Below, piece after piece: positions 1-64,000 of a stretch of DNA of 64,000 nucleotides. Source of the DNA: Escallonia rubra (taxonomy: Eukaryota; Streptophyta; Magnoliopsida; Escalloniales; Escalloniaceae). The stretch is taken from the NCBI GenBank assembly GCA_033065855.1, contig JAVXUO010003201.1, forward strand, positions 1-64,000, in the 5' to 3' direction. Made by a program: the position numbers and the translations under genes. Position 1 is the first letter of the stretch. Every line of letters begins with the position of its first letter. Under the pieces are notes generated by a model that saw only the letters and a program-made list of their open reading frames with translations, was not told the DNA's origin and searched no databases.

Positions 1-352
1 CCTGAGCCAAGCTCGGGTCTGTTTTTGAAATAAGTATATTATTAGCTTTTAAAAAATGTATTAATATGCACCACATAGACCAAAAAAAATTTAACAGTAT
101 GAACAATATCTTATTTGACTACAAAGAATAATATTAGTACCTGCATTGATCACGACTAACTTAAGAAAAATGTGAAAAGATGAATTCACTTGCATTGCTC
201 CTCACTTTCGATTATTAAATACTAGCATTGTTTTTTTTTATTAGAGTGCATGCAATAATTATGAGATATTTTTATATACATTTGTGTTTACCTGTAATTT
301 TGTTATACTATAAGTTGAAAGACAAATAATAGATAGCGACACAATGAAGCTA
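1..352. other. AT-rich flank, no gene recognised
   Basis: This stretch is AT-rich and has no reading frame I recognise. It lies downstream of the minus-strand PMD/protease pseudogene and may be its 3' region. I looked for terminal inverted repeats matching the 2850-3060 side and saw none. Confidence 0.4.
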
Positions 353-2847
353 CTAGATACTTGTGTTCTTTGAACTTTTGTTTGAAGTTGTCAAGTAGTA
401 TTTCAATTGAACCACTAAAGTGATGTACTCGCTATACATCTGTGCCAGCAGCTGTCCAGGCTCGTCCTCCCTTAGGCTATCATATATTTGAACCGTTCTG
501 AACGCTGGATGGAGAACTAATAGGAACCAGTGGTTTGCATGATGACAAGGTATCATGATAAGGTTCGCATCAGCAGCGTGACATTGATAGTTTGCGTTCA
601 TCATGCCTAACACGTTTCTACCTGGTTTCCACTTACCCCTGCCGCCCCCTCACCTCCATTCTGTGAATTCCCTCACCGTTAATTCCACAAAATGAGTGGG
701 ATACGTGTTAAGCTTCAAATATTCAGAACGGTTAAAATGTTGCTCTCTAATCCGGAGCAGATCTATGTAAGCGTTCATGACAAAATTTGAAATATCTGTC
801 TCCGGCGCCAACGTTCTGATATCCTCATGACCTAGGAATGTCACAAGAGGAAAGTCTGTTGAATTGATAGACTCATGCCCGAAGTAGTGCCGGTCGATCC
901 AACCCATCTTGTCCGACCTCAATGGCTTCGTCGCTTGTCCTTTGTCCGACCGGATGCTTGGGCGCGAGGCCTGGATTCCTACTTGGGGAACCTGACTCTG
1001 GCACTGAGAGTCATATGCGTCAGGAGGCAATCGACTATACGGCTCCTAGAATTCATAGCTATTCCATGAAGACGCGTCGGGAGGCAAGCAACTAGACGGC
1101 TCCCACACCTGACTCTGGGGCTGAGAGTCGTACGCGTCAGGAGGCAAGTGACTAGACAACTCCCCTTGGTAACCCCGGTACGCAAGACTAAAGTTTTGAA
1201 CTTCAGTTTTGTACCTCTCAATGGACCTCTTGAGATTGTCAGGAGCCTGCGCGACAAACCAGTCAAACGGCTCCAGCTGCTTGAACACCTCAGTGCCCTG
1301 GTCAACCTAAAAAACATGCATAGAAAATATGGCTAATCGTTTCAGGCATGGTCGATAAGGTGCGCAAATAAATTATCAAACAACACTAGCATGACTTACA
1401 ATGGCCAATGCCCAGAACTGGTCATAGACTTCACGTGGCGCATACGATGTCTTCTTCACCTGGGAAGGGCGATTCACCCTCGTGCGCGTCACCCTGAGAA
1501 ACCACTGTAAGTATTCCTCAATACTAATGCCGTCGTGCTTCAGCGATACAAGGCTATCATACGTTTCCTGCCAGGTATTCCACTGTTGCACCTCGTCACC
1601 CAACAAAATCAAGGCATCAGCCACCTCGAAGTTCGACCCTCGACCACCCCTGTATGGTCGCATGTCTACAGTGGGTTTTGGTATCCCTTGTGGATAGCCA
1701 ACTTGCCTCATAGCTCGATCGGGCATCTGAAACTCACATTCTTTGAAGTGAATGAGCGGCACCCGAACCAAACCTGCCAGCACGTACGACACCGGAAGTT
1801 GCCAACACCACTCATCCAACAGATGCATCACCTTGCCATATGGCTGCCACGTCACCTGGGATGCATCCAGTATCTCTAGTTCCCCCGATAAAACTTTAGA
1901 TGGTGGTGAGGGTCTACCCGTCTCCTCCTCCGGTTGGTCGTAGGCCCCCAGGCCCACACCCTAGGCCACGTCTCATCGGAATCTACCAACGGTTGTGGAC
2001 GACCCGTGGGTAGCCTCTCGTAAGACCAAACCTGTGAATGCAAACATTATATGGAATTAGTAATTAATCCCGAATATATTGACTAAGGATCCTACCAAGA
2101 AAATAAATGCTCATACCTGTAATAGAGTCAGGCAGGCGGCAATGGACTTGGCACCATTTCTCGTAGCCTTATGCCGTGCTCGATATAGTTGCGCAAGCAC
2201 AGCTGAACACCACGAATACAAGTATACCTCATCAAGGTCCTCCAAGAACACCATATACTTCGGGTGCACAGTGTTTTTCGAATGCGTCGAAAGTAATATA
2301 GCTCNTATAGTATACAGAATGAATGCCTTCGTATACGTCACGAAATCATGAGGAGTGTATTCATCCGGTAGCAAGCCGTACTGCTCTCTTAGCCATTTAA
2401 GCTTGACGCCGTTTGTTGTAAGAGCTGCCTTGGAATTCCCAGAAAATACTGCCTAGCCATATTCGCTATGGATGCAGACGGCACGTTCAGAGTAACGGGT
2501 CTGCCGTGACATGGGATTCCAAGTATATATCCGACGTCCTCTAACGTAACAGTCATTTCACCAAACCGGAAGTGAAATGAGTTCGTCTCGCTCCTCCATC
2601 GTTCAACTAGAGCGGATATAAGGCAATCGTCGTGTCGAGACCATTTCCCGCAATCGGTGAACATGGTTAAATTTTGACGGTGTAATAGCTGTATTTGTTC
2701 CTCGTTTAGTACCCACTCTTCAAGGTGACTTGTGCTCTGAATTGTTTCCAAAACACCCCTATCGACACCGTCAAATACGTACCTCGCGACGTGGTCATCG
2801 TCATCGTATAGGATTGATGTATCATGAGGTCCAGGGCTGACATTCAT
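353..2847 (-). pseudogene. Plant mobile domain + Ulp1-like (C48) protease gene, decayed
   Basis: This minus-strand gene begins near 2847 and runs to about 353. The first segment (2847-2389) reads as the N-terminal part of a plant mobile domain (PF10536 type), with GRPVTLN and a GYILGIPCHGRP loop. Segments 2374-2111 and 1957-1376 continue the domain, ending in a VPLIHFKECEFQMPDRAMRQ motif. At 1046-1290 and near 985-1030 an LPPDAYDSQ-x-QSQV peptide is repeated in a low-complexity linker. The last segments (1030-650 and 613-353) look like a C48 cysteine protease: NHW supplies the His and YDSL the Asp position. Plausible introns lie at about 2116-2033 (ends gtatga/cacag) and 1398-1307 (gtaagt/tttag). 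Frame breaks occur near 2440 and 1950, so I call it broken. PMD-Ulp1 fusions are typical of transposon-borne genes (MULE or Ty3/gypsy). I found no element ends, so the host class is unknown. Confidence 0.75.
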
Positions 2848-3060
2848 ACCTCTAAGAACAAAATATAATTATAAACCAACTTAGCGTCCATAATATTTAC
2901 ATTCCAAAACTATAACTGGATCTTTAACCTAGCTTACCAACACATTAGCAATAGTCATTATTTCAATGTATTAAAACAAATCCTCACTTCCCACCACTCC
3001 GAACGCTTAATTACGCTAGTTCCCACTGAATTTAGCGCCAACGTGGTTATATAGCAATAT
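2848..3060. other. Short AT-rich spacer upstream of the PMD gene
   Basis: This spacer would hold the promoter and leader of the minus-strand PMD gene. I see no clear TATA box, terminal repeat or other feature. Confidence 0.3.
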
Positions 3061-3068
3061 ACCCCCCA

Positions 3069-3745
3069 ATGGCCCCTACACCCCCAACACCTCAAAACCG
3101 CTTTAAAGTCAAGTTTTTAAATGTATTACGTCAATTATATACCAAATATATCAGGAAAAATTTTAAAGGGGGAAAGTTACCAAAACACCCGCTACTTATG
3201 CAAAATACCCCCTGGCAGTCATCGCCGGTGCGTCACAAGGTTCAGAACATCCGGAACAAAATAAGTTTTCGGGTGTCTCACACCCTTTCCTGAACTAAAA
3301 GTTATTTTAAGGTATGAATTTTAAGCTGGATCCTTCCTAGCAAAATAGCCCCCGATGAGCGGCAAATTACCGAAATGCCCCTGGGGGTTCACTATCACCC
3401 CAACGCCCCCGAACCAGCTTCAAAACAACATTTCAGGTGGTTTACTTACATTTCTGGACTAAAAAGTCGTTTGGAAAACTTGGCGCGGGAAAATTACCAA
3501 AACACCCCTCGCGGGGTGGCAAATCACCAAAATGCCCCTGGCATCAGGAAAAATCTCAAAAGTGCCTTAAAATGCTATTTTACGCTTCCTGAGTTCATTC
3601 TTGATCTAAAAAGTATTTTACGGATCTTTCGCGCAAAAATCGCGAACCGGTGTCCGGATCGAGCGCTTAAAGGCCCGTTCGGCCAAAAAAATAGCTAACG
3701 GCTTCGGAATGGCCCGAATTCCTGGGGAATGGAACTTCCCAACAT
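3069..3745 (+). repeat. Ty3/gypsy LTR fragment
   Basis: This non-coding stretch repeatedly reads 'aaattaccaaaatgcccctgg' or close variants. It aligns by eye with 56690-57110 inside the long LTR at 55266-58382, in the same orientation. Shared landmarks are 'ttaaaatgctatttta', 'gaaccggtg', 'gaccgagc/gatcgagc' and 'cggaatggc'. It is an older, diverged partial copy of that LTR family. No TG or CA end is preserved. Small open frames here are by-products of low stop density. Confidence 0.6.
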
Positions 3746-3804
3746 CCTAAAACGATGAACCACAACTTCTTGTTGCGGTTTGGGGAGGGTGGGGCCCGGA
3801 GTGA

Positions 3805-4022
3805 AAAGACAATAAAGAAAAAAGGAAAGAAGAAAGAAAGAAAAAAAAAGGGAAAGAAGAAAGAAAGAAAAAAAAGGGAAAGAAGAAAGAGAGAAAAAAA
3901 AAGGAAATAAGTGAGAAAGAAAAAGGAAAGAAAGAAAAATCTTACGAAGAAAGAAAGAAAAAAAAAGGGAAAGAAGAAGGGCAACCACCTTTTTTGACTT
4001 TGGGGGGGGGGGGGGGGGGGGG
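3805..4022. repeat. Polypurine low-complexity tract ending in a G-run
   Basis: About 170 bp of GAAA/GGAAAG repeats on the plus strand (3805-3985) is followed, after a short spacer, by an uninterrupted run of about 20 G at 4003-4022. The complementary strand gives a phenylalanine/serine-rich frame that is not a real protein. Such tracts can form triplex or G-rich structures and are prone to assembly error. Confidence 0.85.
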
Positions 4023-4029
4023 AGAAGCC

Positions 4030-4342
4030 ACAATTGTGGACTTTTTGGGTAGAGGAACAATCGCAAGTGTTTGTTGCGATTGGATTTAGGCCAATCGCAA
4101 GTCTTTTGGGCGATTGCTGGGCGTTTGGGCGATTGGTTGGCATCATGCCAATTGATGCCAATCGCAACAAAGAGTTGCGATTGGGCTTGGCCAATCGCAC
4201 CTCTTTGTTGCGATTGGTATGATTGCGGTTGGCCAAATGTTTCCAATTTACTCAATCACTCCTCTTTGTTGCGATTCGGTGGGAAAATAAATTTTTCCCA
4301 CCGGTCGATGGGGATCGCCCCCCTATATATATATATATATTG
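4030..4342. repeat. Palindromic minisatellite (TTGCGATTGG / CCAATCGCAA) and TA microsatellite
   Basis: The core 'ttgcgattgg' and its reverse complement 'ccaatcgcaa' alternate many times between 4050 and 4280, for example flanking 'caaagag' near 4165-4180. Each pair could fold into a short hairpin. A short (TA)n run follows at about 4324-4340. The tract lies just outside the 3' end of the hAT transposase gene and might be subterminal sequence of that element, though no recognisable hAT end is present on this side. Confidence 0.7.
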
Positions 4343-4396
4343 TGAAATAAATTATTCTAAAAACTTGGGAAATGGAAAATAAAAAGAAATTACCTA

Positions 4397-6670
4397 ATCA
4401 TCCGCAAGTATTTTAACGTCCGAGTCACTGCTCTTTCTATCATCAATCGATTTATCTTGCTCGTGATATTTCACGTCAAGATAATCCTTCCAACATACAC
4501 ATAGCTCGAGCGACTCGGGGTTAAGCCGACTCCTCCTGTCATCCAAAACCCTCCCGCTCGCTGAAAATGCTGACTCTGAAGCAACCGTGGAGGCTTGCAC
4601 CGGCAGTACATCCCGTGCAATTTGGGCTAAAGTTCTATACATGTTTTGATTTTGTTTCAAAAAACCTAACAAATTAAAATCAACATGTTCTTGCATCGAT
4701 AAATTAGCATAATGATTAGAATTGGAATATAAACCAATCTCATTAAAAGAGGAAAAAGTAGACGAACCGGCCGTATTAGAAGTACCTTCACCTGGTAGTT
4801 GTCTTGCTACTAGATGTTCGAGGCCCTTAAGGTATGGCGCATAATACATCTCACCAGTCGATGATGAAACCCGCCCACGCACGTCAGCGGAACTATTATA
4901 GAGGTTGAACAGATCCTCAAATTTCTTGCTCACTTTCGTTGTGAGTGTAGTTGTGTCTTCTTGTGTGTAGTTCATTAGTCTTTCAATCTCTTGTATCGAC
5001 ACATTCACGCCATGCAACTTTGACCTAGGATCTAAACAAGTAGCCATAACAAAAATAACAGGCAATTTCTTCCAATATTTATTAAATTTTTTATCCATCT
5101 CTTCTACTATTTGTTGAAAGGGTCCTATATATCTCCATTTTGTTAACATTGTAGCCATCTTGAGGATTTCTATTATAGCGATAGGGGAAGTGGGATAGTA
5201 CGTACCAGATAATAAATTGATAGATGTGTAAAATACCTCAAAAAATTCAGATAGTTATGTAGCCATCTGCCATTCTGCCTGACTTGGCAAGCCGGCTGGG
5301 AACGAGGTTAGTAGATAATGCGTATAAACTTCTTTGTATGCCAGAACATGTAAAAGCATATGGTATGTAGAGTTCCACCTGTGGGCCACATCTGTAAGTG
5401 GTCTCCTGCGAGGCATATTGTAATGAACACACAACGTTTTAAAGTGTTGTGTTCTCAGACCTGAACTATTAACATACGCTGTCATACCCCACTTTTTGAG
5501 AAGAATATCTCCTGCAGCAGCTAAACCATCTTGAACAATTAAATTAATAATGTGACAAACACAGCGAACATGAAATAATTCACCATTAAGTACAGGTTGA
5601 AGCGTGTCCTTTAAAGCTGCAACAACAGCTTTATTATTAGAAGCATTATCAAAACTAACACTCATAATCTTATTCTTTATTTTAAATGTGGTACATGCAT
5701 TAATTATAATACTAGCTACATTATTTGCATCATGCGGAAAAGGAAATAGTTCGAATGCGATGATTCTTTTGTTCATAACCCAATCAACATCAATCCAATG
5801 GGCCGTCACACAAGCATAACTAACAAAAGTAAACGGAGATTGCCAAATAGCAGAAGTAAGACTAACTCTACCGTCAAGCGTGTTTTAGCAGCATAATACT
5901 GCCGGAGTGCATCAGATCTAGTGGTGTTTCGTGTAACCTTTTTGTACAAAGGTTGCACGTAGGTGTTCATATATCTGGAGTGCTTAGGATTATCGGCAAA
6001 ACTAAAGGCTTGTTCAGCATGAATAACAAATTCAGCGAGACCGTCTCTTTGTTCTCGCTGATTATAAACAAATAACTTATCGTCAAAGGATAACTGCGTT
6101 TGGCTAGGTTCGACGTGGCCGCTTCGAGGTGCACACATAAGGTAATGCCTGTTAAGATGTCAATTACCAGAACCAGTGGTAAATAATTTAGTACAGTACT
6201 TACATCGAGCTTTTCGGGCGCCGTCCACCGTAATTTCATCAAAATGATTCCAACACTTAGCTTTCTTTTTTCACCTTGTGGACTTCTGGCTGACTACTGG
6301 AAGTATTGCTCGGCCCTTCTCCATCACGACTGCCCATCGGGTTAACATTATGCCACGGAGTAGTAGCTTCGCCAACCGAGCTGCGTCCTTGACTATAATG
6401 CGGGGGGTCTTGTGAAGGCGTGTATTCAAAATCTGGAATATTTTGATTGAACTCCCAATTGGCTTGGGTATCTATCATACAACCTGTACTCATTCGTCCA
6501 GGAACGAATGGTTGTGGTGGTGCTTGGATTGGTGTTTGTGATGACCGTGGCGGTGGAGCTTGTGCTGGTGGTGGTGTTTGTGATGATGATGATGATATTT
6601 TTCGTGATGGTGATCCACGCCGGAATTTCTTGAGTATTCCAGACGGATTTGATGCTAAACTGTTTTGCTA
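4397..6670 (-). pseudogene. hAT-family transposase, broken
   Basis: This is a minus-strand transposase of the Ac/hAT superfamily. From the N-terminus it has a low-complexity Ser/Pro-rich leader (about 6670-6257). Next comes a BED zinc finger near 6240-6140, with CKYC and the H-x3-H pair of HLNRH. The RNase H-like core spans 5880-5255, with SFDNASNN and the CHIINLIVQDGL stretch. The C-terminal hAT dimerisation domain lies at 5160-4394, with VASESAFSASGRVLDDRRS and L-x-P-x-S. I see three disabling changes: a TGA between the Cys and His pairs of the BED finger, a frameshift near 5877 and a TAA near 5252. Otherwise the domain order and length fit an autonomous element. It is adjacent to a hAT-type terminus at 7716. 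Confidence 0.85.
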
Positions 6671-6671
6671 G

Positions 6672-7716
6672 ATTGGAAAATAAAAATTGTAATATTAAAC
6701 TAAATGCAGGAATAAGAGCAGTAATTACTAATTAGAAATAACAATTAAAAAGAATTAAAGAGTAACTAACGAATAAGAGTAATTAGTAACTCAAAATCGG
6801 AGAAACTTAGTAATTAAAAAGAATTTGGTAATAGTAATTAATAGATAAGAATGCGCTAATTACTAATTACTAAACAAAAGAACTAGAGAGTAACAAATTA
6901 ATGAAGTATGTAGGTTAGTAATTAGAATATAGGAAAATTAGTAATTAGTAAACGAGAGTAGTAATTTGCAAGAGTACAAATTAGTGAGTAAGAATGAGCG
7001 AGAGTAGTAGTTGGAGAGTAAAATAGTAGCAAAACTTTTTAGAAATGTAGAATGTTGAGATAAGAGGGAGTAAGAAGATTTGTGTGAAAAATTAGAAAGA
7101 AAGGGTATGAATTTATAGATTTTTGAAAGTTCACAAAATACTAAAATGCCCCTTAAAACTATCTGTTTATAGTTGTTGTGGAGGGTAAGAGTGTAAAAAA
7201 ATTTTAAAGAGTTGAAAAAATTAATTAGTTGGCCAAAAATACCCACCAAACTAGCCGTTATATTGTTGTTGGGGGGGGGTAAAGTGGAATTTAGGGAAAT
7301 AATGGGGAATATGGCCGTTGGGGGAGGGGGGGGGGGAAAGGGGGGAAAATCTGATTTGAAATTGATGAAGCCAGCAAGATAAGGGCCTAAAATGGGCCAG
7401 ATTTAGGGCCGAAAAAGGGCCTAAAAATCGGGCCAGATTTAGGGCCGAAAAGGGGCTGAATTCCGGGCCAAAATCAGGCCAAACCCGGGCCAGCCCTAAA
7501 AAACGGGCCGGTTTCGGGCCAGCCCGTTTTTTAGGGCCTGACCCGGGCTTTTTAGGGCCGGGCCGGTCCTGAATAATTTTTTGGGATTATGTGGCCTGGT
7601 CTAGAGCCCTAAAGAAGTGGGCCGTCACTGTTCACGTGAAGGGTCGGGCCAGCCCGGGCCAAAAACGGGCCGGGTCGGGCCAGCCCGCGGGCCGCCCGGC
7701 CCTTTTGACACCTCTA
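6672..7716 (-). mobile_element. hAT 5' region, GGGCC-rich subterminal repeats and terminus
   Basis: Downstream on the plus strand, and so upstream of the minus-strand transposase, lies an AT-rich leader with repeated 'taattagtaattag' words (6680-6960). It is followed by a dense field of GGGCC/GGCCC words at 7380-7710. The block ends at 7716 with the complement of 'tagaggtgtcaa', a typical hAT terminal inverted repeat start. The next 8 bp (gtcaatat) would be the target duplication, but the matching left terminus and duplication were not found near 4300. The element is probably truncated on that side. Confidence 0.65.
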
Positions 7717-8744
7717 GTCAATATATCATGGACCTGGAGAAAACTTGTCAAAATTAAAGACCAAATGACTCAATTTTGTACATACAAGGTGGGAAATGGG
7801 AAAGATATATGGATATGGCTTAATAGATGGGCTGATGAGGAGACATTAGTTAACAGACTTGGGCGTAGAGTAGTGTATGATGTTGGATTGGATATTAATA
7901 GCAAAGTCCGTGCTATTATTCCAGGGGACTCATGGAATTTACCAAACACCATATCAAATGAGCTGAGGTTTCTTAATCAGTTGTTGGAATCAACGCCTAG
8001 ACCTGACAAGGGACAGCCAAACAGAATAATATGGAACCTTCTACCTAGTGGGCATTTTACTATAAGATCAGCTTGGGAGGGTATTAGAAGTAAAGCACCT
8101 GCAGTCTCTTGGTGGAAACTGATCTGGTTTCCAGGAAATATTTCCAAATGTGCTATGATACTTTGGTTAATTTTTAGAGGAGGTATTAGAACAAAGAGTA
8201 AATTGAAAGCATGGAATATCATTCCAGATGATACATGTGTACTGTACGGCAAACACCCTGAGACCATTGATCATCTATTCATGCAACGCCAGTATGCACA
8301 GGAACTGTGCCAGTTGGTGCTGACTAAACTGCAGGTTCAAATTAACAGGGTTCATGGACTCAATTTCTTCATGAAGCAATCAGAACATGTCAGAACATGC
8401 AGGGGGAAGAGCTTCCTTGCCAAAATGAATAAACTAGCTGTGGCATATGGCAGAAAAGAAATTTCAGAATCTTTGAACATAAAGCTCCACTTTATAGGTA
8501 TCTCTTTATATCATCCAACCGTGGATAAAGTATAGACTCTACATTTGGGCAAACCCTCCAGCTACAAAAAGGAATAAAATTATCTGCCAAGCATGGGATA
8601 TAAGCACTCAGAAAACGCTTAGAGGAGTAGCTTAGAGAAGGGATATCTAGTCATGTATATAAACTGTATAGTTTTTGAGATGTATGACTATATATAAATA
8701 GTTTGAGCTTAAAGGCAATACAAGGAATTTTGACAAAAAAAAAA
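7717..8744 (+). pseudogene. L1-type LINE 3' end: zf-RVT domain and poly(A)
   Basis: An open plus-strand frame from about 7722 to 8535 encodes the C-terminal part of a plant L1-type ORF2, downstream of the polymerase. It has a VGNGKDIWIW motif, then the zf-RVT (PF13966) zinc-binding region with WWKLIWFPGNISKCAMILW, RGGIRTKSKLKAWNI and an HPETIDHLF motif; the expected second Cys pair is partly lost. A 3' UTR follows and ends in a run of 11 A at about 8733-8744. The reverse transcriptase part is missing because the hAT terminus abuts at 7716. The tail of this LINE (from about 8667) is also present at 29448, so it predates the segmental duplication. Confidence 0.8.
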
Positions 8745-10233
8745 AGTTTCTTGAGCAGATTGTTTTCCGAAGTGAGGGCCTTCCAATTTCGCTTCTTAGC
8801 TCTGTTTTTATCACTTTTCTTCAAGTTTATCTTGCTGGTTTTGATTAGGCTTTAATGATATTTATTTAAACTTTCATTTCCTTGACATGCATTAGGTTGT
8901 GCCTTATGCTGTTGCTTTTATGACCCGTGCATTTCGGGATTGCTCAAAATTTCAAATGTACGAGTTTATGTATAGCATGTTTCTTAAATTTTTTGGTACA
9001 TAAATGTGTGTGCTCAGCTGTGTATTCACGTTAAAGTATATGCTGCGCATGGATCTTCTCCTCTGATGAAACATGTGTATAACTTGATCACCTTAGCTTA
9101 GTCTATATTAAAGGATCATAACGAGATTTTTCTTACGCTAATAATGTAATGGCCAGGAGTAAGCTGGAATAGCATGGCTATTATGATCCCTTTAAACCCA
9201 ATACACATTTGCCTAAATGTAATATGTGCAATATATCAACGAATGAGTTTGTGTGTTCTGTAAAATAAATGTGCAAAATTGGTATATCACGCAGTAAGAG
9301 CAGATTATAAGCCTTTTAATCCAATCAACCCATGTTGATCCTATAAAATCTCCATTTACTCCCGTTAAATGGATATATTGCTTTATCATTCGCTGCTTAT
9401 GTACTTTAGAAGTTTATTTGGTTATCGTAACATAGTAGACCATAACAACCTCTGAAGTACTAATCCTTTTTATTTATACATGATTTTTGTACTTTACAGT
9501 GTGTGATTTATTTTGTTTATTTTAAAGTATTTATAAGGTGTTATACATGATTCTTCATATTATACTTTTTCGAAACTTTATTTTGCTATTTGAACGTGAT
9601 TTTAAGATGCTAACGGTCAAAGTTAAGGCCCTAACATGTATATATCCAAAATAGTTAGAGTTTTAGAATTGATTTTTCCAGTTCAATAAGGTTTACAAAA
9701 ATTGGACAAATTACCTAAGATTTTTTTTATAACAAATCATAGTAAGTAATAATAAGTAAAAGGGAAAAAGAAAAGAACACTAAAACAAATAGGATGATGT
9801 TTTGCATAACTAAAAGAGGTAAAAATATATATATATATGCTAAGAAAATGTTAATCAAAGAGGTGGATTTTTTTTTTTTTAGTTTCACAAGATTTACAAA
9901 AGTTGGGCCAATAATTCCTACAAATTTTTTAATCATAAATTCATACTTAAGAATTGGTAAGTAGGGGATGATTTTTTTTTTATTTACATTTTTGAGATTT
10001 TATATTGTTATTTTAAAGTACTTTTGAAATTTTAAAGATCAAAATTAAGGCCTAATGTATAATTATATTGATTAGGTAAAGTTTTAGAAGGTATATGATT
10101 AGTTTCTTATTTTTATAAAGTTCAACTTTGAGTAAGGCGGGGGATGTGCAACCGCTTAGTGCCTTAGTCGATGACTGCCTGGTAAGATCTTAACTATTGC
10201 ATGCATTGTGGGCTTCATGACTTACACGCGTTC
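8667..10233. repeat. Segmental duplication, copy A, block 1
   Basis: This block matches 29448-31124 in the same orientation, starting inside the LINE tail ('aactgtatagtttttgaga'). It contains no gene I recognise. Copy B has about 65 bp near 29600-29665 that copy A lacks. The block ends at 10233, where a LINE poly(T) run begins. The uninterrupted sequence continues in copy B through 31124. Confidence 0.85.
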
Positions 10234-10244
10234 TTTTTTTTTTT

Positions 10245-11158
10245 GTTCGTAAAAGGTCTTTTTATTCCATTAAGTGCAAAAACATACCTCTCCACTATTA
10301 TGTACAATTCACTCAGGGTATTAGATCTTCACTATCTACATTTGAGTTCTCATCTCACTAGTTTACTGAAGCATTCTTCTTAAGCATTATTTTTTCGTCA
10401 AGCCCCCATTATGTGCATATTGGCTGGTTTCCAGCTTTGGACTCTGTATCTGGTCCATTCCTTAATCACATGCATACACCCTTGCACATTAGATCTTTTA
10501 TTCTAAAAAATTCCGGCATTTCTTTCTTGCCATATGGCATAGATTGTTGTTGCCACTACTAGTTTGCCCAGCCTAGCTCTGAGGTTTTTCCTCTAAAAAT
10601 GTGAGCATTATAGTTACTAAATTGCAGCCATGTTTGCAATCTGAGATCTACTTGCATCTCTCCAAAAACTATGTTCCACAGCTCCACTGCATAGGGGCAG
10701 TTTGTAAACAAGTGATTCTCATTTTCTGGATGATTCATACATAACACAAATGAGTCATCTTGAACAACATTCCATGCTTTCAGTTTGCTTTTTGTCATGA
10801 GTCCACCTTTGCATAAGATCCATATCATCACTGAGCATTTAGGAATGCTTCCTGTAAACTATATGAGTTTCCATATAGGATCGTTGTCCCCATGAGTTCT
10901 TATTTTTTCGCAGGTTGATTTGATGGTAAATTGCCTGTCATTGTTCAGACTCCATTGTATTTGATCAGGTGACTTTATATTTGGTCTTTGAAAATTAGAT
11001 AGCAATGAATTGATTTCCCTTAGCTCCCTTGATCTTGGCAATAGCATATGCCAGTCCCTTCTTTGTATAATGTCACATACTTTTGCATCATTCTATAATC
11101 CAGAATCATAAATGGCCCTATGTCCAAATTGCTCCATCAATGGTTTCTCAGTTAACCA
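10245..11158 (-). pseudogene. LINE ORF2 C-terminus (zf-RVT) and 3' UTR
   Basis: The C-terminal zf-RVT domain is read on the minus strand from 11047 to 10559. Markers are IQWSLNNDRQFTIKS, WKLI, GGLMTKSKLKAWNVV and CMNHPENENHLFTNCPYA with its zinc-binding pattern. An in-frame TAG lies at about 10862, just after WKLI. About 300 bp of 3' UTR separates the coding part from the poly(A) tail. Confidence 0.8.
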
Positions 11159-11400
11159 TTTATCCTTGGGTTAATTACAAAACTGTCCCCTGAGGTTTAC
11201 ACGTTTTTGCACTTTGCCCCCCGTGTTTACAACTTTTGCAATATTGTCCCTCGAGGTTGACAAAACTGTTGCAAATAGCTCCAAATTTGGACGTCCGTTC
11301 AATTTTGGACGTTAAGTGATCATGTACGGTGCACATGCCATTTTGGCATGGGCAAATTTGTAATTTCCCTACCTATCTTCCCACTGTGTTCATCTCTCTC

Positions 11401-11906
11401 TTTTCATTCTGGCCGTGTCATCTTATGGCAAGGATTTCGCAATGATCTCAAAATCTGTTAGAACAAGGTCCAGGGATCAGTGTAAGGTCTTTTTTAGCAA
11501 AGCTCGCAAGTGCCTTGGCTTGGACATAATGCGTCCTAGGCACGAGAATGGAGGAACACCCACGAGTGATGATGCAAATGAAGGTGGGACTGATGAGGAT
11601 GCTTGTATCGTGGAGGCCGACTCTGTTGTTTGCAGTGACAATTCTGCCTCTAAGATGGACGAGGACCTCCTATTGTCTGATTTCAAAATAAAGCATGATG
11701 AATCTGATTCTGTACGAACCCTGAATTCGTATCCTGATTTGAATCAATCAAAGGAGAACATTGGGGCACTAGAAGTGGACTGTAAAGGCACCCCAAAAGA
11801 CACCAGAATGGAATTTAAACAAGATGATATACATACAAAAGACTTGATATCAACACCCCTGTTCCTTAAACCTACGTGGATTCAGCTCAAAATCCAATCA
11901 ATTTAA
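11401..11906 (+). pseudogene. PWR: Captured fragment of a POWERDRESS-like SANT co-repressor
   Basis: This plus-strand frame begins just inside the left TIR. It encodes the second half of a SANT/Myb domain (AVSSYGKDFAMIS, VRTRSRDQCKVFFSKARKC, LGLD) followed by an acidic, Ser-rich stretch ending at 11906. The pattern matches the SANT2 region of plant POWERDRESS/NCoR-like proteins, which partner histone deacetylase HDA9 in histone deacetylation; that is family knowledge. The rest of that ~1,500-residue-class protein is absent and there is no obvious native start codon. It could be transcribed as a chimeric RNA but cannot encode the full protein. Recognition is by eye. Confidence 0.7.
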
Positions 11907-12363
11907 GCCACATAACAATAAACCCACATAGTAAACTCTAGATATTACACATAAACCACTACCCACCAACCAGAATGACAAGCTTTGATGATTGAAAGTG
12001 AGAATTTCAGAAAACTGAAGGAAACCCAATTCAAGATAATGAAAACCCAGGTGAACAGAGAGAGAGAGATTAACACAAAATGAATGGGACCAAGAAAGAT
12101 TTCCTGGTGAATCAGATGCGGGTTGCGGGCACTTCTTGAAGTAGCAATATTGAGTGCCAGGTAGCTTGGATTAAACTCCCGCCTGGGGCTCATTTAACTT
12201 TGCTCTACAATCTTGAATCACAATGAAACAATGAGGCATACCCATTTCTTGTCTTTAAATTGGAGATAAAGGCGTCGTCCAACATGGGTTGCGGATTACA
12301 TTGTAGACAACTTATGAACGACCAGGCCTTCTGTTCTTCCTGGGTGTTGGCACTCAGCATGAG

Positions 12364-12442
<79 letters not shown>

Positions 12443-12480
12443 CATAGAGAGAGTAATGAACACAATGGGGAAGATGGGAT
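11907..12480. repeat. Pack-MULE interior: unidentified captured sequence and a TA microsatellite
   Basis: Between the PWR-like frame and the right TIR are two short possibly coding pieces on the minus strand (about 12193-12070 and 12360-12205). I cannot assign them. A (TA)n tract runs from about 12366 to 12439. The 'open frames' of alternating Ile-Tyr here are only the microsatellite. Confidence 0.55.
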
Positions 12481-12692
12481 AGGGAAATTACAAATTTGCC
12501 CATGCCAAAATGGCATGTGCACTGCACGTGATCACTTAACCTCCAAAATTGAACGAGCGTCCAATTTTGGAGCTATTTGCAACGATTTTGTCAACCTCGG
12601 GGGACACTATTGCAAAATTTGTAAATACGGGGGGCAAAGTGCAAAAACGTGTAAACTTCAGGGGACAGTTTTGTAATTAACTCTTTATCGTT

Positions 12693-13080
12693 CCACAACC
12701 ATGTGGTTTTCCCATCCCCCACTCTGTGATGAATGAATTCCTGACATTGCTTTCTAGTCTTTAGCCATGATAACAACACAGGTGGCTTGAAAGTCCACAT
12801 ATGTTGATATTTTATTATGTACATATGGTACATTTTGACCCATAGTGAATCTCTCTTGTGTGTTAGATCCCATAGGTGCTTGCACACTGCAGCCTTGTTC
12901 CATTCTTCCAATTTTTCAATTCTTAGTCCCCCCCTCTTTTTTGGGAAGACATACATCCTTCCAAGCAACCTTTGCCCCAGTACATTTCATTTATTTTCCA
13001 TGCCATATAAAAGATCTTACCTTCTGCTCAATTTTGCTTTGTAATTCTCTTTGGTAGTATGAAAATAGGGCACCAATATA
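12693..13080 (-). pseudogene. LINE ORF2 middle segment between two insertions
   Basis: This minus-strand segment resumes the LINE frame after the CACTA target duplication (ata). It encodes the thumb/connector region: FPKKRGGLRIEKLEEWNKAA, then WLKTRKQCQEFIHHRVGDGK and TWLWND. The matching region in the plus-strand LINE at 7.75 kb has the same VGNGK-x-W signature. It ends at the 9-bp target duplication of the Pack-MULE at 12684-12692. Confidence 0.8.
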
Positions 13081-13094
13081 CACTACAAGAAAAA

Positions 13095-13490
13095 ACTTTT
13101 TTTTTGCAACGAACTTTTAGGGACGGAATGGATTCCGTCGCTAAAAGTCACCTTCAGCGACGGAATTAACCGTCGCTAAAAGTCCGTGGCAAGAAGTCTT
13201 TAGCGACAGGCTCATCCGTCGGTAAAAACCTTCATCGACGGCTTTTTACCGGCAAAATGTTAGCGACGACTTTTCCGTCGCTAAAGTTTTTAAAAAAATT
13301 CTAATTCTCGATCATCATTTTTAATTTTTTTAAGCGACAAAATAATCCAGTCGCTAAACATTCTGTTGCTAAAAATTATTTTAGCGATAGGAATTTTCCG
13401 TCGCTAAAAATGACCGTCGCCTAACGTCTTAAAAATTATGCTTTTAGCGACAAACTTTTAGCAACGAAATATTCCGTCGCTAAAAGTCAT
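13095..13490. repeat. CACTA left subterminal repeats
   Basis: The word 'ttagcgacgg' and its complement 'ccgtcgctaaa' alternate at least a dozen times, often as head-to-head pairs that could fold. The same words occupy 18425-18800 at the other end. In CACTA elements such subterminal arrays are the binding sites for the TNPA-type protein. Confidence 0.9.
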
Positions 13491-14759
13491 GTCTTAGAAG
13501 CCCTAATTTTTCCCACAGTCGCAAATGCCCATCGCCCTCCACACTCCCATTCTCTTAGCTCCACAGCCCACCGCCTCCACCGCCTCCACTGGCCACTGAC
13601 CACCACCTTCATTCCCTCCACCGGCCACTGCCTCCATCTCCTTTTTTCAATCGCATATGAACAGATGACAAGGCATCTGTAGCAATGCCGCCACCGCCTC
13701 CATCTCGCAACGCCACCGCCGCCTCCATCGTCTTTCTCGGGCAGATCTATCACTGCGCCTGGTATGTCATCTACCATTGCCTTCATCTCTCAAATCTACC
13801 GCTATTTGATTTGTCGTGATGTGTTAGATAACACACTGTTTGATGCGAAATTATGTTAGATGCCTTTAAGTTTTGTTGATGAGCAAATTGAGCCTTTGCT
13901 TGTTAAATGCTTGAATCTCTATGATAGTCTGCTATTTGAGATGGTCCTATTGTTGAATCATTAATTCTGACAATGTTTTCTGATAGATGGTCCTATTGTT
14001 GAATCATTAATTCATTTTATAACGTACTTTAATTAAATTTCTGCCAATTATAATGCTCGGATCAGATAAAATTGTTTCTCACTAAAACCATGTGAACTCA
14101 GTTTCTTTACTCTTTGTCTTCGAATTCGTGCTTGGTCTTTTCCAACTGTGAGGCAAAGGACATGCATTTCTTACGTAATTACATTGTTGAGCAATCAGGT
14201 GCTAGGGAATTTTTTAATATAATCTTCTACTTTTGTGTGGTCTGCAAGATTAGCCTAACTGATTTGTGATTGTTGAATGGGTTTAGCGGTATAGGATTCT
14301 GTGCGTTTTGGCTTTTTTATTAAGAGTTTTTCTAAATCTCACCAATGCAGAGGAATATAACTGATTTGTGATTGCTCAATGGATTTTTGATTGCTGAATG
14401 GGTTTAACAATTAGGTGTTGTGGAATTAAACAGTGATATACGGCTTCAGCGATAAAAATTAGGCTTTTCCTGGCTGGATAGTATTAGGTTTATTTGCTTA
14501 TGTCAATGGTCCAGAGTATTTGCTTATGTCAATGGATTTCTCAGTTTCTATAGCCAATTATTAATAAGCAAGATACCTTTTACTAAGTGATGATTTTCCA
14601 CTTAATTCTCAGAAGGAACTGGATCTTTTTTAAGAGTGTTGGACATGAAGTATAAAACGTTGGTCCCCAACTAGAATTAATGTTTCATCTGGATCAAACT
14701 ATGAGCTAATGGAAGCTAATGTCACAATTCTCAGAGTTACTGCTAAAATGGCATGCTAA
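13491..14759. other. CACTA interior: leader-like region and AT-rich sequence
   Basis: The stretch at 13500-13790 is rich in CCACCGCC words and resembles a plant 5' leader or Pro/Ser-rich first exon. It is followed by ordinary AT-rich sequence without a usable frame. A possible donor (gtatgt) at about 13760 would suit a first intron. I cannot name the gene. Confidence 0.4.
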
Positions 14760-16259
14760 ACTAATAGCAAATTAGCCATTAATCTAAGTAAACCAAATTA
14801 ACCCTAATCAATCCCTAATTATCCCTAATCTAACCAATTAATAGTAATTAACCCCGAGTAACCTTAATTGAACAAATTAACCCCAACTAAACCCGATTAA
14901 CCTAACTGAACCAATTAACTGTAATTAACCCTTATTCAACCTAATTGAACCAATTAGCCCTAATTAATCCTGATTTACCCTAATTGAACAAATAAACCCT
15001 AATTAGCCTTGATTAATTCTAACTGAACTAATTAACCGTAATTAGCCCTATTAAACCTATTTAACCTATTTGAACCAGTTAACCTTAACCCTTAAACTCT
15101 AATTAAATCCTAATTAGCCCGAATAAACCCTAATTACCCCTAATTAACCCTAATTAATCCTAAGTACATCCAAATTACTCGAATTACATCCGAATTAGCC
15201 TAATAAGCCTGAGTACATCCAAATTATTCGAAGTACATGTTATAATTATTTTGATTATATTTTTTGTGAAATGTCCTCTATTCCATTAAATGCAAAACTT
15301 ACATGCCTATGTTTATGTACATTTTACATAGTACACTAAACCCTCAATTAATCTATAGTGTCCATTTTTCATCAATCCCCCATGCCCTGCATGAGTGCTA
15401 TATTCTTGGCATTTGCTGTGACTTGTTGAATTATTCTGGTTATAGTTAATTAGAATTTTTTTTTCAATTTATTATTATTTCTAAGTGTTCTTTATGATTT
15501 TCAGAATTGTTGTAATGTGAAGTTTTAGAAATTGATACCTTAGCCCCTTTGATTGGTAGTTAGGAGTCACATGGAAATTGAATCCCTCCACAAGGAGTAA
15601 CCGTAATTTTGTTCTTTTATTAACCCCGATTAACCCCTAACACATCCCTAGGTAACCCTAATTAACTATAATTAACCCTAACTCACCCTAATTAAACCTA
15701 GTTACTGATCACCCCTATCAACCTTAATTAACCCTGATTAACTATAATTAACTCAGATTCACCCTAATTAAACCTAATTAACTATTATTAAACCTAAATA
15801 ACCCTAATTAACCCTAAGTAAACATAATTAACCCCGATCAACCTTAATTAGCCGCGATTAGCCCTAAATTAACCACGATTAACTCCTAACACATTCCTAA
15901 GTAACCCTAATTAACCCTTAGTAAACATAATTAACCCCGATTAACCCTCAATTCACCCCAATTAACCCTTAGCACATTCCTAGGTAACCCTAATTAACCC
16001 TAACTAAACTCTAATTAAACCCTATTAATATATTCCTAATTATCCTAAGTATAATCTAGTCCCTAACTATATACTTAAACCCTGGACTCAATCACAGGTG
16101 GGACAATATCAACTCTACGAATGAACTCAATGAATTCTAAAGTGACTCAATCCTAATTAACAATAGTTAAGTCTAATTAAACCCAATTAACCCTATTTAG
16201 GTTGAATTAGCCCTCATTACCATTAACCCTATTTAGCTCGAATTAGCCTTATTAGCCCT
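14760..16259. repeat. Degenerate CCCTAATTAA repeat field
   Basis: For about 1.5 kb the sequence is dominated by variants of 'aaccctaattaa', with irregular 10-14 bp spacing. It is interrupted near 15190-15600 by unrelated sequence. The words resemble plant telomere repeats but carry extra TTA, so this is not an interstitial telomere. The field continues into both arms of the palindrome at 16260-17905. Confidence 0.75.
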
Positions 16260-16699
16260 AATTGGCTCTAATTAGCCCTAATTAAAACTGATTAACCCTA
16301 ATTTACTGTTAACTTAATCTCTAATCATCCCTAATCACCGCTGATAAACCTAATTAAACCCTGATTGTCCTGATAAATCGTAGACAAACCCTAATTAAAC
16401 CCAATTAGGGTAATTAACTGTAATATGTTCTAATTAGGCTTAACTAGCCCTAAGTAGCCCTAATTAATCCCTGAATAACACTAATCGAGTCTAATTAAAC
16501 ACAATTAACTGTAATTAACCCTAAATAGCTTGAATTTTCATAATTGCCCCTAATTAACACATTAACTCGGCATGTCACCTTAATTAGCTCTTATCTATTT
16601 TGGTTCGGTACAAAATCATTTGGTTATAGTGAACTTTAGCTGAGAAAATCATAATTTTTAAATCCTTTAATATTTAACGATCCTCCAAATTAGGATTCT

Positions 16700-17040
16700 C
16701 AAGTAAACCCGGTGCTCTTGGTTGATAAGTTATGGACTCAAAAAAATTTCTTAGCGCGTCATGTTGAACCATCTCGTCTAAGATCTTATCTTCTGAGACT
16801 TCAGATAACACTTTTGGCTCGCAACTCTCCATGTCTGCAGAAGAGAAGACTTTCTGAAATAAATTAAAGGTCTTTCTCAGCCTGTCGTAGACATTTCCTG
16901 CCCTCTGTTGTTCCTGAGGTAATTAGATGGTATAAATACACAGTTTTCTTCTGACCCATCATGTATGCCCGACATATGGCTTGCCTTTCAACTAATGGGT
17001 TCCAACCAATATCAAGCAAAATAACTCTCGATGCCCCAAC
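16700..17040 (-). pseudogene. CLSY: CLASSY-like SNF2 helicase C-terminus, left arm
   Basis: Read on the minus strand from 17040, the arm encodes VGASRVILLDIGWNPLVERQ, then the helicase motif VI region AICRAYMMGQKK, YHLITSGTTEG and RQAEKDL, before a frameshift and TAA. After the shift the frame continues to EDKILDEMVQHDALRNF. This order and spacing match the extreme C-terminus of SNF2-family helicases. The VERQAI...QKK...YHLITSGT...QAEKD...MVQ pattern is characteristic of CLASSY 3/4-type proteins, the Pol IV recruiting remodelers of RNA-directed DNA methylation. This arm keeps the motif VI Gly-Gln, so it is the less decayed copy. Only about 110 residues are captured. Confidence 0.72.
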
Positions 17041-17143
17041 CAGGGCCGATTAGGCTAATTCGAGCTAAATAGGGTTAATGCTAATGAGGGCTAATTCGAG
17101 CTAAATGAGGTTTGAAAGGCAAGCTATGTGGGGCATAAATTTG

Positions 17144-17443
17144 GTTGGGGCGTCGAGATTTGTGTTGCTTGATATTGGTTCCAATCCATCAGTTGAAAGA
17201 CAAGCCATATATCAGGCATACGGGATTAGTCTGAAGAAAACTGTGTGTATTTATCATCTAATTACCTCAGGAACAATGGAGGGCAGGGAAAGTCTGCGAC
17301 AGGCTGAGAAAGATCTTTTGTCTCAGAAAGTCTTCTTTTTTGCAGACATGGAGAGTTGCGAGCCAGAAGTGTTACCTGAAGTCCCGGAAGATAAGATCTT
17401 ACACGAGATGGTTCAACTTGACGAGCTAAGGAAAAATTTTTAG
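17144..17443 (+). pseudogene. CLSY: CLASSY-like SNF2 helicase C-terminus, right arm
   Basis: The mirrored arm keeps an open frame (VGASRFVLLDIGSNPSVERQ, YHLITSGTMEG, RQAEKDLLSQKVF, EDKILHEMVQLDELRKNF, stop at 17443). Motif VI is destroyed: the conserved R-A-Y-R-x-G-Q pattern has become QAYGISL, and the WNP tryptophan has become Ser. An intact frame with lost catalytic residues suggests the protein is not maintained, whereas nucleotide similarity to the other arm is retained. It has no promoter-proximal start that I can defend. Confidence 0.72.
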
Positions 17444-17905
17444 TCCTTTACTTACCAACCAAAAGCACCAGGTTTACTTGAGAATCCCGATTTGGTGGAT
17501 CGTTAGATATTAAAGGATTTAGGAATGATGATTTTCTCTGCTCAAGTTCACTATAACCAAATGATTTTGTACCGAACCTAAATCGATAATAGCTAATTAA
17601 GGTGAAAATGCCGAGTTAATGCGTTAATTAGGGGCAATTCGAGCTATTTATGGTTGATTACAGTTAATTGCGTTTAATTATACTCAATTAGTGTTATTCA
17701 GGGATTAATTCAGGCTACTTAGGGCAAGTTAAGTCTAATTAGAACATATTACAGTTGATTACCCTAATTGGGTGTATATAGGGTTTGTCTATGATTTATC
17801 AGGACAATCAGGGTTTCATTAGGTTAATCAGTAGTGATTAGGGCAGGTTAGAGATTAAATTAACAGTAAATTAAGGTTAATCAATTTTAATTAGGGCTAA
17901 TTGGA

Positions 17906-17970
17906 TTTTGAATTAACAGTAAATTAGGGTTAATCATTTTTACGTGGCCTCCCCGGTATGACTTCACGTG
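17906..17970. other. Junction between palindrome and transposase-like exon
   Basis: The 'aattaacagtaaattagggttaatca' type words are repeated here once more, a short direct duplication of the arm edge at about 17860-17885. No gene is visible. Confidence 0.4.
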
Positions 17971-17972
17971 AC

Positions 17973-18229
17973 GTGGTAGGAGCGTCCTCACCCCCCGCTG
18001 CATCTCCACAGACGCAGACACCGACCGTGGAGCACTCGTCGTTACATAAGGACGAGGTCTGTCGCATTGCTGCAGAGGTTTATAGGAGGATCACGAGACA
18101 TAATCAGGTACAACCACTATATACGTTTAATTAGTGAACATTATACGATTGTTATCAAGATTAATGCGTTTTTGCCTTTACATGCAGGGCACTGTTGCTG
18201 TACATGCCCCGGGACTCGCCGAACCCTGA
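17973..18229 (+). pseudogene. Transposase-like 3' exons (CACTA gene remnant)
   Basis: The frame from 17973 encodes VVGASSPPAASPQTQTPTVE, then HKDEVCRIAAEVYRRITRHN. It ends at a good donor (cag/gtacaacc, 18107/18108). The next exon (acceptor tgcag, 18187) reads GTVAVHAPGLAEP and stops at 18229. This Ser/Pro/Thr-rich tail plus short helix resembles the C-terminus of plant CACTA-associated transposase genes. No upstream transposase domain remains in the element. Its position before the right subterminal repeats fits a decayed transposase gene. Confidence 0.45.
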
Positions 18230-18424
18230 TTAACCATTCCCCTCGTTAGCTAGCACTTTGTATCCCACTCCCATTCCCCCCTCCCCCCCCCCCTGGCCTT
18301 ATACCACGCTCCCCTACTCTATTAATGTACCCAGCTCCCGTGCCCTTTTGAATTTTGTATACATTTTATTGTTGGATTGTAATTACAGGTTTAGGTATTA
18401 AAAAAAATTAAATTAAATTAGTTT
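18230..18424. other. CACTA interior 3' sequence
   Basis: A C-rich stretch including a run of about 10 C near 18285 is followed by AT-rich sequence. It is probably 3' untranslated sequence of the transposase-like remnant. Confidence 0.35.
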
Positions 18425-18800
18425 GACTTTTAGCGACGGACTTTATTCCATCGCTAAAAGTCTAGCTATTTTAAAGGACGAGTTTAATGACGGACGCTAA
18501 AGTTTTAAACGACAAACATTTAGGGATGGAATTTTGTCGCTAAATATTTTACGCAATAAATTATTACCGAAGAAATAAATTAAAATACAGAAAATAGAAT
18601 TAGCGACAGAATCTTCGTCAGTAATTGTGTTTGTTTGTCCGTCGTTGAAGGTGGACTTTAAGCGACGGATTATAAAAATCTGTCGCAAAACTTTGAGAGA
18701 CGGGGTTGTAGGCAGCAGAGTTTTAGTGACGAGTGTTCCGTCGCTAAAACTCTTTTCCGTCGGATTACGGACTTTTAGCGATGGAATTATCCATCGCTAA
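18425..18800. repeat. CACTA right subterminal repeats
   Basis: This array of 'tttagcgacgga' and 'tccgtcgctaaa' words in both orientations mirrors 13095-13490. It is more degenerate than the left array. Confidence 0.9.
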
Positions 18801-18823
18801 ATGTCTTTTTTCTTGTAGTGATA

Positions 18824-20690
18824 CTTGCATGCTACATAAAACAGATAAGGCCAATTGCACTCTTCCAGCATATGATAATGCTTTTGTTGTCCAACTTGAT
18901 AGCCGTTTAGTAATTCTATCCACTAGGACTGAACAATCTTTGTACTTCAGTTTGGTTGATATAAGAGGTACCCCAAGATAGGTAACAGAAAAGTTCCACA
19001 TTGGAATATTTACTATCTTAGCCAAATTGATAGCTTCTTCTAACTCCACTCCAGCTAAGAAGATAGAGCTTTTCATCAAATTATGGGATATAATTGATAA
19101 TAGTCTAAATTCATCGAGAACTTGCTTGATCAATCTGAGAGTCCCATGTTCAGCTTTTGCCAAAAATAAATCATCTGCAAAACACAAATGATGTATTTGC
19201 AATTCCTTGCACTTTCGATGATACATAAAGTCAGGCTGCTGAGCATAATTTGACATAAGTCCAAATAAGGCCTCCATAACCAATAGAAAAAGATAAGGAG
19301 AAATTGGGTCTCCTTGTCATAATCCTTTGGCACTAACAAAGTATCCCTCCACATTACCATTTAGGTTTATTGAGAATCTAGCTGTACTAACACATTGCAT
19401 AATCCATTCCACAAAAACTGTTGGGAATCTCATAGCTTCCATCACAACCTTGAGAAAAACCCATCCCACATAATCATAGGCTTTTTGCAGATCAATTTTC
19501 AGCACACACCTTGTTGAACCCCCTTTTAGATGGTAATTCTTCACTATTTCTTGCATAAGCAATATGTTATCAGTTATGTGCCTATTGGCAACAAAAGCTG
19601 ATTGATTACTACAAACCAGCTCAGGCAAAATCTTCTTAATTCTAGCACATAAGACCTTTGATACACATTTATAGACCACATTGCAGCAAGTAATTGGCCT
19701 AAAATTCTTCATTGTGTTTGGGCAATAGGATTTAGGTATCAAAGTTAAGATGGTGCTATTGAAGAATTTTATACCTTTTTTCCTGTTTAGCATCTCTTTC
19801 ACAGCTACAGTCACATTCTTCCCCACAACATTCCAATTTTTCTAAAACAATTCTGTTGTAAACCCATCAGGCCCAGGTGCCTTGTTTGGCTTCAATGCAA
19901 ACATAGCTTCCTTTACGTCACTGTCATTTACTGGGGCACTCAGCATAGCTTGTTGTTCATCATATATGTGTTTGGTGATAATCTGCCGCAATCTCTCTCT
20001 TGTTTGAGGTTGATTAGGCACATGACTGCCAAGGAAATCAGAAAAATGCTTGATTGCAACTCGATGTACTTCTTTGCTTCCTGTTATTTGTATTCCTTCC
20101 TTTGTTGTTATAGCCATGATCCTATTGAAAGCTCTGTGTACTTTCATCTGTTTATGAAAGTAGGCTGTGTTACTATCACCCCGGCTAAGATGTTTTATTC
20201 TTGCCTTCTGATAGTATAAGGCCTCTCCTCAGCTTGTAACAATTGATAATACTCCCTATGTATCACTTTTTCTTTCTGAACTTTAGTTTTTTCTTGAAAC
20301 TTTAGGATTTGTTGCTGCACCTTTTGCAATTCTTCCAATTTATTATTAACTCTTGCTAAGATATTACTGTAGTTCAGTGGATTCAGTTGCCTCAATGCAG
20401 GTTTAAGACCTTTAAGCTTGGTTCTCAATTGCATGCATGCATCTCTTGTAGTCTCTTCCTCCTATTTGGTTTTTAGAATCTTCTCAAATGTACAACGGTT
20501 CATCCGGTAATTAAAAATTTTAAATGGTGTTTTGCCTTTTTCTAAGTACAATGTGACACTTATCACTATTAGAGCATGGTCAGAAATCCCTGGAGCTTGC
20601 ACTTCAACATTGGTATTAGGATAAGTTTCCATCCAGCCTTCATTTTGTAAGGCTCTATCCAACTTGCACATTATGAGATCATCTTCTTTG
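18824..20690 (-). pseudogene. LINE ORF2: endonuclease tail and reverse transcriptase
   Basis: The frame begins in the last part of the apurinic-type endonuclease, with CKLDRAL and then GISDHALIVI, at 20690-20462. A linker helix region follows (20434-19842) with the plant L1 motif ALKPNKAPGPDGF. The reverse transcriptase continues at 19826-18824 with LIPK, FRPI, NQSAFVANRHITDNILL and the catalytic FADDL box near 19190. Lesions include a TGA in the GLRQGDPISP-type motif near 19322 and frame breaks near 19840 and 20195. The ORF runs into the CACTA at 18820 and resumes at 13080. Confidence 0.85.
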
Positions 20691-22939
20691 TTAATAGTTT
20701 CGAAGATTTCTAAAAGGTTTTCTTCATACAGCATTTACGGAGACATAGTTTGGTTCGGTAGTTAAAGTATTTATAATGGTTGCGTGTAAAAGAAAGTATT
20801 TATGAGGAAACATAGGTTGACTTATATGTGAATGTCAAATCTATAAAAGAAATTTAAATCTTGCAAGATATATTTAAAATGTTGCTTTGAAATTGGAAAG
20901 GAAATCCTTTCTCATAAAATTCCAATAGTAGATGTTGCATAATTTTTGTAACTTATATTTTTAATGGTTAGTAGGTTTTGAATTGACCCAATTTAGTAAG
21001 GAAAGAATTTTGGCTAGCAAGTGGTGCTACAACCCCTCATATAAATATGATTAATGACATCTAATTAGCGACACTAAACAATACTACTAAGATTAGCTAC
21101 GACTTGGATTGAAGTCAAATTCTATCCTTCGAATAGATATATCCATTGCATTGTGGTTGATGATTAACTAATATTTTGGCCCTTAGATTTTACTATGCTT
21201 TCTTCATGGAATGCTACCACACTGAATGTTAAACTTTGCCGTAAATTACAACAATATTTTGCCAAATTTTTTTTTCTTTCTTATCAAACTAATTGGAAAT
21301 AATATATAGGTACATCGTGTTTTACCTTTTTTGACCTATTTGTGATCAAATTTTTTATTGACCATATTCCGTAGCATTGTGTCCGGCTTCTAACAAGTGC
21401 TCTATCGATAAAATAACTTCGCCAGTGTAGGAACAACAAGAATACGTTGACCAATATTACAATTCATAAGAATATTCTTTTGGATTTCTCATATGTATTT
21501 ACTTACTTTATTCTTTTACACTACTCGGCATGTCCATGTATGTGTATCCCCTTTGTAGCTCAAAATCAATGTAAAAGTAAAATAGATATAAAAGTGGAAT
21601 AATAAAACACATATGGGTATGATGTTCTGATTATGGTGTGACCCCATTGGCAATCCTCTAATGTTTAATGTAATGTTTGATTAGACTGTTACAAGTGATT
21701 CGTACAGTGTAAAATCTTGAAAAACACATACCCGTCATTTTATTCGGGTTACAAGTGATTCGTACAGTGTAAAATCTTTATTTCAAGCATGTATAGCTAA
21801 TAAAGTAAGGAGGTCAAGTTAGTAACTGAAGAGTGACATATAATGTCTCACGTAGTGATAATTGATGCGAAATATAAATTTGTAGGAATTTTCACCGGTT
21901 ATCCGCACTTTTTTAGTGTCATCACTCAAATAGTACTAGCAGATTTAGTGCCCTTAATTGTTGTAATATGATAATTCAAGCCTCTTGCTACCTTTACAAG
22001 AAGAAAAAAAAAAACAAACAACAAGGATTTTGCTAACAACACTGTTGCGGATGCTATCAAGAATTGTAATAACAACCTCGATTAACCCCTCCAAACTAAT
22101 TTATGTTTCTTTAATTACGTGAACACACTCAACAACCTAGAATTTGAATTGTCACTCAAAAGAGAAACTAACACGTGAACTTTTATAAGATATATTATTA
22201 GGTAATATTGACGTTTTAGCACTCATCCAATCTAGATCTTTTGAAGCTATCATTGTAACTACGTAGTTCAAATTAATACCTAAAACTGGTTTTTTTGAAG
22301 AGCGACAATGAATTATGGGATTGTACTTGTGGTGGTTAAAGAGTCGACTAACAGAGATAGTCATGGGTGTTTGTAGTGTGTTTGGGGTCTTTAGGAGATG
22401 GTGTGGTGGTTAAAATTTCATATAATGATAGTTATTGCCTTAGGGAGCTAATTGATTGTGGAATGTGATGATGATTAATGGCCTGGTTATGCTTGGCATG
22501 GCTTTGTGATCGAATACAGATGAATTATTGATTGTGGCTATGAAGGCACAAATGTCACCGGTGGTGGTTATAGCCATAGAAACCAACAAAATACACAACG
22601 ACGCTGATAGTCATCTTTTATATTCTTCATTACTCATTAGAGGAGAAGACGTTTTTGCCTGAGGTGTAGAGTATTGATGGTGACTGTGGAGGTGTAGATA
22701 TGACCTTTAGTAGAAAGAGGTGCGATATCGATGCTAGGGAACTAGCAAGAGCAAGAAGGGGGTTAACGATGATGGTCAAGATAGTAAGCTCGAGTGCCGA
22801 AATGAAATAACCCTGTGAGTACAAGAGCTAATGTGTACTTCGTCCTTCGTTCCAACACTGAGCCTTAATGGTAAACCAAATGAAGTCCAATTTCGTTAGT
22901 CCATTTTCCCATGAACTCGAACTAACCCTTGATCATTTC
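20691..22939. repeat. Segmental duplication, copy A, block 2
   Basis: Resuming after the LINE, this sequence matches 31125-31541 and then 41504-43349 of copy B. It is intergenic-looking and I see no credible gene. Small minus-strand frames at 22152-22364 and 22630-22824 are not conserved as frames in copy B and are not called. It ends at the CACTA insertion at 22940. Confidence 0.85.
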
Positions 22940-22949
22940 ACTACAAGAA

Positions 22950-23460
22950 AAACGGTCTACGCCGGCGGCCTCATAGCGCCGCGAGAAGTGGAAAAACCGC
23001 CGCTGTAGGATTTCGCGGCGCTAGGCGACCGCTGCCTTTACTCGCGTTTCGGTAGACTTATGCCGGCGCTCAAAGGGGTCTATACCAGCGGCCGGCCGCC
23101 TCTAAAACGGCTCCCTCATCCGCCTTCTAATGTTACTAATGGCAGCGGTCTGAACCTATGCCGGCGCCTACGAGCGCCGGCATAGGTTAAATTTTAATTT
23201 CTTATATATTTGGAATAAATAGCAAAGCCAGCGTTAAGGACCGCTGTGGTAGGTATCGTTTTTATTTTATTAATCTGTTGAATAATTGGAGCTATGTCAA
23301 CGGTTATGTGCGCCGTTATAGGTTTCCTTTTGCATTTGTTTCTTCGAATGTATGGACTTATGCCGGCATGTACGACCGCCGGCATAGGCTTGTTTTAAAT
23401 TTATTTTAAAAAATAATTCTCTTATGCCGGCATTACTTACCGCCTCCATACATTATCGCC
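22950..23460. repeat. CACTA-2 left subterminal repeats
   Basis: Repeats of 'ttatgccggcg' and 'cgccggcataggtt' occur in both orientations. They differ from the TTAGCGACGG words of the first CACTA, so the two elements belong to different subfamilies with different terminal binding sites. Confidence 0.85.
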
Positions 23461-26067
23461 CAAAAGAAAAGAAGAGCAATGGTAGACACTGCTGACATTG
23501 CCTACTACCTGTATATATATAGATCTGCATTGTTTCTGGCATTGCTATTCTTCATACCATATAGCTAGTGAAAACCAAATGCAAGTTAAATCTAAATCTA
23601 AATTAAGACTTGATTGGTCACAAAACAACTGCAATCTATTCAAATCCAGAACAATAACACGTTTGTCTAGAAAGAAGAAGCGAAGTCATATACTTTTTAT
23701 GAGTTTGTACAAAACCTAGTAAATCCTCATGCACATTTCCAAATCAACCCGGCAACCGTCCATGCACATGACCAATATTAACCACCAAGATCGAGATTAA
23801 TCCATTTCCATTCACCTTGGCAACAACCTGATACAGAGGTAACACGTGTTAAATGATAAACAAAAGACTTGATATTAGAGTGATAAATAGTGTTAATTTA
23901 ATTATCTTATAAGACACAAATGTTTATCGTCATCTGCATAAGGAGCATAAAGAGTCGGATGTCATAGTCTTGATCCTAATCTTACGTATGGTAAAGTATG
24001 CAGGAGTATAAAGTTGCTTTGTGCCAACCTGAGGCTGGTGCAGCAGTTGTGGATTCTTTCTGCAGGAAATGTTACTATACCAAATTACCAACCAATGACT
24101 TAAACCGGATGTTACAACACTCTTGGTTAAGCACCTAGATTGGAAGGACAAGAAGAAGGAGCTCCCATTTTAAACCACAAGCATACAAACGAATACTGGG
24201 ATTCATTTTCTCATACTAGATACTACATTGGTATACCAAAAACCACAAAAGGTCCTTAATCTTCAATCGCAAGAACCAACAATATAACCCCAAAAACCAA
24301 AACTAAATTTGTCATAACTCAATTGTTAACATAACTTCAAACAGTGCTAAATTATCCACTTGCATGGACCAAGAGAACTTATACCTCATCAGCATATTCT
24401 CAAAAGAAAAACAAAATGGGAAAGAAACTGGTACTTGAAGAGCTTCAATCATACAGGTTGTCTTCTTACACATCGAAGCCACCCCATTATCAGTCAACAA
24501 CTTGGTGATCTGCCAACTAATTTTGTTTGTTAATCACTTCATCTAAGCTATATCATTGGAACTTCAAACACACATGAATCGGCATCTTGCAAATATCTAA
24601 ACTTGAAGTGGTCATTAATCAGCCTTTGAGAGGGCTAATGTTTTGAGCATAAAAAATATATAGCTTCCCAAAAAGCAGAAAACTTCTCAAGGTTTTTCCT
24701 GAGAACTAGTCTACGTAATTGGGGGTCAAGTTCTAAGAAATAATTCACTTTGTAACAGTTTTAGGCGTTTGGAGTTTTGGGTATGATCATTTTAACTTGT
24801 TAGTCATGAAACTTTTTGTTGGCTTTTTAAGCTAGAAACAATTAGAGTTAATCACTTCATCTAAGCAATATCATTGGAACTTCACACACACACGCACATA
24901 TAAATACAAATTGTCAGCATCTAGCAAACATCTAAACTCAAAGTGGTCATTTTAATCAGCCTTTGAGAGGGCTAACGTTTTGGTCATCGAAAATTGGGTT
25001 GCAAAAAGCATAAAACTTCGTGAAAAATAATTCACATTCTAACAATTTTAGGCGCTTGGGTTATGGTGAAGATCATTTTAACTTGTTAGTAACGAGACTT
25101 TTTGTTGGCTTTTTAAACTGGAGACTATTACATGGTACCGTTTAACCTAATTAACCCCAAAGGAACGCCAAATATAGGCCTTCACCGCTTATGAGTTGTT
25201 TTTCAAGTCACTTACAGGGGAGCTTGGTAGGTCAGGAAGCATTGACAAGAGTAGGACACTCCTTGCATATCTATATGATCGCTAATGTCTACTATGAACT
25301 TCACATATAACTAAGCTATCAATTCAAAGATCTCATGCACTGAGAAGCTACAAGTTCAAAATAGCAAACACACTTGCACACGATGACAAGATTTTCAACT
25401 CAAGCTGAAAGATCAAGTCAAACTATCCAAGAGAAAAATCAGTATGATTGAGGAGACAATAGTTCTAGTCAAAGTAACTAATCTATTTACCATCAACTGT
25501 ATATATGGAAATGAATCCCTCTCAAAAAAGAGCGAACGTAACCTAGTACATGACTTCCTAGGTCAGCCAGAATAATTCACAATGCATTCCAAAAATTAAA
25601 AAAAAAGTAATCCATACCCATCTCGACATTCAGATAATCAGTAGCCCAAGCAACTCTATCATTGAGCTGTACATTCATAGCGATAATTGTACTTACCAAT
25701 GAAATAAAGCACTTCCAATAAGTCACCACCAAACCCAATTTACAATTATCAAGAACCCACTCCAAACCATTTAAGATTTGGTCAAACCCTCATCACAGAA
25801 GAGTAAAAATAGCAGCATCAAACCACACACATCTTAAGTTCAAAGTGTAACCATAGATTTCAAGTTAAGCCACTTTAATTAGACCTACCAAAATCATAAT
25901 TAGCTAGAAAACCTCAAAACAAAAGAGGATTAAATTAAACCCTTACCCAGCTCAAATAGACCACGCCCAGTTCATAATCACCAAGAAACCACATTAAAAA
26001 ACACAAAACTACCTATACCAACTACAAAAAACAAATACTAAACATGCCAAAATCAAGAAAAACACAC
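23461..26067. other. CACTA-2 interior, unassigned captured sequence
   Basis: The interior is intron-like sequence on the minus strand. One exon-like piece (24500-24429, LTDNGVASMCKKTTCMIEAL, followed by a gtacca donor) and another near 24150-23930 are framed by splice-like signals, but I cannot name them. Two adjacent direct repeats of about 280-300 bp, roughly 24534-24840 and 24850-25130, share 'cagcctttgagagggctaa' and 'gactttttgttggcttttt'-type blocks. Confidence 0.4.
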
Positions 26068-26173
26068 CGCAGATCTTGATGGGCGCCTCAAGCTCCAAAA
26101 GATTGGGCTGCTGTAAGAAGATATCCTTGGACCTAAGGCAAAGTTGCCTGATCTCCAACTCGGAGAGCTGCAC
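26068..26173 (-). pseudogene. Captured PP1 phosphatase exon
   Basis: On the minus strand this stretch encodes [20 protein letters not shown], then [16 protein letters not shown]. It is a near-perfect match to the conserved N-terminal segment of type-1 Ser/Thr protein phosphatase catalytic subunits, just before the catalytic GDIHG motif. It is flanked by an acceptor (tccaagcag) and a donor (G/gtgtgt). I did not find the following exon with GDIHG or GDYVDRG within the element, so only one exon plus flanking intron-like sequence was captured. It cannot give an active phosphatase. Confidence 0.75.
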
Positions 26174-26784
26174 CTGCTTGGACCATAAAACAAAGAGATA
26201 GCACAAGAGAGAGTATAACTAAAAGATAACACTAAGTTCTTTTAAAAGGGTATGCAAATAATCAAAAAAGTTGTTCTTTCAACTCAATTAAACGCCAAAG
26301 GCTTACCTCTGCTAACTAACGGCTAGTTTGGAGGAAAAAGAGAGGCGAGCGGGCTGCTGCTGCCGCGACGGCGACGACTCCACGAGACCCAGATGTATGA
26401 AATTTGGAATCAGAACATAAAAATCTTTTCAAAACATGATGGAAACAATCAATTGTACAACAATCGTTGCATGGGTGAAAGAAATAGCTACCGGATTAGA
26501 TGGAATCCCAAATGTGTTCAATCTGGAACAATCCTTCCAGAGAAGCGTCGAGACTTCAATCTTTGTTCAATCTGGACAGATTAATTGAGAATGGAGAAGA
26601 GAGAAGACCGAGGGGGGAGGGAGGGAGGGAGGGGGAGAGAGAGAGAGAGAGACGAACCTGACGCCGCATGGTATGGGTGAGTCGTGTAAGAGAGACGTGA
26701 GAAAGACTGAGAGAAAGAACCAGAGTCGTGTATGTAGTGGAATAAAGCATTAAAAAAAAGGAGAAAAATTGAATGTAAATCAGT
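26174..26784. other. CACTA-2 interior upstream of the PP1 exon
   Basis: Upstream of the PP1 exon on the minus strand is GC-rich sequence (26330-26395) and a pyrimidine-rich leader-like tract. On the plus strand the latter is 'gggagggagg' followed by (ga)n at about 26610-26652. This looks like a captured 5' UTR and intron. No first PP1 exon is certain. Confidence 0.4.
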
Positions 26785-27035
26785 ATTTCCTATGCCGACG
26801 GTCAACGAGTCGGCTAAAACAATTAGACCGTCGGCGTAGATAGTAATTTAGCGCTAAATTTTGGCGCTCATACTTTGGGGTGAAAATATCACCTATGACA
26901 GTGCCAGACATTTGACCGCCGGCTTAAAACATTGTTATAGATTCTATAACGGCGGTCATGGTGGAGGCGTCGTCGTAGCCCATATACAGCAACGCCTGCG
27001 GGCGAGCGCCGACATAGAGCGTCGCGACAGATCAC
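26785..27035. repeat. CACTA-2 right subterminal repeats
   Basis: Degenerate 'tatgccgacgg', 'ccgtcggcgtaga' and 'gaccgccggc' words in both orientations mirror 22950-23460. Confidence 0.8.
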
Positions 27036-27051
27036 TTTTTTTGTAGTGTTT

Positions 27052-28620
27052 GTGCTATTAACACCCACCAATACTATTACGAGAAGTTTCTTCTTTAGTT
27101 AAAACAAATTAGAAACAATAAAATGTGATATGTTTTATGTACAGTGTTACAAAAATTGAGACCTATCATACATAAGTATTAAAAGTCTCCATCTTTCGTC
27201 AACTTTTTCTCTTACGATTATATTCTTTGTAACAGTAAGTTTAAACAAATTGCTCCATGCGAGTGCGCTTCATGCCAACAAGTCCTATTAAATATATTGT
27301 TGGTTAGCATAAAAAAAATTCTATGTGGATTGAGAAAAACTTTGAAGACTGTGCCGAACTATTTCCTTAAAGATGATATATACTATCAAATTAGCTGACA
27401 ACAATAAAGAGGTATGCAAGTATTGCTTAACACATACAATATTATCCAAAATTTGCATTTTTTTACCTTCATTAGTTTCAATCAAGTTAGTAGGAACAAC
27501 GATGGTAGCTCAAAAAAGTAGCACATAAAGAAATTCAAAAATAAAAAAAGCCTTAAAATGATGATAATGCATATGTTATATTCAGCACCCTCAATACCAA
27601 AGTTCGCGGGGGGGGGGGGGGGGGGGAAGTAAAAGGAAGAATTGAGTTAGATAATACTTTTTTTTTTTTTTGGAAGAATCATAATTGTAATTTATATGAC
27701 CTCTCGGTATGAAAATTTGAACTTAGGACCTTGAGGTTATTCCTCAAGGCCCTTTTGTCACTTTACCCATGCCTTGGGGTTGAGTTAGATAATACGTTTA
27801 ATAATTAGTTTTTCCCAACTTTCATTAGAGTTGAAGAATTAGTAGCCAATTCATTTTCATGAAATCATCTAAAATTGTTAGTTGAGAGTTTAAACTAACT
27901 TATCTTTGTGGCTTGCTTTAATTTGTTTTTCCTTTTTTAATTATATAAAAGGCCTTTTTTATTTAATCCGGTGCATTTTGCACGGGTCCATTAACTAGTC
28001 ATTACTAAATCAAAGAAGTGCACCTCATATATAAATAATACAGAGTATTACAAATACGATTGACTTTATCGCACATATTGAATCCCGGTACGATTGACTT
28101 TATCGCACATATTAACTAGTCACTTTATTGCACATATCAAATCTATAAAAGAAATTTAAATCTTGCAAGATATATTTAAAATGTTGTTTTGAAATTGGAA
28201 AGGAAATCCTTTCTCATAAAATTCCAATAGTAGATGTTGCATAATTTTTGTAACTTATATTTTTAATGGTTAGTAGGTTTTGAATTGGCCCAATTTAGTA
28301 AGGAAAGAATTTTGGCTAGCAAGTGGTGTTACAACCCCTCATATAAATATGATTAATGACGTCTAATTAGCGACACTAAACAATACTACTAAGATTTAGC
28401 TACGACTTGGATTGAAGTCAAATTCTATCCTTCGAATAGATATATCCATTGCATTGTGGTTGATGATTAACTAATATTTTGGCCCTTAGATTTTACTATG
28501 CTTCCTTCATGGAATGCTACCACACTGAATGTTAAACTTTGCCGTAAATTACAACAATATTTTGCCAAAATTGTTTTTCTTTCTTATCAAACTAATTGGA
28601 AATAATATATAGGTACTCCT
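27052..28620. repeat. Segmental duplication, copy A, block 3
   Basis: The first part (27052 to about 28020) matches 43350-44510. It has a G-run at 27607-27626 that copy B lacks. From 28137 to 28617 the sequence is a second copy of 20836-21310 in direct orientation, starting 'caaatctataaaagaaattt'. Copy B lacks this extra piece at the equivalent place. A short 'cgattgactttatcgcacatatt' unit is also repeated at 28060-28115. No gene is visible. Confidence 0.8.
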
Positions 28621-28871
28621 TTGACTAAATCAAAGGAGTGCATCTTAGAGTGATAGCCGTCAGACATTAAAATAACCTATTGAATTTTGTTCAAGCCATG
28701 CCTAAAATTCTTCAGGCTGAGGTTAGCATCAAGAACCCAGAGTATAAAATATTACACAGTATGTCTCAGGTGGCAGATTGCATACGCCATTCTTAACAAA
28801 TTAATGAAGTTCCTTCTGACGGTGGACTTTTGAATGTGGACTTCTGAAGTTCCTGCTTGACATACGCCATT
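28621..28871. other. Upstream region of truncated P450
   Basis: Partly similar to 44590-44700 upstream of the intact P450, including 'gaagttccttctgac' and 'tggacttttgaa' words. It presumably is the promoter region of the P450 duplicate. No TATA box is called with confidence. Confidence 0.4.
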
Positions 28872-28969
28872 CTTGTTTGACTTCCAGATGTGGACATTTC
28901 ACACCTTCATTACCTATAAGAAACACATTTTCTACTACCCTACCTCATCCTTTGCTCTGCTTGACCATA

Positions 28970-29036
28970 TGGATTTCACTCTCTCATGTCTACCGCTCTT
29001 TGGGCTGCTCTATGCATCTTTCTCTTTATTCTTCTG
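28970..29036 (+). pseudogene. CYP716: Truncated CYP716-like P450, N-terminal anchor only
   Basis: The start codon at 28970 opens the frame [22 protein letters not shown]. It is the same as the N-terminal membrane anchor of the gene at 44785 apart from two residues (F for L, P for L). After about 22 codons the similarity stops abruptly and CACTA-type sequence begins. The preceding 100 bp are also shared. It is therefore a gene truncated at the copy A/copy B junction and cannot encode an enzyme. Confidence 0.9.
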
Positions 29037-29039
29037 CAC

Positions 29040-29447
29040 ATCAATCCCTGCGGTTTAAACCGTAGGGAAAGGCATCAAAAATTTTAAAAAATGGCCACAG
29101 TTTAACCTTAGCCTACGGAATGTACCGTAGGTATATCTTAAGGTATCTATAGGGGTAAACTTATGGCTACGGTATCATCCGTAGGCATAGGCTTCAAAAA
29201 TTAAACTTATCCTTACGGTTACACCGTAGGCTTATCCCCCAAGAACCGTCGCTATAAGTGGGTTAATACGAATTCGGCATATGTATATAGGCTACGGGAT
29301 AACCGTAGGGATAACATTCAACCCCGTAGGCATAGATCTAGGGCATTGCCACTTACGGCTACAGTACTATAGTACCGTAGGCATAACAATACTTGGCACC
29401 TATGCCTACGGTACTATACCGTAGGCATAGCTGGTTTTTCTTGTAGT
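29040..29447. mobile_element. CACTA-type remnant at the duplication junction
   Basis: This 0.4 kb piece is packed with head-to-head words such as 'ctacggt...accgtag' and 'tatgcctacggtac'. It ends 'tttttcttgtagt', a CACTA terminus minus its last base, at 29447. There is no left CACTA end; the piece begins within the truncated P450. Its subterminal word (CTACGGT) differs from both intact CACTAs, so it represents a third subfamily. Confidence 0.7.
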
Positions 29448-31541
29448 AACTGTATAGTTTTTGAGATGTACGACTGTAAATAGTTTCATCTTAAAGGCAA
29501 TACAAGGAATTTTGACCCAAAAAAATGTTTCTTGAGCAGATTGTTTTCCAAAGTGAGGGCCTTCCAATTTCGCTTCTTAGCTCTGTTTTTATCACTTTTC
29601 CAACTCGAGTTGTTTTAAAATGATCATGTGTTCATTATCCACCAAAATATATACTAGACGTCTATGATGTTTCTTCAAGTTTATCTTGCTGGTTTTGATA
29701 AGCTTTAATGATATTTATTTAAACTTTCATTTCCTTGACATGCATTAGGTTGTGCCTTATGCTGTTGCTTTTATGACCCGTGCATTTCGGGATTGCTCAA
29801 ATGTACGTGTTTATGCATGGCATGTTTCTTAAAATTTTTGGTACATAAATGTGTGTGCTCAGCTGTGTATAACATGTGTATAACTTGATCACCTTAGCTT
29901 AGTCTATATTAAAGGATCATAACGAGATTTTTCTTACGCTAATAATGTAATGGCTAGGAGTAAGCTGGAATAGCATAGCTATTATGATCCTTTTAAGCCC
30001 AATACACATTTGCCTAAATGTAATATGTGCAATATATCAACGAATGAGTTTGTGTGTTCTGTAAAATAAATGTGCAAAATTGGTATATCACGCAGTAAGA
30101 GCAGATTATAAGCCTTTTAATCCAATCAACCCATGTTGATCCTATGAAATCTCCATTTACTCCCGTTAAATGGATATAATGCTTTACCATTCGCTGCTAA
30201 TATACTTTATAAGTTTATTTGGTTACTGTAACATAGTAGACCATAGCAACCTCTGAAGTACTAATCCTTTTTCTTTATACACGAGTTTTGTATTTTACAG
30301 TGCGTGGTTTATTTTGTTTATTTTAAAATACTTATACGGTGTTATACATGATTCTTCATATTATACTTTTGCGAAACTTTATTTCGCTATTTGAAAGTGA
30401 TTTTAAGATGATAACGGTCAAAGTTAAGGCCCTAACATGTATATATCCAAAATAGATAGAGTTTTAGAATTGATTTTTCCAGTTCAATAAGGTTTACAAA
30501 AATTGGACAAATTAATTAAGATAACAAACCATAGTAAGTATTAATAAGTAAGAGTGAAAAAAGAAAAGAACACCAAAACATATAGGATGATGTTTTGCAT
30601 AACTAAAAAGGTAAAAGAGAAAATCTATGCTAAGAAAAGCTTACTTTTTAATTTGTAAAGATTAATCATTAATTTCATACATGATTTTCGTTGTTTACAT
30701 TTGCGAGATTTTATTTATATTTGCGAGATTTTATTTTATTTGTTTTAAGTGTTTTTAAGAAGTTAGTAGTCCAAATTGAAGCCTAATATGTTAATCTATG
30801 GATTATGTTTTGTTTTCAAAGATGTGGATTTGGTTTTATTTTTTTAAGTTTCATAAGATTTACAAAAGTTGGGCCAATAATTCCTACAAATTTTTTAATC
30901 ATAAATTCATACTAAAGAATTGGTAAGTAGGGGATGATTTTTTTTATTTTACATTTTTGAGATTTTATATTGTTATTTTAAGGCCTAATGATTAAAATTA
31001 AGGCCTAATGTATAAGTATATTGATTAGGTAAAGTTTTAGAAGGTATATAATTAGTTTCTTAGTTTTATAAAGTTTAACTTTGAGTATTGTTAAACACGT
31101 TTAATGACTTACATGTGTTCTTAATAGTTTGGAAGATTTCTTAATGGTGTTCTTCATACAGCATTTAGGGAGACATAGTTTGGTTCGGTAGTTAAAGTAT
31201 TTATAATGGTTATGTGTAAAAGAAAGTATTTGTGAGGAAACATAGGTTGACTTAAATGTGAATGTCAAATCTGTAAAAGAAATTTAAATCTTGCAAGATA
31301 TATTTAAATGTTGCTTTGAAATTGGAAAGGAAATCCTTTCTCATAAAATGCCAATAGTAGATGTTGCATAATTTTTGTAACTTATATTTTTAATGGTTAG
31401 TAGGCTTTGAATTGGCCCAATTTAGTAAGGAAAGAATTTTGGCTACCAAGTGGCGCTACAACCCCTCATATAACTATGGTTAATGACATCTAATTAGCAA
31501 CATTAAATAATGCTACTAAGATTTAGCTACGACTTGGATTG
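29448..31541. repeat. Segmental duplication, copy B, block 1
   Basis: It begins in a LINE 3' tail ('aactgtatagtttttgag', short A-run near 29520) and matches copy A 8667-10233. It then continues without a break into the match to 20691-21116. The junction at about 31124 is the empty site of the LINE in copy A. No gene is present. It is interrupted at 31545 by a Tat retrotransposon and resumes at 41504. Confidence 0.85.
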
Positions 31542-31544
31542 AAA

Positions 31545-31967
31545 TGTTACTACTTAAATCTTGATCGGGACCACAGCTAGGAAATGAGCCTGCAAAATAG
31601 AAACACAGAGTGACCACCGGGGATGTTCCGGTGGAGGCGGCTCCAATGCTAGAGTCAGAACCACGCTACTAGGGTAGGATTCTGAATAACTGAAAATGCA
31701 CTGAGTGCTTGTGTGTGAACTTGTCTGTGTACCTGAGGATTTGCCCAATATATAGGTCATTTCTAGACTCCTCTCTTCTTTAGAACTCTTTTCTGACTGA
31801 TCCTTCTTGTAGAAGAGCCATGTTAGGACTCTTCTTTTAGCACTTGAGTCCTTAACGGCTTCTATCACCTCTCTTAGGTTCTATCCCGATACAGATTCGT
31901 TAGTCCACTCAGAGTCAAACATGCCACGTGTCATTAGTCGGTTGGGTGGATATATTTAGCCATATCA
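31545..31967 (-). repeat. 3' LTR of the Tat element
   Basis: The LTR starts TGTTACTACTT and ends CCATATCA on the plus strand, so TG...CA in both readings. It pairs with 41078-41503. The polypurine tract lies immediately next to it: plus-strand 'taatgccccctgtctttg' at 31968-31985, an AGGGGGCA-type primer on the coding strand. Confidence 0.95.
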
Positions 31968-32109
31968 TAATGCCCCCTGTCTTTGACGATTCCCTCAAGT
32001 GAACAGTTAAAGGCATATGGTGTAGAAAATCGACCAAAAACCGTTCAGCCCCAAATTTTCCATGTCCGTTGTTCAGAGGAAATTTTGAGTGTTTCAACAC
32101 TCAAAACTT

Positions 32110-32660
32110 TATGTTCGAACGATCTGGTCGGACATCCTGCTTGGGAGGCCTGGTCGGACGTTCTAGTCGGGACATCTGCTCGGGCGTTCTGGTCGGGATG
32201 TATGGTCAGGCGTCCTGCTCGGGAGGCCAGGTCGGCCTTCCTGCTCGGGAGGTCTGGTTGATCATCCATGCTCGGGTGGTCTGCCCGGGTCTTCTGCTCA
32301 GGGTCTCTGGTCAGGCGTCCTGGTCGGGATGTCTGGTCGGGCATCCTGCTCGGGAGGCCTGGTCGGGCATCCTGCTCGGGAGGCCTGGTTGATCATCCCT
32401 GCTCAAGTGATCGTCCTAGTCGGATGTCTGGTCGGGCATCCTGCTCGGCAGATCTGGTCGGGAGACCTAGTCGGGAACCCTGGCCAGGGACCCTGGTCGG
32501 GACACCTGGTCGGGAAACCTGGTCGAGAACCCTGGTCAGGAACTCTGGTCGGGAACCCTGCTCAGGAATCCTGCTCGGGAGACCTGGTCGGGAACCCTGG
32601 TCAGGAACCCTGATCGGGCATATTGTGCATATTTAACACTCTGCACGGGCACTCTGCTCG
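32110..32660 (+). repeat. GC-rich minisatellite (CTGGTCGGG-x-CCTGCTCGGG)
   Basis: About 550 bp of 10-13 bp units such as 'cctggtcggg', 'cctgctcggg' and 'accctggtcgg' run head to tail. The units form visible higher-order groups around 'gggcatcctgctcgggaggc'. All frames are open, giving artificial Gly/Arg/Ser-rich ORFs on both strands. It lies between the 3' LTR and the start of the antisense gene, where Tat elements often carry variable tandem repeats. Confidence 0.9.
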
Positions 32661-32979
32661 GGCACTGCCATGTGTCGGGAATCAATTCAGTTGTAACGTT
32701 CCTTTAGCCGCCAAAATTGTAGCGGTTAAATTTTGAATTTCAAATTTTAATACTCCGGGAAACACGCCAGACGTGAATTAAATGTTGTCGCCTTTACAAT
32801 GGCGGTTACTCCAACTCCTATCTATATATATTTGGAGCTCCTCTCCTCATTTACCCCCTGCTACTCACTCTATCTCTGTTCGGCTCATCTCTAACAATAA
32901 ATTATTCTTATATTTTTCTTGCTCGGCACATATCTATATCCCTTTAGTAGCTCTAAATATCGTAGAGTCTATTTAGAAT

Positions 32980-34880
32980 ATGTCTTCAACAACTTCAAGT
33001 AGTTCGTCATCTTTGAGTAGTTCAACAGAGAACGATATAGAGAGTGGTTCAGAAAGTAGATCTTCACAAGTAGGTACTTCAACTCATAGAAGTCAAGTAG
33101 GAACTTCTACTCCCCAAGCCAGCACTTTGTTTCCTCGTATAGATGCTCTCGCGGAAATCAAGGATGAAGCCGAGGAGAAATTTGACGAAGACACTTGGTT
33201 CTCCGCAGACGAGAAGAGGAACAAGATGACGAAAGAAAGCATAGTCGAGCTTTTGGAAGAAATACCTTTGCCTCCTCCCTTCTCTGCTCGGGTTCCAGCA
33301 CTCCAAGAGCCTGCCAACTATGGTACGGACTTGGAAACAAGTGTCTACGAAGGTCAGATTAGATCTGGTTATAGAGTTACCATGCACCCATTTGCTGTCG
33401 CCTTTTTCAACCACTATTAAATGGCGCCAGGTCAGCTTGTGCCCAACGAGTGGAGAAAACTCGTTGGTTTGATCTACCTTGTGCAAACTTCAGGGTACCC
33501 AGTTACGGTTCACGACTTTATGAGGCTATACCTTGAAGTGTGCTTTATAAAGAATGTGGCCAACAGTGTCGGTTGGTATTATATTCATAATCGGATCCGA
33601 ATTATAGAGGGGGGTCCTAAATCCAACAAAGGTTGGCACTCCCGGTACTTCTTCATTAAGCGGCCAAGCGGCAAATGGGAGTTCCCAAGAAAGTGGAACG
33701 GGTATTGTAAAGATTATGAAGAAAGGTTCTTTGGCTCCCAATGCTACCACGAAAAAATTGATTGATCATATAAAGAGGAGGGGTGTTCTCAATATTGATG
33801 AGCCCCTTTCAGATCAAGAGATGCGGCATGCGGGGCTCATTCCTCCCGCCTCCGCTTTGCCTATTCCTCCAACTCTTGTTGTAAAGTCGCAAATTTTCTT
33901 GGGGCCTAAGACTCAAGGGATGGCAATAGGAACGTCGCTTTCTAGAACTCGAAGTCTAGGTAGAGTCCACAGCCATGTTTATGTATTCATTGCCGTTATA
34001 ATTGTAAACATGTTATCTGACCTTGTTTTCTTTTTTTTGGAAATGGCTGGCAAAGGTGAAGGCGCAAAAAGTGATTTTTTAGGCCTGCACCAAAAGGCTT
34101 CCAAAGGTAAGAAGAAAGAAGGTACAGGGGAAGGTTCTTCCCCTCTTCTGAAAAGGGCCTGCGCTCCAACTCTTCCAGTGGCTCCGCTTGTGGTCGAGGA
34201 CGTTCCTATTGGCAATGATCCAATTTTTCGTCCCCTATGGACCATCAAGAGAGGGGACTTGGGAATGCCAAGCTCGCATGTTTCTGCTCAGCACTTGGCT
34301 CACGGGGTGTTGCCAGGCGATAAACTGATCTTGGAAAACCAGCCGCATGAGGCCTTCGCTATGGCGCACGTCCAGGCTGCTCATAACGTAATTTGAATTA
34401 CTTCATACTTTTTGAGCTTTCAATTAAATTCTTCCCGTTCTTCTAGATGTGGCCCGCAATGGTGAGACTGAGAAGAGAGCAGCCGAAGGCAAGGCTAACA
34501 AGCTTGATAAGGAAGTCAAAGACCTCAAGACAGAGAATGCTGATCTGCTTACCAAGCTCGGTCGCTTGGAAAAAAGATGTGAGAAGCTAAGGCATGAAAA
34601 AGCTGAGCTCGGGAACAAGGCCATCCAGGCATTCCTTGATGGTACCGCTGGTGATGAATGGCTACGGAAGCGGACAGCAGATGGGCTTTCCATCTTTAAG
34701 GAGGGCTTTCAGAAAGCCAAAGAACTAACAATGGCCAGGTATCCGAGTCTTTTCTTGGAGGACGTTGTGGTTCCCAGCTTTGAATCACCATCGGGGGAAA
34801 CTGTCGCGCCTACTGAAGCTGGAGATGCTATTTCTCCCGGGGAGAAAAGTGTTCGATCCGGGAATGCTCCTGCATCTTAG
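32980..34880 (+). pseudogene. Antisense gene of the Tat element (Transposase_28 type)
   Basis: This gene runs opposite to gag-pol. It starts at 32980 with a Ser-rich leader and an acidic segment, then a globular domain at 33330-33760. Markers are LVPNEWRKLVGLIYLVQTSG, GWYYIHNR and KGWHSRYFFI. This matches PF04195 (Transposase_28, 'putative gypsy type transposon'). An in-frame TAA lies at 33418-33420, and a frame change near 33720-33765 follows. The last intron is visible (about 34387-34446, gtaatt...ttctag). The final exon (34447-34880) encodes a Lys/Glu coiled coil (KANKLDKEVKDLKTENADLL...) and an acidic tail. The function of such antisense proteins is not known. Confidence 0.75.
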
Positions 34881-35545
34881 GACAATTTATGATTATTCCA
34901 TTGTTTTGTAATTCCCATCTGATGTGCCCTTAGTACTATTATTGCCTCAGAGGCTTACAAATGGATACATTTTTGTTTACCCCTTGAGGGGTTCGGTTTT
35001 TGCAATCGTGTTTTGAATCTTTCACCTTTAGCTTTGTTTTTACTTTGACGCGAACCCTTATCGTCAGCTAAGGGCTGGCAAAGAAGCCTCGCACTCACGC
35101 GTGGCCATGTTTCGAATTAACAAAACAGGGTGGGGCGACGATCTCCCACATGGTTTTGCCGTTTCTCGGGCTAGAACTAAAGCTAGACCGTGTAAGGTAA
35201 GACTTGTGTCTTACCCTATCACATTAGGTGATACTTTGCATAAGCAACATTCGTGGTTTCACTTGATCGAGCAGTCTGTTCGGACAGTCTGCTCTGGTAT
35301 TGAATGTACGTCGTTCTTGGGAACATGGATATCGTTAACTGAGTTAACCAATGATCGTTATGCTAATGTAAGCAATACCTCTTTCAAATAATAATGAAGA
35401 TATTAAGATTGGGTAGACGAAATGATATACTTCAAACTGAAGAAGATTTTTATTACAACGGAAATACTTCATCTCTACTCTCCAACTATGTTCTATGCCA
35501 CTTTCCCCCAAAAAACGGAAAAAGTCTTGTGACAGATACGAGATT
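34881..35545. other. Spacer between antisense gene and integrase
   Basis: This spacer holds the tail-to-tail 3' ends of the antisense gene (plus) and pol (minus). Plus-strand sequence after 34880 has T-rich, polyadenylation-like words. I recognise no further gene; the small plus frame at 35101-35391 has no known features. Confidence 0.5.
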
Positions 35546-36586
35546 CTACTGGTAGTATTGCCTCAAGTTGTCAGCATTCCACGTTCGCGGGATCGTTTCT
35601 TCTGAAAGTGTTTCCGGTGAATAAGCGCCTGGTCTAAGGACCTTCGATATCTTGTAAGGTCCTTCCCAGTTTGGCGACAACTTCCCCACAGCTGACTTCG
35701 GGTTTGAAACTTTCAATTTTCTGAAGACTAGATCGCCAACTCTAAACATCCTCATTCGAACCTTTCGATTGTAGAATCGGGCAACCCGTTGTTTTGTTGA
35801 AATCATCCGATCTAAGGCTTGGGCTCGTACATCATCTAATAGATCCAAATTTCCTCTAAGATTCTCCTCGTTTTCTGCCTCCGAAAATTGCAACACTCGA
35901 ACCGTGGGAAGGCCTACTTCTACGGGTAGCAGCGCCTCTGTCCCGAAACACATGAGAAATGGTGTCTCGCCTGTCACAGAATGGGGTGTTGTGCGGTATG
36001 CCCAAAGTACCTTAGGAAGCTCATCAACCCATGCCCCCTTAGCATCGTCCAGCTTTCTTTTCAACCCTTGAAGGATTGAGCGATTCATGTTCTTTGTCTG
36101 TCCATTGGATTGGGGATGGGCGACCGACGTAAAATGGAGATCAATAGAGAAACCTTCACAAAAGCTTCAAAAGTTTGAATTGTCGAATTGCTTCCCATTA
36201 TCAGTGATAAGGACCTTTGGAACCCCAAAGCGGCAGACAACGTTCTTCCAGAAGAACTCTTCGCATTTCGATGCCGTTATGGTGGCCAACGATTCGGCCT
36301 CAGTCCATTTTGTGAAATAGTCGATGGCGACTATCACAAAACGCCTTTGCCCGGTAGCCATCAGAAATGGGCCCAAAATATCCATTCTCCAAAATATCCA
36401 TTCCCCACAATAGCCATCAGAAATTGGGGAAGTCAAGATACTAAGGGGTGCCGCTGGCGTGTGCGTGAGCGAGGCAAATTTTTGACATCGGTCACACCTT
36501 TTCGTGAACTTGATCGCATCTCTCTGCATCCCTCGCCAATAATAGCCTTGCCGCAAGATTTTGTGCGCCAGGTTTCTTACACCCAA
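35546..36586 (-). pseudogene. Tat element integrase
   Basis: The minus-strand frame has the zinc-binding Cys pair CDRCQK, the catalytic core with MDILGPF, YFTKWTEAE and ITDNGKQFD, and the C-terminal part (LWAYRTTPHSVTGETPF, FRVGDLVFRK, NWEGPYKISKVL). Near 36385-36425 a short stretch is duplicated ('aaaatatccattc' twice), which inserts extra residues before the first catalytic Asp. A frame break at about 36088-36170 removes the region holding the catalytic Glu from one continuous frame. The enzyme would not be functional as it stands. Confidence 0.85.
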
Positions 36587-36654
36587 GTGTTGTCCGCAAA
36601 TCCCTTCATGAATCTCCTACAACGCATAGTCTGCCTCTCTAGGGCTCAGGCACT

Positions 36655-38728
36655 TTAGGTACGCATGCTAAAAGACTTCTTATATAGCATCCCATATACA
36701 AGAGCAAATCGAGCAGCTTTAGCACGTAAATTGCGCGCTTCGCTTCTCTCTAAAGGTAACTCTCCCGAGACGAGGTACTGAATAATTGGGTCCATCCAGC
36801 AAGGTTTATGTTCTACTACATCCACCTCCTTTGAGAGCTGGATACTTCTTTCTTGGAGGAAATCAATGTATACTGCCCGGGAGAACTCCGAAATGTCCTC
36901 GGAAGTCAGTCTTGACAGTGAGTCTGCTTGGGCATTTTGGTCTCGTGATATGTGACAGATGGTGAAAATTTTGAACTTAGCAGCTTCCGTTCTCACGGCT
37001 TGGAGATACTGGGCCATTCTATCATCTTTCACTCCATATTCTCCCAAGATATGATTCACAACTAATTGAGAATCACTATGGACGGAAAGAGAGTCAACTT
37101 TCAGAGAGTGTGCCAACCTTATTCCTGCTAGTGGCGCTTCGTACTCAGCTTCATTGTTTGATGCCTGGAAATTGAAGCAGAGGGCGTACTCAATCACAAA
37201 CTTTTCAGGGCTGATAAGTATAAGCCCGGCTCTGCTACTTCCTACCTTGGAAGAGCCGTCAACATAAAGGAGCCAAGGATCCGAAACTTCTGAAAGAATC
37301 AACTGCGGGGGGTTCTCTGGTATTGTGCACTCAACAACAAAATCTGATAAGGCTTGAGCCTTAATTGCTGTACGGGGTTGGTACTTGATATCAAATTCGC
37401 CCAGTTCCACTGACCAGTTTTACCAATCTCCCCGACGCATCAGGATTTTGGAGAACTTTCCCCAATGGCTGATCAGTCAACACAACGATGGTATGCGACT
37501 GAAAGTATGGTCTCAATTTTCTCGCCGATGTGACAAGGGCAAGGGCCACTTTGTCTATTCAAGGGTACCTTATTTCCACGTCCTGTAAAACCTTGCTCAT
37601 GTAATAAACAGGTTTTTGCTTGCCTTCTTCCTCTCGGATTAAAACCGTGCTTACCGCTACTTCACTAACCGATAGGTATAAAAACAAGTCTTCACCAGTA
37701 ACCGGTTTTGTAAGGAGCGGCGGGGACGACAAGTATTGCTTCAATTCTTCGAACGACCTCTGGCATTCTTCAGTCCACTCGAAATCTTTCGCCTTCCTGA
37801 TAGCCTTAAAAAAGGGGAGGCATCTTTCGGCTGACTTGCACATGAACCTTCCCAAAGCCGCCACTCTTCCTGTAAGCTCCTGAACCTGCTTGATTGTCTT
37901 AGGCGACTTCATGGCATGAATAACGCCTATCTTTTCTGGGTTTGCTTCGATACCTCGTCGAGATACTACGAATCCTAAGAACTTCCCTGATGCTACGCCA
38001 AACGCACACTTGAGCGGGTTTAGCTTCATGTTATAAGCTCTCAGGATGTCAAAGGTTTCCTTGAGGTCTTTCACATGAGCCTCGGCTTCCACACTCTTGA
38101 CCAGCATGTCATCCACGTACACCTCCATGTTTCTCCCAATTGAGTCATGGAAGATCATGTTAACGAGGCGCTGATAAGTTGCCCCCGCATTCTTGAGTCC
38201 GAAAGGCATGACTTTATAGCAATATAATCCCCGTTCTGTAATAAAGGAGGTCTTGGGGATATCATCTACGCACATCTTGATCTGGTTGTACCCAGAATAC
38301 GCATCCATGAAACTTAGCAGCTCATGACCCGAAGTTGCGTCAATCAAAATGTCAATTCGTGATAGTGGGTAGCTGTCCTTTGGGCAGGCCTTGTTGAGGT
38401 CAGTGAAGTCGATGCATATCCGCCAACGGTCGCTCGACTTGGGTACCATCACGACATTGGCCACCCAATCAGGATATGATATCTCCTCAATGAATCCGGC
38501 TGTCAATAACTTGTCGACTTCTTCTTCGATTTTCACTTGTCTTTCAAGAGCGAATGTCCTCTTCTTTTGCTTGACCGGCTTCTTGAGCAGGTCAACATTC
38601 AATTTATGGGTGATCATTTCCGGATCAATCCCAGGCATATCGAATGCCGTCCAAGCGAAGATATCTGAGTAGCTTCTCAATAAGTCCACAAGCTTGAGCT
38701 TCAGGTCGTCTGACAGACCTGTTCCCAC
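36655..38728 (-). pseudogene. Tat element reverse transcriptase and two RNase H domains
   Basis: RT spans 38728 to about 37700: MVPKSSDRWRICIDFTDLNK, FMDAYSGYNQI and the catalytic YVDDML box. The first RNase H follows but is cut by a stop near 37559. Then an archaeal-type RNase H reads DPWLLYVDGSSKVGSSRAGL, NNEAEYEA, LSVHSDSQLV and NAQADSLSRL (37290-36880). Such a second RNase H is diagnostic for the Tat clade. The RT itself is uninterrupted. Confidence 0.9.
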
Positions 38729-38818
38729 CCTTACTGTCTTCTCTTGGTTTCCTGGATATAATTCGATATTAATGAGGTCTTCGGCGGGCTTGCCTCTCTC
38801 GACTTTAGTCTCATCCCT

Positions 38819-39544
38819 CTAATCCTCTATCATGAGGGTTTCTTTGGCTTTGTTTCGGCATGATGCCATGTAGCACTGCCGAGCCACCACTTGGTCTCCC
38901 TTCACTTCCCCAACTCCATTCTCCGTGGGGAATTTCATTTTCATGTGGTATGTTGATACCACCGCCTTTAATTGGTTTAACGCTGTTCGCCCCAAAATTG
39001 CATTATAGGCCGAAGGAACGCGTATCACCACGAAGTCTAGCATCAGCTTAGCTTGGGTCGGAGGGGCACCCACGGTCACGGGTAATGCAATAATTCACTC
39101 GCAAGCAACAGGATGGTTAGAAAAACCGTATAGAGGCGTATCTATCTTCCGTAAGCGGTCGGATGGGATGTTCATTTTTTGAAATGCTTCATAAAAAAGT
39201 ACTTCCGTCGAGCTCCCATTGTCTACGAGGATTCTCTTCATGTCGAAGTTTCCTACCCGGAGTGTAACAACTAGGGGGTCATCATGAGGTGTTCTAGTGT
39301 CTCCCACATCGTCATCAGAGAAGGATATTGTTGGGGCCGGTTCTAACTTCTGCTTCTTAATCGACGGCCCCATAGTTGTGTGGACTTCTCTTGCGTAAGC
39401 TTTTCGTCCATGTCCGGAAGAACCTCCTGCGGCGATTCCTCCCGAGATAGTATTGATGACACCCGCATTTTCTTGTGCCTCTTCTCTTCCTGCTAAAGGA
39501 GTGGCTTCCCTCTTTTCATTTCTTTGATTAACATACCCTCGCAA
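38819..39544 (-). pseudogene. Tat element aspartic protease
   Basis: The retropepsin core is LVDNGSSTEVLF, with flanking sequence to NAILGRTALNQLKAV. A stop near 39095 splits it, and a TAG at 38819 separates it from RT. The spacing of DNGSS to ILGR is normal for Ty3/gypsy elements. Confidence 0.85.
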
Positions 39545-39631
39545 GTGTCCGCGTTTGATAAGAGCCTCTATTGCACGCTTGAGCGATTCACACTTGTCGG
39601 TAGTATGGCCATGGTCGTTGTGGTAACGGCA

Positions 39632-41045
39632 TCATAAATTCCTATCTCTCTGACTGGGCGCCGATCTCATCATGTCTGGTCTTTCCAGTATCTCTTTATC
39701 CTTTATCTCATGAAGAATATGCGATGGTCTAGCAGTCAATGGCGTCAGATTCTTCATGTCGAACATCTCTTTGGGGCGCCTTTCGTCCCTTCTTGAACGC
39801 TTAGAACCCTGTCCACCTCTTGGACTATTTTCTCGAGCTCTCTTTTCTTGCTCTTGCCCATTGTCTCCTCTGTGTCCTTTGTGGGTTTCTAAGTACTCTT
39901 CGGCCTGGATGTACTTGTTCGCTTTATCCAACAAGGCGCTCATGCTTCCGGGGGGCTCTTATTTACCGCAAATGCAAACTTGGTTATAGGATGAAGCCCA
40001 CGCATAATAGCTGTTTACTTTACTGACTCATCCAGGTTATTTATTTCTAATGTCACCACATTGAAGCGTCCCAAATACCGCGACAAGGATTTGTTCCTTT
40101 CCTGGACCACGTTAAGGAGACTTGCTGAATTCTTCCTCCGAGTTCGGCTGCTCACAAAATGTTTTTGAAACAAGTCAGACAGCTGGGTGAAGGAATGGAT
40201 GGTCCTGGGTCATAGAGACTTAAACCACGTATACGCCGCCTTCCTCAAAGTGTTGGGAATACCCGGCACATGACGGCATCTGAGACCTAGAGGAGCAGCA
40301 TATTTGTTTGACACTGGTAGACGTGCTCTCCGGGGTCTCCGCTCCCATCATATAGACCTAGAGTGAATGCCTCCAGGCAAGGCCCAGAGATAGTTTTGCG
40401 AGAAGTTCGCCCTTGGGGACGCACTTTTCGTATGGAGCCATGAATTCGTCCTTGGGGACAACGCCTTTGGTTCGCGTAGCGTTGACCTCGAATTTCGCCG
40501 CCAACAACAGGAGGCGAATTCGTGCTGTTCTCCACTGACATCCCATGCCGAAAACATGATCCACTTCTGGTGACATGTTTTTCAGTTTCTTGTTCTGGCT
40601 GATAGCTGGGATCAGTCTCTGATTTATTCTTTCGACCATAGCTGGACCTTGAGGTCAGTCTAAGATGAAGGTTGCTGGGATCTAAACGCGTCTGGTTAGT
40701 AGAAATCATCGGGGCCACTTCTTCAAGCTTTTTCTGTAAGGTAGTTACCACACCATTAAGTTCGTGGACTTCTCTGGTCAGATCCGCATTCGGAGTGTCA
40801 AACAGCTTTTTGGTCAGGCGATGGCGCAAGTGTCCCCTCTTTAAAAGAGGGGTCGGGGAACGAGTTCCCTGGGAGCTGTCAGTCGTCTTCAGGGTGACTG
40901 AAGTTACATTAATCCAGTCGTTACTAGAATGTTGTTGGGATGGTGTTGGTTGCCGACTTCTTCGGCGGGAGCCGCTTGATTTCGCTCGTCGATTTTGGAC
41001 AGAGCGGCTGGCTGGGGGAGTGTCTGAAGGTGATTGCCTAGCCAT
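39632..41045 (-). pseudogene. Tat element gag
   Basis: Gag starts at 41045 (MARQSPSDTPPAS), about 30 nt inside the 5' LTR. A basic Ser/Arg-rich region is followed by a helical segment and a decayed central domain at 40290-39950. The C-terminal part is Arg/Glu-rich and leads into YHNDHGHTTDKC-x-L, the zinc-finger-like motif seen in Tat gags, at about 39640-39600. Several frame breaks occur between 40290 and 39940. The exact ORF boundary is uncertain. Confidence 0.75.
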
Positions 41046-41077
41046 GTTCCTTGTCGGTCCCACGGATGGCGCCAAAA

Positions 41078-41503
41078 TGTTACTACTTAAATCTTGATCG
41101 GGACCACAACAACTAGGAAATGAGCCTGCAAAATAGAAACACAGAGTGACCACCGGGGATGTTCCGGTGGAGGCGGCTCTGATGCTAAAGTCAGAACTAC
41201 GGTACTAGGGTAGGATTCTGAATAACTGAAAATGCACTGAGCGCTTGTGTGTGAACTTGTCTGTGTACCTGAGGATCTGCCCAATATATAGGTCATTTCT
41301 AGACTCCTCTCTTCTTTAGAACTCTTTTCTGACTGATCCTTCTTTTAGAAGAGCCATGTTAGGACTCTTCTTTTAGCACTTGAATCCTTAACGGCTTCTA
41401 TCACCTCTCTTAGGTTCTATCCCGATACAGATTCGTTAGTCCACTCAGAGTCAAACATGCCACGTGTCATTAGTCGGTTTGGTGGATATATTTAGCCATA
41501 TCA
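41078..41503 (-). repeat. 5' LTR and primer binding site of the Tat element
   Basis: The LTR has the same ends as the 31545 copy. Just inside, on the minus strand, comes 'tttTGGCGCCATCCGTGGG', a primer binding site beginning with the TGG expected for a tRNA 3' end. The LTR would drive gag-pol transcription on the minus strand. Confidence 0.9.
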
Positions 41504-44500
41504 GAAGTCAAATTCTATCCTTCGTATAGATATATCCATTGCATTTTGGTTGATGATTAACTGATATTTGGGCCCTTAGATTTTACCATGCTTTCTTCAT
41601 GGAATGCTACCACATTGAATGTTAAACTTTGGGGTAAATTACAACAACATTTTGGCAAAATCATTTTTCTATCTTATCAAACTAATTGGAAACATTATAT
41701 AGGTACATCCTCTTTTACCTTTTTTGACTATTTCTGATCAAATTTTTTATTGGCCATATTCCGTAGCATTGTGTCCGGCTTCTAACAAGTGCTCTTTCGA
41801 TAAAATAACTTCGCCAGAGTAGGAATAACAAGAATACGTTGACCAATATTACAAGTCATAAGAATCTTCTTTTGGATTTCTCATATTTATTTACTTACTT
41901 TATTGTTTTACACTACTCGGCATATCCATGTATGTGTATCGCTTTTGTAGCTCAAAATCAATGTAGAAGTAAAATAGATATAAAAGTAGAATATAAAAAC
42001 ACATATGGTTGATGACCCCATTGGCAATCCTCTAATGTTTAATGTAATGTTTGATTACACTGTTACAAGTGATTTGTACAGTCTAAAATCTTGAAAAACA
42101 CATACCCCTCATTTTATTCGGGTTATAATAAAGAAACTAAATCCACACTTACATTACATCAGAGTATAAAAAAGTACATGTGTTTGTAATAACATTGTGC
42201 ACTCGGTTTTAGTTAGCACTTGCTCTTTATTTCAAGCCTGTATAGCTAATAAAGTAAGGAGGTCAAGTTAGTAACTGAAGAGTGACATATAATTATAATA
42301 TCCCACGTAGTGATAATTGATGCTAAATATAATTTTGTAGGAATTTTCACCGGTTACCTGCACTTTTTTAGTGTCATCACTCAAATAGTACTAGCATATT
42401 CAGTGCCCTTAATTGTTGTAATATGATAATTCAAGCCCCTTGCTACATTTACAAGAGAGAAAACAAACAAACAAACAACAATGATTTTGCTAACAATACC
42501 TTTGCGGATGCTATCAAGAATTGTAATAACAACCTCGGTTAACCCCTCCAAACTAATGTATGCTTCTTTAATTACGTGAACACTCTCAACAACCTAGAAT
42601 TTGAATCGTCACTCAAAAGAGAAACTTTCACGTGAACTTTTATAAGATACTATTAGGTAATATTGACGTTTAACACTAATTCAATCTGAATATTTTGAAG
42701 CTATCATTGTAACTACGTAATTCAAATTAAGACCTAAACCGGTTGTTTTGAAGAGCAATGAATTTTGGGATTGTACTTGTGGTGGTTAAAGAGTCGATTC
42801 ACAGAGATAGTCATGGGTGTTTGTAGTGTGTTTGGGGTCTTTAGGAGATGGTGTGGTGGTTGAAATTTCATATAGTGATAGTTATTGCCTTAGAGAGCTA
42901 ATTGATTATGGAATGTGATGATGATTAATGGCCTGGTTATGCTTGGCATGGCTTTGTGATCGAAAACAGATGAATTGCTGATTGTGGCTATGAAGGCACA
43001 AATGTCAGCGGTGGTAGTTATAGCCATAGAAACCAACAAAATACACGACGACGCTGATAGTCATCTGTTATATTCTTCATTACTCATTAGAGGAGAAGCC
43101 GTTATTGCCTGAGGTGTAGAGTATTGAAACTATTGATGGTGATTGTGGAGGTGTAGATATGGCCATAGTAGGAAGAGATGCGATATCGATGCTAGGGAAC
43201 TAGCAAAAGCAAGAAGGGGATTAACGATGATGGTCAAGATAGTAAGCTCGAGTGCCGAAATGAAATAACATTGGACTTTTTTGGACGTCCAATTTCGTGA
43301 GTCCATTTTCCCATGAACTCGAACTAACTCTTGATCATTTGTGCTATTAACACCCACCAATACTATTACGAGAAGCTTCTTCTTTAGTTAAAACAAATTA
43401 GAAACAAGAAAACTTGATATGTTGCATGTACAGTGTTACAAAAATTGAGACCTATCATACATAAGTATTAAAAGTCTCCATCTTTCGTCAACTTTTTTGC
43501 TGACAATTATATTCTTTGTGGCAGTAAGTTTTAACAAATTGCTCCATGCGAGTGCACTTCATGCCAACAAATCCAATTAAATATATTGTTGGTTAGCATA
43601 AAAAATTTTCTATGTGGATTGAGAAAGACTTTGAAGACTATGTGCCGAACTATTTCTTTGAAGATGATATACTATCAAATTAGCTGACAACAATAAAGAG
43701 GTATGCAAGTATTGCTTAACAAATACTATATTATCCAAAATTTGTATTTTTTACCTTCATTAGTTTCAATCAGGTTTGTAGGAACAACTACGGTAGCTCA
43801 AAATAAGTAGCACATAAAGAAATTCAAAACTTAAAAAAAAGCCTTAAAATGATGATAATGCATATGTTATATTAAGCACCCTCAATAAAGTTTTAGGTAA
43901 AAAAACTAAAAGGAAGAATAGAGTTAGATAATACTTTTTTTTTTTTGAAAGAATCATAATTGTAATTTATATGACCCGTCGGTATGAAAATTTGAACTTA
44001 GGACCTTAAGATTATTTCAAGGCCCTTTGTCACTTTAACCATGCCTTGGGGTTAAGTTAGATAATACGTTTAATAATTAGTTTTTCCCCACTTTTATTAG
44101 AGTTGAAAAATATAGTAGGCAATTCATTTTCATGACATCATCTAAAATTGTTAGATGAGAGTTTGAACTAACTTATCTTTGTGGTTGCTTTAATTTGTTT
44201 TGAAAAAATTTTGGCTGCTACCCCGGTTGAAAGAATTTTCCTTCTACTCCTTATATAACAATAATTCATGGTCGCTGTATGTTTCTATTGTCTTTTATTT
44301 AGTGACGCTAAAAAAAGTGCGACTAAGAATTATCGTTGAAAGTGTTAGCAGGAAAGCCAGTAAAAACATTCAGTGACTATTAATTGTCATTATATACGGT
44401 GTTGAAGAAAAACTGTTTTTCCTTTTTTAGTTATAAAAAATGCCTATTTTTATTTAATCCCGTACATTTTACACGGGTCCATTAACTAGTCATTACAAAC

Positions 44501-44784
44501 TTAAAGCAGTGCCCCTCATATATATAAATAATATTACGGATACCATATTGTATCCGTCGTATTCGTAATATTATTTATATATATGATTGACTAGATCGGC
44601 ACCACTATGGAAGCAAAGTCCAATAGAGGTTGGCAGTATAATATATTACATACGCCATTATTAACAAATGAAGTTCCTTCTGACTGTGGACTTTTGAAGT
44701 TCCTTCTTAACCGATCACACCTTCATTCCCTATAAGAAACACATCTTCTACTACCCAACTTCATCCTTTGCTCTGCTTGACCAT
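41504..44784. repeat. Segmental duplication, copy B, block 2, and P450 upstream region
   Basis: Collinear with 21117-22939 and 27052-28020 of copy A, with the CACTA empty site near 43345. It contains no gene I can defend. The last ~100 bp (44685-44784) match the sequence before the truncated P450 and are the likely core promoter and leader. The region between about 44200 and 44500 has extra sequence relative to copy A. Confidence 0.8.
44517..44585. repeat. Perfect-arm hairpin upstream of P450
   Basis: Arms at 44517-44542 and 44560-44585 are inverted copies ('catatatataaataatatta' and its complement) with one mismatch. Around the centre a second pair, 'acggata' and 'tatccgt', extends the stem. 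The hairpin is about 200 bp before the start codon. Copy A keeps only part of it near 28025. It may be a MITE remnant or an inverted duplication. Confidence 0.8.
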
Positions 44785-46574
44785 ATGGATCTCACTCTCT
44801 CATGTCTACTGCTCTTTGGGCTACTCTATGCATCTTTCTCTTTATTCTTCAACTTCCGTAAAAAGTCCCCCCCTGACCAGAGATATCCTCCTGGCAATAC
44901 GGGTTGGCCATTTATCGGAGAATCGCTTGAATACGTCGCCTCAGGCAGGAATGGCACTCCCGATAAGTTCGTTAGAGAGAGGATGGACAAGTTCTCACCG
45001 GAGGTATTCAAAACCTCCATTGCCGGAGAAACCGTAGCAGTATTCTGTGGAGCAGCGGGTAACAAGTTTTTGTTCTCCAACGAGAACAAGCTTGTGGCCT
45101 CCTGGATGCCATCCACATTCCTCAAGATCATCAATGCAAAAAAGAGCGAAACCGGCGCTATCTTACAGGGAAAAAGGCTGAGAAGTATGCTCCCGGAGTT
45201 CCTCAAGCCGGAAGCACTTCAAAAGTATTTGCCAGTCATGGATCGCATGGCCATGCAACACTTGGAGAGAGACTGGAGTGGTGCATCTAATAAGCAAGTT
45301 AAGGCTTACACCCTAGCGAAGAAGTTCACATTCGAGACGGCGTGCCGGGTCTTTATGAGCGTGGAGGATCCCAATCAGGTGGCGAGTTTCGCAACCAACT
45401 TTGGCCTCGTCGCTGCTGGGCTCTTTGCCGTGCCAATGAACTTCCCTGGCACGACATTGCGTCGTGCAATAAAGGCCGCCGATCACATCAGGTACGAGCT
45501 GTCGACTATCCTCAAGGAGAGAAGGAGGCAATCGAATGAGAAAACAGATATGGGAACTCCCGATCTTGCTTCCCACTTACTGCTTTCCGCGGATGAGGAT
45601 GGCAAATTCTTGACAGAGATCGAGGCTGCTGAACTGATCTTGGTCATACTTTTCGCGAGCCATGATACAGTGACCGCTGCTATTACTTTCGTTGTTTGCT
45701 ATCTTGCAGATCATCCTGATGTCTATGCTCAAGTCGTCAAAGGTAAATCCCAATCTCAGGGTGAAATTCATGCTTTATTTCTTTCTTTACTCTGTATCTG
45801 AAACAAATCAAATCGTTGACATGCACCTGCAGTTATTTTAAACCCAACAGCAACGTCTCCTAAAAACAGATAAATAATCCATTCTGTTTCCGCATCTCCT
45901 GTAACTAGAGCTGTTTCCTGACAATTAACTGACTGGCTTCCATTTTCCTTAAACTTGGTTTACCTTCGAAATAGAACAAACGGAGATTTCGAACTCCAAA
46001 GGACCAAGAGAGAGGTTGAATTGGGAAGATGTCCAAAAGATGAAGTATTCTCGGTGCGTTTTAAATGAGGTATTGAGGATACAACCTGTTGCTCCAGGAA
46101 CTTTCAGAAAAGTTATTAAGGATTTCACTTATGCGGGCTTTAAGATACCAAAGGAATGGAAGGTGAGTTTTCACTATTTCTACATAAAACCTTCTTCAAT
46201 GATTTTTGCTTCATATTACAGTGTAGTTCCATGCACGTATAGATTGATCCTTGTTGCCATAATCACAATCACAGGCCTTTTGGAGCGTTTATTCAACACA
46301 CAAAGACCCAAATTACTTTCCTAATCCGGAGAAGTTTGACCCGTCAAGGTTTGAAGGAAATGGACCAGTACCATACAGTTTTGTACCATTTGGAGGAGGA
46401 CCCAGGATGTGCCCCGGCAACGAGTATGCCCGTCTAGAAGTACTGATCTTCATGCATAGGTTGGTCACAAAGTTCAAATGGAAGAGGTTGAATCCAAATG
46501 AAAAGATCATCATTGAATTATCTCCGGTTCCAGTAGATGGTCTTCCGATTCAGCTCTTCCCTCACAAAAGTTAA
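44785..46574 (+). CDS. CYP716: Cytochrome P450, CYP716 family
   Basis: The gene has three exons: 44785-45742, 45975-46162 and 46275-46574. Introns have gt...ag ends (gtaaat...aatag and gtgagt...cacag). Joined, they give 481 residues, normal for the family. An N-terminal membrane anchor ([18 protein letters not shown]) is followed by the proline-rich hinge [17 protein letters not shown]. The I-helix reads FASHDT in place of the usual A/G-G-x-D/E-T. ExxR (EVLR), the FDPSRF motif and the heme loop [10 protein letters not shown] with its Cys are present. Close resemblance to CYP716A enzymes ([31 protein letters not shown]) suggests an ER-bound triterpene oxidase, such as oxidation of a beta-amyrin-type scaffold. 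The substrate is inference. A truncated tandem duplicate is at 28970. Confidence 0.92.
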
Positions 46575-46679
46575 AAAAGTATTATGTCTAAAGGGCTGGA
46601 GATTCAGAAGTACTGATCTTCATAAGATTTGTATAATCTCGTCAAAAGTATGTTTATGTTTTGTTCTAAACTTATAATA

Positions 46680-46919
46680 ATGGCCAACAAACTCCTCCTC
46701 TTTTTCTTGGCTTGCCTGATGCAAATAATCGCCTCTCTTGCTAAAAATTACAACAACAATTCTCCAGCAAAGTACGATTACCGACACTGTTACGTTTACA
46801 CGCAAAGAACGAAATTCAAAGTCTCGCGAACATCTTGCCGAACATATAACGTGCAGTTTAGCAAGAGCTCTTCCACCATTGAAAAGTTTGCATATAATCT
46901 GAATCAAGCAGCAAATTGA
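46680..46919 (+). CDS. Putative small secreted protein, hypothetical
   Basis: An 79-residue frame starts at 46680: MANKLLLFFLACLMQIIASL, a convincing signal-peptide-like start, then a short basic region with two Cys (RHCYVYTQR, RTSCRTYN). It stops at 46919, 22 bp before the left LTR at 46942. I recognise no family. It could be a real small secreted peptide gene whose downstream sequence was displaced by the retrotransposon, the truncated start of a longer gene, or chance. An 18-bp word from P450 exon 3 (agaagtactgatcttcat) recurs upstream at about 46604. Confidence 0.35.
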   Translation: MANKLLLFFLACLMQIIASLAKNYNNNSPAKYDYRHCYVYTQRTKFKVSRTSCRTYNVQFSKSSSTIEKFAYNLNQAAN

Positions 46920-46941
46920 TCTGCAGCCATCTCCCAATAAA

Positions 46942-49798
46942 TGTTGGCACCAATATTTTCACGAATGGTGTGCAGACACGTGGCATAGTGATAACCACAA
47001 AAGAGTGTATAAATGAAGAATGTGGAAAAAACACGATTGCAGTAGTTATCATTTGTTACCAAATTACAAGGAAGAGATAAATGAGCAAAATAAACGTGGG
47101 AAAACGAAATGTTTGAATAAACCGTACAAGAAGGAGGAAACCGCCAAATAGTGTCATGGTCGATTGCGTTGAAACAAACGTGGGAAAACGTGCCAAAGAA
47201 AATTGGTTAGTGGAGATTTCTAAAACGGGCCATGATCAGCATGATTGAGGGAATTTCGGAAAAAGCAATCGATTGTGGGGTCCGAGAAGTTGTCTCCAAC
47301 GAAGATAAGGGATGCCAGTTACTAAAGGAAGACAGTTACAAATATTACAAGTATAAAAGCAGATGGAAGGCAACATAAAAAGGGGTCATCGTCAATCTCT
47401 TAACAAACTTAGACTAGGAAGATTAGCATGTTGAAATTCCTTAGAGTAGTCTGCTAGATGATTTGTATAGTGTCAATAGAGAGACCAAGTACGTTGTAGA
47501 AATCGTATTCATTGTGTTGTAAGAATTGTCTTTATAATTCCAGTGGACGGATCATTTGTTGATCATTTCAACATATTATCTGTCACGCCCCCAAAACGGA
47601 AGCCGTGACTGAAATCAAATTTTCGATATACCGTTATAATTCTGGTGACACAGGTATAAACAGAGCAACTAAATCCTTTAAAATAAGATATCTCCATAAA
47701 ACAAAAGTCTGGTACAATCCATTATCTGAATAATCCCTTACAAAACCATCTACAAAACGCAGCGGCTAAAACAAATTACACTGAGTCAATTCTATCAAAT
47801 TACCCACATCCGGGTAAAGATCTCAAACTAAAGCTACAAAGTTGAACTAACTAAAACAAATGTCTCAAACTCCAACACCGTTACAAAGATCCTTAGTCAC
47901 TTTCTTTAACCTGTGGCAAGGGGCAAGGCAAAGCGAAAGGGTGAGCTCAAATAGCTCAGTAAGGTACAAAAATGACAAGATATCAAAGCAAAAACTAACA
48001 AAGTCGAATGACAATACTTGATGGAAATTGGCAAACCAAATTCTTATATCAAATACCAAAACAAACGTGATTAAGCATTAACCGTAAGCATATATATAAT
48101 ATGTCGGGAATGCTACACAACAAAAATATACGATGACTATGTTGGTCATAAGACCCAAACGTCGAACCAAACGTACAAACATCAAACGTGTGCTACCGGT
48201 AGCATGCTAAGCATCTATTAATCGCCAGCATATAATCAAACGTGTGTCCAAAGGACCCTCTCAAATTCGAGAGTTGTTCAAACATAGTCATTAGCAATCA
48301 TCAATTGACGAGCACCGTAAGAAAGGTTTAACGAGATTAAAGCCACTTAACTCTGAATTTTGATTGAACGGGACACGCTAACAGAAGTAGTACAAAAATA
48401 CGAAAAGATAGCAAAATGTTGCCAATTTTGCAGTATGCCCAAGAAATGGCAAGCACACAGTGTAAATGCATTAGCAACCGAACACTAACTGGACCGCAAT
48501 GGAATAAAACAAACCATGAAGAGGTAATTTCGGACAAAGAAGATTACCACCACCTAAACAAGAAGAAACTAGACCTTATTCTAAGGCTTGGTTGTATTAG
48601 AAATGAAAGAAGACAAGAGGCTAAAGGTTTTACAGTAAACATGGGTAACAAAAACATTGAACAGCCAAGAATTTCCAGCAATTAAAATAAGGCAGCTTGG
48701 TCCAATGATTTCAACATGTGGGGGCAAGGTGAAGAAACAATCAGTAAGGTGAATTGTGTGAACCTATACTACCATTAACAAATAGAGTCTTTCAAGATTT
48801 CAAAGGATCAGAATATGGATTAAACCAAAACCACCTGTATTCCTCATAACTAAGGCACTCACGAATTGTTGTAACAAAATAGCATGAAGAGATTATAATG
48901 GATGAAGACAATGACACCGCCTGAGAAGAAAGAAAAAGACCAACACGTGGCTGGCGAAAGACACTGCCCAGAAACAATGGAAACAAGAAATGATTAAAAA
49001 TGCAAGACCTAGCCTTACAATCAAGATGGTTTTAGGAACCGAAATTCATGGCAGATGGATTGTCTAATTTTTTCGTCTATAAACAGCACTACGAGAATCA
49101 AGGTGAAAGATGTACAAAATTATATGGTTCAAGACCTGTTAACAATTGCCAAAAGGCTCCATGTGATCAACCATTAAACGAGACAAACCATGAAAATTAA
49201 ACAAAGAAGATAGACGCACAGGTGCTACTAGCTTCGCGGAGAACCGAATAAACAATAAGATCAATTTGTACCAATGAAATCTGAACTCGAAAATACCCTT
49301 GCCACAGCAAAGAGGTTAAAATCCCTTACCTTATACAAGCAATTCGGCGAAAGCTCAATCCCTCAGCGCTACGATACTCGATTTACACCAAAATTCTTCA
49401 AAAAACACAAGGTTAGGGGCTGAAATTAAGAAGAACCAAAGGAGGCAGCAAGAGGATCGAAAGAGGGCTGGAAGAAAAAGAAGAAGAAGAACTATTTATA
49501 TTAAAGCCCTAATTGGAAAATTACACAAAACCCCCCTGGACTTTATCCACTTATTCAAAATGCACCAAAACTTTTCTAATATCATTAAAAGGCCACAAAC
49601 TTAGTTAATTAGCTATTGATTTATTTATTTATTTTAAAGTGACAGAAAATTATTAAAATATGGGGTATTACATTATCTTTAGTTAGTTTTCCTTTTTAGT
49701 GATGTCCTCAGGCCCGAGAGGAAAAAAAGATCTCACACAGTTCATCAATTGTGTCGCAGGCGCACGATTGATAGTGAGTTTGCCTAGCAGTGCAAACA
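46942..49798 (+). repeat. 5' LTR (760 bp net) split by a solo LTR
   Basis: The LTR starts TGTTGGCACCAATATTTTC and ends 'gtgcaaaca' at 49798. With the 2.1 kb insertion removed it aligns with 62708-63439 throughout, apart from a ~28-bp stretch near 47375-47410 absent from the right LTR. The next bases, 'ttggcacgtccagtgggacc' (49799-49818), are the primer binding site. Confidence 0.92.
47581..49672 (+). mobile_element. Solo LTR inserted in the 5' LTR
   Basis: The insert starts TGTCACGCCCCCAAAACGG and ends GGGGTATTACA. It is flanked by an exact 5-bp duplication ttatc (47576-47580 and 49673-49677). The uninterrupted sequence 'catattatctttagttag' is present in the right LTR at about 63309. There is no internal retroviral coding sequence, so it is a 2.09 kb solo LTR or a non-autonomous LTR element. 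The TGTCACGCCCC...GTATTACA ends are common in plant chromovirus LTRs. Small frames inside are not called. Confidence 0.92.
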
Positions 49799-49840
49799 TT
49801 GGCACGTCCAGTGGGACCAGGTAGCTAAAAAACAAAAACC

Positions 49841-52790
49841 ATGCCAAGCACACGGAGTAATGTTGTGAGGCAAAGTGGTACCACTAATGGTATCGAAAGT
49901 CCAAACACCAACAACAACGGTGACCACTCGGAAGAACAAGGAATAATCAAGCCATTAATGGCGTGAATAGGATTGAAAATATGAATGCTAACGTTCAAGA
50001 ATCAGGAAATTCCAACGGAGGAAGCTCTAGTGACAAGGGAAGTCCTAACATGGGGATGCCGACTATTGGCCACAGTAGCCAAACTTTGGCACAGATGATG
50101 GACCAGGTTAGTTCATCAACGCAAGAGTTTAAAGACATGGTGTCTGGATTGATGATTGCTATGGAAAATCAAAATGTGTCTTTGAATAAACTGGTTAGTG
50201 AGCACAGTCAATTTGGTTCCAAAATAGCAGAGGAACTGAAATGAGCTTCAAAGGAAAGAAATACCTCTGAAAGAGAAATGATAAAAGGTCTGTCGGGAGA
50301 AATTCAAAAACAGAATTCTTCTCTCGCTAAGGTGGTAAATCTAAACCTACAAAAAGGGAAAGCCCCTGTTAATGGCCATATTGATCCGTTGGAGATCGAC
50401 GATTTTCCTATAAGGATCGAAAATGCTGTAAAACAACCAAATGGTTTGAGTTCAAATTAGCCGCACGATTCTAGTTGGTATATTCCCGCACCTATCGAAG
50501 GAGGAGAAAACGGGCCAAATAGGAAAGAAGTAGGAGGAAGTGGGACAAAGAACTACATGGCCTAATAATATCAAAGTTCCCAGAAATGGAAATGGCCAGT
50601 ACTATGTTGGCTAGGGAGTAGAGAGTACATACGCCCCTCCTCATAAGAGGAACCCAGAAAGGGTAAATAGGTTTGAAAACCCTATGTTCGAAGAAACGAT
50701 AACGGTCAAATAAACGATAGGGAAATGATGGGTTACAAATATATACTACATCTACCACATGAATTTCCATCGAGTGGGAATGGGCCAAGTGCCACATTTA
50801 CCGCATGAATTCCATCGAGTTGAAATGGGCCAGATGCCACAATTTCCTCATGAATTTCCACGAGTTGGAATGGGTCAGGGATATAGGCCTATTGATAGGC
50901 CTCTATATCGAAAACCATACCCTGATGATATCGACCAGTGGGAAGTACCTAGGGGGCAAAGGTCCCAGAATTCAGCATGTTTCATGGTGAAGGAAATCAG
51001 TTAACCATCGAACATATTGCTAGGTTTACCTTCCAGTGTGGAGACTTGGGCCAAGTAGATTGTATTAAGTTAAAATGGTTTCAGTATTCATTGACTGGGG
51101 TAGCATTCTCATGGTTCACAAATTTGCCTCCTAATTCAGTGTTCTCTTTTAGAGACATGGAAGCTTTATTCCATGCTTAATTTTTCAAAATGGAACATAA
51201 TATTTTGCTGGCTGATTTGGCTAGATTGAAGCAACATTCAGGAGAAAATGCCAAGCAATTCTTAGAAAGGTTCAAAGCTTCAAAAAATAAATGTCATTTT
51301 CAAATGCTAGAGTCGGAGTTGGCAAATTTAGCCCTCAATGGCCTAGATCTGGAAATTAGGAAAAAGTTCGAAGGAATGGAATTTAGGAATGTTTTTGAGT
51401 TACATCGTCCAGGGTGACTCGATATGAAACTTTGTTGAGGGAAGAACAGATTAAGAAGAATTCCTCAATGGGAACTTATTATCAAGATCCCATCGACCTA
51501 GAAGTGGATGCTGCAGAGATGGTTGGGAAGAAACCAGTCACCTGATACTTTGGTTAAAGTCAAAAACCCCATCAGCTTGCCCTTGAGCCAGCCAAACAAG
51601 TTGAATCCGTCACCCCCGTTGAGGAAATACCCATTCGATATAAATCAAGCAGATCAGATCTTTGATCATCTCTTGAAGATTAAGTTCATTCAGCTTCAGG
51701 GTCCTCTTAGAGCCCCAAAGGATAACAAGACTAAGTTTTGTAAGTGGCACAATACTATCAGTCATAACACTAATAATTATGTTATTTTCCGTAATGCGGT
51801 GCAGGACCAAATCGAAGTTGGACTCCTCAAGTTTGTTGACAAAGAAAAAGAAGTGATGGAAGTAAACAGTGACCCTTTCCCAAAAATGGCACTTGATATC
51901 AACATGGTATCGGTGGATTACAATCCAGTCGATTGCTCAAGTGAAGACGAAATTTCGGAAGGCTGTAACTTCAAGACAAGGAAACCCTTGGAGAAAGATT
52001 GTAACAGGAGGAAAACTAAAGAAATGGTAAGTTCAGATTATGATATGGATGGAGGTTTTGAATTACGGAAACAAGAAGAGAGAAGGCATTTTCTGGGCCG
52101 ATAAAGAAAACAACTCCAATAGAGGGAGTTTGATTATAAAGTTGGGCACCTCGGTGTCAAAACTCAAACCGATAGGGGAGCCAGTGTGTCAGAGTTGTGG
52201 CTCCTCCAAAGAATGGTCAAAGAAGATGTGGCAGAAAGAACGGTTGATAGAGAATAAAGTTTGCAGATAACCGATACAAGAAGGCAGACCAAGGAAGCCA
52301 GAGGTCTTTCAATTAGAGATGAGTTTTAAACAGCCAAATATGGCTAACCAGGTCATTTATCAAAAAAATGTGGGACCTAGACATTTTGGTTCAAAAATGG
52401 TAAAGCCAAGGTTTGGGCCGTTTGATTCGACGTATGTGTCGAAAAACTACAAAGGAAAAAAACCTATACCGGCTGGGTAGCGAGACAAATTTCGAATGAT
52501 GCGAAGATATCGAGGGGAATCAAGGATGTTGAAGCCAAAAGTCCCCTCCGATGGTTATTGGCATACAGTTGGACACGAGAAAGTCTCATTCCCAGAAACA
52601 TATCAAGATTTAAGTAGAACACAGAAACGAAGGGTTCAACGAAAGTTTGTAGCTATAATACAAAGGGAGTTGGAGATCAAGCAAGCCCAACTTGAAAAGA
52701 GGAAGTGGATCTGGACAAGAGAAGAAGAAGGTATGAACTCAACTGGAGTACAACCTAAGAAGCAAACAGAGGAAGAGATTCTTTAGGAGA
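49841..52790 (+). pseudogene. gag of the second retrotransposon
   Basis: Gag starts at 49841 (MPSTRSNVVRQSGTTNG), 23 nt after the primer binding site. A frame change near 49940 follows. A helical region has SQTLAQMMDQVSSSTQ (50090-50250). The conserved gag domain lies at 50970-51420 with LKWFQYSLTGVAFSWFTNLP and LARLKQHSGENAKQFLERFK. The FCKWHN-x-SHNT zinc-binding-like region is at 51738-51775. Stops at 50242, 50458 and 51178 and several shifts disable it. A tandemly repeated peptide around 'PHEFHRVEMGQ/GMGQ' is at 50760-50885. Confidence 0.8.
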
Positions 52791-53013
52791 TGGTTGCAAA
52801 AGGGAGGTTTCAACCACTCAAGAAAATGTCCGTTAGCAAGGGAGCAAAGATGGCTTTTCCTGACGAAAAAGAAGATACGAAAGGAGGCGGGGTGGCTGAC
52901 GAAGACAAGAAAATATAAAACAAAATAAAGTTACTCTTTGGAGAACACGAAGCAAATATCGACTGCAACATGGTGTTTATTCTTCCTTTCACATTTGAAG
53001 CAAAGGGAAACAA

Positions 53014-53760
53014 GTGATTCGGAATGAAGAAGACGTGGAGGATGATAGGGTACCAGTACCCAATAGCTTCGCAATCAAAGAGATAGACGATGTAATAGAT
53101 GGAGTAAGTCAAAACCATTCAAGCAAGAGAATCATGATCGATCTTGGAAATAGGGTCATATTGACAAAACCAGATCCTCAAAAAATAAGGCATCTGAAGC
53201 CTCTGTTTATTTCCACATGGATGGACGGTCCACCAGTGGCTAGAGTACTGGTTGATAATGGAGCTGCAGTGAATATTTTACCCACAAGAATGTTGAGGAA
53301 GTTGTGTAAGGATGAAAAGGATTTAATTCCCTCTGAAATTTTGGTATGTAATTTTGCAGGAGGAGTCTCAAAGCCAAAAGGTGTGGTCCCGATAGAGCTT
53401 ACAGTAGGGAAAAAGCAAAAATGTTGCCATTTTTTGTGATCGATTCTTCCTCAAGTTTTAACTCTTTACTCGAAAGGGATTGGATACACGTAAATGGCTG
53501 TATACCATCCTCGCTTCACCAAGTTTTAATATGTTGGAGGGAAGATAAAGATGGTAAGAAATTAGCTGAGTTAGTTTGGGCCGATGACAAACCATTCTTG
53601 GCAGACTCAAATTGCCTTGAAGCAAAATTTTACCAGCAAAGTATAGAACCAATAGTCCTGGATGAGGACGGGATATTAGTGGATGGCCAAGGAATCGACT
53701 CGATGGTAGGATCTGGCAACAGAAGGTCCTCGCCAAGTACATGTGAAAATAGTTATTAAT
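53014..53760 (+). pseudogene. Aspartic protease of the second retrotransposon
   Basis: The retropepsin is seen as VARVLVDNGAAVNILP, then SFNSLLERDWIHVNGC and PSSLHQVLICW. The usual LLGRDW motif reads LLERDW. A frame change at about 53421-53439 splits it. It continues to 53757 and then jumps, within about 100 bp, to integrase. The RT and RNase H regions that should lie between are absent. Confidence 0.82.
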
Positions 53761-53834
53761 GATTAAGTTTCCACAGAAGGGATGTGGAGTGCAATGGAGG
53801 CTGGAAGATGTTTCCGTAGCTAAAGGTTTGGAGA

Positions 53835-54931
53835 CTAAAGGAAGTCGCAAAATTTTTGAAAGTCAGCCGATGGTTGATTAGACGACATGGCCATTATTGG
53901 CCTACCATAATGGAAGATTGCGTTCGATATGCAAAGGGATGTCAAGCTTGCCAAAAACATGGAGCCGTTCACCGTGCACCATGCATAGAATTGCAATCGA
54001 TAGTGAAACCCTACCCTTTCAGGAAATGGGCCATGGATTTGATAGGTCAAATACATCCTTCTTCATCTAAAAGGCATGGATTTATAATTTTGGCAACTGA
54101 TTACTTCACAAAATGGACAGAAGCCAAGCCAATGAAAACAGTTACACAAGAGAATGTAATCACCTTCATCAAAGAAAACATAATTCATCGATTCAAATTA
54201 CCTCAAACAATCACAACTGATAGAGGAGCCGTTTTTACCGGGGGCAAATACGTGAGTTCGCCAGAGAATACAAGTTTGAGATAATAAACTCTACCCCTTA
54301 TTATGCACAAGCAAATGGTCAAGCCGAAGCAACTAATAAGTCTATTAAACACATTATGGAGAGGGCTATTGAAGATACTCCAAATGATTGGCATCGGTTG
54401 TTATCGAAAGTTCTTTAGGCATTCCGAACTTCCCCGAGGTCTAGTACATGAGTAACTCCATATGCCTTGACATATGGGCATGATCATGTAGTACATATGG
54501 AAATAACAGTAAGGTCTTTTCATGTAGCTATGCAAAAAAGCATGCCGGTGACAGGATACAACGAAGCTATGACGATTGAGTTGGAGGATCTAGATGACCA
54601 TCGCTTGGACGCATTGGATAGATTGCATGCCCAAAAGCTAAAGGTAAGTAGATCTTACAACCGAAGAGCTTTACCAAAAACATTTCAAGAAAGAGACTTA
54701 GTGTGGAAAACTATATTACCTATAGGGTTAAAAGACCCAAAATTTGGAAAGTGGTCACCAAATTGGGAAGGACCCTTTTTAGTCCATAAAGTTCTAAGAG
54801 GCGGGGCATACCGGCTGAAATCACTAGAAGGAAAATTGCACGCTAAGCCGATCAATGGCCGATACCTAAAAAAGTATGTCCCTTCCATGTGGGAAGGAGT
54901 CAAGCCAATCGATAGGGATGGTCTGCATTAG
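53835..54931 (+). pseudogene. Integrase of the second retrotransposon
   Basis: The zinc-binding N-terminus has CVRYAKGCQACQKHG. The catalytic core has KWAMDLIG (first Asp), TTDRG (second Asp) and GQAEATN (Glu, in another frame after 54260). The C-terminal domain has FQERDLVWKT, NWEGPFLVHKVLRGGAYRL. Breaks are a frameshift near 54260 and stops near 54416 and 54450. The frame ends at 54931. Confidence 0.85.
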
Positions 54932-55265
54932 CCTGATAAAGGCTAAGAAAAGCAAGAATAAAGAAAACTGAAAATAAAATCTAAAAGAAAGTCATTTGAT
55001 TACAAATAATAGTCCAAAACAATAGCCAACCAAAGAAAGTAGCTGTTTACATCAAACATCAAAAGCAGATTGAATTTCTGCCCACTGACTTTCTGCCCTA
55101 GACATAATTTGGTCCGCGAAGGTGAGTTGGTATTGAGTCTTAGCTCGTTTCTTTAAAGGCTCTTTCATAGCTGCGGCTAAATCGACAACCTCTTGGTAAA
55201 CACTATTTTGCTGCTCCAACAGATTTTGCTCCTTCTGATTTAGGGCACTCATCTTCGCTTCCAAC

Positions 55266-58073
55266 TGTAACGCCTCTGAAATCCGGAGCTCCATCGCCCC
55301 GAACTCCTGGGTCGTTAACCTACCAGATCACATCAAACCTGTCAGACGTGCTCACTAACACATATTCCAAATCATCTAATTCAGCATCAACTCATATTTC
55401 TAAAAAATATTGGATCACAATTGCTTAGCTTAAACTATTACAGCTTAGGTTCTTTGCAATTCAAATTCTCTAAGATCAGTAATAGTACCGACCCACGCAG
55501 GGGTCTTACTATACCGTAGTGATGGGCTCATTAGAATCTCACTCAGTCTCTAACCCATTCCCGAACCATCTACTACCGATCATCACCTGCAGAAGGGAAT
55601 CAAACGAAGGGTGGGCTTTTGAGAGCTCAGTAAGGTCGCTTAAGGACCAACAAAAGAATTACAAGATGATTCCAAGAATCCAACTGACGGAGATTTCCAG
55701 AATACTTCAAATGGTCAAAAACTCAATGATTTCCAAAAGGATCAAAAACTCATCAGAAATAGATACCAAAATAAATTAGAACAAACACGACGGATCCCAA
55801 AAACCATCAATAATAGATCATTTCTAGAGTCATCATTTCCAAAATATAATGAAGATTTTCCAAAGGATTTCAACAGAAGCACAGATCATTTCAGATAAAT
55901 ACTTTTCAGACAGTTCCGTAATAGTCACGGCACTATATAGAGTAGATAAAATCGAAAATCAACATTGATCCTGGGTGATTGCAATGCCATTCAGACAAAG
56001 CACAGAAGTGTACACATGCATGATGTACCAGAATAATTACTAGTCCACTTAGGTACGAGCCTGCATTCCATGCAGGATTCAGACCAGCGTTATAACCCCC
56101 GCCTCAGAACAGAACAGATAACCCAGGTCAACACAGAAAAATAAATAATATCAATGAGCCTTAACATAAGCTCAATCACCGAAATCAATTCAGATTCCAA
56201 TAACAATAATCATACTGACACAAGTCAGCATTCAGAATTTTCAGAAGAAAAATCACAAATAAACAACAAAAACTATTACGAATAATTATCGAGTTTTAAG
56301 CACGACAATCCGAAAGAACGGATACAAACAATTGTCAAATCTGCTCAGCACACAATAACAGGCGAGTATCAAAAGATTTCTAAATAATTGATTCAGGTTC
56401 AATATTGGGGTTTTCTGGGCAATAACATGTTGATAGCAATACACAATTCAGAGTTCAGCATTAGCCATAAGTAAATCAATGAGTACTTATGAGTACGAGT
56501 TATCAAAATAAGAGTTCGGACGAAAGTCCTTACCTAGGGTTCAGATAGAATCCCTTACCTGGATCTGCAACTAAACTATCTAACCGGAAGTCTTCAGCTT
56601 TAACCTAAATGAGATGATCAAATCATCATATCATAATCTACAACACAATATTATAACTTAATAAGGACTCACATATGCTCCTAAAATGAATCTCCCTCAC
56701 CGCGTATGTAGAATTACCACAACACCCTTGAGGTGTAAAATTACCAAAAAGCCCATCTCCGACTGAAATTACCAAAATGGTCTTCTCGCAAGTTAGAATC
56801 ACTATAATAACCTTACCGTATGCAAATTTACTCAAAAATACCCTTTATGGGTAAAATTACCAAAATATCCCCTCGGGGTAGCAAATTACCAAAATACCCC
56901 TGGGGTTCCCAACGTCGAAAAAATCCCAAAAAATCTTAAAATGCTATTTTAAGCATCCTGATATCATTTCTGGTCTAAAATGTATTTTAAAGAATTTTCG
57001 CCAGAAAATCCTGAACCGGTGACCAGACCGAGCACTAAAAGGTCAGTTTCTCGACAAATACCTATATGCCTCGGAATGGCACGAAATTTTATATAAGAAT
57101 CATATCAGTAAAATAGGGTTTCTATAAAATTTTCAGATTAAAATAACTTGATTTACTATGCTAAATAATTTGATAAATGTCTTTAATCGGTACCCCAATT
57201 TAGCGTTCTTCCCGGACCTTGAAAATTCCCAAAACATTCCGGAGAGTAGTTCTCGTAAAAAAATTAGGGGTTACAGTTTTGTACTTTGTCTAATTTTGGC
57301 CTTAACTATTTATAAAAATTCGGATTAAAACTAATTAATTGATTTTCTACCTTTAGTGACAAAAATAGTCACTATTCAAATCAAATGCACACACTATTAC
57401 CCCTTCACGCACACATACTTTCTTCAACCTTCAGCCGAGGCATATGGCTGCTCCAACTCACACATACACCCCTGAATTCATCACTAATTCAGTAAAAACC
57501 ATCTACATGGATAACTAACACCCACTAACCTAACTTAGATGTAATTACACCTCATTACACCACCCCATACACCCAGATTATCACACATACACACCCCTAC
57601 ACACCAAGAACACACACACACAAAGTTCAGTCACAAATACTCACTGAACACACACCAACTCACACCCAAACCCCTCGAAAATTCATTGAAAAATTGCAAT
57701 TCCACTTACTAACTTCATAAACCCACACAACAACCAAGGTTTTTCATGAATTCACTTGGTTACACTTGAAATCCGAAGCTTAGAAATCCCAGAAAAATAC
57801 CTTCTGCGTGGCCATGTTCATGGTTCTCATACTCACTTCACAGTTACTAAAAACACACCCAAATCCTATAATTACACACTAGGCTATGCATACTACAAAT
57901 TCGGAGGCTTACCCCTGGAAAATGAGCTTGAATTCCCCTCTTTTCTGCCCCGTTTTTTTCCCCTCCCCGAGCTGCCCTGTTCTTGTTCTTCTTTCTGGGT
58001 TCATAGTTACTGTTCATCCGAATTTTCCCCTGTTTTTTTTCTTCTTCTTTCCAATTAGGATAAAACCAATTAA

Positions 58074-58107
<34 letters not shown>

Positions 58108-58382
58108 ATCAGAATAGTCATCACAGGAGGTGGCATCTCCCTACACGAAAATTTCTGAAAAATTGACACAGAAAGCTTAATTTTCAAAATTTGCAAAATA
58201 GCCCCTCAAGTTTCAAAATTTACAAAATGACCTCGAAAGTTTCAAAATTTGCATTTTTGCCCCAAAATTCTTTAAGCTCCAATACGCTAGTAATACCCGG
58301 GCATTGCCCAAAATTAACGCCCGTCTATTTTTGGGAGCCCCAATGATTATTTTAACAAACTGCCGAAGTTCGGGATATTACA
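55266..58382 (-). repeat. Long LTR (3.1 kb) of the nested element
   Basis: On the minus strand it reads TGTAATATCCCGAAC...GGCGTTACA. It carries 'aaattaccaaaatacccctgg' repeats at 56700-56900, shared with 3069-3745. A (TA)n tract lies at 58078-58103, and C-rich peptide-like sequence at 57920-58060 is not a gene I recognise. Exact LTR bounds rest on the TG/CA ends and the adjacent polypurine tract, because no full second LTR is present. Confidence 0.7.
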
Positions 58383-60795
58383 TTCTTCCCCCCTTATAAA
58401 AATTTCGTCCTCGAAATTTGCTCACGGATATCCCATCACTCCCGACATCTAGGTACTATGCTTCCGTTGCATCGCTCAGATAACTTTCGCTGTAGGTAAG
58501 CTACACCTAATCTTCGTTCCTACATTCGTTTGTTAAGAATGCCCGATACAATTATTAATTTAAAATCGTCATGCTAAATCCATACTCTATTAAGCGAACA
58601 CCCCACTCTAACCATTCCAAAACTTTACGAATGAAGACTTAGCTAGTACAAAACCATAAGTAGAACCTAGGCCGTTCTGAATTTTGCACGTATCAGACAA
58701 ATTATGTCAAGCTCTAATATGGTAGGCTTCTCAAATATTATGCTGATCCTACACCAGAAATCCCACCAGTTGCATTGTTTACTTATGACTATAAGCTCAA
58801 CTTTAAAATCAAGGCATACTGAAATACTAAACGATGGTCACACATGACCTACGGTCTGCCCAAGCTAACATGGGTAGGGTAATCAGTTCTTATAAGCATT
58901 TACACCTCGCAATCATGAAAAGAGATAATCAATTAAAGACAAAAATTGTAGCCATTAGGCTTTCACTGTACACTTTAATGCCTCAAAACAACGAGTCCAA
59001 ATTATTACCAAGTTCATCACCTAGGGACATGTCATCTTAACATAGCTTTGTATTGCATACTTACGGTTCCGCATACACTTCACAGAATGACTGAAAACTA
59101 TAGCTACTATGAGTTCATTGCACACTTCGGTGCCTTAAATCAAATGGTCCAAACTGTTACTGGAGTCATTACAGAGAGGTGTGTTATCTTAACACAACGC
59201 AAAATATAATTTTGCACTCACGTGTCTTTCACTTCTACCAAAGTTTAAAGCCCTAAATTATCACATCACTTCTAATTCACAGTCACATTATTTACAAAAG
59301 TCTTATAGCCTTATCCTTCAATCATCTATTTCAATTAAATCGTTAAAATCTTTTGGTTCCGAAAGCAAATAACTAGCGGTCTATTACTGCGGGTTAAACC
59401 AAATCTCCATCTTATACCGAATCATCGAATAGCTTATCCAGACTTAATTCAAGTTCCCAGAGTCTATTCTCGCTCATAGATTATCTGAGGTTTAAGGATT
59501 TACCTAACCTCATATCCAGGTAGGGGAAACTATGCAAATAATGATAATAATAATCGCAATCAGAGAGTCAAAATATAATTTTTTTTAACAAAATCATGCA
59601 TATTGGTTCTTGGGGTTCACAACAAAAGTTCTGTGACATTTCATAAGAAACGGCGGAAACAGAAACAATGACACGGGTCTGACGAAGCAAAGTCAACCAA
59701 ACAACTCGGAACAATCAAAATCGGAAGGAGTTATTGGTCCTTAATAAAATTTGTAGCTTTCCCATGGCCAGTTGGTCAGATACTACCTCATCAAGTCCAA
59801 ATAGATTCAAAAGGACAGATAAATATCTCAGAAAGGAATAAGACGAACCAGCATGAATGACATCTTCTCTGACGTCTCAGCGTAAGCTGACATTCAATTA
59901 AGTCGTCCTTGAATTCAATATGCAAAAGAATGAATCATATGACAAAGCAAAATTCCAAATCCCTTCTTGAGCCCTTAAACCAAACCTTCAGTCTTAACGC
60001 CAGTCATCTTTCCAAAGCACTACTCTTACTCATCAATCAAATCATTAACTTAACTACTATGCATACCGTAAAACTTTCCAAATACGACTACGGTTTCCCT
60101 AACAATACCGGATACGTGATTGGCAAATCACCAATTCATACCTAGTATGATGTCAAATCCTGAACAACAAACAGAAGGAGGTCCATAGAAGGATCTCTAT
60201 CCGAAACAAAGACTGTATATTCACTAAGAACCACAAAACAGTCAAAAACTCTCCCAACGGAGTAACTAACACAATATCAGTTCTTAAAGGACGGATCTTC
60301 ATCCTCAATCTCTATGCCAAAGTAACAGATGTAAAGAAATATGATGTTCCAACTTAAATAGTAGACACACATCTAATGTAAAGTGCCTGATACTACGTCA
60401 TCAGACATGACAACATCCAAAGCAGGCATTAAACAAACATTAACTGATATTTTGGGCCTCAGCCTCTACTGACCTTGTCCTCTTTCCTGTCGGGGAACAC
60501 TACTCACTATACTCCAGCAATAAGTACACGACTGGTTATTTCTCACAACAGACATTTTCAAACTTAATACTCTGTACTACCATACCTGAAACATCGTCTG
60601 GTCACTTTCGTTGCAGAACTCTGATAACTATCTCATAGTAGCTAAGCTACTTTTGACTTTCGCACCATGATTCTTGTCCCACGAATACTCAGACACAACT
60701 GTTTAAATTCAAGTCATAATACTAAATTGAAACCCTATCGGGTAAACAATTCACTCTATCTATTCCAGAATCCTCACGAACGATGACTTAACATG
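58383..60795 (-). pseudogene. Decayed internal region of the nested element
   Basis: This 2.4 kb stretch is mostly stop-riddled. Apart from the polypurine tract and the FDIILGMNW remnant (minus, about 60150-60125) nothing is firm. Degenerate direct repeats can be seen: 'tgccttaaatcaaatggtcc' near 59130 resembles 58980-59000. 'cactctaaccattccaaaac' at 58605 resembles 60750-60775. Confidence 0.5.
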
Positions 60796-60975
60796 TATTA
60801 CTAGCGTATTGGAGCTTAAAAGAATTTTGGGACAAAAATATAATTTTTGAAATTTTGGGAACCGAAAGATTTTAAGTATGTGTTAGTGAAAAAATCTGAC
60901 AGGTTTGATGTGATCCAGTAGGTTAACGACCCGGGAGTTCAGGGCGATGGAGCTTCGGATTTCGGGTGCGTTACA
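60796..60975 (+). repeat. Deleted LTR in inverted orientation
   Basis: The last ~98 bp are an inverted copy of 55266-55363 (by eye close to 88% identical). Just before them, 'actagcgtattggagctta' is the inverted copy of 58272-58295. The intervening ~2.9 kb of LTR is missing. Both ends of the insertion are therefore the same LTR end. Confidence 0.8.
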
Positions 60976-62689
60976 CCAGCTCTCTTTTCTCAGCCTTAAT
61001 CTCATCAATCTCTCTAGAAATCTGCAGGCTAATCTGATGCTTCTCTTAGACTTGGATGTTTAGAGCATCGATATCTTGATCTACTACATGGACATTAGAT
61101 CTAATGCCCATACCTTTTTTCCAAGAAGCATATATCAGAGAGATTTGGAATTTTAGAGTAGAAATTAAACCTGACTGAACAACGTTCAAAGCTGATGTCT
61201 TATTGGCAAGAGTATCGATCAGGTCGTTCATCTTCAGTACGGCATCATCATTAGCCAAAATGTCAGGAAGACGTTGGCTAAGCAGACTCTTAAAAACATT
61301 AAGGATAGCAGCCGCATTGACGATGGAATGCGAAGCCGGTTCGAAGGACAGGAAAAGGCACTAATGGCTGACTGAAGTTGCAAGAACTTACAGTTGATGT
61401 CATCAATAGCTGGCATAGGAGCAGATGATTGTCGAGCAGCTAAGATGCCTGTAGCCTCTGCCACTGTCTCGGTGATCAAAGGAGAGCTAGAGACAATCGA
61501 AAGAGCTGATGACTCAGACATCGAAGGAACAGCTCCAGCATGACTAAATGTTGCAGGCGTGATTTTAGGGCTTTGAACCGGATCTGCAACAGTAGGGAAG
61601 TGACCTTCAGTTGGGGGGAATGTTTCAGCCACTGGAGAATTAGGCAAAGCGACATCGTCTGGTTGGTTAGAATGGTGATTGATAGAAGGATCATCAGAAT
61701 CTTCTTCATCTTGAACATCCCAAGATTCATCAACCTGCGAAATAGACAACAATAAAGTATGAGTCGCTAATACAATGATAAGTTACAGTGATCAGAAACT
61801 TACAAACCTGTTGAGGGGAAGATGTTGATCAATGGGAAGCAGTAGTGTTAGCATTCTTTGACCTGAGAAAATATCTTTCAAAGGTCTCAGAATACTTGTA
61901 AGAAAAAACATCAAGAGACATATTGGTAGGGTTATGATAGGTCAAGACATAAGCATGACCACCAATCGGCAGAAGACCTGTTAAGGCACAGACATCGAGA
62001 ATGGTAGGAGCCATCATCATGGTTTTTAACATAAGGGCATTGGTAGTAGTTGAGCAGAAACAAAAAGAGCAAGACAAAAGCCATCGGTCTACTTTGGGAG
62101 GGGTTTTAGACATGTGGATGAGTTCAAAAATACCTTGCCGCCTCCACTGATTGGCATAAGCAGTGGACAAATGATCAACCCACAAACCCCAATCGGCATG
62201 AATCAGAGTCGGCCAGGATATAATCGGCAGACCAGTTTCACTCCAACCTTTCCAATTTAGAAAGGGCGAACTGAGTAGTAGTCTCTCTGAGTCGTTGATT
62301 GGATATCCTTTAAGGGATTGAGGACGAACCCTAAAATATGGACCTAAAATGTGTGGGGTGACAGGTTTTGGGCATTTCTTGTAGGGGATCAGAACGCGAG
62401 AATCGATAGGATCAATATGATCCATAAGAGCACCAACACCACACCGAGTGTTAGGAGGGCATTCTACTCCTTCTCCCACATCGCCCTGAGGAACAATTCT
62501 TGTCTTCACCATAATTGCTGGAGGGAGTATGAGAAAATAACAATTGGAAATTTTAGGGTTTACTGTAGAAAAATACCCTGATGAAGAATGAATAAGGGTC
62601 AATTTAAAGCAGCCTCGATAAAATGGTTAGGATTTAAAGGCGGTAGAAGATGAGGCGAACAAAGTTAACTAACTCGACTGTATCGTCGC

Positions 62690-63439
62690 GCGAGTTAAGG
62701 GGGGCAATGTTGGCACCAATATTTTCACGAATGGTGTGCAGACACGTGGCATAATGATAACCACAAAAGAGTGCATAAATGAAGAAAGTGGAAAAAGCAC
62801 GATTGCAGTAGTTATCATTTGTTACCGAATTACAAGGAAGAGATAAATGAGCAAAAGAAACGCAGGAAAACAAAATGTTTGAATAAACCGTACAAGAAGG
62901 AGGAAACCGCCAAATAGTGTCATGGTCGATTGCGTTGAAACAAACGTGGGAAAACGTGCCAAAGGAAATCGGTTAGTGGAGATTTCTAAAACGGGCCACG
63001 ATCAGCATGATGGAGGGAATTTCGGAAGAAGCAATCGATCATGGGGTCCAAGAAGTTGTCTCCAACGAAGATAAGGGATGACAGTTACCAAGGGAAGACA
63101 ATTACAAATATTACAAGTATAAAAGCAGATGGAAGGCAGCAGAAAAAAGAGACTAGGAAGATTAGCATGTTGAAATTCCTTAGAGTAGTTTGCTAGATGA
63201 TCTGTATAGTGTCAATAGAGAGCCGAGTACGTTGTAGAAATTGTATTCGTTGTCTTGTAAGAATTGTCTTTATAATTCAAATGGGCACATCATTTCTTGA
63301 TCATTTCAACATATTATCTTTAGTTAGTTTTCCTTTTTAGTGAAGTCCTCAGGCCCGAGAGGCAAAAAAGATCCCACACAGTTCATCGATTGTGTCGCAG
63401 GCGCACGATCGATAGTGAGTTTGCCCATCAGCGCAAACA
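62690..63439 (+). repeat. Polypurine tract and 3' LTR of the second retrotransposon
   Basis: 'gttaaggggggcaa' (62694-62707) is the plus-strand primer site. The LTR runs 62708-63439, ending 'gcgcaaaca'. It is the uninterrupted partner of 46942-49798 and provides the empty site for the nested solo LTR. Confidence 0.92.
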
Positions 63440-64000
63440 CATATGGTAATCCTATTGCGCACTGAACAACCAGACACCAGCATGCATGTCAGAAAGTGAC
63501 ACTTCTGAGAACATCCGCTCAAGCAATTGGTCTCAAAACATAAAAGCTGTGACTTAACATCTCCGGGATATGTGCGATTCCGAGCTCATTTTGTGCAAAA
63601 ACACAAAGATGAAGCAAGATATCTCGCACTTTTTGGCGGTTGCTTCCTTTACAAAGTAAGCGGTCTCCAAAGCAGCCCAACATCTTTGGCCGATGATTTC
63701 TCATGGCACAAGTACGTACATCTGGGAGCGAATTACCTACCTACGTGGCCTTTTCGGTAATAATCATCTTGCTCCTATTTCGGTAATAATCATCTTGTGC
63801 CATTAGTACAAGTATGAACTTACGGCTTAAGATTGTTGGTGCTACGCTGTTACTGGCAACGCCAAAAGATGTATCTTCAAGGCGCGTTATATCGTCGTTT
63901 TCGCTAAAACATAATCGTACCTTCTATTTTGGTAAAACTACCGTGCAAACCGGGTACCATGAATAGTCACTCAGACTAAGACTACAATGAAGTGAAACCA
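63440..64000. other. Flank with no recognised gene
   Basis: No family was recognised. A 20-bp word (tttcggtaataatcatcttg) occurs twice in tandem-like spacing at about 63753 and 63778. The minus frame at 63519-63704 and plus frame at 63527-63760 have no features that favour either being real. Confidence 0.3.

Follow-up and report, generated by a model that had tools for sequence, protein, structure and literature searches.

A long palindrome made in part from the 3′ end of a CLASSY3/4-like gene lies inside a non-autonomous CACTA transposon of Escallonia rubra, and related elements carrying such a CLASSY fold-back form a dispersed family in the genome of this species, probably of single origin. 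We describe the founding observation in a 64,000-nucleotide stretch of contig JAVXUO010003201.1 (the window) and its extension to the whole genome. Taken together, the findings are rather probably best explained by a CACTA that captures genes and whose hairpin could supply siRNAs against its own family and against CLASSY.

The features of the element, in order of position, are the following.

13081–18820, no strand: non-autonomous CACTA element of 5740 bp, with the target site duplication ATA at 13078–13080 and 18821–18823
13081–13500, plus strand: 5′ terminal and subterminal repeat region with TTAGCGACGGA-like motifs, read directly
14780–16560, plus strand: degenerate TAACCCTAATTAA minisatellite, from direct reading and self-matches; its final ~300 bp are the outer left arm
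16189–16265, plus strand: segment A, whose inverted copy makes up most of the loop (87% inverted match to 17036–17112)
16267–17042, minus strand: left palindrome arm; 16575–17042 is an antisense CLASSY fragment with its frame broken by a 4-bp insertion
17036–17141, no strand: loop, with the inverted copy of segment A and a near-duplicate, ~27 bp by eye, of the coding stretch for VERQAI
17105–17443, plus strand: open frame of 112 aa, a CLASSY3/4-like C-terminal helicase piece by its protein matches, with motif VI lost
17142–17905, plus strand: right palindrome arm, with a sense CLASSY fragment at 17113–17605 and inverted minisatellite at 17620–17905
17942–18208, plus strand: family-specific segment 3′ of the palindrome, defined by genome matches and used as the non-CLASSY comparison
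18400–18820, plus strand: 3′ subterminal region and 3′ terminal inverted repeat, common to other CLASSY-hairpin elements as judged from related tails

Both ends of the CACTA element are intact, as a preliminary description of the window had stated: CACTACAAGAAAAAA and TTTTTTCTTGTAGTG form terminal inverted repeats at 13081 and 18820, flanked by ATA on either side. The element was inserted into a LINE; when the flanks are joined, a reverse-transcriptase frame crosses the site for ~17 codons before a stop, and the LINE continues beyond it in another reading frame. A scan for open frames of at least 110 aa lying fully inside 13081–18820 returned the CLASSY piece and no transposase. With CACTA terminal repeats, a 3-bp target site duplication, a captured host gene fragment and no transposase of its own, the element has the makeup of a Pack-CACTA. 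Heads related to 13081–13500 occur at six loci including the window (mean distance 0.30 at 60% coverage), and tracts resembling the TAACCCTAATTAA minisatellite are found in many related elements. The CCCTAA core of this minisatellite is telomere-like.

Three other features of the window were recorded. An inverted pair of 202 bp (11170–11371 and 12480–12681; 93% identical, 1.1 kb apart) surrounds a SANT/Myb-like open frame at 11415–11906 and may be a further element carrying a gene; inspection by eye showed no clear target duplication there. Positions 44785–45801 hold a piece of a beta-amyrin-oxidase-like (CYP716-type) P450 gene with many Escallonia relatives; it matches an E. rubra protein at 100% identity across 49% of its length. 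On the minus strand, 4394–6138 contains the remnants of a hAT transposase (Dimer_Tnp_hAT in 4397–5158).

The palindrome is far beyond chance, with two arms of ~770 bp as previously described and a loop of 99 bp, first given as ~95 bp. Alignment of 16267–17042 with 17142–17905 yielded 680 matches, 78 mismatches and 24 gap columns, an identity of 89.7% free of gaps and of 84.1% over 1664 columns with gaps counted; six perfect runs reach at least 21 bp, the longest 35. The earlier figure of about 85% pairing holds for the inner piece (16866–17042/17142–17318), and the two outer pieces are higher, at 89 and 90%. Among inverted repeats of at least 60 nt within 6 kb, the two longest of the 64-kb window belong to the palindrome. 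The predicted RNA fold of 16575–17605 has an energy of −690 kcal/mol with 423 arm-to-arm pairs, compared with about −250 kcal/mol for five mononucleotide shuffles. The gene accounts for just the inner ~470 bp of either arm; the outer ~300 bp are minisatellite of the TAACCCTAATTAA type. Segment A lies directly left of the left arm, and the resulting order of A, B, inverted A and inverted B is not the product of a simple inverted duplication of A+B. The palindrome could have originated through template switching during repair, or through a tandem or circular intermediate.

Protein comparisons bore out the proposal that the captured SNF2 segment is of CLASSY 3/4 type. The right-arm frame matched CLASSY 3 of Camellia lanceoleosa (59% over 92%, E 6e-24), and the left-arm read-through had RJ640_012966 of E. 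rubra as the best of its 37 listed protein matches (90% across 71% of the fragment). Every legible CLASSY number was 3 or 4 (10 of the 37 left-arm and one of the three right-arm matches, with 100 and 7 candidates scored, respectively), a count of names and not a placement in a tree with CLSY1/2 and DRD1. The RJ640_012966 gene is present in two places of the genome, C1563 (100%) and C2428 (99%), which are either haplotigs or recent duplicates. What was captured spans motif V (INLVGASR) to the stop codon and continues into the 3′UTR. A consensus of 34 arms retains the CLASSY reading frame and is 91% identical to the host coding sequence, with 33 of 374 sites differing, 20 of them at codon position 3.

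An origin of the SNF2 piece from another helicase, with a palindrome unrelated to CLASSY, is very improbable. The PDB matches of the right-arm frame are generic SNF2 proteins with no CLASSY among them (best E 6e-6), as such an origin would allow, but the 91% DNA identity is to one E. rubra CLASSY3/4-like gene, a piece of whose 3′UTR is also present, and none of three other SNF2 loci in the genome shares a perfect 21-mer with the 69 arms. Pfam gave no match for the right-arm frame, and a scan of viral contigs with P0001 found nothing.

The helicase motifs of the window's captured piece are not intact. As had been noted, the right arm has lost motif VI, reading QAIYQAYGISLKK where P0001–P0003 have QAISRAYRLGQKK, and the left arm is frameshifted by its 4-bp insertion; the piece is therefore not a working CLASSY. 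The host CLASSY gene (L009 ~1910–1970, minus strand) has an in-frame tandem duplication, SEDKILYSEDKIL, inside the captured stretch, and this duplication is missing from the 11 transposon arms shown in the alignment. At two further loci, L005 and L007 (on C1853 and C1461), a different CLASSY exon (host aa ~189–341) is represented by separate fragments with stops, 87–88% identical to the host gene and lacking an inverted self-match; L007 additionally matches the CACTA tail over 129 bp.

The structure of the captured piece bears on the route of capture. An 80-nt piece of host 3′UTR in the transposon, 87.5 and 88.8% identical to the two host loci, lies ~670 bp further along in the host. By eye, the transposon's coding and 3′UTR parts join at a GGA microhomology without GT-AG ends, and we conclude for this reason that DNA was captured and shortened, not cDNA. 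Capture through a spliced RNA was ruled out, the absent ~670 bp of host 3′UTR having no GT-AG ends and the join showing the GGA microhomology.

We searched the E. rubra genome (566,129,122 bases in 3222 contigs; the published draft is given as 566 Mb in 3233 contigs in the text available of its report, PMC10759652) with the host protein. After 61 of 533 first-look candidates were scored, 62 rows were obtained, 50 of them the C-terminal fragment, at at least 46 loci by our own count with the two host loci excluded; the window's own copy is missing from these rows, so the list is incomplete. Thirty-eight of the 46 loci were retrieved, the others being C1337, C384, C2772, C1094, C1745, C420, C2270 and C680. 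A head-to-head inverted pair with at least 100 nt per arm is present at 30 of 39 loci, window included, with loops of 57–1334 bp; these loci were picked by similarity to host CLASSY, so the fraction is a biased sample of the CACTA family. The search for other copies that the preliminary description had proposed thus uncovered a family with the hairpin. One locus, L036, holds five CLASSY arm pieces of mixed orientation in an array within 2.9 kb.

The window and 7 of the 18 ten-kb copy loci have a pair of terminal inverted repeats with identical 3-bp flanks, which at one of the seven, L021, are a weak TTT; six of these eight loci contain the inverted pair. Tails related to 18400–18820 over more than 100 nt occur at 15 of the 18 ten-kb loci (70–82%). 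The segment 17942–18208 gave 697 first-look candidates, of which 40 were scored at 87–92% (the window itself at 100%); this figure and the 533 above are unscored candidate counts and not copy numbers. CACTA transposase gave 2228 first-look candidates, 150 of them scored. Dozens of transposase frames on many contigs have an identical score and open frames of 761 aa, and another set has 875 aa, which points to CACTA elements having been active very recently in E. rubra.

The loops point to a common ancestry of the fold-backs. Each of the 33 loops tested, from 30 loci, contains an A-like segment spanning 27 to 156 nt, and for this reason the palindrome most likely arose once and was then amplified. 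A single origin is a strong inference, given that segment A is itself minisatellite-like and that the 57-bp loops match over only 27–42 bp.

The arms have been diverging for some time. In a tree of arms of at least 360 nt (30 arms and two host rows), the arms are star-like, with 3 of 29 inner branches well supported and a median end branch of 0.043, and the host sits on a long branch (100/100). The right arms of the window's subfamily form a weak group of their own (77/93), and the two arms of L011 pair with each other (100/98). Under assumed rates between 2.5e-9 and 1.3e-8 per site and year, the window's arms would have separated ~4 to 22 million years ago. Decay, conservation and 21-mer counts were made on 69 arms with matches of at least 250 positions. 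G>A and C>T together account for 364 of 743 changes from the arm consensus, and C>T rates are 0.111 in CG, 0.097 in CHG and 0.061 in CHH, a pattern that would be expected of long-methylated DNA.

We next consider what a transcript of the fold-back could target. A perfect 21-mer shared with the host gene (C1563 locus) is found in 61 of 69 arms and at 38 of 39 loci, and a perfect 24-mer in 50 of the 69 arms; jointly, the perfect 21-mers cover 207 of 396 nt of the host's captured coding stretch. The window's own arms have three and two perfect 21-mers to the host, and 225 of 448 and 212 of 473 of their 21-mers match it with at most three mismatches. On sequence grounds, then, the hairpin arms would be able to hit CLASSY, and similarity to the host gene is sufficient for the targeting originally envisaged. 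Arms of different loci share a mean of 34.8 perfect 21-mers, threefold the 11.6 shared with the host gene, which makes the family itself the better target.

These counts bear differently on the two RNA-based roles that had been put forward. In the first, siRNAs from the hairpin lower CLASSY3/4, weaken Pol IV recruitment and RdDM, and thereby helped the CACTA to multiply. The captured gene is indeed that of an RdDM factor, the fold-back recurs at most of the loci retrieved, the arm consensus is close to the target coding sequence and perfect 21-mers are almost universal among the loci. There is also a precedent in rice, where the available text describes a CACTA fold-back highly similar to OsDRM2 and miR820-dependent cleavage of OsDRM2 mRNA (PMC3459959), and rice and maize Pack-CACTAs are described, in the portion available, as mostly low-copy (PMC8903248). 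Against this role, the copies resemble each other more than they resemble the host gene, high copy number may have other causes in a genome where candidates for CACTA transposase are so abundant, and the conservation tests below gave it no support; we consider it doubtful. In the reverse role, double-stranded RNA made by the fold-back would guide methylation of the CACTA family in the manner of Mu killer, an inverted duplication that silences MuDR (PMC3440606, from the accessible part), with CLASSY as a bystander. The threefold excess of shared 21-mers and the strong C-to-T decay in all contexts are in its favour, and it is at least as possible as the first role. However, the arms are host gene and not transposase, and the family spread despite the palindrome. 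Moreover, the gene-derived portion of the arms and the segment that follows the palindrome show equal CHH C>T decay (0.061 and 0.062; 0.078 in the outer minisatellite), so arm-directed RdDM leaves no clear trace. We regard such a trap as possible, tentatively so.

The preliminary description had proposed testing whether the arms are more conserved than the rest of the element. They are not: in a paired test on 26 loci, divergence at AT sites was 0.0361 in the arms and 0.0353 in the neighbouring segment (P=0.67), and at non-CpG sites 0.0585 and 0.0659 (P=0.25), with the arms lower in 12 of 26. This null is conservative, because choosing loci by likeness to CLASSY favours conserved arms. A first comparison without CpG had suggested more conserved arms (0.090, versus 0.115 in the minisatellite, 0.119 after the palindrome and 0.144 in the tail), and this failed in the paired test. 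No 24-nt window of the arms stands out as conserved (lowest O/E 0.55, permutation mean 0.548). Nor do the two arms of an element co-evolve: identity was 0.882 within and 0.888 between elements (27 pairs, restricted to loops below 400 bp and arm matches of at least 250 consensus positions; permutation P=0.99); taking all pairs together, maintenance of the arms by gene conversion or compensation is thereby ruled out. Exceptions to arm independence are L011, whose arms pair in the tree, and L013 and L024, whose arms are 93–94% alike. A coding function of the fragment was likewise ruled out, with near-neutral O/E of 0.94, 0.93 and 1.10 at the three codon positions and an open frame kept in 9 of 63 arms. 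These results suggest that no function is being preserved copy by copy and that decay of the present copies is nearly neutral; they are compatible with a role during the spread, exerted by a few source elements.

The same tests speak for a passive passenger, an inverted capture that arose as a structural accident and was spread by the mobility of the element with no effect through RNA. Near-neutral decay, the lack of co-evolution and rearranged multi-arm arrays such as L036 all fit this history. On the other hand, neutral decay of old copies says nothing about the time of spread, and persistence of the fold-back at 30 of 39 loci is uninformative in either direction because one origin suffices. 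We take the passenger history to be a serious possibility, falling somewhat short of an even chance.

The reading we favour, a gene-capturing CACTA with a hairpin of siRNA potential, combines these elements. In all likelihood, a non-autonomous, gene-capturing CACTA lineage took up the 3′ end of the host's CLASSY3/4-like gene at the DNA level; the fragment became a fold-back, most likely once, and transposase acting in trans spread it to the at least 46 listed loci and probably to many more. A read-through transcript of the fold-back would be diced into siRNAs, with the family itself as main target and host CLASSY as the second. Our confidence in the anatomy and history is very high. The odds that at least some copies produce siRNAs appear evenly balanced, and a net anti-silencing benefit during amplification seems unlikely. 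Of the original proposal, the CLASSY3/4 identity, the targetable similarity and the hairpin family stood, and the suggested test of arm conservation came out negative.

Among known systems, the closest precedent is the rice miR820 element. Like it, the E. rubra family is a CACTA with a fold-back that resembles part of an RdDM gene and was multiplied along with the element, and the host gene is a target, here a potential one. Unlike it, the E. rubra family captured CLASSY3/4 and not DRM2, has gene arms of ~470 bp (770 bp in total) in place of a miRNA precursor, shows no conserved small-RNA window, is known from its sequence alone, and occupies at least 46 loci besides the window, as against five copies in rice Nipponbare and at least 18 in the BB genome according to the available text (PMC3459959). 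With Pack-CACTA and other Pack-TYPE elements it shares non-autonomy, CACTA terminal repeats, target site duplication and captured host gene sequence; it differs in that the capture is inverted-duplicated and high-copy, unlike the CACTA Pack-TYPEs of rice and maize in the source cited above (PMC8903248). Maize Mu killer is likewise a long inverted duplication from which a hairpin RNA is possible in principle, but there part of the transposase gene mudrA is duplicated at one locus, going by the accessible part of the report (PMC3440606), whereas the E. rubra arms are CLASSY and minisatellite, with no inverted duplication of the element's own transposase, in a dispersed family. A 2026 review of gene capture describes siRNA reservoirs from captured genes and the anti-silencing proteins VANC and KIU, and reports that captured-gene siRNAs of maize Helitrons, Pack-MULEs and Sireviruses affect related transposons and donor genes (PMC13317346). 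The passages considered do not present these reservoirs as long fold-backs made from an RdDM gene, and the terms miR820, hairpin and RdDM do not occur in its main text (PMC13317346). Among the listed titles and abstract beginnings of open-licence PMC full-text articles, we found no description of a CLASSY-derived transposon hairpin. CLSY3 is required for the 24-nt siren siRNAs of Arabidopsis ovules, as stated in the accessible part of that study (PMC8752594).

For the study of such elements, the neutral-decay tests indicate that a striking palindrome is by itself no evidence of function. In the literature considered here, the idea that transposons repeatedly steal RdDM genes for use against the host rests largely on one worked case, miR820 and DRM2. 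The E. rubra family has the same architecture with a different RdDM gene, is present in dozens of copies and has one identifiable source gene; a related species, E. herrerae, has also been sequenced. It is a long shot that this asterid shrub harbours a second, independent CACTA lineage armed against RdDM with a long hairpin of CLASSY3/4, the Pol IV recruiter, whose siRNAs would have lowered CLASSY in a past burst that spread the family; the perfect matches left at 38 of 39 loci might then still tune CLASSY. If true, RdDM genes would be a recurrent capture target of CACTA elements.
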